This document shows positions 1 to 64,000 of a stretch of 64,000 bases of DNA, piece by piece. A program made the position numbers and the translations under genes. The stretch comes from Parazoarcus communis SWub3 = DSM 12120. GTDB taxonomy: Bacteria > Pseudomonadota > Gammaproteobacteria > Burkholderiales > Rhodocyclaceae. The notes under the pieces are model-generated. The model ran no database searches and was not told the origin of the DNA. It saw nothing but the letters and a program-made list of their open reading frames with translations. Numbering within the stretch: the stretch's first letter is position 1; every line of letters begins with the position of its first letter. The stretch lies in NCBI RefSeq assembly GCF_003226565.1, contig NZ_QKOE01000005.1, positions 172,846 through 236,845 of the forward strand, read 5' to 3'.

Positions 1-43
1 CGGTATCGAACTGCTTGTAAGTGTGTTCGGTCATTTTTGCCAT
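1..43 (-). CDS. phoU: PhoU phosphate signalling protein, N-terminal fragment cut by the window edge
   Basis: Only the first codons are inside the window. Read on the minus strand they give MTEHTYKQFDT, the usual start of betaproteobacterial PhoU, which dampens the PhoR-PhoB response through the Pst transporter. Three in-frame ATGs are possible (positions 55, 43 and 34), so the exact start is open. The gene lies just downstream of rpiA on the same strand and about 52 kb from the pst genes in this window. The identification rests on about 11 residues plus the presence of pst genes nearby. Confidence 0.6.
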   Translation of the reverse strand, partial: MAKMTEHTYKQFDT

Positions 44-94
44 TGCAGTATCCATGAAGGTCGCAGGCTAGCAGGGCAACATTAAACTAATGTT

Positions 95-757
95 TCAGTC
101 ACGAGCAAGCCGTGTGACACCGTCGGCGCGGGCCAGCAGCAATACGTCAGCCCCCCGGTGTGCAAAAAGACCGTTGGTCACGATGCCGACGATCTGGTTG
201 AGCCGGGTTTCGAGCCCCTTCGGATCATCGATTGCCAAGCCATGCACATCGATGATCAGGTTGCCGTTATCGGTGACGAAGCCTTCCCGCAGCTTGGGTG
301 TGCCGCCGAAAGCTGTCAGCTCGCGCATGACCTGGGCGCGGGCCATGGGGATGACCTCGACCGGTAGGGGAAAGCGCCCCAGGGTGTCGACCAGCTTGCT
401 GGCATCGCAGATGCACACGAAACGACGTGCGACAGCCGCAACGATCTTTTCGCGTGTCAGCGCACCGCCTCCTCCCTTGATCATGCAGAAACCGTGGTCG
501 ATTTCGTCTGCACCATCGACATACACCGGGATGTGGTCGATGTCATCGAGTGTCACCAGCGGAATGCCATGGTCGGCAAGGCGGCGGGAGCTGGCTTCAG
601 AGCTGGATACCGCACCGCGGATGCGATCGCGCATGCCTGCCAGTCCGTCGATGAAATGGTTGACCGTGGAGCCAGTGCCGACGCCGACAATGCTGCCTTC
701 CTCGATTTCGGCGAGGGCAGCAAGGGCTGCCGCTTTCTTGAGTTCATCCTGATTCAT
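95..757 (-). CDS. rpiA: Ribose-5-phosphate isomerase A
   Basis: Interconverts ribose 5-phosphate and ribulose 5-phosphate in the non-oxidative pentose phosphate pathway (cytosol). The 220-residue protein has the family length. Visible family motifs are GVGTGSTV at residues 25-32 (phosphate loop), DGADEID at 81-87, and [11 protein letters not shown] at 94-104, which carries the catalytic Glu103. It is read toward phoU, about 50 bases away, so the two may share a transcript. The upstream neighbour moeA is on the same strand, 31 bases away. Confidence 0.96.
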
Positions 758-788
758 GGTGGCCTTCGGGCGGAATAGGGAAACAAAG

Positions 789-2039
789 TCAGATCAGGCC
801 GTCGAAGGCTTGCACCTTGACGAGATCACCTGCCTGGACGCCGGTGCAGTCTTCCGGCAGGACAATGAAGCAATCTGCCTCGGACATCGAGCGAAGCACG
901 CCGGAGCCCTGCGCACCGGCGGTGGCAACACGGATCTGCCCTTCGCTGCGGTCCAGACGGCCGCGCAGGTACTCGACGCGTCCGGCCTGCTTGCGGAGGC
1001 TCTCGGTGCAGACTGCATCGAACAGATTGGCTTGGGGAAGAGGGCTGACCCCCATCAGCTTGAGCAAGGCGTCCTGCACGAACTGGTAGAACGTGACCAG
1101 CACCGCGACTGGGTTGCCTGGCAGCCCAAACAGGCGGGCATTGCCGATGCGGCCAAATGCCATTGGCCGTCCTGGTTTGATCGCCAGTTTCCAGAACGCC
1201 ACCTCACCCATGCGACTCATCATCTCACGAATGAAATCTGCCTCACCGACCGACACGCCGCCGCTGGTGATGATCACGTCGGCTGCCTGCGACGCGTCGC
1301 AGAAGGCCGCTTCGAGCGCAGCCGGATTGTCGGCGATGACGCCCATGTCGATCAGTTCGCAGCCGAGACGGCTGAGCGCGCCGAACAGGGTATAGCGATT
1401 GCTGTCGTAGACCTCGCCTGGCCCCAGCGGTCGCCCGATGGATGCGATCTCGTCGCCAGTGGAGAAGAAGGCTACGCGCAACTTTCTGTAGACTGATACT
1501 TCCGCGCAGCCCAGAGAGGCAATGAGCCCGAGCTCGGCGGGGCCGCAGCGGGTGCCGGCGGCCAGCGCCACCCCGCCCAAAGCCAGGTCTTCACCAGCAC
1601 GGCGCAGGTTCTGGCCGCGGCGCTGTCCCGGAGGTACGGTGACCTGGTCACCCTCGCGGCGGGTGACTTCCTGTACCACGATGGTGTCCGCGCCTTCAGG
1701 GATGGCGGCGCCGGTCATGATACGGACGGCCTGCGCAGGACCGACAATGCCGGAGAAGGGGCGTCCGGCAAAGGCGGTGCCGACGACGTGGAGAACGGTG
1801 TCTCCAACGGCGTTCAGGTCTGCGGCACGAACCGCATAGCCGTCCATCGCCGAGTTGTCGTGCGCAGGCACATTGCAGGGTGCGACCACATCCTGCGCGA
1901 GCACGCGGCCAAGTGCACTGCGCACCGGAACGCGCTCCCAACCCTTGATGGGTTCGATCGCTTCAAGGATGCTGCAGCGCGCCTGGGTTACGCTGAGAAA
2001 GTTGCGGCTTGGATCGCCGCTGCTGGCTGGCTGGGTCAT
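789..2039 (-). CDS. moeA: Molybdopterin molybdenumtransferase MoeA
   Basis: Inserts molybdate into adenylated molybdopterin in the last step of molybdenum cofactor synthesis (cytosol). The 416-residue protein has the family's domain order: the [10 protein letters not shown] signature near residue 65, the MoaB/Mog-like domain with [12 protein letters not shown] in the middle, and the LPGNPVA segment in the C-terminal third. It is on the same strand as rpiA. A terminator hairpin separates it from the upstream cytochrome gene, so it probably has its own promoter. A MoeB/ThiF-like gene lies at 15.4 kb, not adjacent. Confidence 0.95.
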
Positions 2040-2138
2040 GTCGTCTTCCCGCAGCAGAAGGCTGCCGTTATCGAATTACGGCATTTTTACATATCGGGCA
2101 CTGCCTGGTGCAGTCCGTGCCGCGCCGCGCCTGCAATG

Positions 2139-2166
2139 AAAAAAGGGGTGGCCACGCCACCCCTTT
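2139..2166 (-). terminator. Rho-independent terminator after the cytochrome c4 gene
   Basis: Read on the minus strand, a stem GGGGTGG/CCACCCC (extended by A-T pairs) around a 5-base loop is followed by six T. It lies about 20 bases after the stop of the cytochrome gene and upstream of moeA. Confidence 0.8.
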
Positions 2167-2184
2167 GCCAAGCTCGGGCGTCGA

Positions 2185-2811
2185 TCAGCGCAGGCCGGCT
2201 GCGTAGTCGGCGACCGCCTTGATTTCCGGGTCGGTCATCTTGATGGCGATCATGCGCATCATCTTGTTCGGATCGTTGGCACGGACCTCGTCGCGGAAGG
2301 CCTTGAGCTGGGCTTCGGTGTACTCGGCAAACTGACCCGCCAGTGCGGGGTACTGTGCCGGCAGGCCGGCGCCGGCAGGGCCGTGGCAGGCTGCACAGGC
2401 GGGCACACCCTTGGACGGGATGCCGGCACGCCAGATCTTCTGGCCGCGTTCGACGGTGTCGAGGTTCTTGGCCGCTTCCGGAACCAGCTTCTGACCAGCA
2501 AAGTAGACTGCCAGCCCCTTCATGTCGGCTTCGTCGAGGCCGGCGACCATGGCACCCATGACCGCGTTGTCGCGAACCGCCGGCTTGCCATCCCAGCTCT
2601 TGAATTCACGCAACTGCTTGAAAAGATAGTCGGCATGCTGGCCGGCGATCTTGGGATTGGCCGAGAGCTGGCTGTTGCCGTCTGCCGCATGACAGGCTGC
2701 GCAGATGGTCTCTGCAGTCTGTTTTGCCTTGGCCAGGTCGGGTGCCTGATCCTGGGCCTGGAGGCTGCCTGTGACCAGCAGCAGCGAGAGCAGCAGGGAA
2801 CGCTTGATCAT
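2185..2811 (-). CDS. Di-heme cytochrome c4-type protein
   Basis: Periplasmic electron carrier, expected to feed electrons to terminal oxidases. The 208-residue protein starts with a cleavable signal peptide of about 20 residues ending LQAQ. It has two heme-binding CAACH motifs, at residues 37-41 and 139-143, in two repeated cytochrome c domains, as in the c4 family. Methionines near residues 88 and 185 could be the axial ligands. The gene starts about 120 bases from the divergent engB and ends in its own terminator. In many betaproteobacteria a c4 gene sits beside engB, which supports the call. Confidence 0.92.
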   Translation of the reverse strand: MIKRSLLLSLLLVTGSLQAQDQAPDLAKAKQTAETICAACHAADGNSQLSANPKIAGQHADYLFKQLREFKSWDGKPAVRDNAVMGAMVAGLDEADMKGLAVYFAGQKLVPEAAKNLDTVERGQKIWRAGIPSKGVPACAACHGPAGAGLPAQYPALAGQFAEYTEAQLKAFRDEVRANDPNKMMRMIAIKMTDPEIKAVADYAAGLR

Positions 2812-2932
2812 GATGTCCTCGGAAAGCCGTGAGTGGTTGTCTCAAAACGCGGTATTCTATATCACGAAACGCTTGTTGCGCGACGCGATGAGGGTTTTTT
2901 ACCCCGCATAACGGCCTTTGCGCCCATTCTAG

Positions 2933-4823
<1,891 letters not shown>

Positions 4824-4919
4824 ATCTTCGCTCGTCCTGTCGTGGGCGAGCGCCCTGTCTTGCCGTTGATGCGTCAATGACGCTCCACCCCGCGCAGCGG
4901 GGCTGGCGGGGCGCCCCGG

Positions 4920-5567
4920 TCAGGCGATCAGGTGCGAGGTGGCGCGGCGCAACTTGATGATGGAGCTGATCTTGATGTCGACATGGGCAGGGTGGCGACT
5001 GCTCCGGCCGACCAGCACCGTGCGCATGCCCAGTTGCTTGGCAGTACGAAGGTTCGCTGCGGTATCTTCCACCATGATGCAACGGTGAGGGTTCAGGCGA
5101 TAGCGTCGCAGGATCTGGCGGTAAGCTGCCATGCTTGGCTTGGGCTTAAGATCAAGCGCTTCGATGCCAACGACATCATCGAACAGGCGGCGGATGCCCA
5201 TCAGGTCCAGGACGGCTTCGGCATAGGCCTGGGGGCCATTGGAGAAAACAATCTTGCGACCGGGCAGACGCACGAGCAGGCTCTTCAGGGCACGTTCGAA
5301 TACCATCAATTCGTGCAGTCGGTCGAAGCGATGCGTCTCGCGCAGAAAGTGATGAGGGTCGGTGTCGTGGTGGCGCATCAGCCCTAGCAATGTGGCGCCG
5401 TATCGTTGCCAGTAGTGCATGCGCAGCGCGTTGGCCTCATCACGGCTCAAGCTCAGATGACGTTCCAGATAGGCAGTCATGCTGCGGTTGATGTGCGGGA
5501 AGATGTGCGGGCTGGCGTTGTGCAGCGTGTTGTCGAGGTCGAACAGCCAGACCGGCGCATTGCTCAT
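4920..5567 (-). CDS. HAD-family pyrimidine 5'-nucleotidase
   Basis: Predicted phosphatase acting on pyrimidine nucleoside monophosphates or similar small phosphates. The 215-residue protein opens with the HAD motif I DLDNTLHN near residue 10 (nucleophile and acid Asp), has FSNGP as motif II (Ser in place of the usual Thr/Ser position) near residue 108, and a C-terminal MVEDTAANL as motif IV. The alpha-helical cap after motif I matches the Pyr-5-nucleotidase (SDT1/YjjG-like) branch. It lies 20 bases downstream of bioC and probably shares its transcript. The substrate is inferred from the family. Confidence 0.85.
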   Translation of the reverse strand: MSNAPVWLFDLDNTLHNASPHIFPHINRSMTAYLERHLSLSRDEANALRMHYWQRYGATLLGLMRHHDTDPHHFLRETHRFDRLHELMVFERALKSLLVRLPGRKIVFSNGPQAYAEAVLDLMGIRRLFDDVVGIEALDLKPKPSMAAYRQILRRYRLNPHRCIMVEDTAANLRTAKQLGMRTVLVGRSSRHPAHVDIKISSIIKLRRATSHLIA

Positions 5568-5587
5568 GTGGGTTCCGATTCCGAGGG

Positions 5588-6502
5588 TCAGTCCTTGCCA
5601 GGCGTGCTGCCCGAGCGCGGGTGAAACTGCATGATGGCTCGACCGTCCGCTACTGTTTTGGCAGTGGCCTTCCAGGCGTGGCCTTGAATCACTTCGACGC
5701 TGACAGGCAGGCGACCGTCCCGGCGCAGTTTTTCATAAGCCTCTCGTGCTTGCAGCCAGCCGTGTCGACCGGAGAGGCCGCGTGGGCGGGAGCAGGCCGC
5801 ATTGTTGCCGCCCGTCGCACGCAGGTCCTCAAAAAGGGTGTCGAGGTCGGCGTAGGTGAGAGTGAGCATTTCCATGTCCATCACTGGGTCCGAAAAGCCG
5901 GCCTTGACCAGGGCGTCACCGATGTCGTGCATGTCGATGAAGCGATGCACACGCTCGCCGGCATGGGTGGGCAGTACACTGCGCAACTCGCGTAAGGTGT
6001 CGGGGCCGAAGCTCGAGAACATCAGCAGCCCCCCCGTTTCCAGCACACGATGGGCTTCCTGAAGTGCGGGCAGCGGGTCGTGCAGGGCGGGTAGCATCAG
6101 GTTGGACCACACCAGCGAGATGCTGGCGTGGCGTACCGGCAGCGCATTGCCGTCAGCCGTCAACAGTGGGAGTCCGTTCGCAATCCGGCCTGTCAGGCGT
6201 TGCAGCAGGCTGGATTTGGGGGTGCTCCGGCGACGCGCCTGCATCAGCATGGCGCGCGAGATGTCAGCACCAAAACAACTTGCGTCCGGGTAGCGTTGGC
6301 TCAGCCGCATCAGGTCGCTACCCGTGCCGCAGCCCACATCAAGAATGCGCCTGGGTGTCAGCCTGATGTAGTCAAGGCGCTCTTCCATGCGCCGCGAGAT
6401 TTCCCTTGCCAGCATGTCTGCATTGTCGTAGGTCTCCGCAGCGCGGCTGAAGCGCTGTCTCAGGCGTGGAGCGTCAAGGCGGAAGTCGGGATCTATTGCC
6501 AC
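5588..6502 (-). CDS. bioC: Malonyl-ACP O-methyltransferase BioC
   Basis: SAM-dependent methyltransferase that caps malonyl-ACP so it can enter fatty-acid synthesis as the pimelate precursor of biotin. The 304-residue protein has the BioC N-terminal segment FSRAAETYDNADMLAREI, the SAM loop ILDVGCGTGSDL near residue 55, and the BioC-like LVWSNLMLPALHDPLPAL region in the middle. bioB lies directly upstream on the same strand with a 50-base gap, which strengthens the call. The other biotin genes (bioF, A, D, H) are not in the window. Confidence 0.92.
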   Translation of the reverse strand: MAIDPDFRLDAPRLRQRFSRAAETYDNADMLAREISRRMEERLDYIRLTPRRILDVGCGTGSDLMRLSQRYPDASCFGADISRAMLMQARRRSTPKSSLLQRLTGRIANGLPLLTADGNALPVRHASISLVWSNLMLPALHDPLPALQEAHRVLETGGLLMFSSFGPDTLRELRSVLPTHAGERVHRFIDMHDIGDALVKAGFSDPVMDMEMLTLTYADLDTLFEDLRATGGNNAACSRPRGLSGRHGWLQAREAYEKLRRDGRLPVSVEVIQGHAWKATAKTVADGRAIMQFHPRSGSTPGKD

Positions 6503-6552
6503 GGTTGGCGAGGGGCACGCACAGCGGCTGCCCCGTCAGCAATAAAGGTTTT

Positions 6553-7542
6553 TCAGATCGCAGTCAGGCCGAGTCGAGCAAACAGTTGCTCGTCATGGCC
6601 AGCGTCCGGGTTGTCGGTCGTCAGCAAGCGCTCGCCGTAAAAGATGGAGTTTGCGCCTGCCATGAAGCACAGGGCCTGCAACTCGTCACTCATCTGCTGA
6701 CGGCCCGCAGAGAGGCGCACGAAGCTCTTCGGCATGGTGATGCGCGCAGCGGCGATGGTACGGACGAAATCAAAGGGGTCAACTTCGGTGCCATCAGCGA
6801 GCGGGGTGCCTGGAATCTGCACCAGGTTGTTGATCGGAACAGAATCAGGTGCCGGATTCATGTTAGCCAGTTGGGCGATCAGTGCCGCACGCCCCTGCTG
6901 TGTCTCGCCCAGGCCCAGGATGCCGCCGGAGCAGACATGGATGCCGGCCTCCCGGACCTTGCCGATGGTTTCGAGGCGATCCTGCAAGGTGTGGGTGGTG
7001 ATGACCTTGGCGTAGTTTTCGGGCGCCGTGTCAACGTTGTGGTTGTAGTAGTCGAGGCCGGCTTCTGCGAGCTTCTCAGCTTGCCCGTCACCGAGCATGC
7101 CGAGGGTGACGCAGGTTTCGAGCCCGAGCTTCTTGACTTCACGGACCATCTCCAGCACCGGCTCGAGATCCTTGTCCTTGGGGCCACGCCAGGCAGCGCC
7201 CATGCAGAAGCGCGACGAGCCCTTGGCCTTGGCCGCGCGGGCGTGTTCAAGGACTTCTTCTACCGGCATCAGGCGTTCGCGCTCAAGCCCGGTGTCGTAG
7301 CGGGCGGATTGCGAGCAGTAACCGCAGTCTTCCGAGCAGCCTCCGGTCTTGATCGACAGCAGTGTAGAACGTTGAACCTCGCCCGCAGTGAAGTGCTCGC
7401 GGTGGACCTGCTGGGCGCGAAACAGCAAGTCCAAGAAGGGCAGGTCGAATAGTGCCTGGACGGCGTCGACACTCCACTCCGCATCGGCTGGCACGGTGCT
7501 GACGGACTTGCGGGCAAACGAAAGGGTGGCAGTAGTTGTCAT
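6553..7542 (-). CDS. bioB: Biotin synthase
   Basis: Radical-SAM enzyme that inserts sulfur into dethiobiotin in the last step of biotin synthesis. The 329-residue protein shows the cluster motif CSEDCGYC (the CxxxCxxC ligands of the SAM-binding 4Fe-4S cluster) near residue 68, followed by CSQSARY. Further family segments are [18 protein letters not shown] and [15 protein letters not shown]. It heads a minus-strand group with bioC and the nucleotidase and is divergent from comF, with only about 58 bases between them. I could not identify a BirA operator there. Confidence 0.96.
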
Positions 7543-7600
7543 GGTTCGAAATCCAGGCTGTAATTCGGCAACCGTGCATCTTCATCCAAGGCAGTAAACC

Positions 7601-8305
7601 TTGTCAAATTCGATGGTCGTGCTATCGCGCTTGCTGCATGTTGCCGCTGCGACAGTGCTGTCGCAGGATTGTTTCCTGTGTGGCGCTCCTGCGGGGCGTC
7701 GGCCGATCTGCGATGACTGTCGGGCTGAACTCCCCTGGCATGCCGAAAGTGTGTGCCCGGTGTGTGCGTTGCCGACTGCCGATGGGGGGGTGTGTGGCGC
7801 GTGCTTGCGCCGGCCGCCTGGGTTCGATGCGACGTGGGTGGCATTCGATTACGCCTTTCCGGTCGATGTGATGGTGAAAGCGCTCAAGTATCAACACCGG
7901 TTTGCGCTGGCAGGGCTCTTTGCTGACGTGCTAGTGGTGCCCGATGGGGTCGATCTGATCGTTCCAATGCCCCTGCATCCGCGACGTCTTGCTGAACGCG
8001 GGTTCAATCAGGCGGTGGAAATTGCGCGTCCCCTGGCAAGACGTGCCGGTGTTGAGCTGATGCTTGAGGCCGTGTCGCGGGTCCGGCACACGCCTTCTCA
8101 GGCGCAGTTGGGGAGAGACGAGCGCGAGCGCAATCTGCGAGGGGCCTTCGTCGGTGCCCGTCGTCTGGATGGCGCACGGGTGCTGGTGGTCGATGATGTC
8201 ATGACGACAGGCGCATCCCTTGCTGCTGTTGCTGCGGTGCTCAAGGCCAATGGCGCGGCGCGGGTCGAGAATCTGGTTGTTGCACGCACTCCGACGCCCT
8301 TGTGA
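7601..8305 (+). CDS. comF: ComF-family phosphoribosyltransferase-like protein
   Basis: The ComFC/GntX family is linked to DNA uptake and processing; its biochemical reaction is not settled. The 234-residue protein has an N-terminal zinc-ribbon with cysteine pairs at about residues 24/27, 37/40, 52/55 and 65/68, and a C-terminal type I phosphoribosyltransferase domain with the PRPP loop VLVVDDVMTTGAS. The start given is a TTG with AAGGCA nine bases upstream; an ATG at 7613 is equally possible. It is divergent from bioB and 40 bases upstream of trmL. Confidence 0.88.
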   Translation: MSNSMVVLSRLLHVAAATVLSQDCFLCGAPAGRRPICDDCRAELPWHAESVCPVCALPTADGGVCGACLRRPPGFDATWVAFDYAFPVDVMVKALKYQHRFALAGLFADVLVVPDGVDLIVPMPLHPRRLAERGFNQAVEIARPLARRAGVELMLEAVSRVRHTPSQAQLGRDERERNLRGAFVGARRLDGARVLVVDDVMTTGASLAAVAAVLKANGAARVENLVVARTPTPL

Positions 8306-8345
8306 TAGGGTCTGCGCCCTGTGATTTCCTGGCAGTCATTTTCTT

Positions 8346-8813
8346 ATGTTCGATATCGTCCTGTTCGAGCCCGAAATTCCACCTAATACCGGCAATATCA
8401 TTCGTCTGACTGCGAATACCGGAACGCGTCTGCATCTGGTCGAACCTCTGGGTTTTGATCTGAGTGACAAGCAGCTCGCACGTGCGGGGCTGGATTACCA
8501 TGACCTGGCGCATGTTGCGGTACACCGGGATTGGGCGGCCTGCCTGAATTTTTTTGCCGGGCGACGGATCTGGGCCTTGAGTACGCGCGGAACGGTGCGC
8601 CATGATCATGTGGATTACCGCGACGACGATGTGCTGCTCTTCGGGCCGGAAAGCCGGGGGCTGCCACAGACCGTGCTGGATCAGATTCCACCAGGGCAAC
8701 GTTTGCGAATTCCGATGCGGCCTGCCAATCGCAGCATCAATTTGTCGAATGCGGTTGCCGTTGTCGTGTACGAGGGTTGGCGACAGCGTGGGTTTGACGG
8801 CGCAGTGGGCTAG
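8346..8813 (+). CDS. trmL: tRNA (cytidine/uridine(34)-2'-O)-methyltransferase TrmL
   Basis: SPOUT-family enzyme that methylates the ribose of the wobble base in leucine tRNAs. The 155-residue protein has the family length and all three SPOUT motifs: PPNTGNIIRL at the N-terminus, LFGPESRGLP near residue 98, and the knot segment IPMRPANRSINLSNAVAV near residue 120. It follows comF by 40 bases on the same strand and is convergent with gpsA. Confidence 0.95.
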   Translation: MFDIVLFEPEIPPNTGNIIRLTANTGTRLHLVEPLGFDLSDKQLARAGLDYHDLAHVAVHRDWAACLNFFAGRRIWALSTRGTVRHDHVDYRDDDVLLFGPESRGLPQTVLDQIPPGQRLRIPMRPANRSINLSNAVAVVVYEGWRQRGFDGAVG

Positions 8814-8888
8814 CTGACCGCGCAACGAATAGTTGCGACGGTCTCGGCATAGGCTGCGGTGCAGTCGCTGGGGGGGCGGTGCCGCCCG

Positions 8889-9872
8889 TTACTCCATCCG
8901 GGGGTCGCGCGACAGGAGTTGCTCCACCACATCGCGGGCGTTCCGGCCGTCGTGCAAAAGCGCATTGACGGCTTCACAGATGGGCATCTCCACGCCGATG
9001 CGGCCGGCCAGGCCAACGACTTCACGCGCGGTCGAGACGCCCTCGGCGACGTGGCCGAGTTCGCGCAGGATGTCCTGCAGGGTCTTGCCTTGGGCCAGCG
9101 CAAGACCGACCCGGCGGTTGCGTGACAGATCACCGGTGCAGGTTAGGATCAGGTCGCCCATGCCAGATAGCCCCATCAGGGTTTCCGGGCGTCCGCCCAA
9201 GGCTTCGCCAAGTCGGGCGATCTCGGCCAGGCCGCGGGTGATGAGTGCGGCGCGGGCATTCAGCCCAAAACCCATGCCGTCGGACACGCCTGCGGCGATC
9301 GCCATGACGTTCTTGATGGCGCCGCCAATCTCGCAGCCCACCAGATCGGTATTGGCATAAAGCCGCAACCGGGGTTGATGCAGGTGCTGAACCCATTGTT
9401 GGGCAAAGGCGGCGTCGGCAGCCGCCAGCGAGATCGCAGCAGGCAGGCCTTGTGCCACCTCGGCAGCAAAACTGGGGCCGGTGAGTACGCCACAGGCCGC
9501 GTCGACGCCGAGTTCTTCCTGGATGATTTCATGCGGGAGGCGGCCTGAGCCGGCCTCGAGACCTTTGCAGGCCCAGATCAGCGGCGTGCCGGGCTGCAGC
9601 TGCTGAAGCGCACGCGCGGTGTCGCGCAGGCCGGACAGTGGCGTGACGACCAGGTGCAAGTCGGCGCCGATGGCTGCAGCGGCAAGATCGGCAGTAAATC
9701 TCAGCGAGGGAGACAGCGTGACGCCAGGCAGGTAGCGCTGGTTGCAACCGTCCCTTTGCAGATCCTCAACATGACTTGGGCTACGTGCCCATAGGGTCAC
9801 GTCATGGTGTTGGGTGTAGGCTTGGGCGAGCGCAGTGCCCCATGCCCCAGCGCCGAAAACGGATATCCGCAT
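8889..9872 (-). CDS. gpsA: NAD(P)-dependent glycerol-3-phosphate dehydrogenase
   Basis: Reduces dihydroxyacetone phosphate to sn-glycerol 3-phosphate for phospholipid synthesis (cytosol). The 327-residue protein shows the Rossmann loop GAGAWGTALA at residues 7-16, the GAIKNVMAIAAG segment with the catalytic lysine, and GLSGMGDLILTCTGDLSRN in the C-terminal domain. It is the last gene of a minus-strand operon, 5 bases after the SH3-domain gene and downstream of secB, the usual order in betaproteobacteria. Confidence 0.96.
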   Translation of the reverse strand: MRISVFGAGAWGTALAQAYTQHHDVTLWARSPSHVEDLQRDGCNQRYLPGVTLSPSLRFTADLAAAAIGADLHLVVTPLSGLRDTARALQQLQPGTPLIWACKGLEAGSGRLPHEIIQEELGVDAACGVLTGPSFAAEVAQGLPAAISLAAADAAFAQQWVQHLHQPRLRLYANTDLVGCEIGGAIKNVMAIAAGVSDGMGFGLNARAALITRGLAEIARLGEALGGRPETLMGLSGMGDLILTCTGDLSRNRRVGLALAQGKTLQDILRELGHVAEGVSTAREVVGLAGRIGVEMPICEAVNALLHDGRNARDVVEQLLSRDPRME

Positions 9873-9877
9873 CCCGC

Positions 9878-10324
9878 TTACAGGCCCCAGACGTCGCTGA
9901 CGCGCAGGAAGCCCTGCGTGCCATCGGCATGGCGGATCCGTACCCAGCCGTTTTCTGCGCTGCCGTTGAGTTGCAGTACTGCGTCACGTACCGTAGTGAA
10001 CACAGCTGGGGATGTATCCGAGGCTTGCTGGCGGACGGTGGCACTTGCTGAGGTGACCAGCACGGTGCGTTCGGTGCTGACCGCGCGCCGGTCTATCCAG
10101 CTCAGTGCGCCCGCCGGGTCACGCACCTTCAGCCATTTGTCGAGCTCGACCACGACCTCGACCGGGGTGCCGGTCAGGATGATGGACAGCTTCCTGCCCT
10201 TGTCCGACGGGGTGTCGTACAGGATGGAAGGCTCGGTGACCGAACGAAATTCGATCGCCGAGGCGACGCCGCTGACAAGGGTCAGCGCGAGTGCGGCAAT
10301 GAGGCCGAGTGTGCGTGATTTCAT
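9878..10324 (-). CDS. SH3-like domain protein, exported
   Basis: Function unknown; bacterial SH3 domains of this type often bind cell-wall peptides. The 148-residue protein has a signal peptide of about 23 residues (MKSRTLGL to GVASA) and two SH3-like repeats, about residues 27-80 and 83-147, each with a W-x-K/R-V/I-R motif (WLKVRDPAGALSWIDRR and WVRIRHADGTQGFLRVSD). It is probably periplasmic. It sits 15 bases downstream of secB and 5 bases upstream of gpsA, so it is co-transcribed with a secretion chaperone and a lipid enzyme. Confidence 0.85.
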   Translation of the reverse strand: MKSRTLGLIAALALTLVSGVASAIEFRSVTEPSILYDTPSDKGRKLSIILTGTPVEVVVELDKWLKVRDPAGALSWIDRRAVSTERTVLVTSASATVRQQASDTSPAVFTTVRDAVLQLNGSAENGWVRIRHADGTQGFLRVSDVWGL

Positions 10325-10339
10325 GGCGTGAGGGGTCTG

Positions 10340-10795
10340 TTATTGAACCGGCACCTCGCCGCCGGGCGCCTGCTGCTGGCGTGCCTGGTAGAGGGCTTCG
10401 AAGTTGACCGGTGCCAGCAGCACAGGCTGGAAGCCGGCGCGGGTGATCGCGTCCGAGACGGCCTCGCGGGCATAGGGGAAGAGAATGTTCGGGCAACCGA
10501 TCATCATCACCGGCTCGAGATCACCCTCGGGGATGTTGCGGATCTGGAATACGCCAGCCTGGGCAACTTCGACGAGGAAGACGGCACGGTCTTCGCCCAG
10601 CTTGGCGGAAACGGTAACGGTCAGCGTGACTTCGAACAGGCCGTCGTCCACGCTCGCGCCGTCGGTGCGCAGTTGCACGTTGATCTGGGGATTTTCGCGC
10701 TCAAGGAAGATCTTGGGGGCGTTGGGGACTTCCAGCGAGAGGTCCTTGACGTAGATCTTTTCGATGGAGAAGACGGGTTGCGCGTTTTCGGTCAT
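10340..10795 (-). CDS. secB: Protein-export chaperone SecB
   Basis: Tetrameric cytosolic chaperone that keeps preproteins unfolded and passes them to SecA. The 151-residue protein has the family length and the conserved segments FSIEKIYVKDLSLEVPNAP, VTLTVTVSA, the AVFLVEVAQAGVF strand and the CPNILFPYARE segment. It lies between grxC and the SH3-domain gene on the same strand. Confidence 0.97.
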   Translation of the reverse strand: MTENAQPVFSIEKIYVKDLSLEVPNAPKIFLERENPQINVQLRTDGASVDDGLFEVTLTVTVSAKLGEDRAVFLVEVAQAGVFQIRNIPEGDLEPVMMIGCPNILFPYAREAVSDAITRAGFQPVLLAPVNFEALYQARQQQAPGGEVPVQ

Positions 10796-10828
10796 GTGAA
10801 TTGCCTGGTCAGGTAGGTGGGTCGGGTA

Positions 10829-11098
10829 TCAGGCGGCAGGGCCGCCCAGCAGCGGGACAAGTTCCCCGCGTTGGTCGAGTGCGTACAGATCATCGCAGCC
10901 GCCGACATGGTAATCGCCGATGAAGATTTGCGGAACCGTACGGCGCCCGGTGATCTGCATCATTTCGTCTCTTTGCTCGGGATCGAGGTCGATGCGGATC
11001 TTGTCGATCTCGGTGACGCCGCGCGCGCGCAGCAACTGCTCGGCACGCGCGCAATAGGGGCAGAAGTTGCTGGTGTACATGCGGACGACGGGTTGCAT
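10829..11098 (-). CDS. grxC: Glutaredoxin 3
   Basis: Small thiol-disulfide oxidoreductase using glutathione. The 89-residue protein starts at MQPVVRMYT; the frame stays open further upstream, but that part overlaps the rhodanese gene and has no homology. The active site is CPYC at residues 13-16, and TVPQIFIGDYHVGG forms the glutathione-binding cis-Pro loop. It starts 2 bases after the stop of the rhodanese gene, so the two are probably translationally coupled. A glutaredoxin of this kind could serve the ArsC at 61.4 kb, although the genes are not linked. Confidence 0.96.
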   Translation of the reverse strand: MQPVVRMYTSNFCPYCARAEQLLRARGVTEIDKIRIDLDPEQRDEMMQITGRRTVPQIFIGDYHVGGCDDLYALDQRGELVPLLGGPAA

Positions 11099-11100
11099 GG

Positions 11101-11517
11101 TCACTTCCTCTTGCGGCTGATGGGCTGGCCGGCCTTTTCCCACTCGAACAGGCCGCCACGCAGGTTGTAGAGCTTTTCGAAGCCGGCTTTCTTCAGGGTG
11201 CCGATTGCAGAGGCAGAACGTGCGCCGCTGGCACAGCACAGGATGATGGGACGCTCCTTGAACTTCTCAAGTTCATTGCTGCGACGGGCGAGTTCCGATA
11301 GTGGGAGGTGGCGTGCGTTGGGGATGTGCCCCTGGCTGTACTCACCCTGGTCACGGACGTCCACGACCACCGCTTCTTCCCGGTTGATCAGTAATGTTGC
11401 CTCGATCGGGCTGAGCAGGCTCTTGTTGCCCTGATTACGGATGAAGTCGAACAGCAACCAGCCGCCAGAGACCGCGGCCAGGGCCGCCCAGATCAGATTG
11501 TCTTGCAGGAAATCCAC
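11101..11517 (-). CDS. Membrane-anchored rhodanese-like sulfurtransferase
   Basis: Predicted to carry sulfane sulfur as a persulfide. The 138-residue protein has one N-terminal membrane anchor (about residues 8-25) followed by a single rhodanese domain. The active-site loop is CCASGAR, with the catalytic Cys at residue 95 and an extra Cys at 94. VDVRDQGEYSQGHIPNA is the family's N-terminal signature. It is 20 bases downstream of a repressor with a persulfide-sensor cysteine pair and 2 bases upstream of grxC, which suggests that the group deals with sulfane sulfur or thiol stress. Confidence 0.92.
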   Translation of the reverse strand: MDFLQDNLIWAALAAVSGGWLLFDFIRNQGNKSLLSPIEATLLINREEAVVVDVRDQGEYSQGHIPNARHLPLSELARRSNELEKFKERPIILCCASGARSASAIGTLKKAGFEKLYNLRGGLFEWEKAGQPISRKRK

Positions 11518-11537
11518 GAAAAAGGTGCTCCGGAAGG

Positions 11538-11870
11538 TTAAGAGGTATGGGTCGGGGGAATGCCGCAGAAGACTTCCCGCATCAGGACGATCAACTGCAG
11601 GGTGCGTTGATCGCCCACCCGATAATAGACGCGGTTGGCGTCTTTCCGGGTCTGCAGGACGCCCTTGTCACGCAGGATCGCGAGATGCTGGGAGATATTG
11701 CTCTGTGATGTGCCGACCGCCTCGACGATATCCTGCACGCAGACTTCCTCGCTGCCAAGAACGCAGAGAATCTTGAGACGCAGGGGGTGGGCGATCGCTT
11801 TCAGCGCACGTGCTGCGGTTTCGATGTGCTCGTGCTTGTCGATCAGCTCGAAGATGTCTTGATTATTCAC
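11538..11870 (-). CDS. ArsR/SmtB-type repressor with a SqrR/BigR-like cysteine pair
   Basis: Winged-helix dimeric repressor, 110 residues from a GTG start (MNNQDIFELI). The frame is open upstream, but that part carries the promoter and has no homology. The recognition helix is TSQSNISQHLAILRDKG at about 54-70. Cysteines are at 36 (RLKILC), 44 and 102 (REVFC). The metal box of arsenic or cadmium sensors (two to three Cys in the third helix) is absent. The 36/102 pair has the same 66-residue spacing as the dithiol of SqrR and BigR, which sense sulfane sulfur by forming a polysulfide bridge. It heads the operon with the rhodanese gene. Sulfide sensing is an inference from these residues and the context. 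Confidence 0.85.
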   Translation of the reverse strand: MNNQDIFELIDKHEHIETAARALKAIAHPLRLKILCVLGSEEVCVQDIVEAVGTSQSNISQHLAILRDKGVLQTRKDANRVYYRVGDQRTLQLIVLMREVFCGIPPTHTS

Positions 11871-11896
11871 GTAAGGGCCGGTAGGGCAAAACCAAT

Positions 11897-11908
11897 AGTA
11901 TAAAATAC
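11897..11908 (-). promoter_or_regulatory. Promoter -10 and candidate operator of the thiol-sensor operon
   Basis: On the minus strand a good -10 box TATACT lies 27-32 bases before the GTG start. It overlaps a perfect inverted repeat GTAT-TTT-ATAC (11898-11908). A repressor bound there would cover the promoter, as expected for autoregulation. No convincing -35 box is visible. Confidence 0.45.
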
Positions 11909-12114
11909 CGCGTCGTCCTCCTGTGCGCCAGTTGAGCTGTCGCCAGCAGGCTGCCAATGTGCGCTTTTCCACCTTCTGACTGATGTCGACGTCTCATGTG
12001 CCCGTACGCTCTGTTTCCTTGTATCCCAGCCGGCAGGCTTGAGGTCTGTTGTGCGTGCGCCGAACGAGTGTGTCGGGTGAAGCGGGAGCCTCTGCCCAGA
12101 GGCGGGCGTCATTC

Positions 12115-13443
12115 ATGAGGGGAGTTCGACGCCTCGCTTTTGTGCTTGCAGGACTGGTCTGCCTCGGAGGTGCAGTTGGAGTGGCGCAGGTTCACGCGCA
12201 GGCCGCCAGTGGTGAGATTGATGAGCGCAAGGCGGATCTTGATGACCTCAAGCGGCGGATCCGCGATCTGCAGAAGGAGTTGTCGGAAACCGAGTCTACG
12301 CGTTCTGATGCGGCCACCGCGCTGGCCCAGGCAGAGCGAGAGGTGTCGCGGGTGGAACGTGAGCTTCGCAGGTTGCGCAATGAGCGTGCCGATGCTGCGC
12401 GCAAGCTTGCGTTGCTCGAGGCGGAGCAGCGTGAGGTGGAGGCGCGCATTGCCGCACGCCACGGCGAACTCGCAGAGTGGCTGCGCCGCTACTATCTGCA
12501 TGGGGGGACCGATGGGGTCGCCTCACTGCTGTCGGCGCGTGATCCGAATCAACTGGCTCGGGATGCGCACTATCTCGAGCATCTCGGACGTGCTCGCCTT
12601 GCGCTGATCGAGGGGCTGCGCAGTGATCTGCGCAGTAAAGCTGATCGAGCAGGCGAGATCGCCAGCCGCAGCGAGCGGTTGGCAGCGCTTGAGCAGTCGC
12701 AGCGGGCCCAGCAGGATGCGTTGAAGGCAACTCACGATCAGCGACGCCAGGCACTTGCCAAAATTGGCGAGCAACTGAAGGCTCAGCAGCGTGAGGTGTC
12801 AGCACTGCGTGCAGATGAGCAGCGCCTGGGCAGGCTGATCGAGACCTTGGCACGGCGGGCCCGGGAGCAGGCAGCGCGGCAGGCTGCTGCGCGTGCTGCA
12901 GCGGAGCGTCAGGCAGCGCAGGCTGCTCAGGCGCAGGCTCAGGGGCAGGTCCGAGCGCCGGCGCAAGGCGGTGCGGGCAGTCGGCGCTCGGAGCCCGTCG
13001 TTGGCGAAGTCAGACAGCTTGCCGGACCGACACCGACGGGCGTCAGCTTTGCGCAGATGCGTGGGCAGTTGCGATTTCCAGTACGCGGCGAACTCGTGGG
13101 ACGTTTCGGTGCTCAAAGAGCTGAAGGCGGCACCACCTGGAAAGGGGTGTTCATCCGCGCAGCCGGAGGGACCGAGGTGCGGGCGGTTGCGGCCGGCGAG
13201 GTGGTGTTCTCGGATTGGTTGCGCGGTTATGGCAATTTGCTGATCGTCGATCATGGTGGCGATTATCTGTCCATTTACGGCAATAACGATGCCTTGCTGC
13301 GCGAGGTGGGCGATGCGGTGCTGGGTGGCGACCCGATTGCCAGTGTCGGGGCAAGCGGAGGGGGCCCGGAATCGGGTTTATACTTCGAGATCCGCCACCA
13401 GGGGCGGGCGCTGGACCCGATGCAGTGGGTCAGGCTCAATTAA
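12115..13443 (+). CDS. envC: EnvC-like murein hydrolase activator
   Basis: Periplasmic coiled-coil protein expected to activate the amidases that split septal peptidoglycan. The start at 12115 (MRGVRRLAF) gives 442 residues with a signal peptide ending near VHAQA. Residues 30-250 are a long Glu/Arg/Leu-rich coiled coil, 255-325 an Ala/Gln-rich linker and 330-440 a LytM/M23 domain. The metal-binding positions of active M23 peptidases are replaced: the first His motif is GTTWKGVF and the HxH motif is YFEIRH. This matches the catalytically dead EnvC class. The protease gene follows by 54 bases on the same strand. Confidence 0.92.
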   Translation: MRGVRRLAFVLAGLVCLGGAVGVAQVHAQAASGEIDERKADLDDLKRRIRDLQKELSETESTRSDAATALAQAEREVSRVERELRRLRNERADAARKLALLEAEQREVEARIAARHGELAEWLRRYYLHGGTDGVASLLSARDPNQLARDAHYLEHLGRARLALIEGLRSDLRSKADRAGEIASRSERLAALEQSQRAQQDALKATHDQRRQALAKIGEQLKAQQREVSALRADEQRLGRLIETLARRAREQAARQAAARAAAERQAAQAAQAQAQGQVRAPAQGGAGSRRSEPVVGEVRQLAGPTPTGVSFAQMRGQLRFPVRGELVGRFGAQRAEGGTTWKGVFIRAAGGTEVRAVAAGEVVFSDWLRGYGNLLIVDHGGDYLSIYGNNDALLREVGDAVLGGDPIASVGASGGGPESGLYFEIRHQGRALDPMQWVRLN

Positions 13444-13497
13444 ATATGGCGGTGTGGTCTGTATGACCATGCCGCGGGTTTCTCCGATGGAGTGCGC

Positions 13498-14859
13498 ATG
13501 GCCAGCAGCAAACTGAAACAGCTTGGGCTCGTGATGACCGGTGTCTTTGCCGGGGTCATGATCAGTCTGAATTTCTCTGCCAACGCGGACAAGGTGACGC
13601 CTGCGCCGCTGCCCGTCGAAGAGCTGCGTGCCTTTGCCGATGTCTTCAACGCCATCAAGCAGGGGTATGTCGAGCCGGTTGAGGACAAGAAGCTGGTCAC
13701 TCATGCGATCAGTGGGATGTTGAGCGGGCTTGATCCTCATTCCGCTTACCTGGATGCCGAGGCATTCAAGGACCTGCAGGTCGGGACTCAGGGTGAATTC
13801 GGTGGTCTGGGAATCGAGGTTGGCATGGAGGACGGTTTCGTCAAGGTGGTGTCGCCCATCGAGGATACGCCGGCCTTTCGTGCCGGGGTCATGGCCGGCG
13901 ACCTGATCGTCAAGCTCGATGACACCCCGGTCAAGGGCATGAACCTGAACGACGCGGTCAAGCGCATGCGTGGCAAGCCCAAGACCGACATCACGCTGAC
14001 CATCATGCGCAAGGGGGAGGCGCGTCCCATTGTGCTCACCCTGACGCGTGAGGTCATCAAGGTTCAGAGCGTCAAGTCCAAGGTGGTCGAACCTGGCTAC
14101 GGCTACCTGCGTGTAGCCCAGTTCCAGGAGAACACCGCCAGTTCGGTGGTGCAGCATCTTGGCAAGCTTGCCAAGGAAGGCCCCTTGCAGGGGCTGGTGC
14201 TTGATCTGCGCAATGATCCGGGTGGCCTGTTGCACGGTGCGGTAGGGGTATCGGCGGCTTTCCTGCCAGCGAACACGGTGGTGGTGTCCACTGACGGTCG
14301 GGCCGAGGATGCCAAGCGTGAGTATCGGGCTGTACCGGAGGATTACCTGCGTGGATCCCGTGACGATTTCCTGAAGGGTCTGCCGGAGTGGGCGCGTGAG
14401 GTACCGATGGTGGTGCTGGTGAATGCAGGTTCTGCGTCAGCATCCGAGATTGTTGCGGGGGCCTTGCAAGACCATAAGCGGGCGGTCGTGATGGGGACTC
14501 AGACCTTTGGCAAAGGGTCGGTGCAGACCATCCTGCCGCTGAACAATACGACTGCCATCAAGCTGACGACTGCGCGGTACTATACGCCCAGCGGACGCTC
14601 GATTCAGGCCAAGGGGATTGAGCCTGACATCGTCGTTGAGGAGTCGGCGAACGGATCAGCCCGCCGTGTCCGAGAGGCTGATCTTCAGGGGCATCTGGGT
14701 AATGACAAGGACCCGGAGGCCGAGAGTAAGGCAAAGGCTGCAGGGGGTGAAGATGATGAGCCGTCGCCCCGTTTCGAACTGGCAGGAAAGGACGACTACC
14801 AACTGGGTCAGGCGCTCAACCTTCTCAAGGGGCTGCAGATCGTCCAGAATAAAAAATAA
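13498..14859 (+). CDS. C-terminal processing peptidase (S41 family)
   Basis: Exported serine protease of the Ctp/Prc family, which trims periplasmic and cell-wall-associated proteins. The chosen ATG has GGAG five bases upstream; a GTG at 13492 is the alternative. The 453-residue protein has an N-terminal signal or anchor (about 8-30), a PDZ domain (about 95-175) and the S41 core with the nucleophile segment GSASASEIVAGAL and the catalytic Lys in FGKGSVQ (about residue 339). The acidic C-terminal tail (about 395-435) is poorly conserved. It is in one transcription unit with envC, and in related systems such pairs control cell-wall hydrolases. Confidence 0.93.
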   Translation: MASSKLKQLGLVMTGVFAGVMISLNFSANADKVTPAPLPVEELRAFADVFNAIKQGYVEPVEDKKLVTHAISGMLSGLDPHSAYLDAEAFKDLQVGTQGEFGGLGIEVGMEDGFVKVVSPIEDTPAFRAGVMAGDLIVKLDDTPVKGMNLNDAVKRMRGKPKTDITLTIMRKGEARPIVLTLTREVIKVQSVKSKVVEPGYGYLRVAQFQENTASSVVQHLGKLAKEGPLQGLVLDLRNDPGGLLHGAVGVSAAFLPANTVVVSTDGRAEDAKREYRAVPEDYLRGSRDDFLKGLPEWAREVPMVVLVNAGSASASEIVAGALQDHKRAVVMGTQTFGKGSVQTILPLNNTTAIKLTTARYYTPSGRSIQAKGIEPDIVVEESANGSARRVREADLQGHLGNDKDPEAESKAKAAGGEDDEPSPRFELAGKDDYQLGQALNLLKGLQIVQNKK

Positions 14860-14882
14860 TCCATGCTATGAGGAGGGTCGTG

Positions 14883-15329
14883 ATGCGACGTGAAACCGCT
14901 TACAAGCTTGCTGGACGACGTCACGACCACCCGGTTGCCGGTGCAGGCATCGATAAACAGCGCGAAATCCGATTCAAGAAGTTGCCGCCGGGACAGGTGA
15001 ATCAGGCTTTGCGCGCGCTGGCCATGCTGAAGGGGTTGAAGGTGGAGCGCACCGGAGAGTACGCGCTGACGCTTCGCTATTCGGTGCTTGATTACAGTCT
15101 GGAAGCAATCGAGGATGGATTGCGCGACGCAGGCTTTACGCTGGATAACACCTTGTATTCAAAGCTGGTCCGGGCGCTGGTGTATTTCTGTGAGGAAACC
15201 CAGCGCCATAATCTGATTTCTCCAGAGCGTCTGATCAAGCAATCGAACGAAGTTTACGTTCAGGCTTGGTCTCACCACGAACATGGTGATCACGACGATA
15301 CGCCGCTTGATCTGCGCGAATACAAGTAG
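14883..15329 (+). CDS. Conserved protein of unknown function
   Basis: Not recognised as a named family. The start at 14883 is fixed by AGGAGG six bases upstream. The 148-residue product has no signal peptide or membrane segment. It begins with a basic stretch (RRETAYKLAGRRHDHPV), has a central part of mixed helix and strand (REIRFKKLPPGQVNQALRAL) and a His/Asp-rich tail (SHHEHGDHDDTP) that could bind a metal. The central part resembles a small ferredoxin-like fold (two beta-alpha-beta units), which is only an impression. It follows the protease gene by 23 bases and ends before a terminator, so it belongs to the envC transcription unit. Confidence 0.8.
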   Translation: MRRETAYKLAGRRHDHPVAGAGIDKQREIRFKKLPPGQVNQALRALAMLKGLKVERTGEYALTLRYSVLDYSLEAIEDGLRDAGFTLDNTLYSKLVRALVYFCEETQRHNLISPERLIKQSNEVYVQAWSHHEHGDHDDTPLDLREYK

Positions 15330-15377
15330 TTGGGGTCGGGCGGTCCGGCCCCCCGGTTTTCACCGCTTTTCAAGTAT

Positions 15378-15401
15378 GGGCTGCCCGGCGCAGCCTTTTT
15401 T
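15378..15401 (+). terminator. Rho-independent terminator after the envC-protease operon
   Basis: Stem GGCTG (15379-15383) with CAGCC (15391-15395), 7-base loop, followed directly by six T. It separates the three-gene unit from the MoeB/ThiF-like gene that starts 12 bases later. Confidence 0.7.
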
Positions 15402-15412
15402 GTCTCGAGTTC

Positions 15413-16168
15413 ATGCACATGAATGATGATCAATTGCTGCGTTACAGCCGACATATCCTGCTGCCCGAGATTGGTGTCGAGGGACAGGAGGCCATACTGG
15501 CGGCCCGGGTGCTGGTGATCGGTGCCGGTGGGCTCGGTTCGCCGGCTGCAATGTATCTTGCTGCCGCGGGGGTTGGTACCTTGGTGCTCGCGGATGGCGA
15601 TACGGTCGATCTGACCAATCTCCAGCGGCAGATCCTGCACAGCGCAGATGGGGTTGGCAGGCTGAAGGTCGAGTCTGGTCGGGATACCCTGCATCGCCTC
15701 AATCCGCTTGCCCATGTCGAGTTGCGCGCAACGCGGCTGGAGGGGCAGGCGCTTGAGGATGAGGTCGCAGCAGCCGATGTGGTGCTCGATTGCTGCGACA
15801 ACTTTGCGACCCGCCATGCGGTCAATCGGGCTTGTGTGAAGTTTCGCAAGCCGCTGGTCTCAGGTGCCGGTATCCGCTTTGACGGACAGGTGTCGGTCTT
15901 TGACCTGCGCAAAGATGACAGTGCCTGCTACCACTGCCTGTTTCCTGAGGGGGAGGACCTGGAAGAGGTCCGCTGCGCGGTGATGGGTGTGTTTGCACCA
16001 CTGGTTGGCATTATCGGGGCCACCCAGGCAGCAGAGGCGCTCAAGTTGATCGTTGGTTGCGGGACGTCGCTTGATGGTCGTCTGCTGCTGCTGGACGGGC
16101 TGGAGATGGAGTGGCGCAGTGTCTCGCTTGGGCGTGATCCGGGATGTCCGGTGTGTGGCTCGCGTTGA
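15413..16168 (+). CDS. MoeB/ThiF/HesA-family sulfur-carrier adenylyltransferase
   Basis: E1-like enzyme that adenylates the C-terminal glycine of a sulfur-carrier protein, either MoaD (molybdopterin) or ThiS (thiamine). The 251-residue protein has the ATP loop GAGGLGSPAA near residue 37, the LTNLQRQILH segment with the conserved Arg, and two zinc-binding pairs, CYHC and CPVC near the C-terminus. There is no rhodanese domain. Its neighbours do not decide between the two pathways; moeA at 0.8-2.0 kb shows that the cell makes molybdopterin. An alternative start is the ATG at 15419. Confidence 0.9.
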   Translation: MHMNDDQLLRYSRHILLPEIGVEGQEAILAARVLVIGAGGLGSPAAMYLAAAGVGTLVLADGDTVDLTNLQRQILHSADGVGRLKVESGRDTLHRLNPLAHVELRATRLEGQALEDEVAAADVVLDCCDNFATRHAVNRACVKFRKPLVSGAGIRFDGQVSVFDLRKDDSACYHCLFPEGEDLEEVRCAVMGVFAPLVGIIGATQAAEALKLIVGCGTSLDGRLLLLDGLEMEWRSVSLGRDPGCPVCGSR

Positions 16169-16177
16169 GCAGACGGG

Positions 16178-17272
16178 TCAGGTCTGGCGGGTTCGCGCAA
16201 GGACGCGAAAATCGTCGCCGATGCGGCGGATGTCCTGAATGTCCAGCCGTATGGCCTTATCGAGCTGGGTTAACTCAGCAAGGTTGAAGATGCCTTGAGC
16301 GTTGTCGCCAATAAGCATTGGGGCAAGATAGAGCAGCAACTCGTCCACGCAGCCTTCGCGCAGCAGTGATCCATTCAGCTTGAGACCGGCTTCAACATGG
16401 ATCTCGTTGAAGCCAAGCTGGCCGAGTTCGGTCATCAGACGCGGCAGATCAACCTTGCCGCTGGCATTGGGCAGGACCAGCAGTCGGTGCCCTGCATCCC
16501 TGAGCCAGGCCGATTTCACCGGATCGACTTCAGCGGTTGCAATCAACAGAGGGGCGCCTTGCAGGATACGGGCTTCCGGCGCAATCTCAAGTTTCGCATC
16601 GATCAGGACCCGCTGAGGCTGGCGGGTGCAGGGGACGTCTCGTACGGTCAGTTGAGGGTCATCCGCCTTGACGGTGCCGATGCCAGTCAGGATGGCGCAT
16701 GCACGTGCACGCCAACGATGGCCATCCTGGCGCGCGGCAGCGCCGGTAATCCATTGGCTGACGCCGTTGTGCAGTGCGGTCTTGCCGTCGATCGAACTGG
16801 CTGCCTTGAGCCTGACCCACGGGCGCCCCCGGGTCATCCGTGAAATGAACCCGATATTCAGTTCACGTGCTTCAGCCTCGAGCAGGCCGCAAGCGGTTTC
16901 GATGCCGTTTGCGCGCAGGCGCTCCAGGCCACGTCCTGCGACAACAGGGTTGGGATCGCTCATGGCCGCTACGACGCGGCTGATGCCGGCCGTAATCAGC
17001 GCATCGGCACAGGGGGGGGTGCGACCATGGTGCGAGCAGGGTTCAAGAGTGACGAACGCTGTAGCGCCGCTTGCCGCATCGCCAGCCTGGCGTAATGCCA
17101 GAACTTCGGCATGCGCTTCCCCTGCACGCTGATGCCAGCCTTCTCCAATGATCTGGCCATTCTTGACGATGACGCAGCCGACCCGAGGGTTGGGGGTCGT
17201 GGTCTCGAGGCCGCGCCGGGCCAGGGTCAGCGCCCTGGCCATGGCCGCGTGATCAGCTGCCGAAAAGGTCAT
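16178..17272 (-). CDS. ribD: Riboflavin biosynthesis protein RibD (deaminase/reductase)
   Basis: Bifunctional enzyme that deaminates and then reduces the pyrimidine intermediate of riboflavin synthesis. The start at 17272 ([15 protein letters not shown]) gives 364 residues; the frame is open further upstream, but that part lies inside nrdR. The deaminase zinc site is HAEVLAL (His54, Glu56) with Cys79 and Cys88 in [11 protein letters not shown]. The C-terminal reductase domain starts near [15 protein letters not shown]. It overlaps the end of nrdR by 20 bases. That order is common in proteobacteria and implies coupled translation. Confidence 0.95.
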
Positions 17273-17771
17273 GTTCGGAATCGGGCGGAGCTGTTTTGCT
17301 GCTGCCCTTGCCACGTCTGGGGCGAGTCTGGACTTCGCGGATGACGTCGGCAAATTCGTCGACATCGGCAAAGTTGCGATACACCGATGCAAAACGGATG
17401 TAAGCCACTTTGTCGAGTTGCTTGAGCTCCTTCATCACCAGTTCGCCGATCCGCTCTGTTGAGACTTCGTTTTCCCCCAGAGAGAGCAGGCGAGCCTCAA
17501 TGCGGTCGACCGCGGCTTCGAGTGCTTCGGTCGTCACAGGACGCTTGCGCAAGGCCAGCTTCATGCTGCCCAGCAGCTTAGTGTGATCGAAGTCGCTGCG
17601 GCTGCCGTTGCGCTTGACGATGTGCGGCATCTTGAGATCAATGCGCTCATAGGTCGTAAAGCGCTTGTCGCAGGCGGCACAGCGACGCCGACGACGGACC
17701 ACGTCGCCGTCGTCGTTTTCGCGGGTGTCGGTTACCTGGGTGTTGGGATCACCACAGAAAGGGCATTTCAT
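17253..17771 (-). CDS. nrdR: Transcriptional repressor NrdR
   Basis: Nucleotide-sensing repressor of ribonucleotide reductase genes. The 172-residue protein has the zinc ribbon with Cys3, Cys6, Cys31 and Cys34, followed by the ATP-cone domain ([15 protein letters not shown] onward). The C-terminal 20 residues are a less conserved basic tail ([11 protein letters not shown]). It lies between glyA and ribD on the same strand, a common gene order. No NrdR box pair was recognised in the window. Confidence 0.96.
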
Positions 17772-17825
17772 GATTTCAAGGCAGGTGCGGCAAGCAGGCT
17801 TGAAGCTGCCCGCCGCACGGACCGA

Positions 17826-19076
<1,251 letters not shown>

Positions 19077-19189
19077 GGAACGAACTCGAAGGTGATGGTT
19101 TTAAAAGCGGATATTAACACGCGTCGCGCGGTCGTCCGACAGTGTTCTAAGTGCCAATGGTGCTCTGCGCGATCGCTGCAACGAGGGGG

Positions 19190-19834
19190 CTATGCGTTTG
19201 AGAGTTCGTCGCGGGCGTCGTCGCTCAGATGGTCCTGATCGGCCCAGCGCAGCATGCGCCATCCAGTGGCGTCGTGGGCGATCCAGTTCAGTGCGGCGTT
19301 GGGGATGCCAAAATTACGGTGTGCGTCCAGTGCCATGCCAGTGGCCAGGCGGTGAGCGATGTCGAGCACGCCGCCGTGGGTGACGATGAGGATCTGTCGT
19401 CCTGCATGACGCGCCACAATGGTGTCCAGTGTGGCAGCAATCCGTTTGGCAAATAGGCGCAGGCTTTCGCCTTCGCCGGGAAAGGAGAAGTCCAGTTCCC
19501 GTGAGTGAAATCGTTGGTAGGCTTCTGGGTAGGTCTGTGCCGCCTCGTCGTAGGTCATTCCCTGGAATGCGCCATAGTGGCGTTCGCGCAAACCACGTTC
19601 GAACCCGACTGTCAGGCCCAATACTGCACTGGCCGCCTCAGCCGTCTGGCGGGCACGAAGCAGGTCGCTGCAATACACCGCATCGAAAGCATGTGTCGCG
19701 AGTCGTGAGGCGGTTGCCTGCGCCTGGATATTCCCCGTCTCGTTCAGGGGAATGTCCAGGTGTCCCTGCAGGCGGCGCTCGGCGTTCCAGGCCGTTTCGC
19801 CGTGGCGGACGAGGCACAGGTGGGTGGTGCTCAC
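19190..19834 (-). CDS. Histidine phosphatase family protein (PGM/CobC-like)
   Basis: Phosphatase with a phosphohistidine intermediate. The 214-residue protein opens with LVRHGETAWN (nucleophile His11) and has the acid segment RERHYGAFQG and the second catalytic His in VTHGGVLD. It may act as a phosphoglycerate mutase-like, alpha-ribazole or other small-molecule phosphatase; sequence alone does not say. Its ATG overlaps the stop codon of the upstream TRAP permease gene by 4 bases, so it is translated with the transporter operon and may act on something linked to the imported substrate. Confidence 0.88.
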   Translation of the reverse strand: MSTTHLCLVRHGETAWNAERRLQGHLDIPLNETGNIQAQATASRLATHAFDAVYCSDLLRARQTAEAASAVLGLTVGFERGLRERHYGAFQGMTYDEAAQTYPEAYQRFHSRELDFSFPGEGESLRLFAKRIAATLDTIVARHAGRQILIVTHGGVLDIAHRLATGMALDAHRNFGIPNAALNWIAHDATGWRMLRWADQDHLSDDARDELSNA

Positions 19835-21534
19835 CAGCCGCCTCGGTCCTGGTTGCCGCCAGCGTCGCCGCCGCTACCCCAACTGTCTCCGCCCGAGGGC
19901 GGGGCTTCGATCCGGATGGTGTCAAGGTCTACCTCGACCTTGGCGTCCAGACTGCCCGTGACGAGTTCGGGGAAGACAATCAACATGGCAATCATCAGGA
20001 TCTGGATCAGCACGAAGGCCACGGAGCCCCGATAGATCTGCGTCGTCCTGATGCCCTCGATGCGCTGTCCGGTCACGCGATCGAGATAGGCACCGACAGG
20101 TGCCACACTGCGCAGGTAGAACAGCGCGAAGCCAAAGGGTGGCGTCAGGAAGGAGGTCTGCAGGTTGATGGCAATCAGGACGCCGAACCAGATCAGGTCG
20201 ATCCCGAGCTTGTCTGCAACAGGCGCCAGCAGCGGAATCAGGATGAAGGCAATTTCGAAGAAGTCTAGGAAGAAGCCCAGGAAGAAGATCATCGCATTGA
20301 CAAAGATCAGGAAGCCAATTTGCCCCCCCGGTAGTTGGTCAAATAGATGTTCCACCCACTCCTTGCCGTCGATTGCAGTGAAGGTGAAGCTGAAGACGGT
20401 TGCGCCGATCAGAATGAACATCACGAAGACTGACAGGCGTGTCGTCGACTCTAGTGCGTCACGCAGTTTGACGAAGTCAAGACGGCGGCGCGCCACCGCC
20501 ATGATCAATGCGCCGACCGCACCCATTGCACCCCCTTCGGTCGGGGTGGCCACACCCAGGAAGATGGTGCCCAGAACCAGAAAGATCAGGGCCAGGGGCG
20601 GGATCAGCACGAAGGTCACACGCTCTGCGATGCGCGAGAGCAAGCCGGCTTTAAGCAGCTTGTTCAGGCCCGCAAGCACCAGCGCAACCAGTGTGCCAAA
20701 GGTGAGTGCAACGACGGCAACTTCTTCTGTGCTGGCATTGACTGTACGACCTTGCCAGGCTGTCATCAGAGCGTCGTACTGCAGTCCAAATACAACCGAG
20801 ATGCCGGTGACCACTAATAAGAGGACGCACAAGGAGCGCAGGCCGGAACCACCGTCGGGCTCCCGGAAGCGCAGTGCCTCTGGCGGTAGCGCAGGTACCA
20901 GCTTGGGCTTGAAGATGGCCAGGCCGATGATGAACAGTGCGTATAGTCCCACCAGCATGAAGGCCGGGATGAAGGCGCCTTTATACATGTCGCCGACGCT
21001 GCGGCCGAGCTGGTCGGCCATGACGATGAGTACCAGTGATGGCGGGATGGCCTGGGCGAGGGTGCCGGATGCGGTGATGGCGCCGCATGCAATCGGGCGG
21101 CTGTAGCCGTAGCGCAGCATGATGGGTAGCGAGATCAGGCCCATCGAGATCACCGATGCGGCGACCACGCCGGTGGTGGCTGCCAGCAGCGCACCGACGA
21201 AGATCACCGACAGCGCGAGTCCGCCACGGATCGGCCCGAAGACCTGCCCAGCCGTGTCGAGCAGATCCTCTGCCATACCACTTCGTTCAAGCACCAGGCC
21301 CATCAGTGTAAAGAAGGGGATGGCCAGCAGGATGTCGTTCTGCATGATGCCGAACACCCGCAGCGGCAGCGCCTGGAACAAGCTGCCTGGCAGCAGGCCA
21401 AGCTCCATGCCGATAAAGCCAAACAGCAAGCCGCAGGCTGCAAGCGAGAAGGCCACCGGAAAGCCGGACAGCAGGAAGAATACGACGGCACCGAACATGA
21501 TCGGTGCGAGGTTCGAAGTGACGAATTCAATCAT
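19831..21534 (-). CDS. TRAP transporter large permease subunit (DctM-like)
   Basis: Membrane subunit that couples substrate uptake to a sodium or proton gradient. The 567-residue protein is larger than classic DctM (about 430 residues), as in the FcbT/TakP-type branch. It is very hydrophobic, with about 12 or more predicted membrane segments. The extra length is a central insertion (about residues 225-320) and a Gly/Asp/Ser-rich C-terminal tail (about 540-567). It overlaps the small-permease gene upstream and the phosphatase gene downstream by 4 bases each. Confidence 0.92.
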   Translation of the reverse strand: MIEFVTSNLAPIMFGAVVFFLLSGFPVAFSLAACGLLFGFIGMELGLLPGSLFQALPLRVFGIMQNDILLAIPFFTLMGLVLERSGMAEDLLDTAGQVFGPIRGGLALSVIFVGALLAATTGVVAASVISMGLISLPIMLRYGYSRPIACGAITASGTLAQAIPPSLVLIVMADQLGRSVGDMYKGAFIPAFMLVGLYALFIIGLAIFKPKLVPALPPEALRFREPDGGSGLRSLCVLLLVVTGISVVFGLQYDALMTAWQGRTVNASTEEVAVVALTFGTLVALVLAGLNKLLKAGLLSRIAERVTFVLIPPLALIFLVLGTIFLGVATPTEGGAMGAVGALIMAVARRRLDFVKLRDALESTTRLSVFVMFILIGATVFSFTFTAIDGKEWVEHLFDQLPGGQIGFLIFVNAMIFFLGFFLDFFEIAFILIPLLAPVADKLGIDLIWFGVLIAINLQTSFLTPPFGFALFYLRSVAPVGAYLDRVTGQRIEGIRTTQIYRGSVAFVLIQILMIAMLIVFPELVTGSLDAKVEVDLDTIRIEAPPSGGDSWGSGGDAGGNQDRGGW

Positions 21535-22127
21535 TTGTGGGCCTCGCCCGAGGCGTTGTCATGTACCGCGACGTCAGGTGCGGGGGCGCCGTGCGACCCG
21601 GATTCGTGCAAGGTGGGATCTGGCCCGCTACCGGTCAGGAAGGCCAGTCGCTTGATGAGCTCTGAAATGCCCTGAAGTGCAAGAAGAAAGAAGCCTGCCG
21701 GTACGAGCGCATAAAGCGGCCAGCGAATCAGGCCTCCTGCGTTCGACGACATCTCGCCGCTGTTGTACGCGGCAATCAGGCTGGGCCAGGCAAACTGGCC
21801 GATGAGATAGCACATCGGAAACAGGAACAGCAGAATGCCGCCGATATCGACCATCATGCGGGTGCGTTTGGAGAGCTTGTTGGCCAGTACATCGATGCGG
21901 ACGTGAGCATTCTGCAGGAAAGCATATCCGGCGCCGAGCATGAAGACCGCAGCGAACAGGTACCACTGGATTTCTAGGAAGGCATTCGAGCCGATGTTGA
22001 ACGCCTTGCGGGCGACGGCGTTGGCTGCGCTGATCAAGGTGGCAAGCAGGATCAGCCAGATTACCGAGCGGCCGATCAAGCGGGTCAGGCCGTCGATCAG
22101 GCCGGAAAATTTAAGCAGCATTCCCAT
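21531..22127 (-). CDS. TRAP transporter small permease subunit (DctQ-like)
   Basis: Four-helix membrane subunit that pairs with the large permease. The 198-residue protein has hydrophobic segments at about 20-38, 50-72, 92-112 and 140-160 and a typical EIQWYLFAAVFMLGAGYAF segment. The C-terminal 40 residues are hydrophilic. It sits between the binding-protein gene and the large-permease gene; the gap to the former holds strong hairpins. Confidence 0.9.
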   Translation of the reverse strand: MGMLLKFSGLIDGLTRLIGRSVIWLILLATLISAANAVARKAFNIGSNAFLEIQWYLFAAVFMLGAGYAFLQNAHVRIDVLANKLSKRTRMMVDIGGILLFLFPMCYLIGQFAWPSLIAAYNSGEMSSNAGGLIRWPLYALVPAGFFLLALQGISELIKRLAFLTGSGPDPTLHESGSHGAPAPDVAVHDNASGEAHK

Positions 22128-22177
22128 GGCGGGCTTTTCGTTCTAGGACATTGACGCCTGGCTCAGGCGTGAATGAA

Positions 22178-22238
22178 GGGCGCCAGACTGTGGCGCCCTC
22201 CCGGGATGCCGCGTTTGCCATGGCTGGCATGGCAAACG
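22178..22238 (-). repeat. Two strong hairpins between the TRAP binding-protein and permease genes
   Basis: Hairpin 1 has an 11-bp perfect stem, CGTTTGCCATG (22212-22222) with CATGGCAAACG (22228-22238). Hairpin 2 has an 8-bp stem, GGGCGCCA (22178-22185) with TGGCGCCC (22191-22198), followed on the minus strand by TTCATT. Such structures in binding-protein operons usually protect the upstream mRNA and lower permease expression. Confidence 0.65.
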
Positions 22239-22246
22239 GAGGGGCA

Positions 22247-23395
22247 TTACAGCTTCTGTGCAGCCATGTACTGGTCGTAGCTGCCTTCAGCCAGCGGCAG
22301 CCACTGGTACTGCTCGGCCATGAAATTGGAATAGTCGCCGAACACCTTCTTCCAGTTTGCGTTGGTGTCGTTGAGCTCAGTGTAGACTTCGTTGCGAGCC
22401 TTCATGGCTGCATCCATCACGTCGCGCGGGAAACGCTTGACCTTGGCGCCTTCGGCGATCAGCTGCTTCAGTGCGTTCGGGTTGCGCGCGTCATACATTG
22501 CCTGCATGTTGACGTGTGCATGTGAGGCGGCAGCGGTGACAATGACCTTGTATTCATCCGGCAGGCTGTTCCATTGCTTGTCGTTGATGTACAACGAAAT
22601 CTGCGCACCGCCCTCCCACCAGCCCGGGTAGTAATAGTGCGGTGCGACCTTATGGAAGCCCAGCTTCAGGTCGTCGTAGGGACCGATCCACTCGGTTGCA
22701 TCGATGGTGCCACGCTCCAGCGACTGGTAGATTTCGCCGCCGGGGATGTTCTGCGGAACGCCACCGAGCTTGCTGACCACACGTCCGGCGAAACCGCCGA
22801 TTCGCATCTTCAGACCGGCGAGGTCTGCTGGTGAGTTGATCTCCTTGCGGTACCAGCCGCCCATCTGTGCGCCGGTATTTCCCATGGGCAAATTCACCAT
22901 GTTGTACCCGGCGAAGAATTCGCGCATCAACTTCATGCCGTTGCCTTGGTACATCCAGGCGGTGATTGAACGCGAGTTCATGCCGAAAGGAATGGCGGTA
23001 TCAATGGCGAAGGTTTCGTCCTTGCCAAAGAAATAGTAGCCGCAGGTGTGGCAGCAATCGATGGTGCCTTGCTGCACGGCATCCACGACGCCGAAAGCCG
23101 GCACCAACTCGCCCGGTGCGTGCACCGTGATCTGGAACTTGCCGCCGGTGGCGTCGGAAACCATCTTGGCGAAGACATCAGCTGCACCATGGATGGTGTC
23201 GAGCGACTTCGGGAAGCTCGAGGCCAGGCGCCAGCGGATTTCCTGCCCGCCAGTCTGTACTGCGGGTGCTGCAGGTGCGGCGGTCGGTGCTGCCGGTGCG
23301 GCGACTTCTTCTTTTTTGCCGCAGGCAGCCAGACCGACCGCTGCGCCTGCAGCAATACCTGCACCCGCTTTCTTCAGAAATGAACGACGTTCCAC
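22247..23395 (-). CDS. TRAP transporter substrate-binding protein (DctP family, keto-acid type)
   Basis: Periplasmic binding protein that delivers an organic anion to the permease pair. The start is a GTG at 23395 (MERRSFLKKAG) with AAAGGAG a few bases upstream; the open frame further upstream is non-coding. The 382-residue precursor has a Tat-like RRSFLKK signal and a possible lipobox LAAC at Cys25, then a Pro/Ala linker (30-50). Segments such as GEIYQSLERGTIDATEWIGP and HYYYPGWWEGG match the TakP/FcbT1 branch, whose members bind 2-oxo acids or aromatic acids. The actual substrate is unknown. Confidence 0.92.
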   Translation of the reverse strand: MERRSFLKKAGAGIAAGAAVGLAACGKKEEVAAPAAPTAAPAAPAVQTGGQEIRWRLASSFPKSLDTIHGAADVFAKMVSDATGGKFQITVHAPGELVPAFGVVDAVQQGTIDCCHTCGYYFFGKDETFAIDTAIPFGMNSRSITAWMYQGNGMKLMREFFAGYNMVNLPMGNTGAQMGGWYRKEINSPADLAGLKMRIGGFAGRVVSKLGGVPQNIPGGEIYQSLERGTIDATEWIGPYDDLKLGFHKVAPHYYYPGWWEGGAQISLYINDKQWNSLPDEYKVIVTAAASHAHVNMQAMYDARNPNALKQLIAEGAKVKRFPRDVMDAAMKARNEVYTELNDTNANWKKVFGDYSNFMAEQYQWLPLAEGSYDQYMAAQKL

Positions 23396-23839
23396 GATCT
23401 CTCCTTTGATTGTGCGTTCTATAGACTTGCTGCAGCGATTATAGGGATTGGCAAAGCCCGGAAAACCGCGGAAAACCCTAACCGGAACGGCTTGTTTGAG
23501 TTCGGCTGGATGGCTCGAACTTCCAGGTTGGGCGTACTTGCCTGATCTCACGTCTGATACCAAGGGGCTTGGGAAGGCAGGCGCCGTATTGACGGGCGGC
23601 AGGCTCGGACGTGTTCCATCAATGTGTTGGCTCATCGAGTTGATGGAAAGGAATGCTTGTGAGAATGACAAGGAGAGCATTGCCTGGTGAGGCAGGGGAT
23701 GTGTTGGTGGTGCCCATCGTCATCGCCTATTTCATGCTGGAGTGCCCTGGCTGGATGACGGGCCACCGCAATACGCCTGCAGCAATCGCCCCTTATGGTT
23801 ATGTGTCATCTACAGCGACGCAGGGGTTGCGAGACTTTC
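23396..23839. other. Intergenic region between dctP-like gene and SdiA-regulated-like gene
   Basis: A 444-base region without a recognised gene. It contains the putative minus-strand promoter of the TRAP operon near 23438-23465. The rest has short open frames with no resemblance to known proteins and no strong hairpin. It must hold the promoter for the plus-strand gene at 23840, but I cannot place it. Confidence 0.5.
23438..23465 (-). promoter_or_regulatory. Candidate sigma-70 promoter of the TRAP operon
   Basis: On the minus strand a perfect -10 box TATAAT (23438-23443) is preceded by TTTTCC (23460-23465) at a 16-base spacing. The start codon is 43 bases downstream. Confidence 0.45.
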
Positions 23840-24787
23840 ATGGTCACAAGAACGCTTCCGGCACCCATTCCGTTCTTGCGCCGCAGCCTCCCGCCCCAGA
23901 GTGGAGTGTTTGTAGCGGTTGTGGTGAGCCTCTCCCTGATCGCATTTGTCTGGCACCAGCAACTTCCGACCCTGGCCTACTATTGGGTCCGCATGCAGCA
24001 GGCCCATTCGGGCGCGCCCGGCTTGGGGTTGTCTGACTACGCCGTTGCAATTGATGCGCGGGAGATAGAAGGCATTCCAGCAAATGTCTCCGGTCTGACT
24101 TACAGTAGCGCAACCGGGACGCTTTTCGCGGTCATCAATGATCCGGCGCAGGTTGCCGAGTTGTCGACGGACGGACGCCTTCTGCGCATCATCCCCTTGC
24201 GCGGTATCCGTGATCCGGAGGGAATCACCCACGTCGCGGGTGATCACTTCCTCATTGCCGCCGAGCGTGATCGCCAACTGATCCTGGCGCGCATCAATGC
24301 CGAGCGCACTGAGCTCGATCTCGGTGTTGCACCTCGGCTGGGCCTGGGAATCGGTCTGAATGGAAACAAGGGGTTTGAAGGGTTGGCCTGGGATCCGGAG
24401 GGGCAGCGGCTGTTTGTCGTCCAGGAAAAGTCGCCGGTGCGCGTCCTTGAGATCACGGGGCTTCTAGCCGCCATGCATGGAGCGGGACTCGACCTTCAGG
24501 TGCGTGAGTGGAAACCCGGGCGTTTCGAGGAGCCCTACCTGCGTGACCTGTCGTCGGTAAGCTACGACGTCGCCAGTGGCCACCTGTTGCTGCTCAGCGA
24601 CGAGTCCCGTATGGCGGTGGAGTACAACCGGGACCGCGATCCGGTCGGTGTGCTCCCCCTGCGCCAGGGATGGCACGGCCTGGCGCACGCCGTACCTCAG
24701 GCCGAGGGCGTCGCGCTTGGTCCGGACCGCGCACTCTATGTCGTATCTGAACCGAATCTCTTTTATCGGTACGAGCCTCGCCGTTAA
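23840..24787 (+). CDS. SdiA-regulated-like (YjiK family) beta-propeller protein
   Basis: Function not known; the family is named after genes controlled by SdiA in enterics. The start at 23840 (MVTRTLPAP) gives 315 residues. One membrane anchor lies at about residues 24-42, so most of the protein should be periplasmic. The domain that follows shows beta-propeller-like repeats: SGLTYSSATGTLFAVIND, GLAWDPEGQRLFVVQE, SVSYDVASGHLLLLSD and GVALGPDRALYVVSEPN, the last two spaced as in YjiK. It stands alone between two gene-poor stretches. Confidence 0.82.
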   Translation: MVTRTLPAPIPFLRRSLPPQSGVFVAVVVSLSLIAFVWHQQLPTLAYYWVRMQQAHSGAPGLGLSDYAVAIDAREIEGIPANVSGLTYSSATGTLFAVINDPAQVAELSTDGRLLRIIPLRGIRDPEGITHVAGDHFLIAAERDRQLILARINAERTELDLGVAPRLGLGIGLNGNKGFEGLAWDPEGQRLFVVQEKSPVRVLEITGLLAAMHGAGLDLQVREWKPGRFEEPYLRDLSSVSYDVASGHLLLLSDESRMAVEYNRDRDPVGVLPLRQGWHGLAHAVPQAEGVALGPDRALYVVSEPNLFYRYEPRR

Positions 24788-25136
24788 GGGGCCGAATGGC
24801 TCCGAAACGCCTCGGCGGCCGACTGATTTGCATCTGGCGATGACAGTGGCTTGGTTGACGAGTTGCCTGTAATAGTTTCTCTCTGCCGCGGAGTATGGCA
24901 GATGGATTCAAGCAGTCCGTAATGCTGAAACAAGGATATCCATTCCAGTGCTGCGGGGACCCGTTGAATCCGCCCGGCGAGCTGCGCCCCGAGTGTTGGG
25001 CCACGTTTGATACCACGGAGTGTAAGGGGCTGAAGGGCGGGCTAGGGCGAACCCAGAGGTCAGGTGTGGCGGGCGGATACAAAAAGAACGAGGTTGTATC
25101 GGCTTGATATTTAGGGACTTTTTGTACAACAGGAAT
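24788..25136. other. Gene-poor region next to the tmRNA 3' end
   Basis: About 350 bases with no recognised gene. Open frames up to 70 codons exist (for example 24895-25107, plus strand) but they lack a convincing ribosome site and match nothing I know. The 3' end of tmRNA is a common integration site, so this could be old integration debris; however, I see no integrase remnant and no second copy of the tmRNA end. Confidence 0.4.
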
Positions 25137-25169
25137 AAAAAATCCCCGGCGGGTAAGGCCGGGGATTTT
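25137..25169 (-). terminator. Rho-independent terminator of tmRNA
   Basis: A 10-bp stem, AATCCCCGGC (25141-25150) with GCCGGGGATT (25158-25167), around a 7-base loop. Read on the minus strand it is followed by a T-run. It lies 7 bases beyond the CCA end of tmRNA. Confidence 0.85.
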
Positions 25170-25175
25170 GGGTGA

Positions 25176-25553
25176 TGGTGGAGCCGGCGGGAATCGAACC
25201 CGCGTCCGCAAGTCCTCTACAGACAGATCTACATACTTAGCCTGGCTATTTGGATTTAACCCCCGGCTTAGCCGCCTGGCAGGCCGGCAAGAGGCGAGTT
25301 ACCTTACTTTTAGCTGCGAGGCCAAGTAACCCGGCCTTGCTCGCGATTCTCTGTAAATGACACTGCAGCGGCCCAGCTTACGCTGGAACCACCCGGCCCA
25401 GAGACATGCCGGTGCAGCGCCCGCCGGGATTAAGCGGCGAGAGCGAAACGCTCGTCGTTGGCGTTTGTAGTTTTCCAGATGGATTTACGAGGTGACTGGT
25501 CCTCGGTATGCACTGCGCTGCTTCGCAACCCACGTCGAAACCAGGTCGGCCCC
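25176..25553 (-). ncRNA. ssrA: Transfer-messenger RNA (tmRNA)
   Basis: Rescues stalled ribosomes and tags the unfinished protein for degradation. The 5' GGGGCCG pairs with the 3' CGGCTCC before the CCA end, giving the seven-pair acceptor stem with one G-U pair. The T-arm GGGTTCGATTCCC is present, and the 5' end continues ACCTGGTTTCGACG as in other one-piece tmRNAs. The tag frame (25430-25462, minus strand) reads ANDERFALAA followed by TAA, a betaproteobacterial type. It lies downstream of ubiG on the same strand; a TAGAAT box at 25610-25615 may be its -10, which would leave a 5' leader for RNase P to remove. Confidence 0.97.
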
Positions 25554-25643
25554 GGAAAATCAGTGTTGCAGGAATCAGATGGGGGTGCTGATCCGTAAAA
25601 CAAGTGGCAATTCTAGCATGTCTTCAGGTCAGGACTGCTTTCA

Positions 25644-26345
25644 TCAGTTGCGCGTGGTGTGTATCAGGTAATTGACGTCGGTGTCGCGACCCAGCGAGTA
25701 CACCTTGGTCAGTGGGTTGTAGCTCATGCCGATGAGCTCGGTCGGGTTCAGTCCTGCGTTCCGGCAGTGGCGGGACAGTTCGGAGGGTTTAATGAACTTG
25801 GCGTAGTCGTGCGTGCCTTTGGGCAGGAGCTTGAGCAGGTACTCTGCACCGATGATGGCCAGTGCGTAGGACTTGAGGTTACGGTTAAGCGTCGAGAAAA
25901 AGACATGGCCGCCCGGTTTGACCAGACGGGCACAGGCCGCGATGGTGCTGGCGGGGTCAGGAACGTGTTCGAGCATCTCCATGCAGGTCACAACGTCGAA
26001 CTGTGCGGGGCGCTCTGCAGCGCAGGCTTCTGCGCTGATCAGCGTGTAATCCACCTCAAGACCGCTTTCGTACAGATGAAGTCGGGCAACACCGAGTGCT
26101 TTTTCCGACAGGTCGATGCCGGTTACCTTTGCGCCACGGGATGCCATGCCTTCTGACAGGATTCCGCCGCCGCAGCCGACATCAAGCACGACTTTGCCCG
26201 CCAGAGAGGCTGTGCGATCGATCCAGTCGAGGCGCATGGGGTTGATCTCGTGCAACGGCTTGAACTCCGAGGCGGGATCCCACCAACGATGGGCGAGTTC
26301 GCTGAATTTTTGCAGCTCTGCTGGATCGGCGTTGAGTGTCGTCAT
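25644..26345 (-). CDS. ubiG: Ubiquinone biosynthesis O-methyltransferase UbiG
   Basis: Carries out both O-methylation steps of ubiquinone synthesis with SAM. The start at 26345 ([23 protein letters not shown]) gives 233 residues, the family length; the frame is open upstream, but that part crosses the ompA terminator. The SAM loop is [15 protein letters not shown], and the C-terminal [21 protein letters not shown] segment is typical. The gph gene that often follows is missing; tmRNA takes that place. Confidence 0.95.
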
Positions 26346-26417
26346 CTTGGTCAGGCGTGAGAAAGGACGTCGGTAGGAGGCGGGGGGGGCGGTTTTTGTT
26401 CCCTGTCCGCATAAAGC

Positions 26418-26444
26418 AAAAAGCCCTGCCGAAGCAGGGCTTTT
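26418..26444 (-). terminator. Rho-independent terminator after the OmpA-like gene
   Basis: Stem AAGCCCTGC (26421-26429) with GCAGGGCTT (26434-26442) and the stable loop CGAA (TTCG on the minus strand). A T-run follows on the minus strand. It lies 17 bases after the stop and upstream of ubiG. Confidence 0.88.
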
Positions 26445-26460
26445 CTCCCGGCCCAAGTGA

Positions 26461-27174
26461 TTACTTGGAGCCGATGACTTCCACTTCGACGCGACGGTCC
26501 GGCTGCAGGCACGAGATCAGTGCGGTGCGGCCCTTCACGTTGTTGCAGGAGGTGCCGGTGACCGGCTGCTTCTTGCCCTTGCCTTCGGTGTAGACGCGGT
26601 TGGCTTCAACACCCTTCGAAACCAGGTAGGTCTTGACCGCGGCAGCGCGGCGCTCGGACAGCTTTTGGTTGTAGGCGTCGGAACCCAGACGGTCGGTGTG
26701 ACCGACGGCGAGGATGACTTCCAGCTTGATCTGCTTGGACTTGGCAGCCAGGTCGTCGAGCTTGGCCATGCCTTCGGGCTTCAGGACAGCCTTGTCGAAG
26801 TCGAACAGGGCGTCAGCCGACAGCTTGATCTTGTCAGCAGTGGGCTTCGGTGCCGGGGCAGCGGCAGGTGCCGGAGCAGCAGCTACAGGCGCCGTGCACT
26901 TTTCCTTCGGGACGATGTCGCTGTCGCACTCGCAGCCGACCGGGAACTGACCGGCCAGTGCGGTGGAAGCTGCGGCCGGGGTCCAGTAACCGGTGCGCCA
27001 GCACAGCCCGGTGCCGCTACGTGCGACGACGTTACGGCCGTCGATCACGTAGGGGATTTCACCCTTGCCATCCACCACGACGTCCTTGGCCTGCGCAAAG
27101 GCGCTGGGGGCCGAGAAGCCGAGGGATGCAATGGCGGCCAGCACGAACATGTGTTTCTTGGTCTGTTTGATCAT
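26461..27174 (-). CDS. OmpA-family outer-membrane/peptidoglycan-binding protein
   Basis: Links the outer membrane to peptidoglycan. The 237-residue protein has a signal peptide ending AFAQA (about residue 28), a short N-terminal domain with Cys residues (about 57, 80, 82, 92), a Pro/Ala linker (about 95-112) and a C-terminal OmpA/MotB domain. The peptidoglycan-binding segment is [28 protein letters not shown] with its conserved Asp and Arg. There is no eight-stranded OmpA barrel, so it is a short member. A strong ribosome site AGAGGA precedes the ATG, and the gene has its own terminator. Confidence 0.92.
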
Positions 27175-27273
27175 GGTTTCCTCTTGTGAAGGGCAAGTGA
27201 CTTGGTGTGCCGCTGTGACTGGCGGAGACGCTTCGTATCGCCGCCCTGTACGTGTTTATTTGAGATATACACT

Positions 27274-28593
27274 TTAATTAGCGAACCTAGTTTGCCATAG
27301 CGTACTGATGCCGAGCAATTCTTTGTGGGCAATTTGCAACAGTAACGCACCATTTTGAACACGCAGTTCGCCGTCGATCCAGACATGGCTGACTTGTTCG
27401 CGCCCCGCAACATATGCGAGGTGGGAAATCGGGTCGAAACAGGGTTGCATCAGCGGGTCAATAAGGCGGATTGCGCAGAGGTCAGCCTGTTTGCCGACGG
27501 TGATCGAGCCGATCTGTGTGTCGAGACCGAGCGCGCGTGCGCCCCCGAGCGTGGCCATGTGAAGGGCAGCATGAGCGGGCACCGTGGCAGCGTCCCGAGT
27601 CGCTGCTTTGGCCAGTAGTGCGGCGTGGCGCATTTCCTGGAATAGGTCCAGGCGGTTGTTGCTGGCTGCGCCGTCCGTGCCCAGGCCGACATTGATGCCG
27701 CGTTCGAGTAGTGCGGACAGGGGGGCGATACCGCTACCGAGCTTCATGTTCGATGTGGGGCAGTGAGCGATATTGCAACCATGATGCGAAAGCAGGGCGA
27801 GGTCGGTCTCGTCAAGGTGGACGGCGTGGACACCGATCAGGCCTGGCCCGAGTAGTCCAAGCCTGGCAAGGCGGGTTAGCGGCCGGGCGCCATAGCGGGC
27901 GATCGATGTGTCAATTTCGCTCTCGACCTCGTGCACATGGATGTGAATCGGGAGATCCAGTTCGGCGGCGAGGCTGGCTGCCCGCTCCAGGCCGGCGTCA
28001 GACACCGTGTAGGGGGCATGGGGTGCGATCGAGAAGCCGATGCGAGGGCTTCCCCGCCACTGGTCACGGGCCGCGAGTCCCTTGCGCAGGTAGTCGTCTG
28101 CATCGCTGGCGTAGGGGCTCGGGAAGTCCAGCATGACGATACCGATGACGGCGCGCATGCCGACCCGGTGAAACGCGCTTGCCGCCGAGTCGGGATAGAA
28201 GTACATGTCGTTGCAGGTGGTGATCCCGCCTCGCAGCATTTCGGCCGCAGCGAGCAGCGTGCCATCGGCGACGAAAGCAGGTGACACGTGCTTGCCCTCG
28301 ATTGGCCAGATGGCTTCCTGCAGCCAGCGCATCAGGGGTAGATCGTCGGCGATGCCTCGCATCAGGTTCATGGCCGCATGGGTGTGAAGATTGACCAGGC
28401 CAGGAATGAGTACGTGATCGCCGAGGTGTTCGGTGCGCCGTGCCTGATATCGCACGCTGGCCTCGCCTTGCGGCAGGACGTCCAGGATGCGGCCCTGATC
28501 CACGACGACGCAATGGTGTTCGAGTACGGTAGTGGCAGGTTCGACTGGAACGATCCAGCGAGGCTGAATGATGAGGTCGACGGTTGCGCTCAA
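27274..28593 (-). CDS. TRZ/ATZ-family amidohydrolase (MTA/SAH deaminase-like)
   Basis: Zinc hydrolase, probably a 5'-methylthioadenosine/S-adenosylhomocysteine or related deaminase. Homology starts at LSATVDLIIQPRWIVPVEP, for which a TTG at 28593 with CCGGAG nine bases upstream is the best start (439 residues); an ATG at 28653 is possible. Metal ligands are visible as HTHAAMN (His70, His72), IHIHVHE, the GVHAVHLDE histidine and GTDGAASNN. The substrate cannot be told from sequence. In betaproteobacteria this gene is usually next to ubiG, as here (ompA and ubiG downstream). Confidence 0.9.
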   Translation of the reverse strand: MSATVDLIIQPRWIVPVEPATTVLEHHCVVVDQGRILDVLPQGEASVRYQARRTEHLGDHVLIPGLVNLHTHAAMNLMRGIADDLPLMRWLQEAIWPIEGKHVSPAFVADGTLLAAAEMLRGGITTCNDMYFYPDSAASAFHRVGMRAVIGIVMLDFPSPYASDADDYLRKGLAARDQWRGSPRIGFSIAPHAPYTVSDAGLERAASLAAELDLPIHIHVHEVESEIDTSIARYGARPLTRLARLGLLGPGLIGVHAVHLDETDLALLSHHGCNIAHCPTSNMKLGSGIAPLSALLERGINVGLGTDGAASNNRLDLFQEMRHAALLAKAATRDAATVPAHAALHMATLGGARALGLDTQIGSITVGKQADLCAIRLIDPLMQPCFDPISHLAYVAGREQVSHVWIDGELRVQNGALLLQIAHKELLGISTLWQTRFAN

Positions 28594-28795
28594 AGGCCTG
28601 AACTCCGGGTGACGGTGCTGTGGTGGTGGGCGGCAAGAGTTTCCGCGAAGCATACTTGGCTGCGCTGGTTCGGGCCAGGACTTGTCATGTGTCGCGTATT
28701 GTCGAGCGGATGTCGTTCTCCCGTGCGCCGGATCGTGACACAATTCACGCTATTGAAAGTAATGGCGGGTTGACATCGTCCTCGCCCGGATCCTC

Positions 28796-30160
28796 ATGGG
28801 ACTCATGCCCGAAAAAATCGGCAAGTACCGTCTCGTACGCGAACTTGGACGTGGCGCGACGGCTGTCGTCTACCTTGCCGAGAATCCGCACTACCCCGAG
28901 CCGGTCGCCCTCAAGCACGTACGCTTTGACGACAAGGCGCGTGACGAGGCCAAGTGGAACCGTCGTCTGCTCAAGCTGTTGAAAGCGGAGGAGGCGGTGT
29001 CAAAACGTTTGGATCATCCGAATATCATCCGTATCTTCGAGGCTGTCGTCGAACGCGACCAGGCGTATGTCGTCATGGAGTACTTTCCGGGCTATACGCT
29101 TGAGCGATACTGCAGTTTTCAGAATCTCCTGCCGGTACATCGCGTCATCGGTATTGTGTTCAAGTGCTGCATGGCGCTGGATCATGCCTTCCGTCAAGGC
29201 ATCGTGCATCGTGACATCAAGCCGGCCAATATCCTGATCGACGATCAGGACAACGTGAAGATCACTGACTTCGGCCTGGCGCTCAACATCAGCAAGAAGG
29301 TGGACACCGACTCCACGTTCATCATGGGGGTGGGGTCACCGGCCTACATGAGTCCCGAGCAGATCAAGAACTACCCGCTGAATCAGAAGACCGACCTGTA
29401 TTCCCTGGGCGTGGTGTTGTTTCATTTGCTGACCGGTCGTCTGCCTTTTCGTGCGGCGAATCCGGCTCAGTTGGTGTACAAGATCATCAACGCTGATCCG
29501 CCATCGGTGTCGCAGCTGAACCCCGGGTTGCCGGCTCAGATCGATGGGGTGATTCGAAAGGCACTGGAAAAGGATCTTTACTCGCGCTACAAGAACGGCG
29601 CCGAGTTCGCCAAGGATCTGGCCGCGGTGCGCTACAAGATTGTCGACGACAAGGAAGTGCCCGACGATACGCATCGCTTTTCGCAACTACGAAAACAGGC
29701 ATTCTTTACCGAATTTGACGATATCGAGATCTGGGAGATCTTGCGGATCTGTTCGTGGCGGTCGGTTGGCGAGCACATTACCTTGATGCGGGAGCGGGAT
29801 GCAGATCAGCGGTTTGGAATCGTGCTGTCAGGGCGTGTCGAACTTTCGATTGAAGGCCGGCGTATTCTCGAGTTGGGTGTGGGGGAGGTGTTCGGCGAGC
29901 AGGCCTGGCTGGATCACCTGGAGCATCGCCACATGATGACAGTGGTCACGCTTGAGCCACTGACCTATCTCGAAATCAACCCTGCTGCCTTGTCGTTGGC
30001 GACCGAAGAGGTGCAGGAGCGTGTGCGACGCGAGGTGTCGACCCGCATCGTGCGCCGGCTTGCAGACGTGGCAAGGGCTTTGTCGGCGCATTGTGAACCC
30101 GCCACCCGCGGGGACTATACCGCGACAGGTGGGCTGGATCTGCAACTGGTCGAGAGCTGA
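28796..30160 (+). CDS. Serine/threonine protein kinase with C-terminal cyclic-nucleotide-binding domain
   Basis: Predicted cytosolic kinase (454 residues). The kinase domain covers about residues 8-290: glycine loop LGRGATAVVYLAE, ATP lysine in ALKHV (Lys40), catalytic HRDIKPANIL (138-147), DFG at 158-160 and the APE-equivalent SPAYMSPEQI. Residues about 320-420 form a cNMP-binding-like domain (FGIVLSGRVELSIEGRR, GEVFGEQAWLDH). There is no membrane segment. An alternative start is ATG 28805. It is divergent from the amidohydrolase and convergent with the EF-hand-like gene, whose stop is 8 bases away. Ligand and targets are unknown. Confidence 0.92.
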   Translation: MGLMPEKIGKYRLVRELGRGATAVVYLAENPHYPEPVALKHVRFDDKARDEAKWNRRLLKLLKAEEAVSKRLDHPNIIRIFEAVVERDQAYVVMEYFPGYTLERYCSFQNLLPVHRVIGIVFKCCMALDHAFRQGIVHRDIKPANILIDDQDNVKITDFGLALNISKKVDTDSTFIMGVGSPAYMSPEQIKNYPLNQKTDLYSLGVVLFHLLTGRLPFRAANPAQLVYKIINADPPSVSQLNPGLPAQIDGVIRKALEKDLYSRYKNGAEFAKDLAAVRYKIVDDKEVPDDTHRFSQLRKQAFFTEFDDIEIWEILRICSWRSVGEHITLMRERDADQRFGIVLSGRVELSIEGRRILELGVGEVFGEQAWLDHLEHRHMMTVVTLEPLTYLEINPAALSLATEEVQERVRREVSTRIVRRLADVARALSAHCEPATRGDYTATGGLDLQLVES

Positions 30161-30167
30161 ACTGGCG

Positions 30168-31181
30168 CTATACACTGAGATCGATCTGGCTGACGGTGCC
30201 TGTGCTACCGTCCTCCCGCAGGTAGATGCTGCTTGCGCGCATCAGTCCCAAGGTCTCGTTGGCGGCGTTGCGCAAACTGAATGCCGTATCCACCCGTCCC
30301 AGGTAGAGTGCGCCGACACCCGCTTCGGCCAAGGTCTTCAAGGTGCCGCCGCCGTCGGCAGCAGGCTGCCAGATGCGTAGCTGTGTGAATGCGGCGTCGT
30401 TCTCATCAATCCAGTTGTTGCCGTCGCTGTCCAGTCTGGACAGCTCCGCAAAGCCATTTCCGCTGGTCGGGCCGAACAGTTCGCGGCCATCGTCGATGCG
30501 GCCATTGTGGTTGCGGTCGAACGCCAGGAAGCCGCTGCCGCCAGCAAACGGGATGCGTTCCTTGTTACCGTCGCCGTCCAGGTCGAACTCAAAACGGGCG
30601 TCCGAGAGCGCTGCGTTCGGACCGCCAAAATCGAGTACAAGAGGATCCTTGACCCGGACGTCGCCAGCACGAAACTGCATCGACACGGACTCGCTGTAGC
30701 GGCGTTGCATGCTGAAGCCAAGGTCGAAGCGAATCTCGGCGCCATCCGCGGTTCGTACGATGCCCGATGCAGCGAAGCTGACCTGTTCGAACTCGCTGTA
30801 ACGGGCTTCGAAGTCATACTCGATTCCAAAGCCGGCCTGTGGCGTATTGGTGCCGCCGCTGCCGACACCTTGCGGCTGCTCCGTCGGCGACGGATTTTGC
30901 AGATCCCCCAGCTTCATCACCTTGACCGGGCGGCCGGTCAGAAACTCGATCATCCGGATCAACACGGAAAGCCGGGGGTCGGTATCCTCGGCCGCGTCGA
31001 TGCCCTGCGTCGCTTCAGCTTGCTGGGCAGCCAGCCCCTCAGTGGAGAGGCGTACCTGCTGAGTCGGCACGGGTGCCTGCTGGTTGCCGCTGCGCCACAT
31101 ATCCAGGCGTTCGCGCATGTCGAATTGCTGCATCGACACATGGGTGGACTGCATTTCGATGGCAGACGATACGATCTTCAT
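30168..31181 (-). CDS. Protein with EF-hand/dockerin-like calcium loops, function unknown
   Basis: The 337-residue protein has no signal peptide or membrane segment. Residues 1-115 are hydrophilic and low in order (Gln/Ser/Thr-rich). Residues 120-190 look beta-rich. Three Asp-rich loops follow: DLDGDGNKE (200-208), DRNHNGRIDDGRE (222-234) and DSDGNNWIDEND (251-262). All have the DxDxDG-type spacing of calcium-binding loops. Similar proteins are often labelled VCBS or FG-GAP repeat proteins. How it would reach a calcium-rich compartment is unclear. It faces the kinase gene tail to tail. Confidence 0.8.
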   Translation of the reverse strand: MKIVSSAIEMQSTHVSMQQFDMRERLDMWRSGNQQAPVPTQQVRLSTEGLAAQQAEATQGIDAAEDTDPRLSVLIRMIEFLTGRPVKVMKLGDLQNPSPTEQPQGVGSGGTNTPQAGFGIEYDFEARYSEFEQVSFAASGIVRTADGAEIRFDLGFSMQRRYSESVSMQFRAGDVRVKDPLVLDFGGPNAALSDARFEFDLDGDGNKERIPFAGGSGFLAFDRNHNGRIDDGRELFGPTSGNGFAELSRLDSDGNNWIDENDAAFTQLRIWQPAADGGGTLKTLAEAGVGALYLGRVDTAFSLRNAANETLGLMRASSIYLREDGSTGTVSQIDLSV

Positions 31182-31260
31182 GGTGCGCGCTCCCGGGACG
31201 ACTACCCGAGCTTATTAACGGCACGCACACAAAAAACTTGAATAACCTGGATGTCGACGG

Positions 31261-32358
31261 TTACTGCCTGGCGCCAAGCGCGAGTGCTCTGGAGCGTGCA
31301 AGCGCTGTCTGCTCTGGCGTTTCAGTGGGCAGGGTCAGCCAGTTGCCGAGATGATCGCGGATGATGGTGGTGAGCGCGACGATCCAGTCGTGGCGCTCAT
31401 TGAGACACGGGATGTAATGAAAGTGCTTGCCACCGTGGTGAATGAAGGCCTCACGGCACTCCATGGCGATCTCTTCCAGTGTTTCCAGGCAGTCGCTGAC
31501 GAAGCCAGGGCACATCACATCGACCCGTCCGACACCTTCGCGTGCCAGTGCCTCCAGCGTGGGTTGGGTATAGGGCTGCAGCCATTCCGCTTTGCCAAAA
31601 CGCGACTGAAAAGTGACCAGGATGCGTTCGGCGGGAAAGTCCAGGCGCTCGGCGACCAGGCGCGCGGTCTTGTGGCACTCGCAGTGGTAGGGGTCGCCCA
31701 GTTCCAGTGTGCGTCGCGGAACACCGTGAAAACTCATCACCAGACGGTCGGGCTGGCCTTCGCGCATCCAGTGTTCGCGGACACTCTGTGCCAGCGCATC
31801 GATGTAGCCCGGATGATCCTGAAAGCTGCGAACGTAGCGAATCTCCGGCAGATTGCGCCAGCACTGCATGCTGCGTGTAACTTCATCCATGACGCTGGCT
31901 GTCGTGCTGCCGGCAAATTGCGGGTACAGCGGGACGATCAGGATGCGGGTACAGCCTTTGGCCCGCAAGGCGTCGAGTTGATCGGGTATCGATGGGGCGC
32001 CATAACGCATCGCCCAGGCAATCTCAAGATCGGCACTCAGGGCGTCGTGCAGATAACCCTTGACCAGTTTGGCCTGGCGTTCGGTATGCACTTTAAGTGG
32101 CGAGCCTTCGTCCATCCAGACGCTCGCGTATTTCGCTGCGGACTTGGCGGGTCGGGTGTTGAGGATGATGCCATTGAGGATCGGCCACCACAGCAGACGG
32201 GGAATCTCCACGACTCGAGGGTCGGACAGAAACTGCTTCAGGTAGGGGCGCAAGGCAGCCGCGGTTGGCGCAGCAGGTGTGCCGAGATTGACCAGCAGGA
32301 CAGCGGTGCGGGACGCCGTGCCGTGGACGTGAGCGGGTTCGGGCCGGTAGCGGGCCAT
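31261..32358 (-). CDS. hemH: Ferrochelatase
   Basis: Inserts Fe(II) into protoporphyrin IX, the last step of heme synthesis; usually associated with the inner face of the membrane. The 365-residue protein has [10 protein letters not shown] near the N-terminus, the segment [20 protein letters not shown] with the catalytic His, and [17 protein letters not shown] in the C-terminal half. It lies 57 bases downstream of hrcA on the same strand, a common betaproteobacterial pair. Confidence 0.96.
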
Positions 32359-32415
32359 ATCGATCCTTTTGAAGGTGTTGCAACTGCGGGCTGGGCCACA
32401 CAGCAGTGCGGGCGT

Positions 32416-33444
32416 TCAGTGATTGGACGACAGTGCGTTCGAGAGCAGGCGGGCGGTGATGTCCACAATGGGAATCACTCGGTCGTAGGCCATGCGGGTG
32501 GGGCCAATTACGCCGACAGAGCCGACAATACGGCCGTCAACCTCGTAAGGGGCGGTGACCACGCTGCAGCCGTCCAGTTGAGCCAGGCCTGACTCGTCGC
32601 CGATGAAGATCTGTACACCCTGGGCGCGGTTGGACAGGTCGAGCAGCTGCATCAGGCCTGTGCGCTGATCGAACAGTTTGAACAGTTCGCGCAGGCGCGA
32701 CATGTTGGAAGAGAGTTCTTCGACCTCAAGGAGGTTGGTCTCGCCCGAGATGACGTAGTTCGTCGCGGTCTCCTCTGCGGCTTCCGAACCCGCCTCAACA
32801 GTGGCTGTCATCAGCTCGGTCATATCGCTGCGTAGTTGTTGCAACTCGGCCTGGACACGCTTGCGGATGTCGTCGAACGAGAGTCCGGCAAAATGCTCGT
32901 TGAGGTAGCTGGCGGCGCTGCTCAGTTCGTTGCTGGAGTAGGCGCGCCGGGTCATGAGAATACGGTTCTGCACGTCGCCGGCAGTGGTGACGATGATCAG
33001 CAGGATGCGGTTCTCGGACAAGCTGATGAACTCGATCTGGCGGATGCGTACGGCCTCCTTGCGCGGGGCGACCACCACGCCGGCAAACTGGGTCAGATCC
33101 GACAACAGGTGCGAGGCGGAACTGATCAATCGTTGCGGTTGGTCAGGCTGCAACTGGCCTTGCAAGGCTTGGAGCCGGTTGCTGTCCATGGGTTGAACTG
33201 TCAGCAAGGCGTCGACAAAGAAGCGATAGCCAAGCGATGTGGGAATGCGGCCGGCCGAGGTGTGGGGGCTCGAGATGAAGCCCATTTCCTCGAGATCGCT
33301 CATCACGTTGCGTACGGTTGCAGGTGAGAGCTCGAGGCCGGAATAACGCGACAGCGCTCTAGAGCCGACAGGTTGCCCCTCGGCAATGTAGCGTTCGATC
33401 AGGGTCTTCAGCAGGATCTGGGAGCGGGTGTCGAGCGGTTTCAT
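32416..33444 (-). CDS. hrcA: Heat-inducible transcription repressor HrcA
   Basis: Represses groESL/dnaK-type heat-shock operons by binding CIRCE elements. The 342-residue protein has an N-terminal winged helix ([29 protein letters not shown] and [19 protein letters not shown]), the [14 protein letters not shown] segment, and a C-terminal GAF-like domain ending near [19 protein letters not shown] found no CIRCE inverted repeat in this window, so its targets lie elsewhere. It is divergent from nadK, 105 bases away. Confidence 0.97.
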
Positions 33445-33549
33445 GGTCTGCCTGAACTATAAGCCTGATTCTAGGGAAAGCGCGCCCTGCTGCAAAGCGT
33501 CACGCGGCTGCAAGCATGAGCCAATCCGATTGTGGTTTAATCCTCAGCC

Positions 33550-34434
33550 ATGACCAAGCGCTTTACCCACATTGCCCTCGTCGGCAAATACCAGAGTCCT
33601 GATGTCGCTGAATCGGTGCTGCTGATTGCCCGTTTCCTGCGTGAGCGGGGCGTGCACGTATGGATGGAGCAGGGCACGGCGAGTTCCATCGGCAAGGCGG
33701 ATGGTTTTCCCGTTGCCACGTATGAAGAGATCGGCGAAAAGGCGGATCTCGCGGTGGTGGTAGGCGGCGATGGCACCATGCTGACCACCGCCCGGCGGCT
33801 CGCTGATCATGCGGTGCCCCTGGCGGGCGTCAATCTGGGGCGGTTGGGTTTTCTGACCGATATTGCCCGCAAGGATGCGCTGGAGCGTCTGGCTGAAATT
33901 CTGGATGGACGCTACACCGAAGAATCCCGCTTCATGCTTGATGCTGAAGTCTTGCGTGGTGGGCAGCGGGTGTTCCATACCCTCGCGCTTAACGATGTCG
34001 TGGTCAATAAGGGCGATCTGGGCCGGATGATCGAGTTCGATCTGATGATCGATGGCGAGTTCGTCTATACCCAACGTTCGGACGGCATGATCGTGTCCAC
34101 CCCGACAGGATCGACAGCCTATGCGCTGTCTTCCAATGGCCCCATTCTGCATCCATCGGTCGGCGGGATCGCCCTGGTGCCGCTGTGCCCGCATGCCTTG
34201 ACGGCCCGGCCTGTGACCTTGCCGGACAGTTGTTGCATCGAGATCGAGTTGTTGCCGCCGCACGACGCGCGGGTGCATTTCGATGGGCAGGTGCATTTTG
34301 ATGCGCGAGCTGGCGACCGGGTGCGCATCGTCCGTTCGCCGCTCGCGGTTCGTCTGCTTCACCCGCTCGCCTACAGTTATTTCGCCATGTTGCGAGAGAA
34401 GCTCCACTGGAGTGCCGTGCCGCGACACAACTAA
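33550..34434 (+). CDS. nadK: NAD kinase
   Basis: Phosphorylates NAD to NADP (cytosol). The 294-residue protein has the ATP/NAD motif GGDGTML near residue 72, GVNLGRLGFLTD, and the STPTGSTAYALSSNGPI segment. It precedes recN with a 59-base gap to the chosen recN start, on the same strand, as in many betaproteobacteria. Confidence 0.97.
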   Translation: MTKRFTHIALVGKYQSPDVAESVLLIARFLRERGVHVWMEQGTASSIGKADGFPVATYEEIGEKADLAVVVGGDGTMLTTARRLADHAVPLAGVNLGRLGFLTDIARKDALERLAEILDGRYTEESRFMLDAEVLRGGQRVFHTLALNDVVVNKGDLGRMIEFDLMIDGEFVYTQRSDGMIVSTPTGSTAYALSSNGPILHPSVGGIALVPLCPHALTARPVTLPDSCCIEIELLPPHDARVHFDGQVHFDARAGDRVRIVRSPLAVRLLHPLAYSYFAMLREKLHWSAVPRHN

Positions 34435-34493
34435 GCTGATGGCGATGCTTGTTGCCTCCACCTCCGAACGCCGCCATTTTTGATTCCGAGACC

Positions 34494-36149
34494 ATGCTGC
34501 GCCGTCTGACCATTCGTGATTTCGTCATCGTCGATCGTCTTGAACTGGAGTTCGAGGGCGGTTTTGGTGCTTTGACCGGTGAAACCGGTGCGGGCAAGTC
34601 CATCCTCCTCGATGCGCTCGGATTGGCATTGGGAGGGCGCGCTGACAGTGCCGCCGTCCGGGCGGGGCGTGACAAGGCCGACATCGTGGCGGAGTTCGAC
34701 TTGCCGTCGGCGGGTGGTTTGCTGGCGTGGCTTGAGGATCAGGAGTTGCCAGTTGACGAAGAGGTGGTGATCCTGCGCAGGGTGGTGGACGCCAATGGGC
34801 GCAGCAAGGCCTGGATCAATGGCACGCCGGTGACTCAGGCGCAGTTGCGTGTCGCTGGAGATAGCCTGGCGGACATTCATGGTCAGCATGCACATCATGC
34901 CCTGCTGCGGTCTGACGCGCAGCGCACCTTGCTCGACACGCATGCCGGTGCCGGCGGAATCGCTATCGAGGTGGCTGACGCCTGGCGTGAATGGCAGCGT
35001 ATTGCGTCGCTGCGTCGTAGCGCAGAGCAGGATTCTGCTGCTTCGGCGCGTGAGCGTGAGTTGCTCAGTTGGCAGCTGAAGGAACTGCGCGATCTTGGAT
35101 TCGTGCCAGATGATTGGGTGGAACTCAATGCAGAGCATGGCCGGCTGGCGCACGCGGCGGGCTTGATCGAAGGTGCGGATGAAGCGGTCGATGCACTTGG
35201 TGAAGGCGATTACGCGGTAAATGCGGTGCTTCGTCGTCTGAGCGCACGGCTTGAGGAAATGGCGGGAATCGATGCAGCACTTGGCGAAGTTCGGGATTTG
35301 CTGATGTCGGCGGCGATCCAGTCGGATGAGGCGCTGCATGCCTTACGCCGCTATCGTGATCGCCTGGATCTGGATCCCGGTCGTCTGGCCGAGATCGAGC
35401 GCCGCATCGCGGCCGTGATGGAGCTGTCCAGAAAATACCGTGTGCCGCCAGAAGGTCTGCCTGCACTCGAGACAGAGTGGGCGCAGCGTTTCGACGCGCT
35501 CGAGGCCAGTGCGGATCCGGCTCGCCTCGAGGCTGCCGAAGTCGCTGCACGGCAGGCTTACATGTCGGCTGCCGCACGGTTGTCCGACTTGCGTCGGCCG
35601 GCCGCCCGCGGCTTGTCGGCCGAGATTACGGAAGCCATGCAGACCCTTGCGATGGCTGGCGGGCGCTTCGAAGTGGCCCTCCAGCCCAGCGAGCCCTCGG
35701 TGCATGGCTTGGAAGTCGTGGAGTTTCAGGTGGCTGCCAATCAGGGGCAGTCGCTACGCGGCTTGGCAAAAGTGGCGTCGGGCGGGGAGCTGTCGCGCAT
35801 CGGTCTGGCCGTCCAGGTCATGACGAGCCGGGATTCGGCCACGCCAACACTCATTTTTGATGAGGTGGATGTGGGAATTGGTGGTCGGGTTGCCGAGATC
35901 GTGGGGCAGTTGTTGAAGAAGCTGGGGAGCGATCGCCAGGTCCTGTGCGTCACTCATCTTCCTCAGGTGGCCGCTTGCGCGGACTGGCAGTGGCAGATTG
36001 CGAAGACCGATCGTGGTGGTGAAACCCTGAGTGCGGTCACTGCGCTGGCTGCGCGTGACCGCATCGAAGAGATTGCACGCATGCTCGGTGGTGTCAGCAT
36101 TACCGACACCACCCGGCGTCACGCGGCTGAAATGCTTGGGTTGGGTTGA
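34494..36149 (+). CDS. recN: DNA repair protein RecN
   Basis: SMC-like ATPase acting in double-strand break repair. The start at 34494 (MLRRLTIRDFVIVDRLEL) gives 551 residues. Walker A is GETGAGKSILLDALG near residue 30; the central part (about 160-370) is a coiled coil with its hairpin; the signature KVASGGELSRIGLAVQV and Walker B TLIFDEVDVGIGG are in the C-terminal lobe, followed by VTHLPQVAACAD. It is convergent with fur; no good terminator was seen between them. No LexA box was recognised. Confidence 0.97.
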   Translation: MLRRLTIRDFVIVDRLELEFEGGFGALTGETGAGKSILLDALGLALGGRADSAAVRAGRDKADIVAEFDLPSAGGLLAWLEDQELPVDEEVVILRRVVDANGRSKAWINGTPVTQAQLRVAGDSLADIHGQHAHHALLRSDAQRTLLDTHAGAGGIAIEVADAWREWQRIASLRRSAEQDSAASARERELLSWQLKELRDLGFVPDDWVELNAEHGRLAHAAGLIEGADEAVDALGEGDYAVNAVLRRLSARLEEMAGIDAALGEVRDLLMSAAIQSDEALHALRRYRDRLDLDPGRLAEIERRIAAVMELSRKYRVPPEGLPALETEWAQRFDALEASADPARLEAAEVAARQAYMSAAARLSDLRRPAARGLSAEITEAMQTLAMAGGRFEVALQPSEPSVHGLEVVEFQVAANQGQSLRGLAKVASGGELSRIGLAVQVMTSRDSATPTLIFDEVDVGIGGRVAEIVGQLLKKLGSDRQVLCVTHLPQVAACADWQWQIAKTDRGGETLSAVTALAARDRIEEIARMLGGVSITDTTRRHAAEMLGLG

Positions 36150-36267
36150 ACGCCTCTGCTGCCGTTGGGGATGGCGGAAGAGACGTCCGCCCGGTGGTGG
36201 CGGTGCTGCAAGTGGACAGCGCTGATTCGCCAGCGTGGAATGTGCTGCCCCGAGGCCAGTGCAGGGG

Positions 36268-36696
36268 TCAGTCCCGGTTGGGGCAGTCCTTGCGCAGGCA
36301 GTCGGCGTACAGGTAGAGCGCATGCTCCTTGACGGCAAACCCGCGCTCTTCCGCGATATTGTTTTGCCGGCGCTCGATCTCCGGGTCGTAGAACTCTTCC
36401 ACCTTGCCGCATTGCAGGCAGACCAGATGGTCGTGGTGGTTGCCCTGGTTGAGTTCGAAAACGGCTTTGCCTGACTCGAAATAATGGCGTTCGAGCAGAC
36501 CCGCCTGCTCGAACTGCGTCAGTACGCGGTAGACTGTGGCCAGTCCGATGTCCATACCTTCGTTCATCAGCAGGCGGTAGACGTCCTCGGCGGTCAGGTG
36601 CCGAAGGTCGGAGTGCTGGAACAGGTCGAGGATCTTGAGGCGGGGGTAGGTCGCCTTCAGGCCGATGCTTTTTAGGTTCTGTGAGTTCTCGGACAT
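36268..36696 (-). CDS. fur: Ferric uptake regulator Fur
   Basis: Iron-responsive repressor. The 142-residue protein has the N-terminal DNA-binding part ([20 protein letters not shown]) and a C-terminal dimer domain with [20 protein letters not shown], which holds the metal-binding histidines and the first Cys pair (CLQC); a second pair lies near the C-terminus (CLRKDC). It is divergent from bamE, the usual arrangement. The 116-base gap holds AT-rich DNA (TTATATTTTTT) near the bamE start, but I could not pick a clear Fur box. Confidence 0.97.
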
Positions 36697-36812
36697 GATC
36701 GCCTAAGGTGTGGCTGAGGAGCAGGGCAGCGATGTGCTGTTCCGCTATGTTATATTTTTTGCCCTTTACTGAGAACCATGTGCGCGTCTTGCGCCTCACT
36801 GCGAATCCATCC

Positions 36813-38173
<1,361 letters not shown>

Positions 38174-38182
38174 GGGCGCGCC

Positions 38183-40684
38183 ATGACTCCGGCTTCATCT
38201 TCTGATGTGCCGCAGCCAGAGGTCCCGTCTCTGGCGCAGGTGCGCGCGCAGCGGGATGAGGCGCAAGGCGAACTTGCGACGCTGCGCGACCGTCTCGAGT
38301 TGATCAAGCTTGGGGTGTACGCCGGATTCTGGGATCTGGACCTGCAGGATGACCGTCTTGAGGTAGACGTGCAGTGGCGCGACTGGCTTGGTTATCCGGC
38401 CGGTGGTGCGGGACCGGATGACTGGTTGTCTCTGGTGTCAGCAGACGATCGTCGGCTATTGCGCGATCGGCTGGTGGATCATCTACGTGGCGTTGCGGAG
38501 ATCTTTCAGGTCGAGTTCAGTCTTGAGGCGGCTGATGGTGGGCGTCGCTGGCTGAGTGTTCGCGGTCAGGCCCGGGAGCGTCTGGCGGATGGTCGCTGGC
38601 GGCGGGTGGTCGGGGTGTATTCGGACATCAGCCGGGAGCGTGCGCGCGAACTCGAGCTGCTTCAGGCCAAGGAGCAAGCTGAGGCGGCAAGTCGGGCGAA
38701 AGGCGATTTTCTCGCCAACATGAGCCACGAGATCCGCACGCCGATGAATGGCATTCTCGGCATGACCGAGTTGCTGCTCGATTCGGCGTTGGCGCCTGAG
38801 CAGCGCGATTACCTGCAGACGGTGAAGTCCTCTGCCGAGTCCCTGCTGACCATCATCAACGACATCCTGGATTTTTCCCGTATCGAAGCGGGCCGGATGG
38901 AGCTCGAGAGCATCGACTTCTCGATGGGGGCCGTCGTTGCAGAAACCTTGCGCAGTCTTGCCTTGCGCGCCCATCAGAAGGGAATTGAACCTTATTTCAC
39001 CATTGCACCGGATGTGCCTGCAGTGATGCGGGGGGATCCTGCCCGCTTGCGCCAGGTTTTGGTGAATCTTGTCGGCAATGCGATCAAATTTACCGAAAGG
39101 GGCGAGATCGAGGTGGCCGTGCGGGTGCTTGAGCGCCGCAGCGGACATGTCCGGGTGGAGTTGTCTGTTCGTGATACGGGTATCGGCATACCTGCCGACA
39201 AGCAAAAGGCCATCTTTGGTGCTTTCTCGCAGGCAGATACGTCAACGACCCGCAAGTACGGTGGCACTGGACTGGGGCTGACGATCTGTCAGCATCTCGT
39301 CGATCTGATGGGTGGGCGCATTGCTCTCGATAGTCAGCCCGGGGTGGGGAGTTGTTTTCGCTTTGACGGGCGCTTCCCTGTCGTGGCGGAAGCCCGTCCG
39401 CTCAAGGCGCCCGCACTTTCCGGGCAGCGGGTGTTGGTGGCTGCAGTCAATCCCGCCTTTGCTGCTGCCGTCTGTGTCATGCTGGCGCGTGTCGGTGTGG
39501 CTGCATCCGGTGTCTCCGGTGGGCAGGAAGCGCTTCTCGCGTTTGCCGATGCGCAGCGGCGTAATGATCCCTTTGCGTTCGTGCTGATGGATGCGTCGAT
39601 GGCCGCGCCAGGTGGTTTCGATCTGGCGATGCGTTTCCAGGAGGCGGCTCCTTGGCTGGATCGCATCGTGATGATGCTGGATAGTCATTCCCAGCGTAAC
39701 GACATCGCTCGGTGTAACCAGCTCGGCCTGCGTTCGCGCTTGTCCAAGCCCTTCTCTGCGGCTGACCTCATCGATGCCTTGCAGGTGGCTTTGAGCGGTG
39801 AATCTGCCGACGAGCATGCAATGGTGGCATTTGAGCCGGAGCGCTCTCTGACTGAGATGTTGCGTGAGCAGCAGGCGCCGGTCCGGGCGCTTGCGATCCT
39901 GTTGGCGGAAGATAATCCGGTCAATCAGACGGTGGCAACCCGCATGCTTGAAAAGGTCGGGCATCGTGTCACGGTGGCCAACAACGGTGAGGAGGCGGTC
40001 GAGGCTTTCGATGCCGGCAACTTCGACCTCATCCTGATGGACGTGCAGATGCCGGTGATGGGCGGACTGGAGGCTACCCAGGCCATCCGCGCCCGCGAAG
40101 CGAGGCGAAGCTGGGCAATGCAGGGGGGGTGGCATCCGATCCCGATTGTGGCGATGACCGCGCATGCCATGGCGGGCGATCGTGAGCGCTGCCTTGAGGC
40201 GGGCATGGATGACTATGTGAGCAAACCCATCCGGCCTGCGGACCTGCTTGCCGCCATTCGGAGAGTGAGTGCGCCGGCGGACGCTGACGAAGACGCAGAG
40301 GACAGCAGTTTGCTCGATGCACAGGCTGCAGGTGTGGACGGTGGTATTGCCAATCTGGATGAAGCGCGGGCCCTGTTTGATGGTGATGAGGCAGTGGTTC
40401 AGCAATTGCTTGCGGTATTCTTTCGCGATCTCGGCTCGACGCTGGCGGATCTGCGCGGAGCGGGCGCGCGCAATGATCTCGCGCGACTGCACGAGATTGC
40501 GCATTCGGTAAAAGGGTCGGTGGGGCTGTTTGGTGCTCAGCGAGCGACCGAGGCCGCGCGCGTGCTTGATGCTGCTGCGAAGGCGGGTGAGCCCGCCGCT
40601 GCGGGGGGCCTGCTCGAAGCGCTGATACGGGAGTTGAACATGCTTGCGAGCGAGTTGCGCAAGCAGCAGCGCCCAGCGAGCTAG
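38183..40684 (+). CDS. Hybrid sensor histidine kinase with two receiver domains and an HPt domain
   Basis: The 833-residue protein lacks membrane segments, so it is probably a cytosolic sensor. Order: short coiled coil (20-45), PAS domain (45-150), HisKA with His182 ([11 protein letters not shown]), HATPase (285-395; DTGIGIP and GTGLGL), a first receiver (about 413-535), a second receiver (about 569-695) and an HPt domain (about 730-825, His774 in AHSVKGS). The first receiver has lost the acidic pair (LVAAVNPA) but keeps Asp470 and Lys522. The second is complete (Glu576/Asp577, Asp620, Lys681). No partner regulator is adjacent. The signal is unknown. Confidence 0.93.
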
Positions 40685-40731
40685 CGTGGCGTTCTAGTGA
40701 ACATGATCGGGCTGTGCACAAACATGGTGCG

Positions 40732-40760
40732 TTGCCTTGTGCGCTGAAAAACGATAGAAT
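40732..40760 (+). promoter_or_regulatory. Predicted sigma-70 promoter of carAB
   Basis: TTGCCT (40732-40737), 17-base spacer, TAGAAT (40755-40760). The expected start of transcription is near 40767, about 100 bases before the carA start codon. Confidence 0.6.
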
Positions 40761-40776
40761 TCAATGGATCTGATAG

Positions 40777-40808
40777 CGGGATTGGCCTTTTGGCTCGTCC
40801 CGTTTTTT
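40777..40808 (+). terminator. Terminator-like hairpin in the carA leader (candidate attenuator)
   Basis: CGGGA (40777-40781) pairs with TCCCG (40798-40802); inside it GCC pairs with GGC around TTTT. Six T follow directly (40803-40808). It sits between the predicted promoter and the carA start, so it could stop transcription before carAB. Confidence 0.55.
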
Positions 40809-40870
40809 CGCATATAGAGAGGCCGTAATCGGTTCTCTTCTGTCTTTTCGGCTGAATCCAGGAGTTTTTC

Positions 40871-42013
40871 GTGACTGCTTTCCCGCCCGCCCTTCTAGCG
40901 CTTGCCGACGGAACGGTGTTTCATGGCAAGGGTATCGGTGCGGTTGGCAGTACGGTCGGCGAGGTGGTGTTCAATACCTCGATGTCGGGCTATCAGGAAA
41001 TCCTGACGGATCCGAGCTACTGCCGCCAGATCGTGACGCTGACCTATCCGCACATCGGTAATACCGGTGTCAATCGCGAGGATGTGGAGGCGGGCCGCGT
41101 GCACGCCGCTGGCCTCGTGATCAAGGATCTTCCCATCCTCCCGTCCAATTTCCGCATGAGTCAGCGTCTGGATGCGTATCTGCGCGACGAGAATGTGGTG
41201 GCAATCGCCGGGCTTGACACCCGCAAGCTTACCCGCATCCTGCGGGAAAAAGGCGCCCAGGCTGGTTGCATCGTGACCGGTGAGGTGGGTAAGGTTTTGA
41301 ATGCAGAAGATGCCATTGCCCAGGCACGCGCGTTTCCGGGTCTCGCAGGCATGGATCTGGCCAAGGTGGTCAGTGCCACTGAAACCTTCGAATGGACCGA
41401 GGGTGAATGGGTGCTGGGCGAAGGCTATGTTCATCAGTCGGCGCCGCGTTTCCACGTGGTGGCCTACGATTTTGGTGTCAAGCGCAACATCCTTCGCATG
41501 TTGGCCACGCGCGGCTGTCGCCTGACGGTAGTTCCGGCGCAAACGCCCGCCAAAGAGGTGCTGGCGCTCAAGCCCGACGGGGTGTTCCTGTCCAACGGCC
41601 CTGGTGATCCCGAACCTTGCGACTATGCAATTGCCGCCATTCGCGAGATCCTTGCAGCTGGTGTGCCGACTTTCGGTATTTGCCTCGGGCATCAGTTGCT
41701 GGCGCTGGCCTCGGGTGCGAAGACCATGAAGATGGCAACTGGTCACCACGGTGCCAATCACCCGGTCAAGGATCTGGATACGGGTAACGTGCTGATCACC
41801 AGCCAGAATCACGGCTTTGCCGTTGATCCGGCAAGCATGCCCGGCAATCTGCGCGCAACCCATGTGTCGCTGTTTGACGGGACCAACCAGGGGATTGCCC
41901 GCACCGATGTGCCGGCTTTCTCTTTCCAGGGGCATCCCGAAGCCAGTCCTGGGCCGCATGACGTGTCCTACCTGTTCGATCGTTTCATCAAGCTGATCGA
42001 AGCCGGCAAGTAA
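40871..42013 (+). CDS. carA: Carbamoyl-phosphate synthase small (glutaminase) subunit
   Basis: Hydrolyses glutamine and passes ammonia to CarB; the product feeds pyrimidine and arginine synthesis. The 380-residue protein starts with GTG, fixed by AGGAG six bases upstream. The class I glutamine amidotransferase domain has the nucleophile Cys271 in FGICLGHQ and [10 protein letters not shown] near the end. carB follows after 57 bases. The leader carries a promoter and an attenuator-like hairpin. Confidence 0.97.
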
Positions 42014-42070
42014 TCCAGCATCCCCGGCGGGCTCTCCGGCCCGCCGTCCCAGAATTTCCGAGGCAAGGCA

Positions 42071-45294
<3,224 letters not shown>

Positions 45295-45298
<4 letters not shown>

Positions 45299-45771
45299 AC
45301 AAGACTCCCTTGACCATTGCGGGGGCGGAAGCCCTCCGCGCTGAACTGCATCGGTTGAAGACCGTCGACCGTCCCAATGTGATTGCTGCGATTGCCGAAG
45401 CACGTTCGCATGGCGATCTGTCGGAAAATGCCGAGTACGATGCAGCAAAAGAGCGGCAGGGCTTTATCGAAGGTCGAATCATGGAAGTCGAGGGCAAGCT
45501 GTCACACGCCCAGATCATCGACCCCAAGTTGCTCGACGCCGATGGTCGTTGCGTGTTTGGTGCGACAGTGACGCTCGAAGACATGGACTCCGGTAATACC
45601 GTGACCTACCAGATCGTCGGCGAGGACGAGGCCGACATCAAGGCCAACAAGATCTCGGTCAGTTCGCCGATAGCCCGGGCGCTGATCGGCAAGTACGCTG
45701 GCGATATCGCTGAAGTGCAGGCCCCGGGGGGCGTGCGCGAGTACGAGATCATCGAGGTCGCCTACATCTGA
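45295..45771 (+). CDS. greA: Transcription elongation factor GreA
   Basis: Rescues backtracked RNA polymerase by stimulating transcript cleavage. The start at 45295 ([18 protein letters not shown]) gives 158 residues. The N-terminal coiled coil contains the catalytic tip [20 protein letters not shown] (20 residues), and the C-terminal domain ends in [15 protein letters not shown] and PGGVREYEI. It overlaps carB by 4 bases, which implies coupled translation, as in other betaproteobacteria. Confidence 0.97.
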
Positions 45772-45778
45772 TCCCGCG

Positions 45779-46240
45779 ATGAGCCGGCTCGCGGACCATC
45801 TGACCTTGTTGCTGCTGACCTTATGGGTCGGAGCCATGTGGGCGGTCGGTTATCTGGTTGCCCCGACATTGTTTTCCATGCTGGCTGATCGAACGCTGGC
45901 GGGTGCAGTGGCGGGGCGTCTGTTTACTTTTGTGGCCTGGATCGGCCTGGGAGTATCCGCATACTTGTTGCTGTTTCTGAGCGTGCGGATGGGGTGGCAA
46001 GCGTTTCGTAGCGGGGTGTTCTGGCTGGTCCTGGTGCTGCTGGTGTGCACCGCCGTGGGGCATTTCGGTATTCAGCCATTGATGGCCGAACTCAAGGCCC
46101 TTGCCTGGCCGCGTGAGGTGATGGACAGTGTAACCCGGGACCGTTTCGCAACCTGGCACGGTGTTTCCAGCGTGCTGTACCTGATCCAAAGCATGTTGGG
46201 GGTGTTGCTGGTGCTCAGTGTCAGGCGGGTATTACGCTGA
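45779..46240 (+). CDS. DUF4149 membrane protein
   Basis: Small integral membrane protein of unknown function, 153 residues. Four hydrophobic segments are visible at about residues 5-28, 42-65, 76-97 and 125-147, with the family-typical start LTLLLLTLWVGAMWAVGYLVAPTLF (in parts). It follows greA by 7 bases on the same strand, the usual place of this family in betaproteobacteria. It is convergent with yhbY. Confidence 0.85.
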   Translation: MSRLADHLTLLLLTLWVGAMWAVGYLVAPTLFSMLADRTLAGAVAGRLFTFVAWIGLGVSAYLLLFLSVRMGWQAFRSGVFWLVLVLLVCTAVGHFGIQPLMAELKALAWPREVMDSVTRDRFATWHGVSSVLYLIQSMLGVLLVLSVRRVLR

Positions 46241-46294
46241 TTTGCGCTGCGTGCGGAGTGCTCCGCAGCGCATGGGGCACGATCTGGCGTACGC

Positions 46295-46762
46295 TCAGCG
46301 CCCGCGACCGACTGCGGGTTTGCCACGGCCGCCAGGGCGGGGCGTTGCAGCGCGGCGCTTCTCGGCGCTGGCCTTCATCAGTGCCGCACGGCGGGCTGCT
46401 GCAGCAAAGGCCGCCGCGGACTTTGCGGTGGCTGCGCCGGCTGCGCGTTTGGCCGGTGCGGCCTGGGCAACCTTCTTTTCTTCGGTCTTGCGTTCGCGCC
46501 AGACCACGAGGATGTTGCCGATATGTTGTACCGGCGCGGCCCCAAGGGTGTTGCACAGCTCAAGCATCAGCGCGTCGCGCTGGTCGCGCTCGGTGCCCTG
46601 GATGCGCACCTTGATCAGCTCATGGGCCTGCAGCGAGCGCTCGATCTCGGCGACGACGTTGGGCGCAAGGCCGTTGCCCGCAATGGTGACGACGGGGCTC
46701 AGGTGGTGCGCGCGGGCGCGGAGTTCTCGGCGTTGGGCCGGGGTCAGCTCGATCATGGACAT
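46295..46762 (-). CDS. yhbY: YhbY-family ribosome-associated RNA-binding protein with a long basic tail
   Basis: CRM-domain protein expected to bind pre-50S ribosomal RNA. The CRM domain covers residues 1-96, with LTPAQRRELRARAHHLSPVV and the RNA-binding motif VTIAGNGL. The 155-residue protein has a tail of about 58 residues made mainly of Ala, Lys, Arg, Pro and Gly, absent from the 97-residue E. coli protein. The tail is likely to be disordered and to bind RNA. The gene is divergent from rlmE, 34 bases away. Confidence 0.92.
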   Translation of the reverse strand: MSMIELTPAQRRELRARAHHLSPVVTIAGNGLAPNVVAEIERSLQAHELIKVRIQGTERDQRDALMLELCNTLGAAPVQHIGNILVVWRERKTEEKKVAQAAPAKRAAGAATAKSAAAFAAAARRAALMKASAEKRRAATPRPGGRGKPAVGRGR

Positions 46763-46796
46763 TTGATTACCTCAGTAGGACCCGGATTTTACTCTG

Positions 46797-47414
46797 ATGA
46801 AGCGAAACAAGACCAGTAAGGCGTGGCTGCACGATCACCTGAACGATCCCTATGTGCAACGCGCCAATGCCGAGGGCTATCGCGCACGCGCGGCATATAA
46901 GCTGATGGAGATCGATGATCGCGAACATCTGCTCAGGCGCGGTGGCGTGGTGGTTGACCTCGGCGCTGCACCGGGTTCATGGTGCCAGGTCGCAGTGCAG
47001 CGTTGCGGCCCGACCGGAAAAGTGTTTGCGCTCGACATCCTGCCGATGGAGGCAGTCCATGGCGTGGACTTCCTGCAGGGAGACTTTACTGAAGATTCGG
47101 TGCTCGAAGCGCTTGAAAACCGTCTTGGCGGCGCCCATGTCGACGTCGTGTTGTCGGACATTGCACCCAATCTGTCGGGCGTTGCCACCGTGGACCAGGC
47201 TCGTTCGATCATGTTGTGCGAACTGGCGCTCGATTTTGCCGTCAGACACCTGAATTCGCACGGCCATTTTCTGGTCAAGGTATTCCAGGGCGAGGGTTTC
47301 ATGGCGTTCCGCAAGGAGATGGAGCGCCACTTCGCTTCGGTGCAGGTGCGCAAGCCCAAGGCATCGCGTGACCGCAGCGCCGAGGTGTATTTGCTTGCGA
47401 GCCGGTTACGATGA
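46797..47414 (+). CDS. rlmE: 23S rRNA (uridine(2552)-2'-O)-methyltransferase RlmE (FtsJ)
   Basis: Methylates U2552 in the ribosomal A-loop with SAM. The 205-residue protein shows the K-D-K-E type catalytic layout; visible are SAM loop [26 protein letters not shown] and the C-terminal [10 protein letters not shown] and [16 protein letters not shown]. It is upstream of ftsH with its own 3' gap of about 160 bases; the pair rlmE-ftsH is widely conserved. Confidence 0.97.
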
Positions 47415-47497
47415 CAGGTGATATTGTTTCAAGCGGTGACAAGGACTCCCTGAGCGTGGTTTTCGCGCGATAGTTCGCGTTAATCAGGCTCATTGGT

Positions 47498-47526
47498 TTG
47501 CCGGCCGGAACGATCACCACTAGAAT
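47498..47526 (+). promoter_or_regulatory. Predicted sigma-70-type promoter of ftsH
   Basis: TTGCCG (47498-47503), 17-base spacer, TAGAAT (47521-47526). This lies 47 bases before the chosen start codon. It suggests ftsH can be transcribed apart from rlmE. Confidence 0.5.
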
Positions 47527-47572
47527 GAGTCAATAAGAACGCACGCCCATGCCGGGCTTTCGAGGTAAGACG

Positions 47573-49465
<1,893 letters not shown>

Positions 49466-49498
49466 ACATCCGTTCGACGCATCAGCAGTAAACCCGAA

Positions 49499-49520
49499 GG
49501 GTCGGCCAAGCCGGCCCTTT
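49499..49520 (+). terminator. Possible terminator after ftsH
   Basis: GGGTCGGC (49499-49506) pairs with GCCGGCCC (49510-49517, one G-T pair) around a 3-base loop. Only three T follow, so termination may be weak, and folP starts 50 bases downstream. Confidence 0.4.
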
Positions 49521-49570
49521 CCCATTCTGGCGGGCCTTTGAGGGTTCGTTCTCATGAAGGAAGCTCCCCC

Positions 49571-50392
49571 ATGTCGACACTTGTTTGCGGGCGTTTTGAG
49601 CTCGACCTGTCCCGTCCGCGCATCATGGCCATCATCAACCTGACTGATGCCTCGTTTTCGGGTGATGGCGTGCTGGGTGACCGCGATGCGGCCCTGCGCC
49701 GTGCCGAGGCGGCCTTGGCTGAGGGGGCCGAGATACTTGACCTCGGTGCGGAATCCACCCGCCCTGGGGCGGCCGCGGTTCCGGAGCAGCAGGAGCTTGA
49801 TCTGCTGATGCCAGTTCTTGAGGCTCTTGTCGGGTGGAAGGTGCCGTTATCGATCGACACGCTGAAGCCGGGGGTGATGCGTGCGGCGTTGGCGGCGGGG
49901 GCAGACATGATCAACGATGTGAACGGCTTTCGTGCGCCCGGTGCGGTGGAGGCTGTCGCTGACGGGCGAGCCGGGCTATGCGTGATGCACATGCAGGGCG
50001 AGCCACGCACCATGCAGCAGGCGCCCAGCTATCACGACGTTGTGGATGAGGTTGCCGCCTTTCTCGACCAGCGGGTGAGTGAATTGCAGGCGGCAGGGGT
50101 GGCACGGGAGCGCATCGTGCTGGATCCGGGGTTCGGGTTTGGCAAAACCCTGGAGCACAACTGTGCCCTGTTGCGACATCTTGAGCGCTTTACCCGGAGC
50201 GGTCTGCCGGTGCTGGCCGGGCTGTCGCGCAAGTCGATGCTGGGGGCGATCACGGGCCGTCCGGTGGATCAGCGTCTCAGTGCGAGTATCGCTGCAGCGC
50301 TGGTTGCCGTGCAGCGTGGTGTGGCCATCGTGCGTGTGCATGACGTTGCCGTGACTCGTGACGCACTCATGGTGTGGCAGGCGGTGTCATAA
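49571..50392 (+). CDS. folP: Dihydropteroate synthase with an altered signature loop
   Basis: Joins p-aminobenzoate to dihydropterin pyrophosphate in folate synthesis; the target of sulfonamides. The start at 49571 follows AAGGAAG; the protein has 273 residues. Recognisable segments are ILDLGAESTRPGA, the SIDT strand, INDVNGF, MHMQGEPRTMQ, DPGFGFGKT and GLSRKSMLG. The first signature loop reads NLTDASFSGDG (residues 23-33) instead of the common NVTPDSFSDGG, so the Pro and Asp of that loop are Asp and Ala. Phe29 is kept. It is upstream of glmM with 27 bases between them, the usual order. Confidence 0.94.
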   Translation: MSTLVCGRFELDLSRPRIMAIINLTDASFSGDGVLGDRDAALRRAEAALAEGAEILDLGAESTRPGAAAVPEQQELDLLMPVLEALVGWKVPLSIDTLKPGVMRAALAAGADMINDVNGFRAPGAVEAVADGRAGLCVMHMQGEPRTMQQAPSYHDVVDEVAAFLDQRVSELQAAGVARERIVLDPGFGFGKTLEHNCALLRHLERFTRSGLPVLAGLSRKSMLGAITGRPVDQRLSASIAAALVAVQRGVAIVRVHDVAVTRDALMVWQAVS

Positions 50393-50419
50393 TCGCGGCT
50401 TTCACGCTGTGGGGCACGC

Positions 50420-51772
50420 ATGGGACGCAAGTATTTCGGTACCGACGGGGTTCGGGGGTGTGTGGGTGAGGCGCCGATCACGCCCGAGTTCGTCATGCGG
50501 CTTGGCTATGCGGCAGGGGTGTCCCTGGTCGCGCGTGAGCATCTTCCGGCAGGTGAGCGCCCGACCATCCTGATTGGCAAGGACACCCGAGTGTCCGGTT
50601 ATATGCTTGAGGCGGCGCTTGAGGCCGGTTTTGCTGCGGCGGGCGTTGATGTGATGCTGGCCGGGCCGATCCCTACGCCAGCCGTGGCCTACCTGACCCG
50701 TGCGCTCCGCTTGCAGGCAGGGGTTGTGATCTCTGCGTCCCATAATCCGTTCTACGATAACGGCATCAAGTTCTTCTCGGCCGGCGGCACCAAGCTGCCC
50801 GATGCGATGGAGGCCGAGATCGAAACACATCTCGACGAGCCCATGGGGTGTGTTGATTCGGCCCGTCTTGGTCGGGCCCGCCGCATCAATGACGCGGCCG
50901 GTCGTTACATCGAGTTTTGCAAAAGCACCTTTCCGTCGGAACTGGACCTGCGCGGCATGCGCATTGCCCTCGACTGTGCGCATGGTGCCGCCTATCACAT
51001 TGCCCCCAGCGTGTTTCACGAGCTGGGGGCCGAGGTTGTCTCGGTCGGCGTCGAGCCCAACGGGCTGAACATCAACGACGGCGTCGGCGCGACTCGCCCT
51101 GAAAGTCTGCGTCAATGTGTGTTGACCAACAGTGCGGACCTGGGCATTGCGCTGGACGGTGATGGTGATCGCCTGATCATGGTCGACCGTCAGGGTGAGA
51201 TCTACGATGGCGACAAGTTGTTGTATGTGATCGCTGCTGCGCGTAAGGCCGCGGGGCGCCTGGACGGAGTCGTCGGTACCCTGATGAGCAACCTCGGCTT
51301 CGAGCATGCGGTGGCGCGTCTGGGCGTGCCGTTTGCCCGTGCCAAGGTGGGCGACCGTTACGTGCTCGAGTTGCTGCACGAGAAAGGCTGGAAAGTCGGG
51401 GGGGAGAACTCTGGTCACATTATCTGCCTGGATTGCCATAGCACCGGCGATGGCATCGTGTCGGCGCTGCAAGTGTTGGCTGCGCTGAAGCAGGGTGACC
51501 TGACCCTGGCCGAGGCCTGCGCAGACCTGGTGTTCTATCCGCAGCGCCTGATCAATGTACGTCTGCCATTGGGTTTCGACTGGCAGGGCGATGACGGCAT
51601 TGCACGCGCCAAGGCTGCGGCGGAAGAAACGCTGGCCAACAGCGGCAGGGTGTTGCTGCGGCCCTCCGGTACCGAGCCCCTGTTGCGGGTCATGGTCGAA
51701 GGCCAGGATGGCGGCCTGGTCGATCGCCTGGCCAAGGACATCGCTACGGCTGTGGAGCGTGCGCTGGAATAG
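50420..51772 (+). CDS. glmM: Phosphoglucosamine mutase
   Basis: Converts glucosamine 6-phosphate to glucosamine 1-phosphate for UDP-GlcNAc, and so for cell wall and LPS. The 450-residue protein has the start [13 protein letters not shown], the phosphoserine loop VVISASHNP (Ser107), the metal-binding DGDGDR segment, and the phosphate-binding [12 protein letters not shown] near the C-terminus. A strong terminator follows. Confidence 0.98.
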
Positions 51773-51798
51773 GCCTACGGTGCTACGTGCATCCAGGA

Positions 51799-51835
51799 CG
51801 GCAGGATGTGCGGAATGCGCATCCTGCCGTTTTTT
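51799..51835 (+). terminator. Rho-independent terminator after glmM
   Basis: CGGCAGGATG (51799-51808) pairs perfectly with CATCCTGCCG (51820-51829) and is followed by six T. It closes the ftsH-folP-glmM group before the pst genes. Confidence 0.92.
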
Positions 51836-51895
51836 CATTTATGCCCTTTGGACGAGTGGGCGGGAATCCGGGTTGCTACATGTCGATATTTTGAC

Positions 51896-51913
51896 TTGTC
51901 ACATGCCTGCAAT
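51896..51913 (+). promoter_or_regulatory. Candidate Pho box upstream of pstS
   Basis: TTGTCAC-ATGC-CTGCAAT has the 7-4-7 layout of a PhoB site, each half matching the CTGTCAT consensus at 5 of 7 positions. It lies about 100 bases before the pstS start. The match is imperfect, but PhoB control of pstS is the rule. Confidence 0.4.
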
Positions 51914-52011
51914 GTTGGGGCTTCAGACTCCGTGCTGACGATTCGCAGCACGGCTTTGCCGTGATGAGATGCGGGAAGTTTCAAACGATCATCATCAAAA
52001 GGAAGTCCGAA

Positions 52012-53043
52012 ATGAAGCTCAAGAAGCATGTACTCGGTGTGACGCTCGCTACTGCCTTTGTTGCCACGATGTCTGCGCCTGCGCTGGCGCGTGACAACAT
52101 CCAGATCGCAGGGTCCTCGACCGTGCTGCCGTTCGCCAGTATCGTCGCTGAAGAGTTCGGCAACGCCTTTCCCCAGTTCAAGACTCCGGTGGTCGGTTCG
52201 GGTGGTTCCTCGGGTGGTCTGCGTCAGTTTTGCCAGGGTGTGGGTGCCAACACCATCGACATCGCCAACTCTTCGCGTCCGATTCGCCCGGCTGAAGTCG
52301 AAAGCTGCAAGAAGGCCGGTGTGAACAAGATCGTCGAGGTCAAGTTTGGCTATGACGGCATTGTGTTTGCCTCCCGCTCGGACAAGGGGGCTTTCGCGCT
52401 CAAGCCGCAGCACGTCTTCCTGGCAGGTGCCGCGGAGGTGCCGCAGGGCGGCAAGATGGTTGCGAACCCCTATACCCGTTGGTCGCAGATTGACAAGTCG
52501 CTGCCCGACCAGGAAATCGTGCTGGTGATCCCGGCTTCCAATCACGGCACGCGTGAAGTGTTTGAAGAGAAGGTGGTGCATCCGGGCTGCGAGTCCCTGG
52601 CTGAGGTGAAGGCGCTGGAGAAGGATGCGCAGAAGAAGGTGTGCAACAGCTTCCGCGGCGACGGTCGGGTGATCGAGATTGCGGGTGATTACACCGAGAC
52701 CCTGGCTCGCCTGACCGCGCAGGCGGATGCGGTTGGTGTGTTCGGTCTGAGCTTCTATGACCAGAACCGCGATCGCCTGAAAGTGGCGACTGTCAATGGC
52801 GTCACGCCCAGCCTGCAGACCATTGCGACGGGCGAGTATCCGGTCTCCCGCCCGCTGTACTTCTATCTGAAGGGCGAGCATATCGGTGTGATTCCCGGTA
52901 TCAAGGAATATGCCGAGTTCTTCCTGAACGCACAGGTTTCGGGTAGTGCCAGCCCGCTGGAAAAGGCCGGTCTGATTCCGCTGCCGGATGCCGAGCGCAA
53001 GCAGGTTGTGGCTGACGTTCGCGCGGGCAAGGCTGTCCAGTAA
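52012..53043 (+). CDS. pstS: Phosphate ABC transporter substrate-binding protein PstS
   Basis: High-affinity periplasmic phosphate receptor. The start at 52012 follows AAAAGGAAG. The 343-residue precursor has a signal peptide ending PALA (about residue 27). The phosphate-binding segments are visible as IQIAGSSTVLPFA, GSGGSSGGLRQFC and IDIANSSRPI. It has a pair of Cys (about residues 85 and 104) that could form a disulfide. It is the first gene of pstSCAB; a possible Pho box lies upstream, and strong hairpins separate it from pstC. Confidence 0.95.
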   Translation: MKLKKHVLGVTLATAFVATMSAPALARDNIQIAGSSTVLPFASIVAEEFGNAFPQFKTPVVGSGGSSGGLRQFCQGVGANTIDIANSSRPIRPAEVESCKKAGVNKIVEVKFGYDGIVFASRSDKGAFALKPQHVFLAGAAEVPQGGKMVANPYTRWSQIDKSLPDQEIVLVIPASNHGTREVFEEKVVHPGCESLAEVKALEKDAQKKVCNSFRGDGRVIEIAGDYTETLARLTAQADAVGVFGLSFYDQNRDRLKVATVNGVTPSLQTIATGEYPVSRPLYFYLKGEHIGVIPGIKEYAEFFLNAQVSGSASPLEKAGLIPLPDAERKQVVADVRAGKAVQ

Positions 53044-53060
53044 GCGGCTTGTGTCCTGCT

Positions 53061-53140
53061 GAGGCCCGGATCGGGCCTCGTCTGGCGCCGAGTGTCTAGG
53101 CACACGCCCCGGGGGTGCCCCGCATTCCCCGGGGTTTCTT
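53061..53140 (+). terminator. Two strong hairpins between pstS and pstC
   Basis: Hairpin 1: GAGGCCCG (53061-53068) with CGGGCCTC (53072-53079), 3-base loop. Hairpin 2: CCCCGGGG (53107-53114) with CCCCGGGG (53127-53134), followed by TTTCTT. These can act as a partial terminator or 3' stabiliser, so that PstS is made in excess over the membrane subunits. Confidence 0.6.
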
Positions 53141-53164
53141 GCGAGCGCTGCTTTCGGAGTTGAA

Positions 53165-54541
53165 ATGAACAACTGGTTATTGGTGTGCGTGCTGCTGATC
53201 ACGATGGGCTTTGCCTATCAGTTCGGCCTTGCCCGCAGCAAATCGGTCGCCGCGGGTGGGCCTGGCCGGATGCACTCCCGACCGGGCTACTACGGTTTGC
53301 TCGTCGCCCTGTGGTGTGGGGTGCCGGCCTTGGCTGTCTTCATGCTGTGGTCTGCATTTGAGCCGAATATCATCCGTGCTTCGGTGATGGAGTACTTGCC
53401 GGCGGAGGTGGTGTCGGCTGATGGATCACAGCTCAATGTGGCGCTCCGTCGTATCGAGAATATCGCGTCCGGTTTTGGCGTTTCGGATCAACCAGCTGAG
53501 TATGAGTTGCGTGCGGCAGAGCGTATGAGCGCCGTGCAGCAGACCGGCCGGCTGTCGATGTACGGTTTGATGGCGGTGTTGGGCGTGGCAGGTCTGGTGC
53601 TGACCTTGCGCCGGATCACGCCCAACCTGAGGGCGCGCAATCAGGTGGAAAGCGTTGTAAAGGCGCTTTTGGTGGCATGCTCTGCCATCGCAGTGTTCAC
53701 CACCGTAGGCATCGTGTTGTCGATGATCGGTGAAGCAACCAAGTTCTTCAGCTTTGTCAGTCCGCTTGATTTCTTTTTCGGGACCGTATGGAACCCGCGA
53801 TTCTCCACCGTCGGTACCGGTGATCAAGGCCAGTTTGGCCTGATTCCGCTGCTGTGGGGCACGATCATGGTCAGTATCGTCGCGATGCTGATTGCGGTGC
53901 CGGTGGGGTTGATGACCGCCATCTACATGGCCGAGTACGCCCCGGGCTGGTTGCGCTCGATGGCCAAGCCGGTGATCGAGGTGCTGGCGGGGATTCCAAC
54001 CATTGTTTATGGCTTTTTCGCGCTGGTGACAGTCGGGCCGTTCTTCCACGGTCTGGGTCAGATGATCGGAATCGACATCCGGGCGACCAGTGCGCTGACT
54101 GCAGGGGTGGTGATGGGCATCATGATCATCCCCTTCGTGTCCTCGCTTTCGGACGACATCATCACGCAGGTGCCGAAGGCCATGCGTGACGGCTCTCTGG
54201 GTCTGGGTGCGACCAAGTCTGAAACGATCCGCAACGTGGTGCTGCCAGCAGCCCTGCCGGGCATTGTGGGCGCCTTTCTGCTTGCTGCCAGCCGCGCTAT
54301 TGGCGAGACGATGATCGTAGTGCTGGCCGCTGGCAACAGTCCGGTCTTGCACGCCAACCCCTTCGAGGCAGTGTCGACGGTGACCGTCACCATCGTCAAT
54401 CAGCTGACCGGTGATACGGACTTTGCCAGTCCGCAGTCCTTGGTCGCATTTGCCCTGGGCTTGACGCTGTTCGTGATCACGCTCGGTCTGAACGTGGTTG
54501 CGCTGTACATCGTCCGTAAGTATCGCGAACAATACGAGTAA
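53165..54541 (+). CDS. pstC: Phosphate ABC transporter permease PstC (long form)
   Basis: Inner-membrane channel subunit for phosphate. The 458-residue protein is about 140 residues longer than E. coli PstC. Residues 1-150 hold two or three extra membrane segments and a periplasmic stretch. The permease core (about 175-455) has the EAA loop around AMRDGSLGLGATKSETI and ends in the last membrane helix. The long form is known in alpha- and betaproteobacteria. It is preceded by hairpins and followed by pstA after 3 bases. Confidence 0.95.
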   Translation: MNNWLLVCVLLITMGFAYQFGLARSKSVAAGGPGRMHSRPGYYGLLVALWCGVPALAVFMLWSAFEPNIIRASVMEYLPAEVVSADGSQLNVALRRIENIASGFGVSDQPAEYELRAAERMSAVQQTGRLSMYGLMAVLGVAGLVLTLRRITPNLRARNQVESVVKALLVACSAIAVFTTVGIVLSMIGEATKFFSFVSPLDFFFGTVWNPRFSTVGTGDQGQFGLIPLLWGTIMVSIVAMLIAVPVGLMTAIYMAEYAPGWLRSMAKPVIEVLAGIPTIVYGFFALVTVGPFFHGLGQMIGIDIRATSALTAGVVMGIMIIPFVSSLSDDIITQVPKAMRDGSLGLGATKSETIRNVVLPAALPGIVGAFLLAASRAIGETMIVVLAAGNSPVLHANPFEAVSTVTVTIVNQLTGDTDFASPQSLVAFALGLTLFVITLGLNVVALYIVRKYREQYE

Positions 54542-54544
54542 GCC

Positions 54545-55918
54545 GTGAATACGACGAATCAAACCAATTTGCAGGATAGAGAGGCGGCCTGGGCCAAGCA
54601 GCGCCGGGTCGTCGAGCAGTCGCTTGCACGACGCCACGCAGCTGAGCGGCGCTTTCGCGGACTGGGATTGTCGGGGGTGATCTTTGGCCTGGCGATGGTT
54701 GCACTGTTGTTCGTGACCATTCTCGCCAAGGGCTTGCCCGCCTTCTGGCAGGCGACGATTCCCGTCGAAATCTACTTTGATCCGCAGATCATCGAAGTCG
54801 AGCAGCGTCCAGGTTTGTTGCCCGGTGAGTCGGCAGCACAACTGCGCGAGCGGGAGATGGCTTGGCAGACGCAGCTGACGATGTCGAACTGGAACCGTCT
54901 GATCGAGAACGCGCTGCTCGAGTTCGTGCCTGAGGCGGCAGACTCGCGCGCCGAGTTGCGTCGTCTGGTGACCAGCGGTGAGCGGTTCAGGCTGCGTGAC
55001 ATGGTTGTGGCCGACCCATCACTGATCGGCAAGCGGGTCAGGCTGGACTTGCTGGCCGACGCCAATATCGATGTCTGGCTCAAGGGCAATATTGATCGTG
55101 ATCTGCCTGACAATCAGCAGCAGTTGTCGGCCAAGTTGCGCCAATGGGCTGACGACCTGTATGCCCGTGACGTCATCCGCATGAGTTTCAGCACGGCACT
55201 TTTTGCCAATACGGACTCGCGTTCTTCGTTGGCTTCGGCCGGGCTTGCAGGGGCGTTGGCGGGCTCGCTGTACATGATGCTGATCGTCATCCTGCTGGCT
55301 GTCCCGGTTGGTGTGGCGAGTGCGATCTATCTGCAGGAGTTCGCGCCGCGTAACAAATTCACCGATCTGATTGAGGTGAACATCAACAACCTGGCCGCGG
55401 TGCCGTCGATCATCTTTGGTTTGCTCGGTGCTGCGGTATTCATCAACTGGTTCAAGATGCCGCTGTCGGCGCCGATCGTCGGGGGTCTGGTGTTGTCGCT
55501 GATGACGCTGCCCACGGTGATCATTGCTACACGCTCGGCACTCCAGGCGATTCCGCCGTCCATTCGTCAGGCGGCACTGGGCATCGGCGCATCGAAGATG
55601 CAGACCATCTTCCATCATGTGCTGCCGCTGGCTTTGCCTGGCATCCTCACCGGGGCCATCATTGGCGTGGCGCAGGCCATTGGCGAGACAGCGCCACTGC
55701 TGCTGATTGGCATGAGTGCTTTCGTCGCTGCGGTACCGGCGACGCCCTTCGATCAATCGACCGCCTTGCCGGTACAGATCTATCTCTGGCAAGGCAATGA
55801 GTTGCGCAACTTCTTCGAGGCCCGAACATCTGCAGCCATCATCGTGCTGCTGTCGGTCATGATTACGCTCAACGCGTTTGCCATCTGGCTGCGCAAGCGA
55901 TTCGAGAAAAGGTGGTAA
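54545..55918 (+). CDS. pstA: Phosphate ABC transporter permease PstA (long form with DUF3333-like domain)
   Basis: Second channel subunit. The 457-residue protein has a first membrane segment (about 43-62), then a periplasmic domain of about 170 residues (65-235) not present in E. coli PstA, resembling the DUF3333 domain of long PstA proteins, then the permease core (about 240-450) with the EAA loop [17 protein letters not shown]. It starts 3 bases after pstC; the pstB ATG follows 2 bases after its stop. Confidence 0.95.
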
Positions 55919-55920
55919 GG

Positions 55921-56748
55921 ATGAAAATGGAAAACAACCTGCAACGAAGCCTGGCCGCTGCTGAAGGTACGGTGGGCGTGAGCGCCGCAGCAAAGATCAA
56001 GATGACCGCCCGTGATGCACGTGTGTTCTACGGCGAGAAGGAGGCGCTGCATGGGGTGAATCTGGATATTCGCGAGAATGAAGTGCTGGCGTTCATTGGC
56101 CCGTCAGGCTGCGGAAAGTCCACTTTCCTGCGCTGTCTGAACCGGATGAACGACACGATCGACGGCTGCCGGGTCACCGGCAAGATCGAACTCGATGGCG
56201 AAGACATCTATGACCGTTCGCTTGACGTCGTGTTGCTGCGCGCCCGGGTGGGTATGGTGTTTCAGAAGCCGAACCCGTTTCCAAAATCGATCTACGACAA
56301 CATTGCCTATGGACCGAAGTTGCATGGTCTGGCATCGACTCGCGCCGAGCTTGACGAGGTGGTCGAGCGCAGTCTGATTCGCGCCGGTCTGTGGGACGAA
56401 GTCAAGGATCGTCTCGATCAGCCGGGTACCGGACTGTCGGGTGGTCAGCAGCAGCGTCTTTGTATTGCCCGCGCGGTGGCGGTGAGTCCCGAGGTCATCC
56501 TGATGGACGAGCCGTGTTCGGCCCTCGATCCGATCGCAACGGCAAAGGTGGAGCAGTTGATCACCGAGCTCGCGGAGAACTTCACCATCGTCATCGTCAC
56601 CCACAACATGCAGCAGGCCGCACGGGTGTCGAACCGGACTGCCTTCTTCCATCTCGGGGATTTGGTGGAAGTGGATGACACCACACACATCTTTACCAGC
56701 CCCAAGGACAAACGGACAGAAGACTACATTACCGGCCGGTTTGGTTGA
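55921..56748 (+). CDS. pstB: Phosphate ABC transporter ATP-binding protein PstB
   Basis: ATPase that drives phosphate uptake. The start at 55921 follows AAAGGTGG; the product has 275 residues. Walker A is [12 protein letters not shown], the signature [14 protein letters not shown], Walker [14 protein letters not shown], and the switch His is in IVTHNMQQA. In most bacteria phoU follows; here a terminator-like hairpin and an arsenate-reductase gene follow instead. Confidence 0.97.
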
Positions 56749-56754
56749 GCCTGG

Positions 56755-56780
56755 GAGGAGGGGTTTACCCTCCTCGTATT
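56755..56780 (+). terminator. Possible terminator after pstB
   Basis: GAGGAGGG (56755-56762) pairs with CCCTCCTC (56768-56775) around a 5-base loop, followed by GTATTT. The T-run is interrupted, so some read-through into the ars genes is likely. Confidence 0.55.
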
Positions 56781-56788
56781 TAGTCAAT

Positions 56789-56808
56789 ATTTCAATATTA
56801 TTTGAATT
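56789..56808 (+). promoter_or_regulatory. Candidate ArsR operator upstream of the ars genes
   Basis: An AT-rich inverted repeat with TTCAA (56791-56795) and TTGAA (56802-56806) arms, extending to ATTTCAA and TTGAATT with one mismatch. It is 47 bases before the first arsenic gene, and a TAAATT (56812-56817) next to it could be the -10 box. The shape fits an ArsR-family site; the link to the ArsR at 59.9 kb is an inference. Confidence 0.5.
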
Positions 56809-56854
56809 GTTAAATTATTTTGTGGCAGTATCCACGGAATGAGGAGCGGTCAGC

Positions 56855-57385
56855 ATGATTTCAGAAAAGGTCTACAACGTGTTGTTCTTGTGCTCGGGAA
56901 ACTCCGCACGTTCCATCTTTGCCGAGGCCATTCTCAATCAGGATGGGCTGGGGCGCTTTCGTGCCTGGTCGGCGGGCAGCATGCCGCGTGGGCAGGTGCA
57001 TCCGATCACGCTCGATATGCTTGGCAAGATGAACTACCCGGTCGATGGTCTGCGCTCCAAGAGTTGGGACGAGTTCGCCGCAGAGGGGGCGCCAGTGCTG
57101 GACTTCGTCATCACCGTCTGTGACACCGCAGCGGGTGAGGTGTGTCCCGCCTGGCCTGGTCAGCCGATGACGGCGCACTGGGGGGTGCCGGACCCGGTGG
57201 TGGTTGAGGGATCCGAGAGTGAGCGCTATCTGGCGTTTGCCGACAGCTACAGGATGCTGAGAAACCGGATCAACATTTTCATCAACCTGCCGATCAAGAG
57301 TCTCGACCGGCTCAGCTTGAAGGCAAGAATGGATGAGATCGGCAAGCTGACTGACGCCGCACCGGACGGGGGCGGGCAGGCGTAG
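56855..57385 (+). CDS. Arsenate reductase of the low-molecular-weight phosphatase (thioredoxin) type
   Basis: Reduces arsenate to arsenite with thioredoxin, or is a related tyrosine phosphatase. The 176-residue protein has the P-loop VLFLCSGNSARS with Cys13. Two more cysteines, Cys89 and Cys97, in VITVCDTAAGEVC sit where the redox pair of B. subtilis ArsC (Cys82/Cys89) is found, and HWGVPDPV holds the acid Asp. The third cysteine and the ars neighbours favour arsenate reductase over phosphatase. The C-terminal 35 residues are extra. Downstream, 135 bases separate it from the GAPDH gene. Confidence 0.87.
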   Translation: MISEKVYNVLFLCSGNSARSIFAEAILNQDGLGRFRAWSAGSMPRGQVHPITLDMLGKMNYPVDGLRSKSWDEFAAEGAPVLDFVITVCDTAAGEVCPAWPGQPMTAHWGVPDPVVVEGSESERYLAFADSYRMLRNRINIFINLPIKSLDRLSLKARMDEIGKLTDAAPDGGGQA

Positions 57386-57520
57386 AGGCTTGCGGCAGTG
57401 TGCTTGAGTAACGGCCGACGGTAAGCGCCTTATCGTTGCTGGTCGACCAGGCTGGGCACTGTATGACAGCGACTGCGTGCGGCAAATGCTGCGATATAAC
57501 TTGAATGATTGGAGGTTTGA

Positions 57521-58564
57521 ATGAAAGTCGGTATCAATGGCATGGGCCGTATCGGGCGTCTGGCACTTCGTGCGGCGATGGGGGCGGCGGACCGGCAGGC
57601 GGACGATCCGCGTGCGGGCAACCGGCTCGAGGTCGTGCACCTCAACGAGTTGAAGGGTGGGGCAGCAGCCACGGCGCACCTGCTGGCCTTTGACAGCGTG
57701 CAGGGCAAGTGGCGTGCCGACATCCGTGCCGAGGGCGAGGATACGATCCGGATCGACGAACGCAAGCTGTCCTTCTCGTCTCACGCCACTGCCGCCGAAA
57801 TCCCCTGGGGGGAATTGGGTGTGGATGTGGTGCTGGAGTGCACCGGCAAGTTCCTGACGCCTGAAACCCTGCAGGGCCATCTGGATCGTGGTGCCAAGCG
57901 GGTGATCGTCGCTGCCCCGGTGAAAACCGGCGGCGTGCTTAACATCGTGGTCGGCATCAATCACGAACTGTACGACCCGGCACGTGACCGCATTGTCACT
58001 GCGGCGTCGTGCACCACCAATTGCCTCGCACCGGTGGTCAAGGTCGTGCATGAGAACCTGGGTATCCGCCATGGGCAGATCACCACCATTCACGATCCCA
58101 CCAATACCAACCTGGTGGTCGATGCGCCGCACAAGGACCTGCGCCGTGCCCGCAGTTCGCTGATGAGTCTGGCGCCGACGACCACGGGTAGCGCGACCGC
58201 AATTGCGTTGATCTACCCGGAACTTAAGGGCAAGCTCAATGGCCATGCGGTGCGCGCGCCGGTGCTCAACGCCTCGCTGACTGACTGCGTGTTCGAACTG
58301 AAGCGCGAGACCACCGCGGAGGAGGTGAATGCCTTGTTCGAGGCGGCGGCGGCGGGACCTTTGGCGGGCATTCTCGGCTATGAGACGCGTCCGCTGGTCA
58401 GCGTCGACTACGCCCGCGATACGCGCAGCGCCATCATCGATGCATTGTCGACGATGGTGACCGATGGCACCTTGCTGAAGGTGTATGCCTGGTACGACAA
58501 CGAGATGGGCTATGCCTGCCGTATGGTCGACCTGGCCTGCTATATGGACGCCAGGGGGCTCTGA
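57521..58564 (+). CDS. ArsJ-associated glyceraldehyde-3-phosphate dehydrogenase
   Basis: In this gene context GAPDH uses arsenate in place of phosphate and makes 1-arseno-3-phosphoglycerate, which ArsJ exports. The 347-residue protein has the NAD loop [14 protein letters not shown], the catalytic Cys164 in [13 protein letters not shown], and the [11 protein letters not shown] segment. GGAGG lies five bases before the ATG. It is followed 4 bases later by arsJ. It differs from glycolytic GAPDH in several regions, as is typical of the arsenic-island copy. A perfect palindrome CTGGTCGACCAG lies upstream at 57439-57450. Confidence 0.93.
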
Positions 58565-58568
58565 AGCC

Positions 58569-59810
58569 ATGCAACACGCTGCGCGCAACTACGCCATTGT
58601 CACTGCCGCCTATTGGGGCTTTACGCTCACCGATGGCGCGTTGCGCATGCTGGTATTGCTGCATTTCTACCGTCTGGGGTATTCCCCGTTTACGCTGGCC
58701 TTCCTGTTCCTGCTGTACGAGGCAGCGGGGGTGCTGGCCAATTTGATCGGCGGCTGGCTGGCGACGCGTTATGGTATTGCACGCATGTTGACGGTGGGGC
58801 TGGTGACGCAGATTGCCGGTTTTCTGTTGCTGTCAATGCTCGACCCCGGATGGTCCGCGGCGATGGCGGTGGCCTGGGTGGTGGTGGCGCAGGGTATCTG
58901 CGGTGTGGCCAAGGACTTGACCAAGACCGCCAGCAAGTCAGCGATCAAGGTCACGCAGGCCGAGGCCAGGGAGCAGGGCGCCGGCCAGTTGTTCAAATGG
59001 GTGGCGTGGTTTACCGGCAGCAAGAACGCGATGAAAGGTATCGGTTTCTTTCTGGGTGGTTTGTTGCTGGAGGTGCTGGGGTTCCGCGGGGCATTGTGTG
59101 CGATGGCCGGCTTGCTTGCGCTGGTGCTGGTGGGCGTGGTGAGTTCGCTGCCACCGATGATGGGCAAGGCGAAAGCCTCCCGCTCGGTACGCGAATTGTT
59201 TGCCAAGAATCCCGGCATCAATGCATTGGCGGCCGCTCGCGTGGCGCTGTTCGGTGCGCGTGATGTGTGGTTTGTGGTCGGCGTGCCCGTGTTCCTGTAT
59301 TCGGCGGGGTGGACCTTCACCATGGTGGGCACCTTTCTCGCTGCATGGACGATCGCCTACGGGGTGGTGCAGGCACTGACGCCACATGTGGTGAAGCGTA
59401 GCGCCGATGGCTTGAGCCAGGAGGTGCCGGCGGCACGCCATTGGTCAGTGTTGCTGGCCTTGATTCCCGCTGCACTGGTGGGTGCAGTGTGGTTCGAGGT
59501 GCCGAACCTGGAGTGGGTGGTGGTCGGAGGGCTGAGTCTGTTCGGCTTTGTGTTCGCAATCAATTCCTCGGTGCATTCTTACCTGATCCTGGCGTATGCG
59601 GGGTCTGAGAAGGCGGCGGAGGATGTGGGCTTCTATTACGCTGCCAATGCTCTGGGGCGCTTCATCGGCACCTTGTTATCCGGCGTGCTGTACCAGTGGG
59701 GCGGGTTGAGCTGGGCGCTTGGCGGGTCCGCGCTGATGCTGCTGGCGTGCTGGCTGATTACGCTGATGTTGCCGACACGACTTGTGCTGATGGGCCGGCC
59801 GCTATCATGA
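58569..59810 (+). CDS. arsJ: Organoarsenical efflux MFS transporter ArsJ
   Basis: Inner-membrane major-facilitator protein that exports 1-arseno-3-phosphoglycerate, which then breaks down outside to arsenate and 3-phosphoglycerate. The start at 58569 (MQHAARNYAIVTAAYWGF) gives 413 residues with about 12 hydrophobic segments. The N-terminal segment TLTDGALRMLVLLHFYRLGYSP and the GGWLATRYGIARML loop are typical of ArsJ. It is 4 bases after the GAPDH gene. Its stop overlaps an ATG in the arsR frame (59807). Confidence 0.93.
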   Translation: MQHAARNYAIVTAAYWGFTLTDGALRMLVLLHFYRLGYSPFTLAFLFLLYEAAGVLANLIGGWLATRYGIARMLTVGLVTQIAGFLLLSMLDPGWSAAMAVAWVVVAQGICGVAKDLTKTASKSAIKVTQAEAREQGAGQLFKWVAWFTGSKNAMKGIGFFLGGLLLEVLGFRGALCAMAGLLALVLVGVVSSLPPMMGKAKASRSVRELFAKNPGINALAAARVALFGARDVWFVVGVPVFLYSAGWTFTMVGTFLAAWTIAYGVVQALTPHVVKRSADGLSQEVPAARHWSVLLALIPAALVGAVWFEVPNLEWVVVGGLSLFGFVFAINSSVHSYLILAYAGSEKAAEDVGFYYAANALGRFIGTLLSGVLYQWGGLSWALGGSALMLLACWLITLMLPTRLVLMGRPLS

Positions 59811-59875
59811 TCCGTGCCGTCCGTGAGGCGGGTGTCGCCCGTCGCAACCCTGTTGAGCCGCTCGAGAGAATGATC

Positions 59876-60214
59876 ATGGAAAAATCTGCTGCACTGGCTG
59901 TCTTTGAATCGCTGTCCTCGGGTATCCGGCTGGATGTCTTCCGTCTGCTAGTGCGCAAGGGGCCGGATGGGCTGGTGGCGGGTGAGATTGCACTGGCTCT
60001 GGATCTGCCGCCGACCAATGCCTCATTTCATTTGAAGGCGCTGACCCATGCCGGTCTGTTGTCGGTGGAGCAGGAAGGGCGCTATCAGCGTTATCGCGCC
60101 AATCTGCCGCTGATGCGCGACCTGATCGACTACCTTACCGCCGAATGTTGTGAAGGGATGCCAGAGCGTTGTGAGGAAACGCGCGGGGTGTGCGCGGATG
60201 GGCTCAAGTGTTGA
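59876..60214 (+). CDS. arsR: Arsenic-responsive repressor ArsR with C-terminal cysteine site
   Basis: Winged-helix repressor, 112 residues from ATG 59876; an in-frame ATG at 59807, overlapping the arsJ stop, would add 23 residues. The recognition helix is PPTNASFHLKALTHAG. The metal box of E. coli-type ArsR (ELCVCDL) is absent. Instead the C-terminal tail has Cys91, Cys92, Cys99, Cys106 and Cys112. A CC-x-C tail site is known from the Acidithiobacillus ArsR (Cys95/96/102), where it binds As(III). It probably controls the cluster through the site at 56789-56808. Confidence 0.9.
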   Translation: MEKSAALAVFESLSSGIRLDVFRLLVRKGPDGLVAGEIALALDLPPTNASFHLKALTHAGLLSVEQEGRYQRYRANLPLMRDLIDYLTAECCEGMPERCEETRGVCADGLKC

Positions 60215-60294
60215 TGCCCGACGGACGTCGTGGTGCGCTCCAGTAATGTAACGATTGCAATCATCTTGCGCCGGATGGCGCATCGGGAACGGAT

Positions 60295-61353
60295 ATGGGT
60301 TTGTTCGAACGGTTTCTGACCGTCTGGGTGGGTCTTGGCATCCTGGTGGGTGTGGGGCTCGGTCTGGTGGTACCGGGTGTATTTCAAGGGATTGCGGCGA
60401 TCGAGTTCGCCCATGTGAACCTGGTCGTTGCCATCTTCATCTGGGTGATGATCTACCCGATGATGATCCAGATCGACTGGCATGCAGTGAAGGACGTGGG
60501 GCGCAAGCCACGTGGCCTGATCCTGACCCTGGTGGTCAACTGGCTGATCAAGCCCTTCACCATGGCTGCGCTGGGGGTGCTGTTCTTCCACTACCTGTTT
60601 GCGCCCTGGGTTGATCCGCAATCGGCCAGCGAGTACATCGCCGGCATGATCCTGCTGGGCGTGGCACCTTGCACCGCGATGGTGTTTGTGTGGAGTCAAC
60701 TGGTTAAGGGTGATGCCAATTACACGCTGGTGCAGGTGTCCGTGAACGACATCATCATGATCTTTGCGTTTGCCCCCATCGCCGCCTTCTTGCTGGGCGT
60801 GACCCGGATTACCGTGCCGTGGGAGACGCTGGTGCTGTCCACCGTGTTGTATGTGGTGCTGCCCTTGCTTGCCGGCATGGCGACGCGGCATCTGCTTGAG
60901 CGCCGGTCACCCCATGCGGTAGCGGATTTCGTCGGGCAGTTGAAGCCGTGGTCCATTGTGGGTCTGATTGCCACCGTGGTGCTGCTGTTTGGCTTCCAGG
61001 CGCAGACCATCATCGACAAGCCGCTGGTGATCGCCATGATCGCGGTGCCGCTGATGGTGCAGACCTATGGCATCTTCGCGATCTCCTACGTGGCGGCGAG
61101 GGTGTTGAAATTGCCGCACAATGTCGCCGGGCCTGCCTGCCTGATTGGCACCTCCAATTTCTTCGAGCTTGCGGTGGCGGTGGCTATCTCGCTGTTCGGG
61201 CTCAACTCCGGTGCGGCACTCGCAACCGTGGTCGGGGTGCTGGTGGAGGTGCCGGTCATGCTGTCGCTGGTCGCGATCATCAATCGTACCCCGCACTGGT
61301 TCATCCACACGCATGCCGGGCAAGGGCCGCTGAGCAAGGGAGCACGTTCATGA
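60295..61353 (+). CDS. acr3: Arsenite efflux permease Acr3
   Basis: Exports As(III) as arsenite across the inner membrane. The 352-residue protein has about ten membrane segments. The conserved membrane Cys126 lies in [17 protein letters not shown], and the conserved Glu291 in [13 protein letters not shown]; both are key residues in the family. It lies 80 bases after arsR, and its TGA overlaps the ATG of arsC by 4 bases. Confidence 0.95.
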
Positions 61354-61772
61354 GCAGCATCACGATCTATCACAATCCACGTTGCGGCACATCCCGCAAC
61401 ACCCTGGCGATGATCCGCAACAGCGGCGAAGAGCCGGTCATCATCGAGTATCTGAAGACCCCGCCGACGCGTGACCAGTTGGTCGCGTTGATCGCTGCAG
61501 CTGGGTTGGGCGTGCGCGGCATCATGCGCGCCAAGGAGAAGTTGTTTGGCGAGCTCGGGCTTGCCGATCCGGCTGTAAGCGACGAGGCGCTGATCGATGC
61601 GATGATGGCGCATCCGATCCTGATCAACCGCCCGATTGTGGTGACGCAGCTGGGTACCCGCTTGTGCCGGCCGTCAGAGGTGGTGCTCGACATCCTGCCG
61701 CAGCCGCAGCGGGGTGCCTTCACCAAGGAAGACGGCGAACAGGTGGTTGATGGGGAGGGGCGTCGTGTCTGA
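61350..61772 (+). CDS. arsC: Arsenate reductase of the glutaredoxin-linked type
   Basis: Reduces arsenate to arsenite using glutathione and glutaredoxin. The 140-residue protein has all key residues of the E. coli R773 enzyme at the same numbers: Cys12 in [12 protein letters not shown], Arg60, Arg94 and Arg107. It overlaps acr3 by 4 bases and arsH by 8, so reduction and export are translated together. It is the second arsenate reductase of the cluster, with a fold unrelated to that of the product at 56.9 kb. Confidence 0.97.
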
Positions 61773-62487
61773 TCTTGCTGGCGATCTGCCCAATATCGAT
61801 GCAGGGCTCTTCCGTATCCCGAATCCTGCACAACTGTGTGCGACGCCGGCGTCGACGCATCCGCCGCGCATCCTGCTGCTCTATGGGTCCTTGCGGGCGC
61901 GTTCGTTCAGTCGTCTGATGACCGAAGAGGCGGCCCGTCTGTTGCGCGCCATGGGCGCCGAGACGCGTATCTTCAATCCCAGTGGTCTGCCCTTGCCGGA
62001 CGATGCGCCGGACACCCACCCCAAGGTGGCGGAGCTGCGTGAGCTGACCCAATGGGCGGAGGGCATGGTGTGGTGCTCGCCCGAGCGTCATGGCGCAATG
62101 ACCGGCATCATGAAGGCACAGATCGACTGGATTCCGCTGTCGGTTGGCGCGGTACGGCCGACCCAGGGCAAGACCCTGGCGCTGATGCAGGTCTGCGGCG
62201 GATCGCAATCATTCAATGCGGTCAACCAGATGCGGGTGCTTGGGCGATGGATGCGGATGCTGACCATCCCCAATCAGTCTTCGGTGGCAAAGGCCTTCCT
62301 GGAGTTCGACGAGCACGACCGCATGAAGCCTTCTGCCTACTACGACAGGGTGGTGGATGTGATGGAAGAGCTGCTCAAGTTCACCCTGCTGACCCGCGAT
62401 ATCGCGCCCTATCTGGTCGATCGCTACAGCGAGCGCAAGGAAAGTGCAGAGGCCTTGTCGCAGCGTGTGAACCAGCGCTCGATCTGA
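61765..62487 (+). CDS. arsH: ArsH, NADPH-dependent FMN reductase
   Basis: Flavoprotein that can oxidise trivalent organoarsenicals and protects against them. A GTG at 61765 with GGAGGGG just upstream is the best start (240 residues); a longer ATG start at 61750 is possible. The FMN loop is [14 protein letters not shown] and the family segment [23 protein letters not shown] follows. It overlaps the end of arsC by 8 bases. It is the last gene of the cluster. Confidence 0.94.
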
Positions 62488-62572
62488 CAGTCGTACCGGC
62501 TGAAACCCAATCTGCTTCGGCGCATCTTCTCCATGTGCGCCCATGCACCGGTCGTGACGCGATGAGGATGTT

Positions 62573-62601
62573 TTGCCGCCAGGCCTGGCTCGGCATATAA
62601 T
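62573..62601 (+). promoter_or_regulatory. Predicted sigma-70 promoter of tpiA
   Basis: TTGCCG (62573-62578), 17-base spacer, TATAAT (62596-62601), 27 bases before the tpiA start. Near-consensus, so tpiA is transcribed independently of the ars cluster. Confidence 0.7.
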
Positions 62602-62628
62602 CTCGCGATTTATCGGACGGTTTTCCGC

Positions 62629-63363
62629 ATGTCGAACAAACTCGTCGCTGGCAACTGGAAGCTGAACGGCAGCCTTGCCGAAAACAAGGTCTTGCTGGAC
62701 GGTCTGCAGTCTCCGGACGGAGTGGAGGTTGCGGTCTGCGTGCCCTATCCGTATCTGGCGCAGGCGGGGCTGTTGCTCAAGGGCATTGCCCTGGGGGCGC
62801 AGGACGTCAGTGAGTATGATCGCGGCGCCTACACCGGTGAGGTCAGTGCATCGATGCTGGCCGAGTTCGGATGCCACTATGTCATTGTTGGTCACTCCGA
62901 GCGGCGGGCCTTGTTTGCCGAGAGCGATGCTGCAATCGGTCGCAAGGCCGCGGCTGCGCTGTCCGGTCGCCTTGTGCCCATCGTCTGTATTGGTGAGACG
63001 CTGGATGAGCGCGAAGCCGGTCAGGTGATGGCGGTGGTAGGGCGTCAACTGGCTGCGGTGCTCGATGTATTGGGTGTCGAGGCCATGGGGCAGGTGGTGC
63101 TGGCTTACGAACCGGTCTGGGCGATCGGTACCGGGCGGTCGGCATCGGCTGATCAGGTGGCTGAGGTGCACGGTCTGATTCGTGCCTGGTTGCGTGATCA
63201 GGGCGTGGCAGCCGATGGCGTGCGCATCCTGTATGGCGGCAGCGTCAAGCCGGGTAACGCGGCCGAATTGTTTGCGCTTGCCGATGTCGATGGTGGTCTG
63301 ATCGGCGGGGCGTCGCTGGTGGCCGAAGATTTCATGTCCATCTGCCGGGCGGCAGTGGCTTAA
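62629..63363 (+). CDS. tpiA: Triosephosphate isomerase
   Basis: Interconverts dihydroxyacetone phosphate and glyceraldehyde 3-phosphate (cytosol). The 244-residue protein has the catalytic residues Lys11 in AGNWKLNGS, His89 in VGHSERR and Glu160 in AYEPVWAIGTG, plus the phosphate loop YGGSVKPGN. secG follows after 36 bases on the same strand, and the nuo operon usually comes next in betaproteobacteria. Confidence 0.97.
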   Translation: MSNKLVAGNWKLNGSLAENKVLLDGLQSPDGVEVAVCVPYPYLAQAGLLLKGIALGAQDVSEYDRGAYTGEVSASMLAEFGCHYVIVGHSERRALFAESDAAIGRKAAAALSGRLVPIVCIGETLDEREAGQVMAVVGRQLAAVLDVLGVEAMGQVVLAYEPVWAIGTGRSASADQVAEVHGLIRAWLRDQGVAADGVRILYGGSVKPGNAAELFALADVDGGLIGGASLVAEDFMSICRAAVA

Positions 63364-63399
63364 TTCAACTGTATTCAGTTTCTTTCAAGGTTGTTCGTG

Positions 63400-63765
63400 A
63401 TGAGTGACATGCTTTTTTCGCTGGTGCTGACGGTTCATGTGCTGGTGGGTCTTGGGGTGATCGGTCTGGTGCTGGTGCAGCACGGCAAGGGGGCTGATGC
63501 GGGTGCTGCTTTCGGGGGTGGTGCGTCCTCGGGTAGCTTGTTCGGTTCTTCGGGGTCGGCCAACTTTCTCAGTCGCACCACCGCGGTGCTTGCGACGGTT
63601 TTCTTCATTACCAGCCTGAGCCTGGCCTACCTTGCCAGCAACAAGCCGGCAGCCCCCTCCAGCATCATGGAAGGCGCTGTTCCGACGGTGCCGGCAGCCG
63701 GTACTGCAGTGCCCGCGCCAGCCGCGCCGGCAGACGATTCCAAGGCGCAGGCAATCCCCAAATAA
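63400..63765 (+). CDS. secG: Preprotein translocase subunit SecG
   Basis: Small membrane subunit of the Sec translocon. The ATG at 63400 gives 121 residues; in-frame TTG (63391) and GTG (63397) are alternatives. Two membrane segments (about 3-24 and 58-78) flank the conserved cytosolic loop [18 protein letters not shown] and [17 protein letters not shown]. The C-terminal tail is Ala/Pro-rich. Confidence 0.95.
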
Positions 63766-63779
63766 GTGCATCCACGACT

Positions 63780-63807
63780 TTGCGCAGTGCGCAAAAAGCC
63801 GTATAAT
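63780..63807 (+). promoter_or_regulatory. Promoter of tRNA-Leu
   Basis: TTGCGC (63780-63785), 16-base spacer, perfect TATAAT (63802-63807). It is 23 bases before the mature tRNA, leaving a short 5' leader. Confidence 0.7.
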
Positions 63808-63830
63808 CCGCTTGCTGTAACAAGCGCAGT

Positions 63831-63915
63831 GCCGACGTGGTGAAATTGGTAGACACGCTATCTTGAGGGGGTAGTGGCGAAAGCCGTATGAGTTCGAGTC
63901 TCATCGTCGGCACCA
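63831..63915 (+). tRNA. tRNA-Leu, anticodon GAG
   Basis: 85 bases including an encoded CCA. Acceptor stem GCCGACG/CGTCGGC, anticodon stem CTATC/GGTAG with loop TTGAGGG (anticodon GAG), a long variable arm (TGGCGAAAGCC) as in class II tRNAs, and T-arm with GTTCGAGTC. It reads CUC/CUU codons. Its place after secG matches other betaproteobacteria. Confidence 0.97.
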
Positions 63916-63929
63916 CAGAATGCAGAGGG

Positions 63930-63950
63930 CGCCCGCGTAAGCGGGCGTTT
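63930..63950 (+). terminator. Hairpin after tRNA-Leu
   Basis: CGCCCGC (63930-63936) pairs with GCGGGCG (63941-63947) around GTAA and is followed by TTT. The last 50 bases of the window after it hold no gene that I can recognise. Confidence 0.6.
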
Positions 63951-64000
63951 CCATGAAGGGCAGCTAAAACAATAATGGCAGCAATAAGTTGCCTTACTCA

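Follow-up and report, generated by a model that had tools for sequence, protein, structure and literature searches.

A conserved ArsR-family repressor with a BigR/SqrR-like cysteine pair at the secB locus: a candidate sulfane-sulfur sensor

SqrR from Rhodobacter capsulatus and BigR from Xylella and Agrobacterium are regulators of the ArsR fold whose targets include SQR, a dioxygenase or sulfur transporters. According to the accounts available, the relatives of this type bind DNA as reduced proteins and are released from it when two cysteines become joined by a polysulfide bridge (PMC9774250, PMC10509353). Reported target genes of such sensors concern sulfide oxidation, biofilm, antibiotics or toxins, and a rhodanese gene has been described as a neighbor of known persulfide sensors (PMC10509353). 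In Escherichia coli the gene next to ygaV is the rhodanese gene ygaP, which belongs to the same operon (PMC9774250), and HlyU from Vibrio, an activator of hemolysin transcription, is described as having a persulfide-reactive cysteine pair (PMC10509353). Here we present a putative repressor with the same type of cysteine pair whose gene heads an operon containing secB. The literature searched, which lay mostly outside the subscription journals, yielded no paper on this repressor and no experiment on it or on any member of its clade.

The window, that is the whole stretch of 64 kb of DNA that was analysed, contains the repressor gene on the minus strand (11538–11870). It begins with a GTG start codon and codes for an ArsR-family protein of 110 amino acids with cysteines at positions 36, 44, and 102. 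The segment 11101–11908, to which the original prediction referred, contains yibN, the repressor gene, and its promoter. The gene is the first of a tight run of six genes on this strand, arsR-yibN-grxC-secB-SH3-gpsA, which according to their coordinates are separated by gaps of 20, 2, 33, 15, and 5 bases. As had been predicted originally, the next gene codes for a rhodanese (YibN-like, 11101–11517, Pfam E-value 5.5e-22) and is followed by grxC for glutaredoxin 3 (10829–11098, above the NCBIfam cut-off), whose ATG at 11098 is located two bases past the yibN stop codon. Then follow, also on the minus strand, secB for the protein-export chaperone (10340–10795), a gene with an SH3 domain (9878–10324), and gpsA for glycerol-3-phosphate dehydrogenase (8889–9872). 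The YibN-like rhodanese has an N-terminal hydrophobic stretch which reads as a putative membrane anchor, and its Cys95 heads the CASGARS loop. An extra Cys94 precedes it in the window, so that the predicted tandem cysteine is present, but it is not a general feature: in the 141 loci where the loop can be read, Cys95, with which the CxxGxRS loop begins, is found in all 141 and Cys94 in 53. On the other side of the repressor gene, the conserved neighborhood comprises two divergent genes on the plus strand, coding for an EnvC-like murein hydrolase activator (12115–13443) and a CtpA-like C-terminal processing peptidase (13498–14859).

The membership of the repressor in the ArsR family is clear from PF01022 (50.2 bits, cut-off 22) and NF033788 (92 bits, cut-off 55). 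The BigR equivalog model NF040642 is matched at E ≤ 0.001 by all 27 members of our alignment; for the window repressor, whose score is known, the match reaches 75.2 bits and stays below the cut-off of 155. In a single-sequence search the best solved relatives were BigR, YgaV, NolR, HlyU, and SqrR. The 27-row profile gave HlyU (81 bits), YgaV (80), BigR (80), NolR (71), and SqrR (69), with lower matches to Rv0081 (56), PagR (53), and SmtB (49). When the AlphaFold2 model of the repressor (mean pLDDT 88) was submitted to Foldseek, chains of HlyU, NolR, BigR, and SqrR came out on top and YgaV appeared only at rank 23, just under two metal sensors at ranks 20–22. By sequence, predicted fold and placement of its cysteines, the repressor has its closest kin in the dithiol ArsR sensors HlyU, YgaV, BigR, and SqrR, with NolR in their midst, and HlyU is the best-scoring solved relative by profile as well as by fold. 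The group of dithiol sensors of reactive sulfur species described as cluster 4 is characterized by a cysteine pair in alpha2 and alpha5 and by a rhodanese or sulfurtransferase or a sulfur transporter encoded nearby (PMC10509353). Our repressor has such a pair and a rhodanese gene directly downstream, and the members of cluster 4 are its nearest relatives by profile score, yet it falls into a separate clade on long branches. In a tree of 38 rows the 27 repressor proteins form a clade of their own (support 90/97), whereas BigR, SqrR, YgaV, HlyU, and NolR are united in one separate group (93/90). Due to the long branches the deeper order of this tree is unsure, and carrying the ligand over from the BigR/SqrR group is a guess. 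Moreover NolR, which lies inside this group, has an aspartate at the position of Cys36, its position 102 being beyond the aligned stretch. Kinship alone can therefore not prove a dithiol sensor.

We followed the locus in three sets of genomes: the named loci, which are the best 80 of 576 confirmed matches, a sample of the order, which we take to be the Burkholderiales of GTDB, and a sample of up to three genomes per family from the class, presumably its Gammaproteobacteria. Of the 300 order genomes (our own included), 119 have a relative of the repressor at E ≤ 1e-20, and the repressor was found in 139 of the 274 genomes sampled from the class. Its presence at this locus thus extends well outside the genus. 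Among the named loci, as the best 80 of 576, yibN and grxC are the next markers in 70, the full order yibN-grxC-secB-SH3-gpsA is kept in 66, and 71 have envC, ctpA or gpmI opposite the repressor; of those without yibN and grxC, the remaining 10 have pump genes next (eight loci) or no marker (L070, where the stretch ends, and L083). Taken together, the order and the named set comprise 150 loci, of which 84 have yibN as next marker, 42 a pump gene, and one grxC. For the other 23 there is no marker gene within the stretch examined, which in some cases is short (3.3 kb in L109, L110, and L112). In the class, 42 of 51 loci have yibN after the repressor, and the opposite flank is mostly taken by gpmI or envC; the SH3-domain gene, which belongs to the operon in both the named and the order loci, was not detected in the class loci. 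At the pump loci yibN-grxC-secB usually comes after the pump where the stretch is long enough. A TolC/adaptor/RND efflux pump is placed between the repressor and yibN, where the latter is reached, in L069, L071 (where yibN is also present), L073, L074, and L082; further pump loci are L117, L120, L121, L124–L128, L136, L139, L143, L147, and L148. The RND pump may be a further target of the repressor. Ten loci carry the repressor and no yibN operon in the stretch examined (L114, L118, L119, L123, L130, L131, L133, L138, L151, and L152), and in eight of these gpmI, envC or ctpA still lies beside the repressor.

The comparison with E. coli is instructive concerning the history of the locus. There, trmL, cysE, gpsA, secB, grxC, and yibN are found together with a divergent gpmM-envC block, and the yibN-grxC-secB-gpsA operon is also stated, together with a contact of YibN with YidC, in PMC12282094. 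Thus, genes, gene order and the divergent block are shared with the window. In contrast to the window, the E. coli stretch has no repressor gene between yibN and gpmM, lacks the SH3-domain gene and continues with cysE after gpsA; the window, for its part, has no gpmM between the repressor and the divergent envC. E. coli has trmL at the far end of the locus, and an open reading frame at 8346–8813 of the window looks TrmL-like. As E. coli has the block but no repressor in it, and many genomes of the class have both, we regard the locus as the old home of the repressor. The original prediction that a sulfur regulon had captured secB and gpsA must hence be given up. Judged from synteny, the repressor most likely has resided here since before the beta- and gammaproteobacteria parted, or has moved as part of the block; E. 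coli is without it.

Of the cysteines in the protein, only the two on which a sensor function would depend are generally conserved. Cys36 and Cys102 are 66 residues apart, the spacing which had been pointed out for BigR and SqrR. This spacing holds up, as the repressor aligns without a gap to the reactive pair of BigR and gives an equal-length match to SqrR, which itself aligns gapless to BigR with matched cysteines. The cysteines of YgaV and HlyU are likewise aligned with Cys36 and Cys102; the YgaV pair (C31/C98) is, however, 67 residues apart and belongs to a different operon, and HlyU has different targets. In the structural model alpha2 (H29–38) contains Cys36, alpha5 (H88–102) ends with Cys102, and Cys44 comes just ahead of alpha3. 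The 201 loci with a relative gave 170 distinct proteins over residues 17–102. Cys102 is present in all 170 and Cys36 in 163 of them, which is beyond chance, and apart from Cys44 no other column contains more than eight cysteines, so that there is no third general cysteine. Cys36 is lost in seven of the 150 order and named loci (L122, L131, L133, L137, L138, L140, and L149), where it is replaced by Ser, Tyr or Ala; the L137 protein, for example, has Ser36, Ser44, and Cys102. Six of the seven have no marker gene after the repressor in the stretch examined and L122 has grxC as next marker, whereas Cys36 is intact at all 126 loci whose next marker is yibN or belongs to a pump, a count uncorrected for relatedness. 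Loss of the targets may be followed by decay of the sensor, although this pattern is suggestive only because several loci come from the same families or even from the same genome.

The extra Cys44 of the original prediction is indeed encoded, and it is a lineage-specific cysteine: it occurs in 63 of the 170 distinct relatives, the other 107 having mostly Ser at this position. Within the order and named loci, 75 of the 84 in which yibN is the next marker have Cys44, and the other 66 all lack it. Its carriers are mainly of the Rhodocyclales type (68 of the 80 named loci, the best 80 of 576), and the named loci without it include those of Hydrogenophilus, Tepidiphilus, Thiobacillus, Sulfurimicrobium, Sulfuricella, and Gallionellaceae. 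We considered whether Cys44 goes with the arrangement in which yibN is next. This is ruled out by the class, as none of its 45 distinct proteins has Cys44 despite yibN being next in 42 of 51 loci. The association of Cys44 with yibN is thus one of descent.

Upstream of the repressor gene a conserved element, TATTTTATACTA, was found on the minus strand at 11896–11907. It holds a −10-like TATACT (11897–11902) and is a candidate operator. The element is present in 14 of 14 named relatives from Azoarcus, Thauera, Aromatoleum, and Pseudothauera (the named set being the best 80 of 576) and occurs exactly once in the genome of 5.0 Mb. The element forms part of a wider motif over the −10 box, TATTNTATAMT, which is found exactly in 75 of 189 non-identical upstream regions as compared to 0.3 in shuffles. 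In the 114 regions where the exact motif is missing, TATTTTA (38 vs. 9.0 expected) and TATTCTA (21 vs. 3.8) are enriched. Since the element includes the −10 box, conservation of promoter and operator cannot be separated, and part of the conservation is that of a promoter. The inverted repeat GTAT-TTT-ATAC, which had been proposed to cover the −10 box, does exist at 11898–11908. As an operator it is rejected because it is not conserved and is of a common kind: its first G is kept in six of the same 14 relatives, and perfect 4-bp arms around a 3-nt loop occur 314 times in the window, although GTAT-N3-ATAC itself occurs exactly once. The palindrome TTAGAATATTCTAA is present in only two of the 189 upstream regions. 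The SqrR box ATTC-N8-GAAT has no exact match upstream of the repressor genes and is not enriched with up to one mismatch (20 of 189 vs. 17.7 in shuffles), which is a further difference from SqrR. Genome wide, TATTYTATAMTA and TATTYTANNNTATT have one exact match each, both at the operon itself, and with up to one mismatch there are 5 and 16 sites, compared to 4 and 16 for the reversed patterns. The 5.0 Mb yielded no further exact target site. As the element occurs exactly once, the repressor is most likely a local autoregulator. A sigma-70 scan gave no −35/−10 pair at the element. Its one match nearby, on the minus strand at 11889–11862, overlaps the start codon, and we do not believe it. The start codon lies 25 bases from the conserved element (11870–11896 in the window) and no clear Shine–Dalgarno sequence precedes it, so the leader of the repressor mRNA is probably very short.

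We suggest the following mechanism. The reduced dimer would occupy the AT-rich element that covers the −10 box, thereby blocking the promoter of its own operon. When sulfane sulfur (persulfide, polysulfide) rises, Cys36 in alpha2 and Cys102 in alpha5 of one protomer would become bridged by sulfur. The bridged repressor would then leave the DNA, and more YibN as membrane sulfurtransferase, glutaredoxin 3, and SecB would be made. The features which can be read from the sequence mostly fit the mechanism of the known dithiol sensors. Like SqrR and BigR, the repressor has the ArsR fold, the alpha2/alpha5 cysteines 66 residues apart and a rhodanese or sulfur genes nearby. It differs from both in forming a separate clade, in its low score with the BigR model (75 vs. 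155 bits) and in its presumed targets yibN-grxC-secB-gpsA. In particular, glutaredoxin, SecB, and GpsA are not classic genes of sulfide detoxification, which speaks against the mechanism. On balance we consider it somewhat probable that this conserved dithiol protein represses its own operon and is relieved by sulfane sulfur through a Cys36-Cys102 bridge.

The strongest rival is a general thiol-redox repressor, which would be switched by a direct Cys36-Cys102 disulfide (peroxide, disulfide stress, electrophiles) rather than by sulfane sulfur, the operon being a response to oxidative damage of exported proteins. GrxC and SecB would be no less fitting for redox or protein stress than for sulfide detoxification, SqrR has been solved in a disulfide as well as in a tetrasulfide state according to the structure titles, and the BigR of Xylella is reported to form a disulfide on sulfide (PMC9774250). 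On the other hand HlyU, the top solved relative by profile, is described as unreactive with H2O2 or glutathione disulfide (PMC10509353). Peroxide sensors of the RexT type have two proximal cysteines in alpha3; here Cys44 stands alone near alpha3, nearly all rows have at most one cysteine in this region, and residue 51 is Cys in only 3 of 170 proteins. We assign a minor though appreciable probability to this explanation. The probability is smaller that the protein is a house-keeping autoregulator with structural cysteines, which responds to another local signal, for example heme, or to none, and chiefly sets the level of the operon. The strong conservation of the repressor (60–94% identity to the window protein over 26 named, order and class relatives) would agree with such a role, and YgaV and SqrR are stated to bind heme, SqrR by the cysteine which matches Cys31 of YgaV (PMC9774250). 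The cysteine pair and its spacing, however, are those of the known sulfur-bridge sensors, and losses of Cys36 are confined to loci without yibN or a pump gene as next marker.

That the protein is an ArsR/SmtB-type sensor for a metal or metalloid, Cys44 being one of the ligands, is suggested by the NCBIfam name 'metalloregulator ArsR/SmtB family' (92 vs. 55 bits), by the RND pump next to the repressor in many relatives and by the alignment of Cys44 with Cys61 of SmtB, the offset being 17 at both ends of the match. Yet the protein has neither the CxC of alpha3 nor the Asp/His/His/Glu set of alpha5 which are found in SmtB, CzrA, and ArsR. Position 46 is occupied by Gln in 163 of 170 relatives, and Cys44 is itself missing in 107. 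The alpha5 ligand positions of SmtB correspond, as we assume, to residues 87, 89, 100, and 103 of the repressor. Only Asp87 is kept (166 of 170), whereas residue 89 is Arg in 161 of 170, residue 100 is Val in 158 of 170 and residue 103 is mostly Gly. In addition the pump permease of L071, the one which was scanned, is nearer to multidrug RND proteins than to the CusA/CzcA models, while remaining below all cut-offs. With no CxC and one of four alpha5 ligands, metal sensing appears unlikely from the sequence, and we give this possibility a very low probability. The best reading is a putative sensor of the sulfane-sulfur type. In kind it is what had been predicted, given the nearest relatives by sequence, fold and cysteine placement, the rhodanese gene next to it and the missing metal ligands; it is the proposed history that has changed.

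What distinguishes this case from the described sensors is the operon. YibN has recently been tied to the insertase YidC (PMC12282094), and here the same type of switch heads an operon which codes for SecB and the YidC-linked YibN. The conservation of the locus and, nearly always, of both cysteines suggests an as yet undescribed link of sulfur or redox stress with protein export. If the response to sulfane sulfur is true, protein export joins the sulfur-stress response, and the rhodanese domain of YibN, so far unexplained, would receive a purpose. We tentatively go one step further, regarding the following as possible rather than probable: that a core regulator inherited from the ancestor of the beta- and gammaproteobacteria sets the levels of SecB, YibN, and glutaredoxin 3 by a sulfane-sulfur or thiol-redox switch, an undescribed means, absent from E. 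coli, of adjusting membrane protein export and insertion to sulfur stress. As the E. coli locus has no repressor gene, work with this organism would have missed such a control. The finding is larger than a single odd operon, as it concerns a conserved regulator of the secB locus which is absent from the literature searched.

As the genome contains soxC, sulfur oxidation is within its repertoire. Another contig of the same genome (C111) carries a second gene of the ArsR family (L002:1390–1746), whose product has four cysteines. It lies beside this soxC gene for sulfite dehydrogenase (606 bits, cut-off 420) and also adjoins a small open reading frame with a cytochrome c-like CxxCH motif. The second ArsR protein is closer to Rv0081 and SmtB than to BigR.
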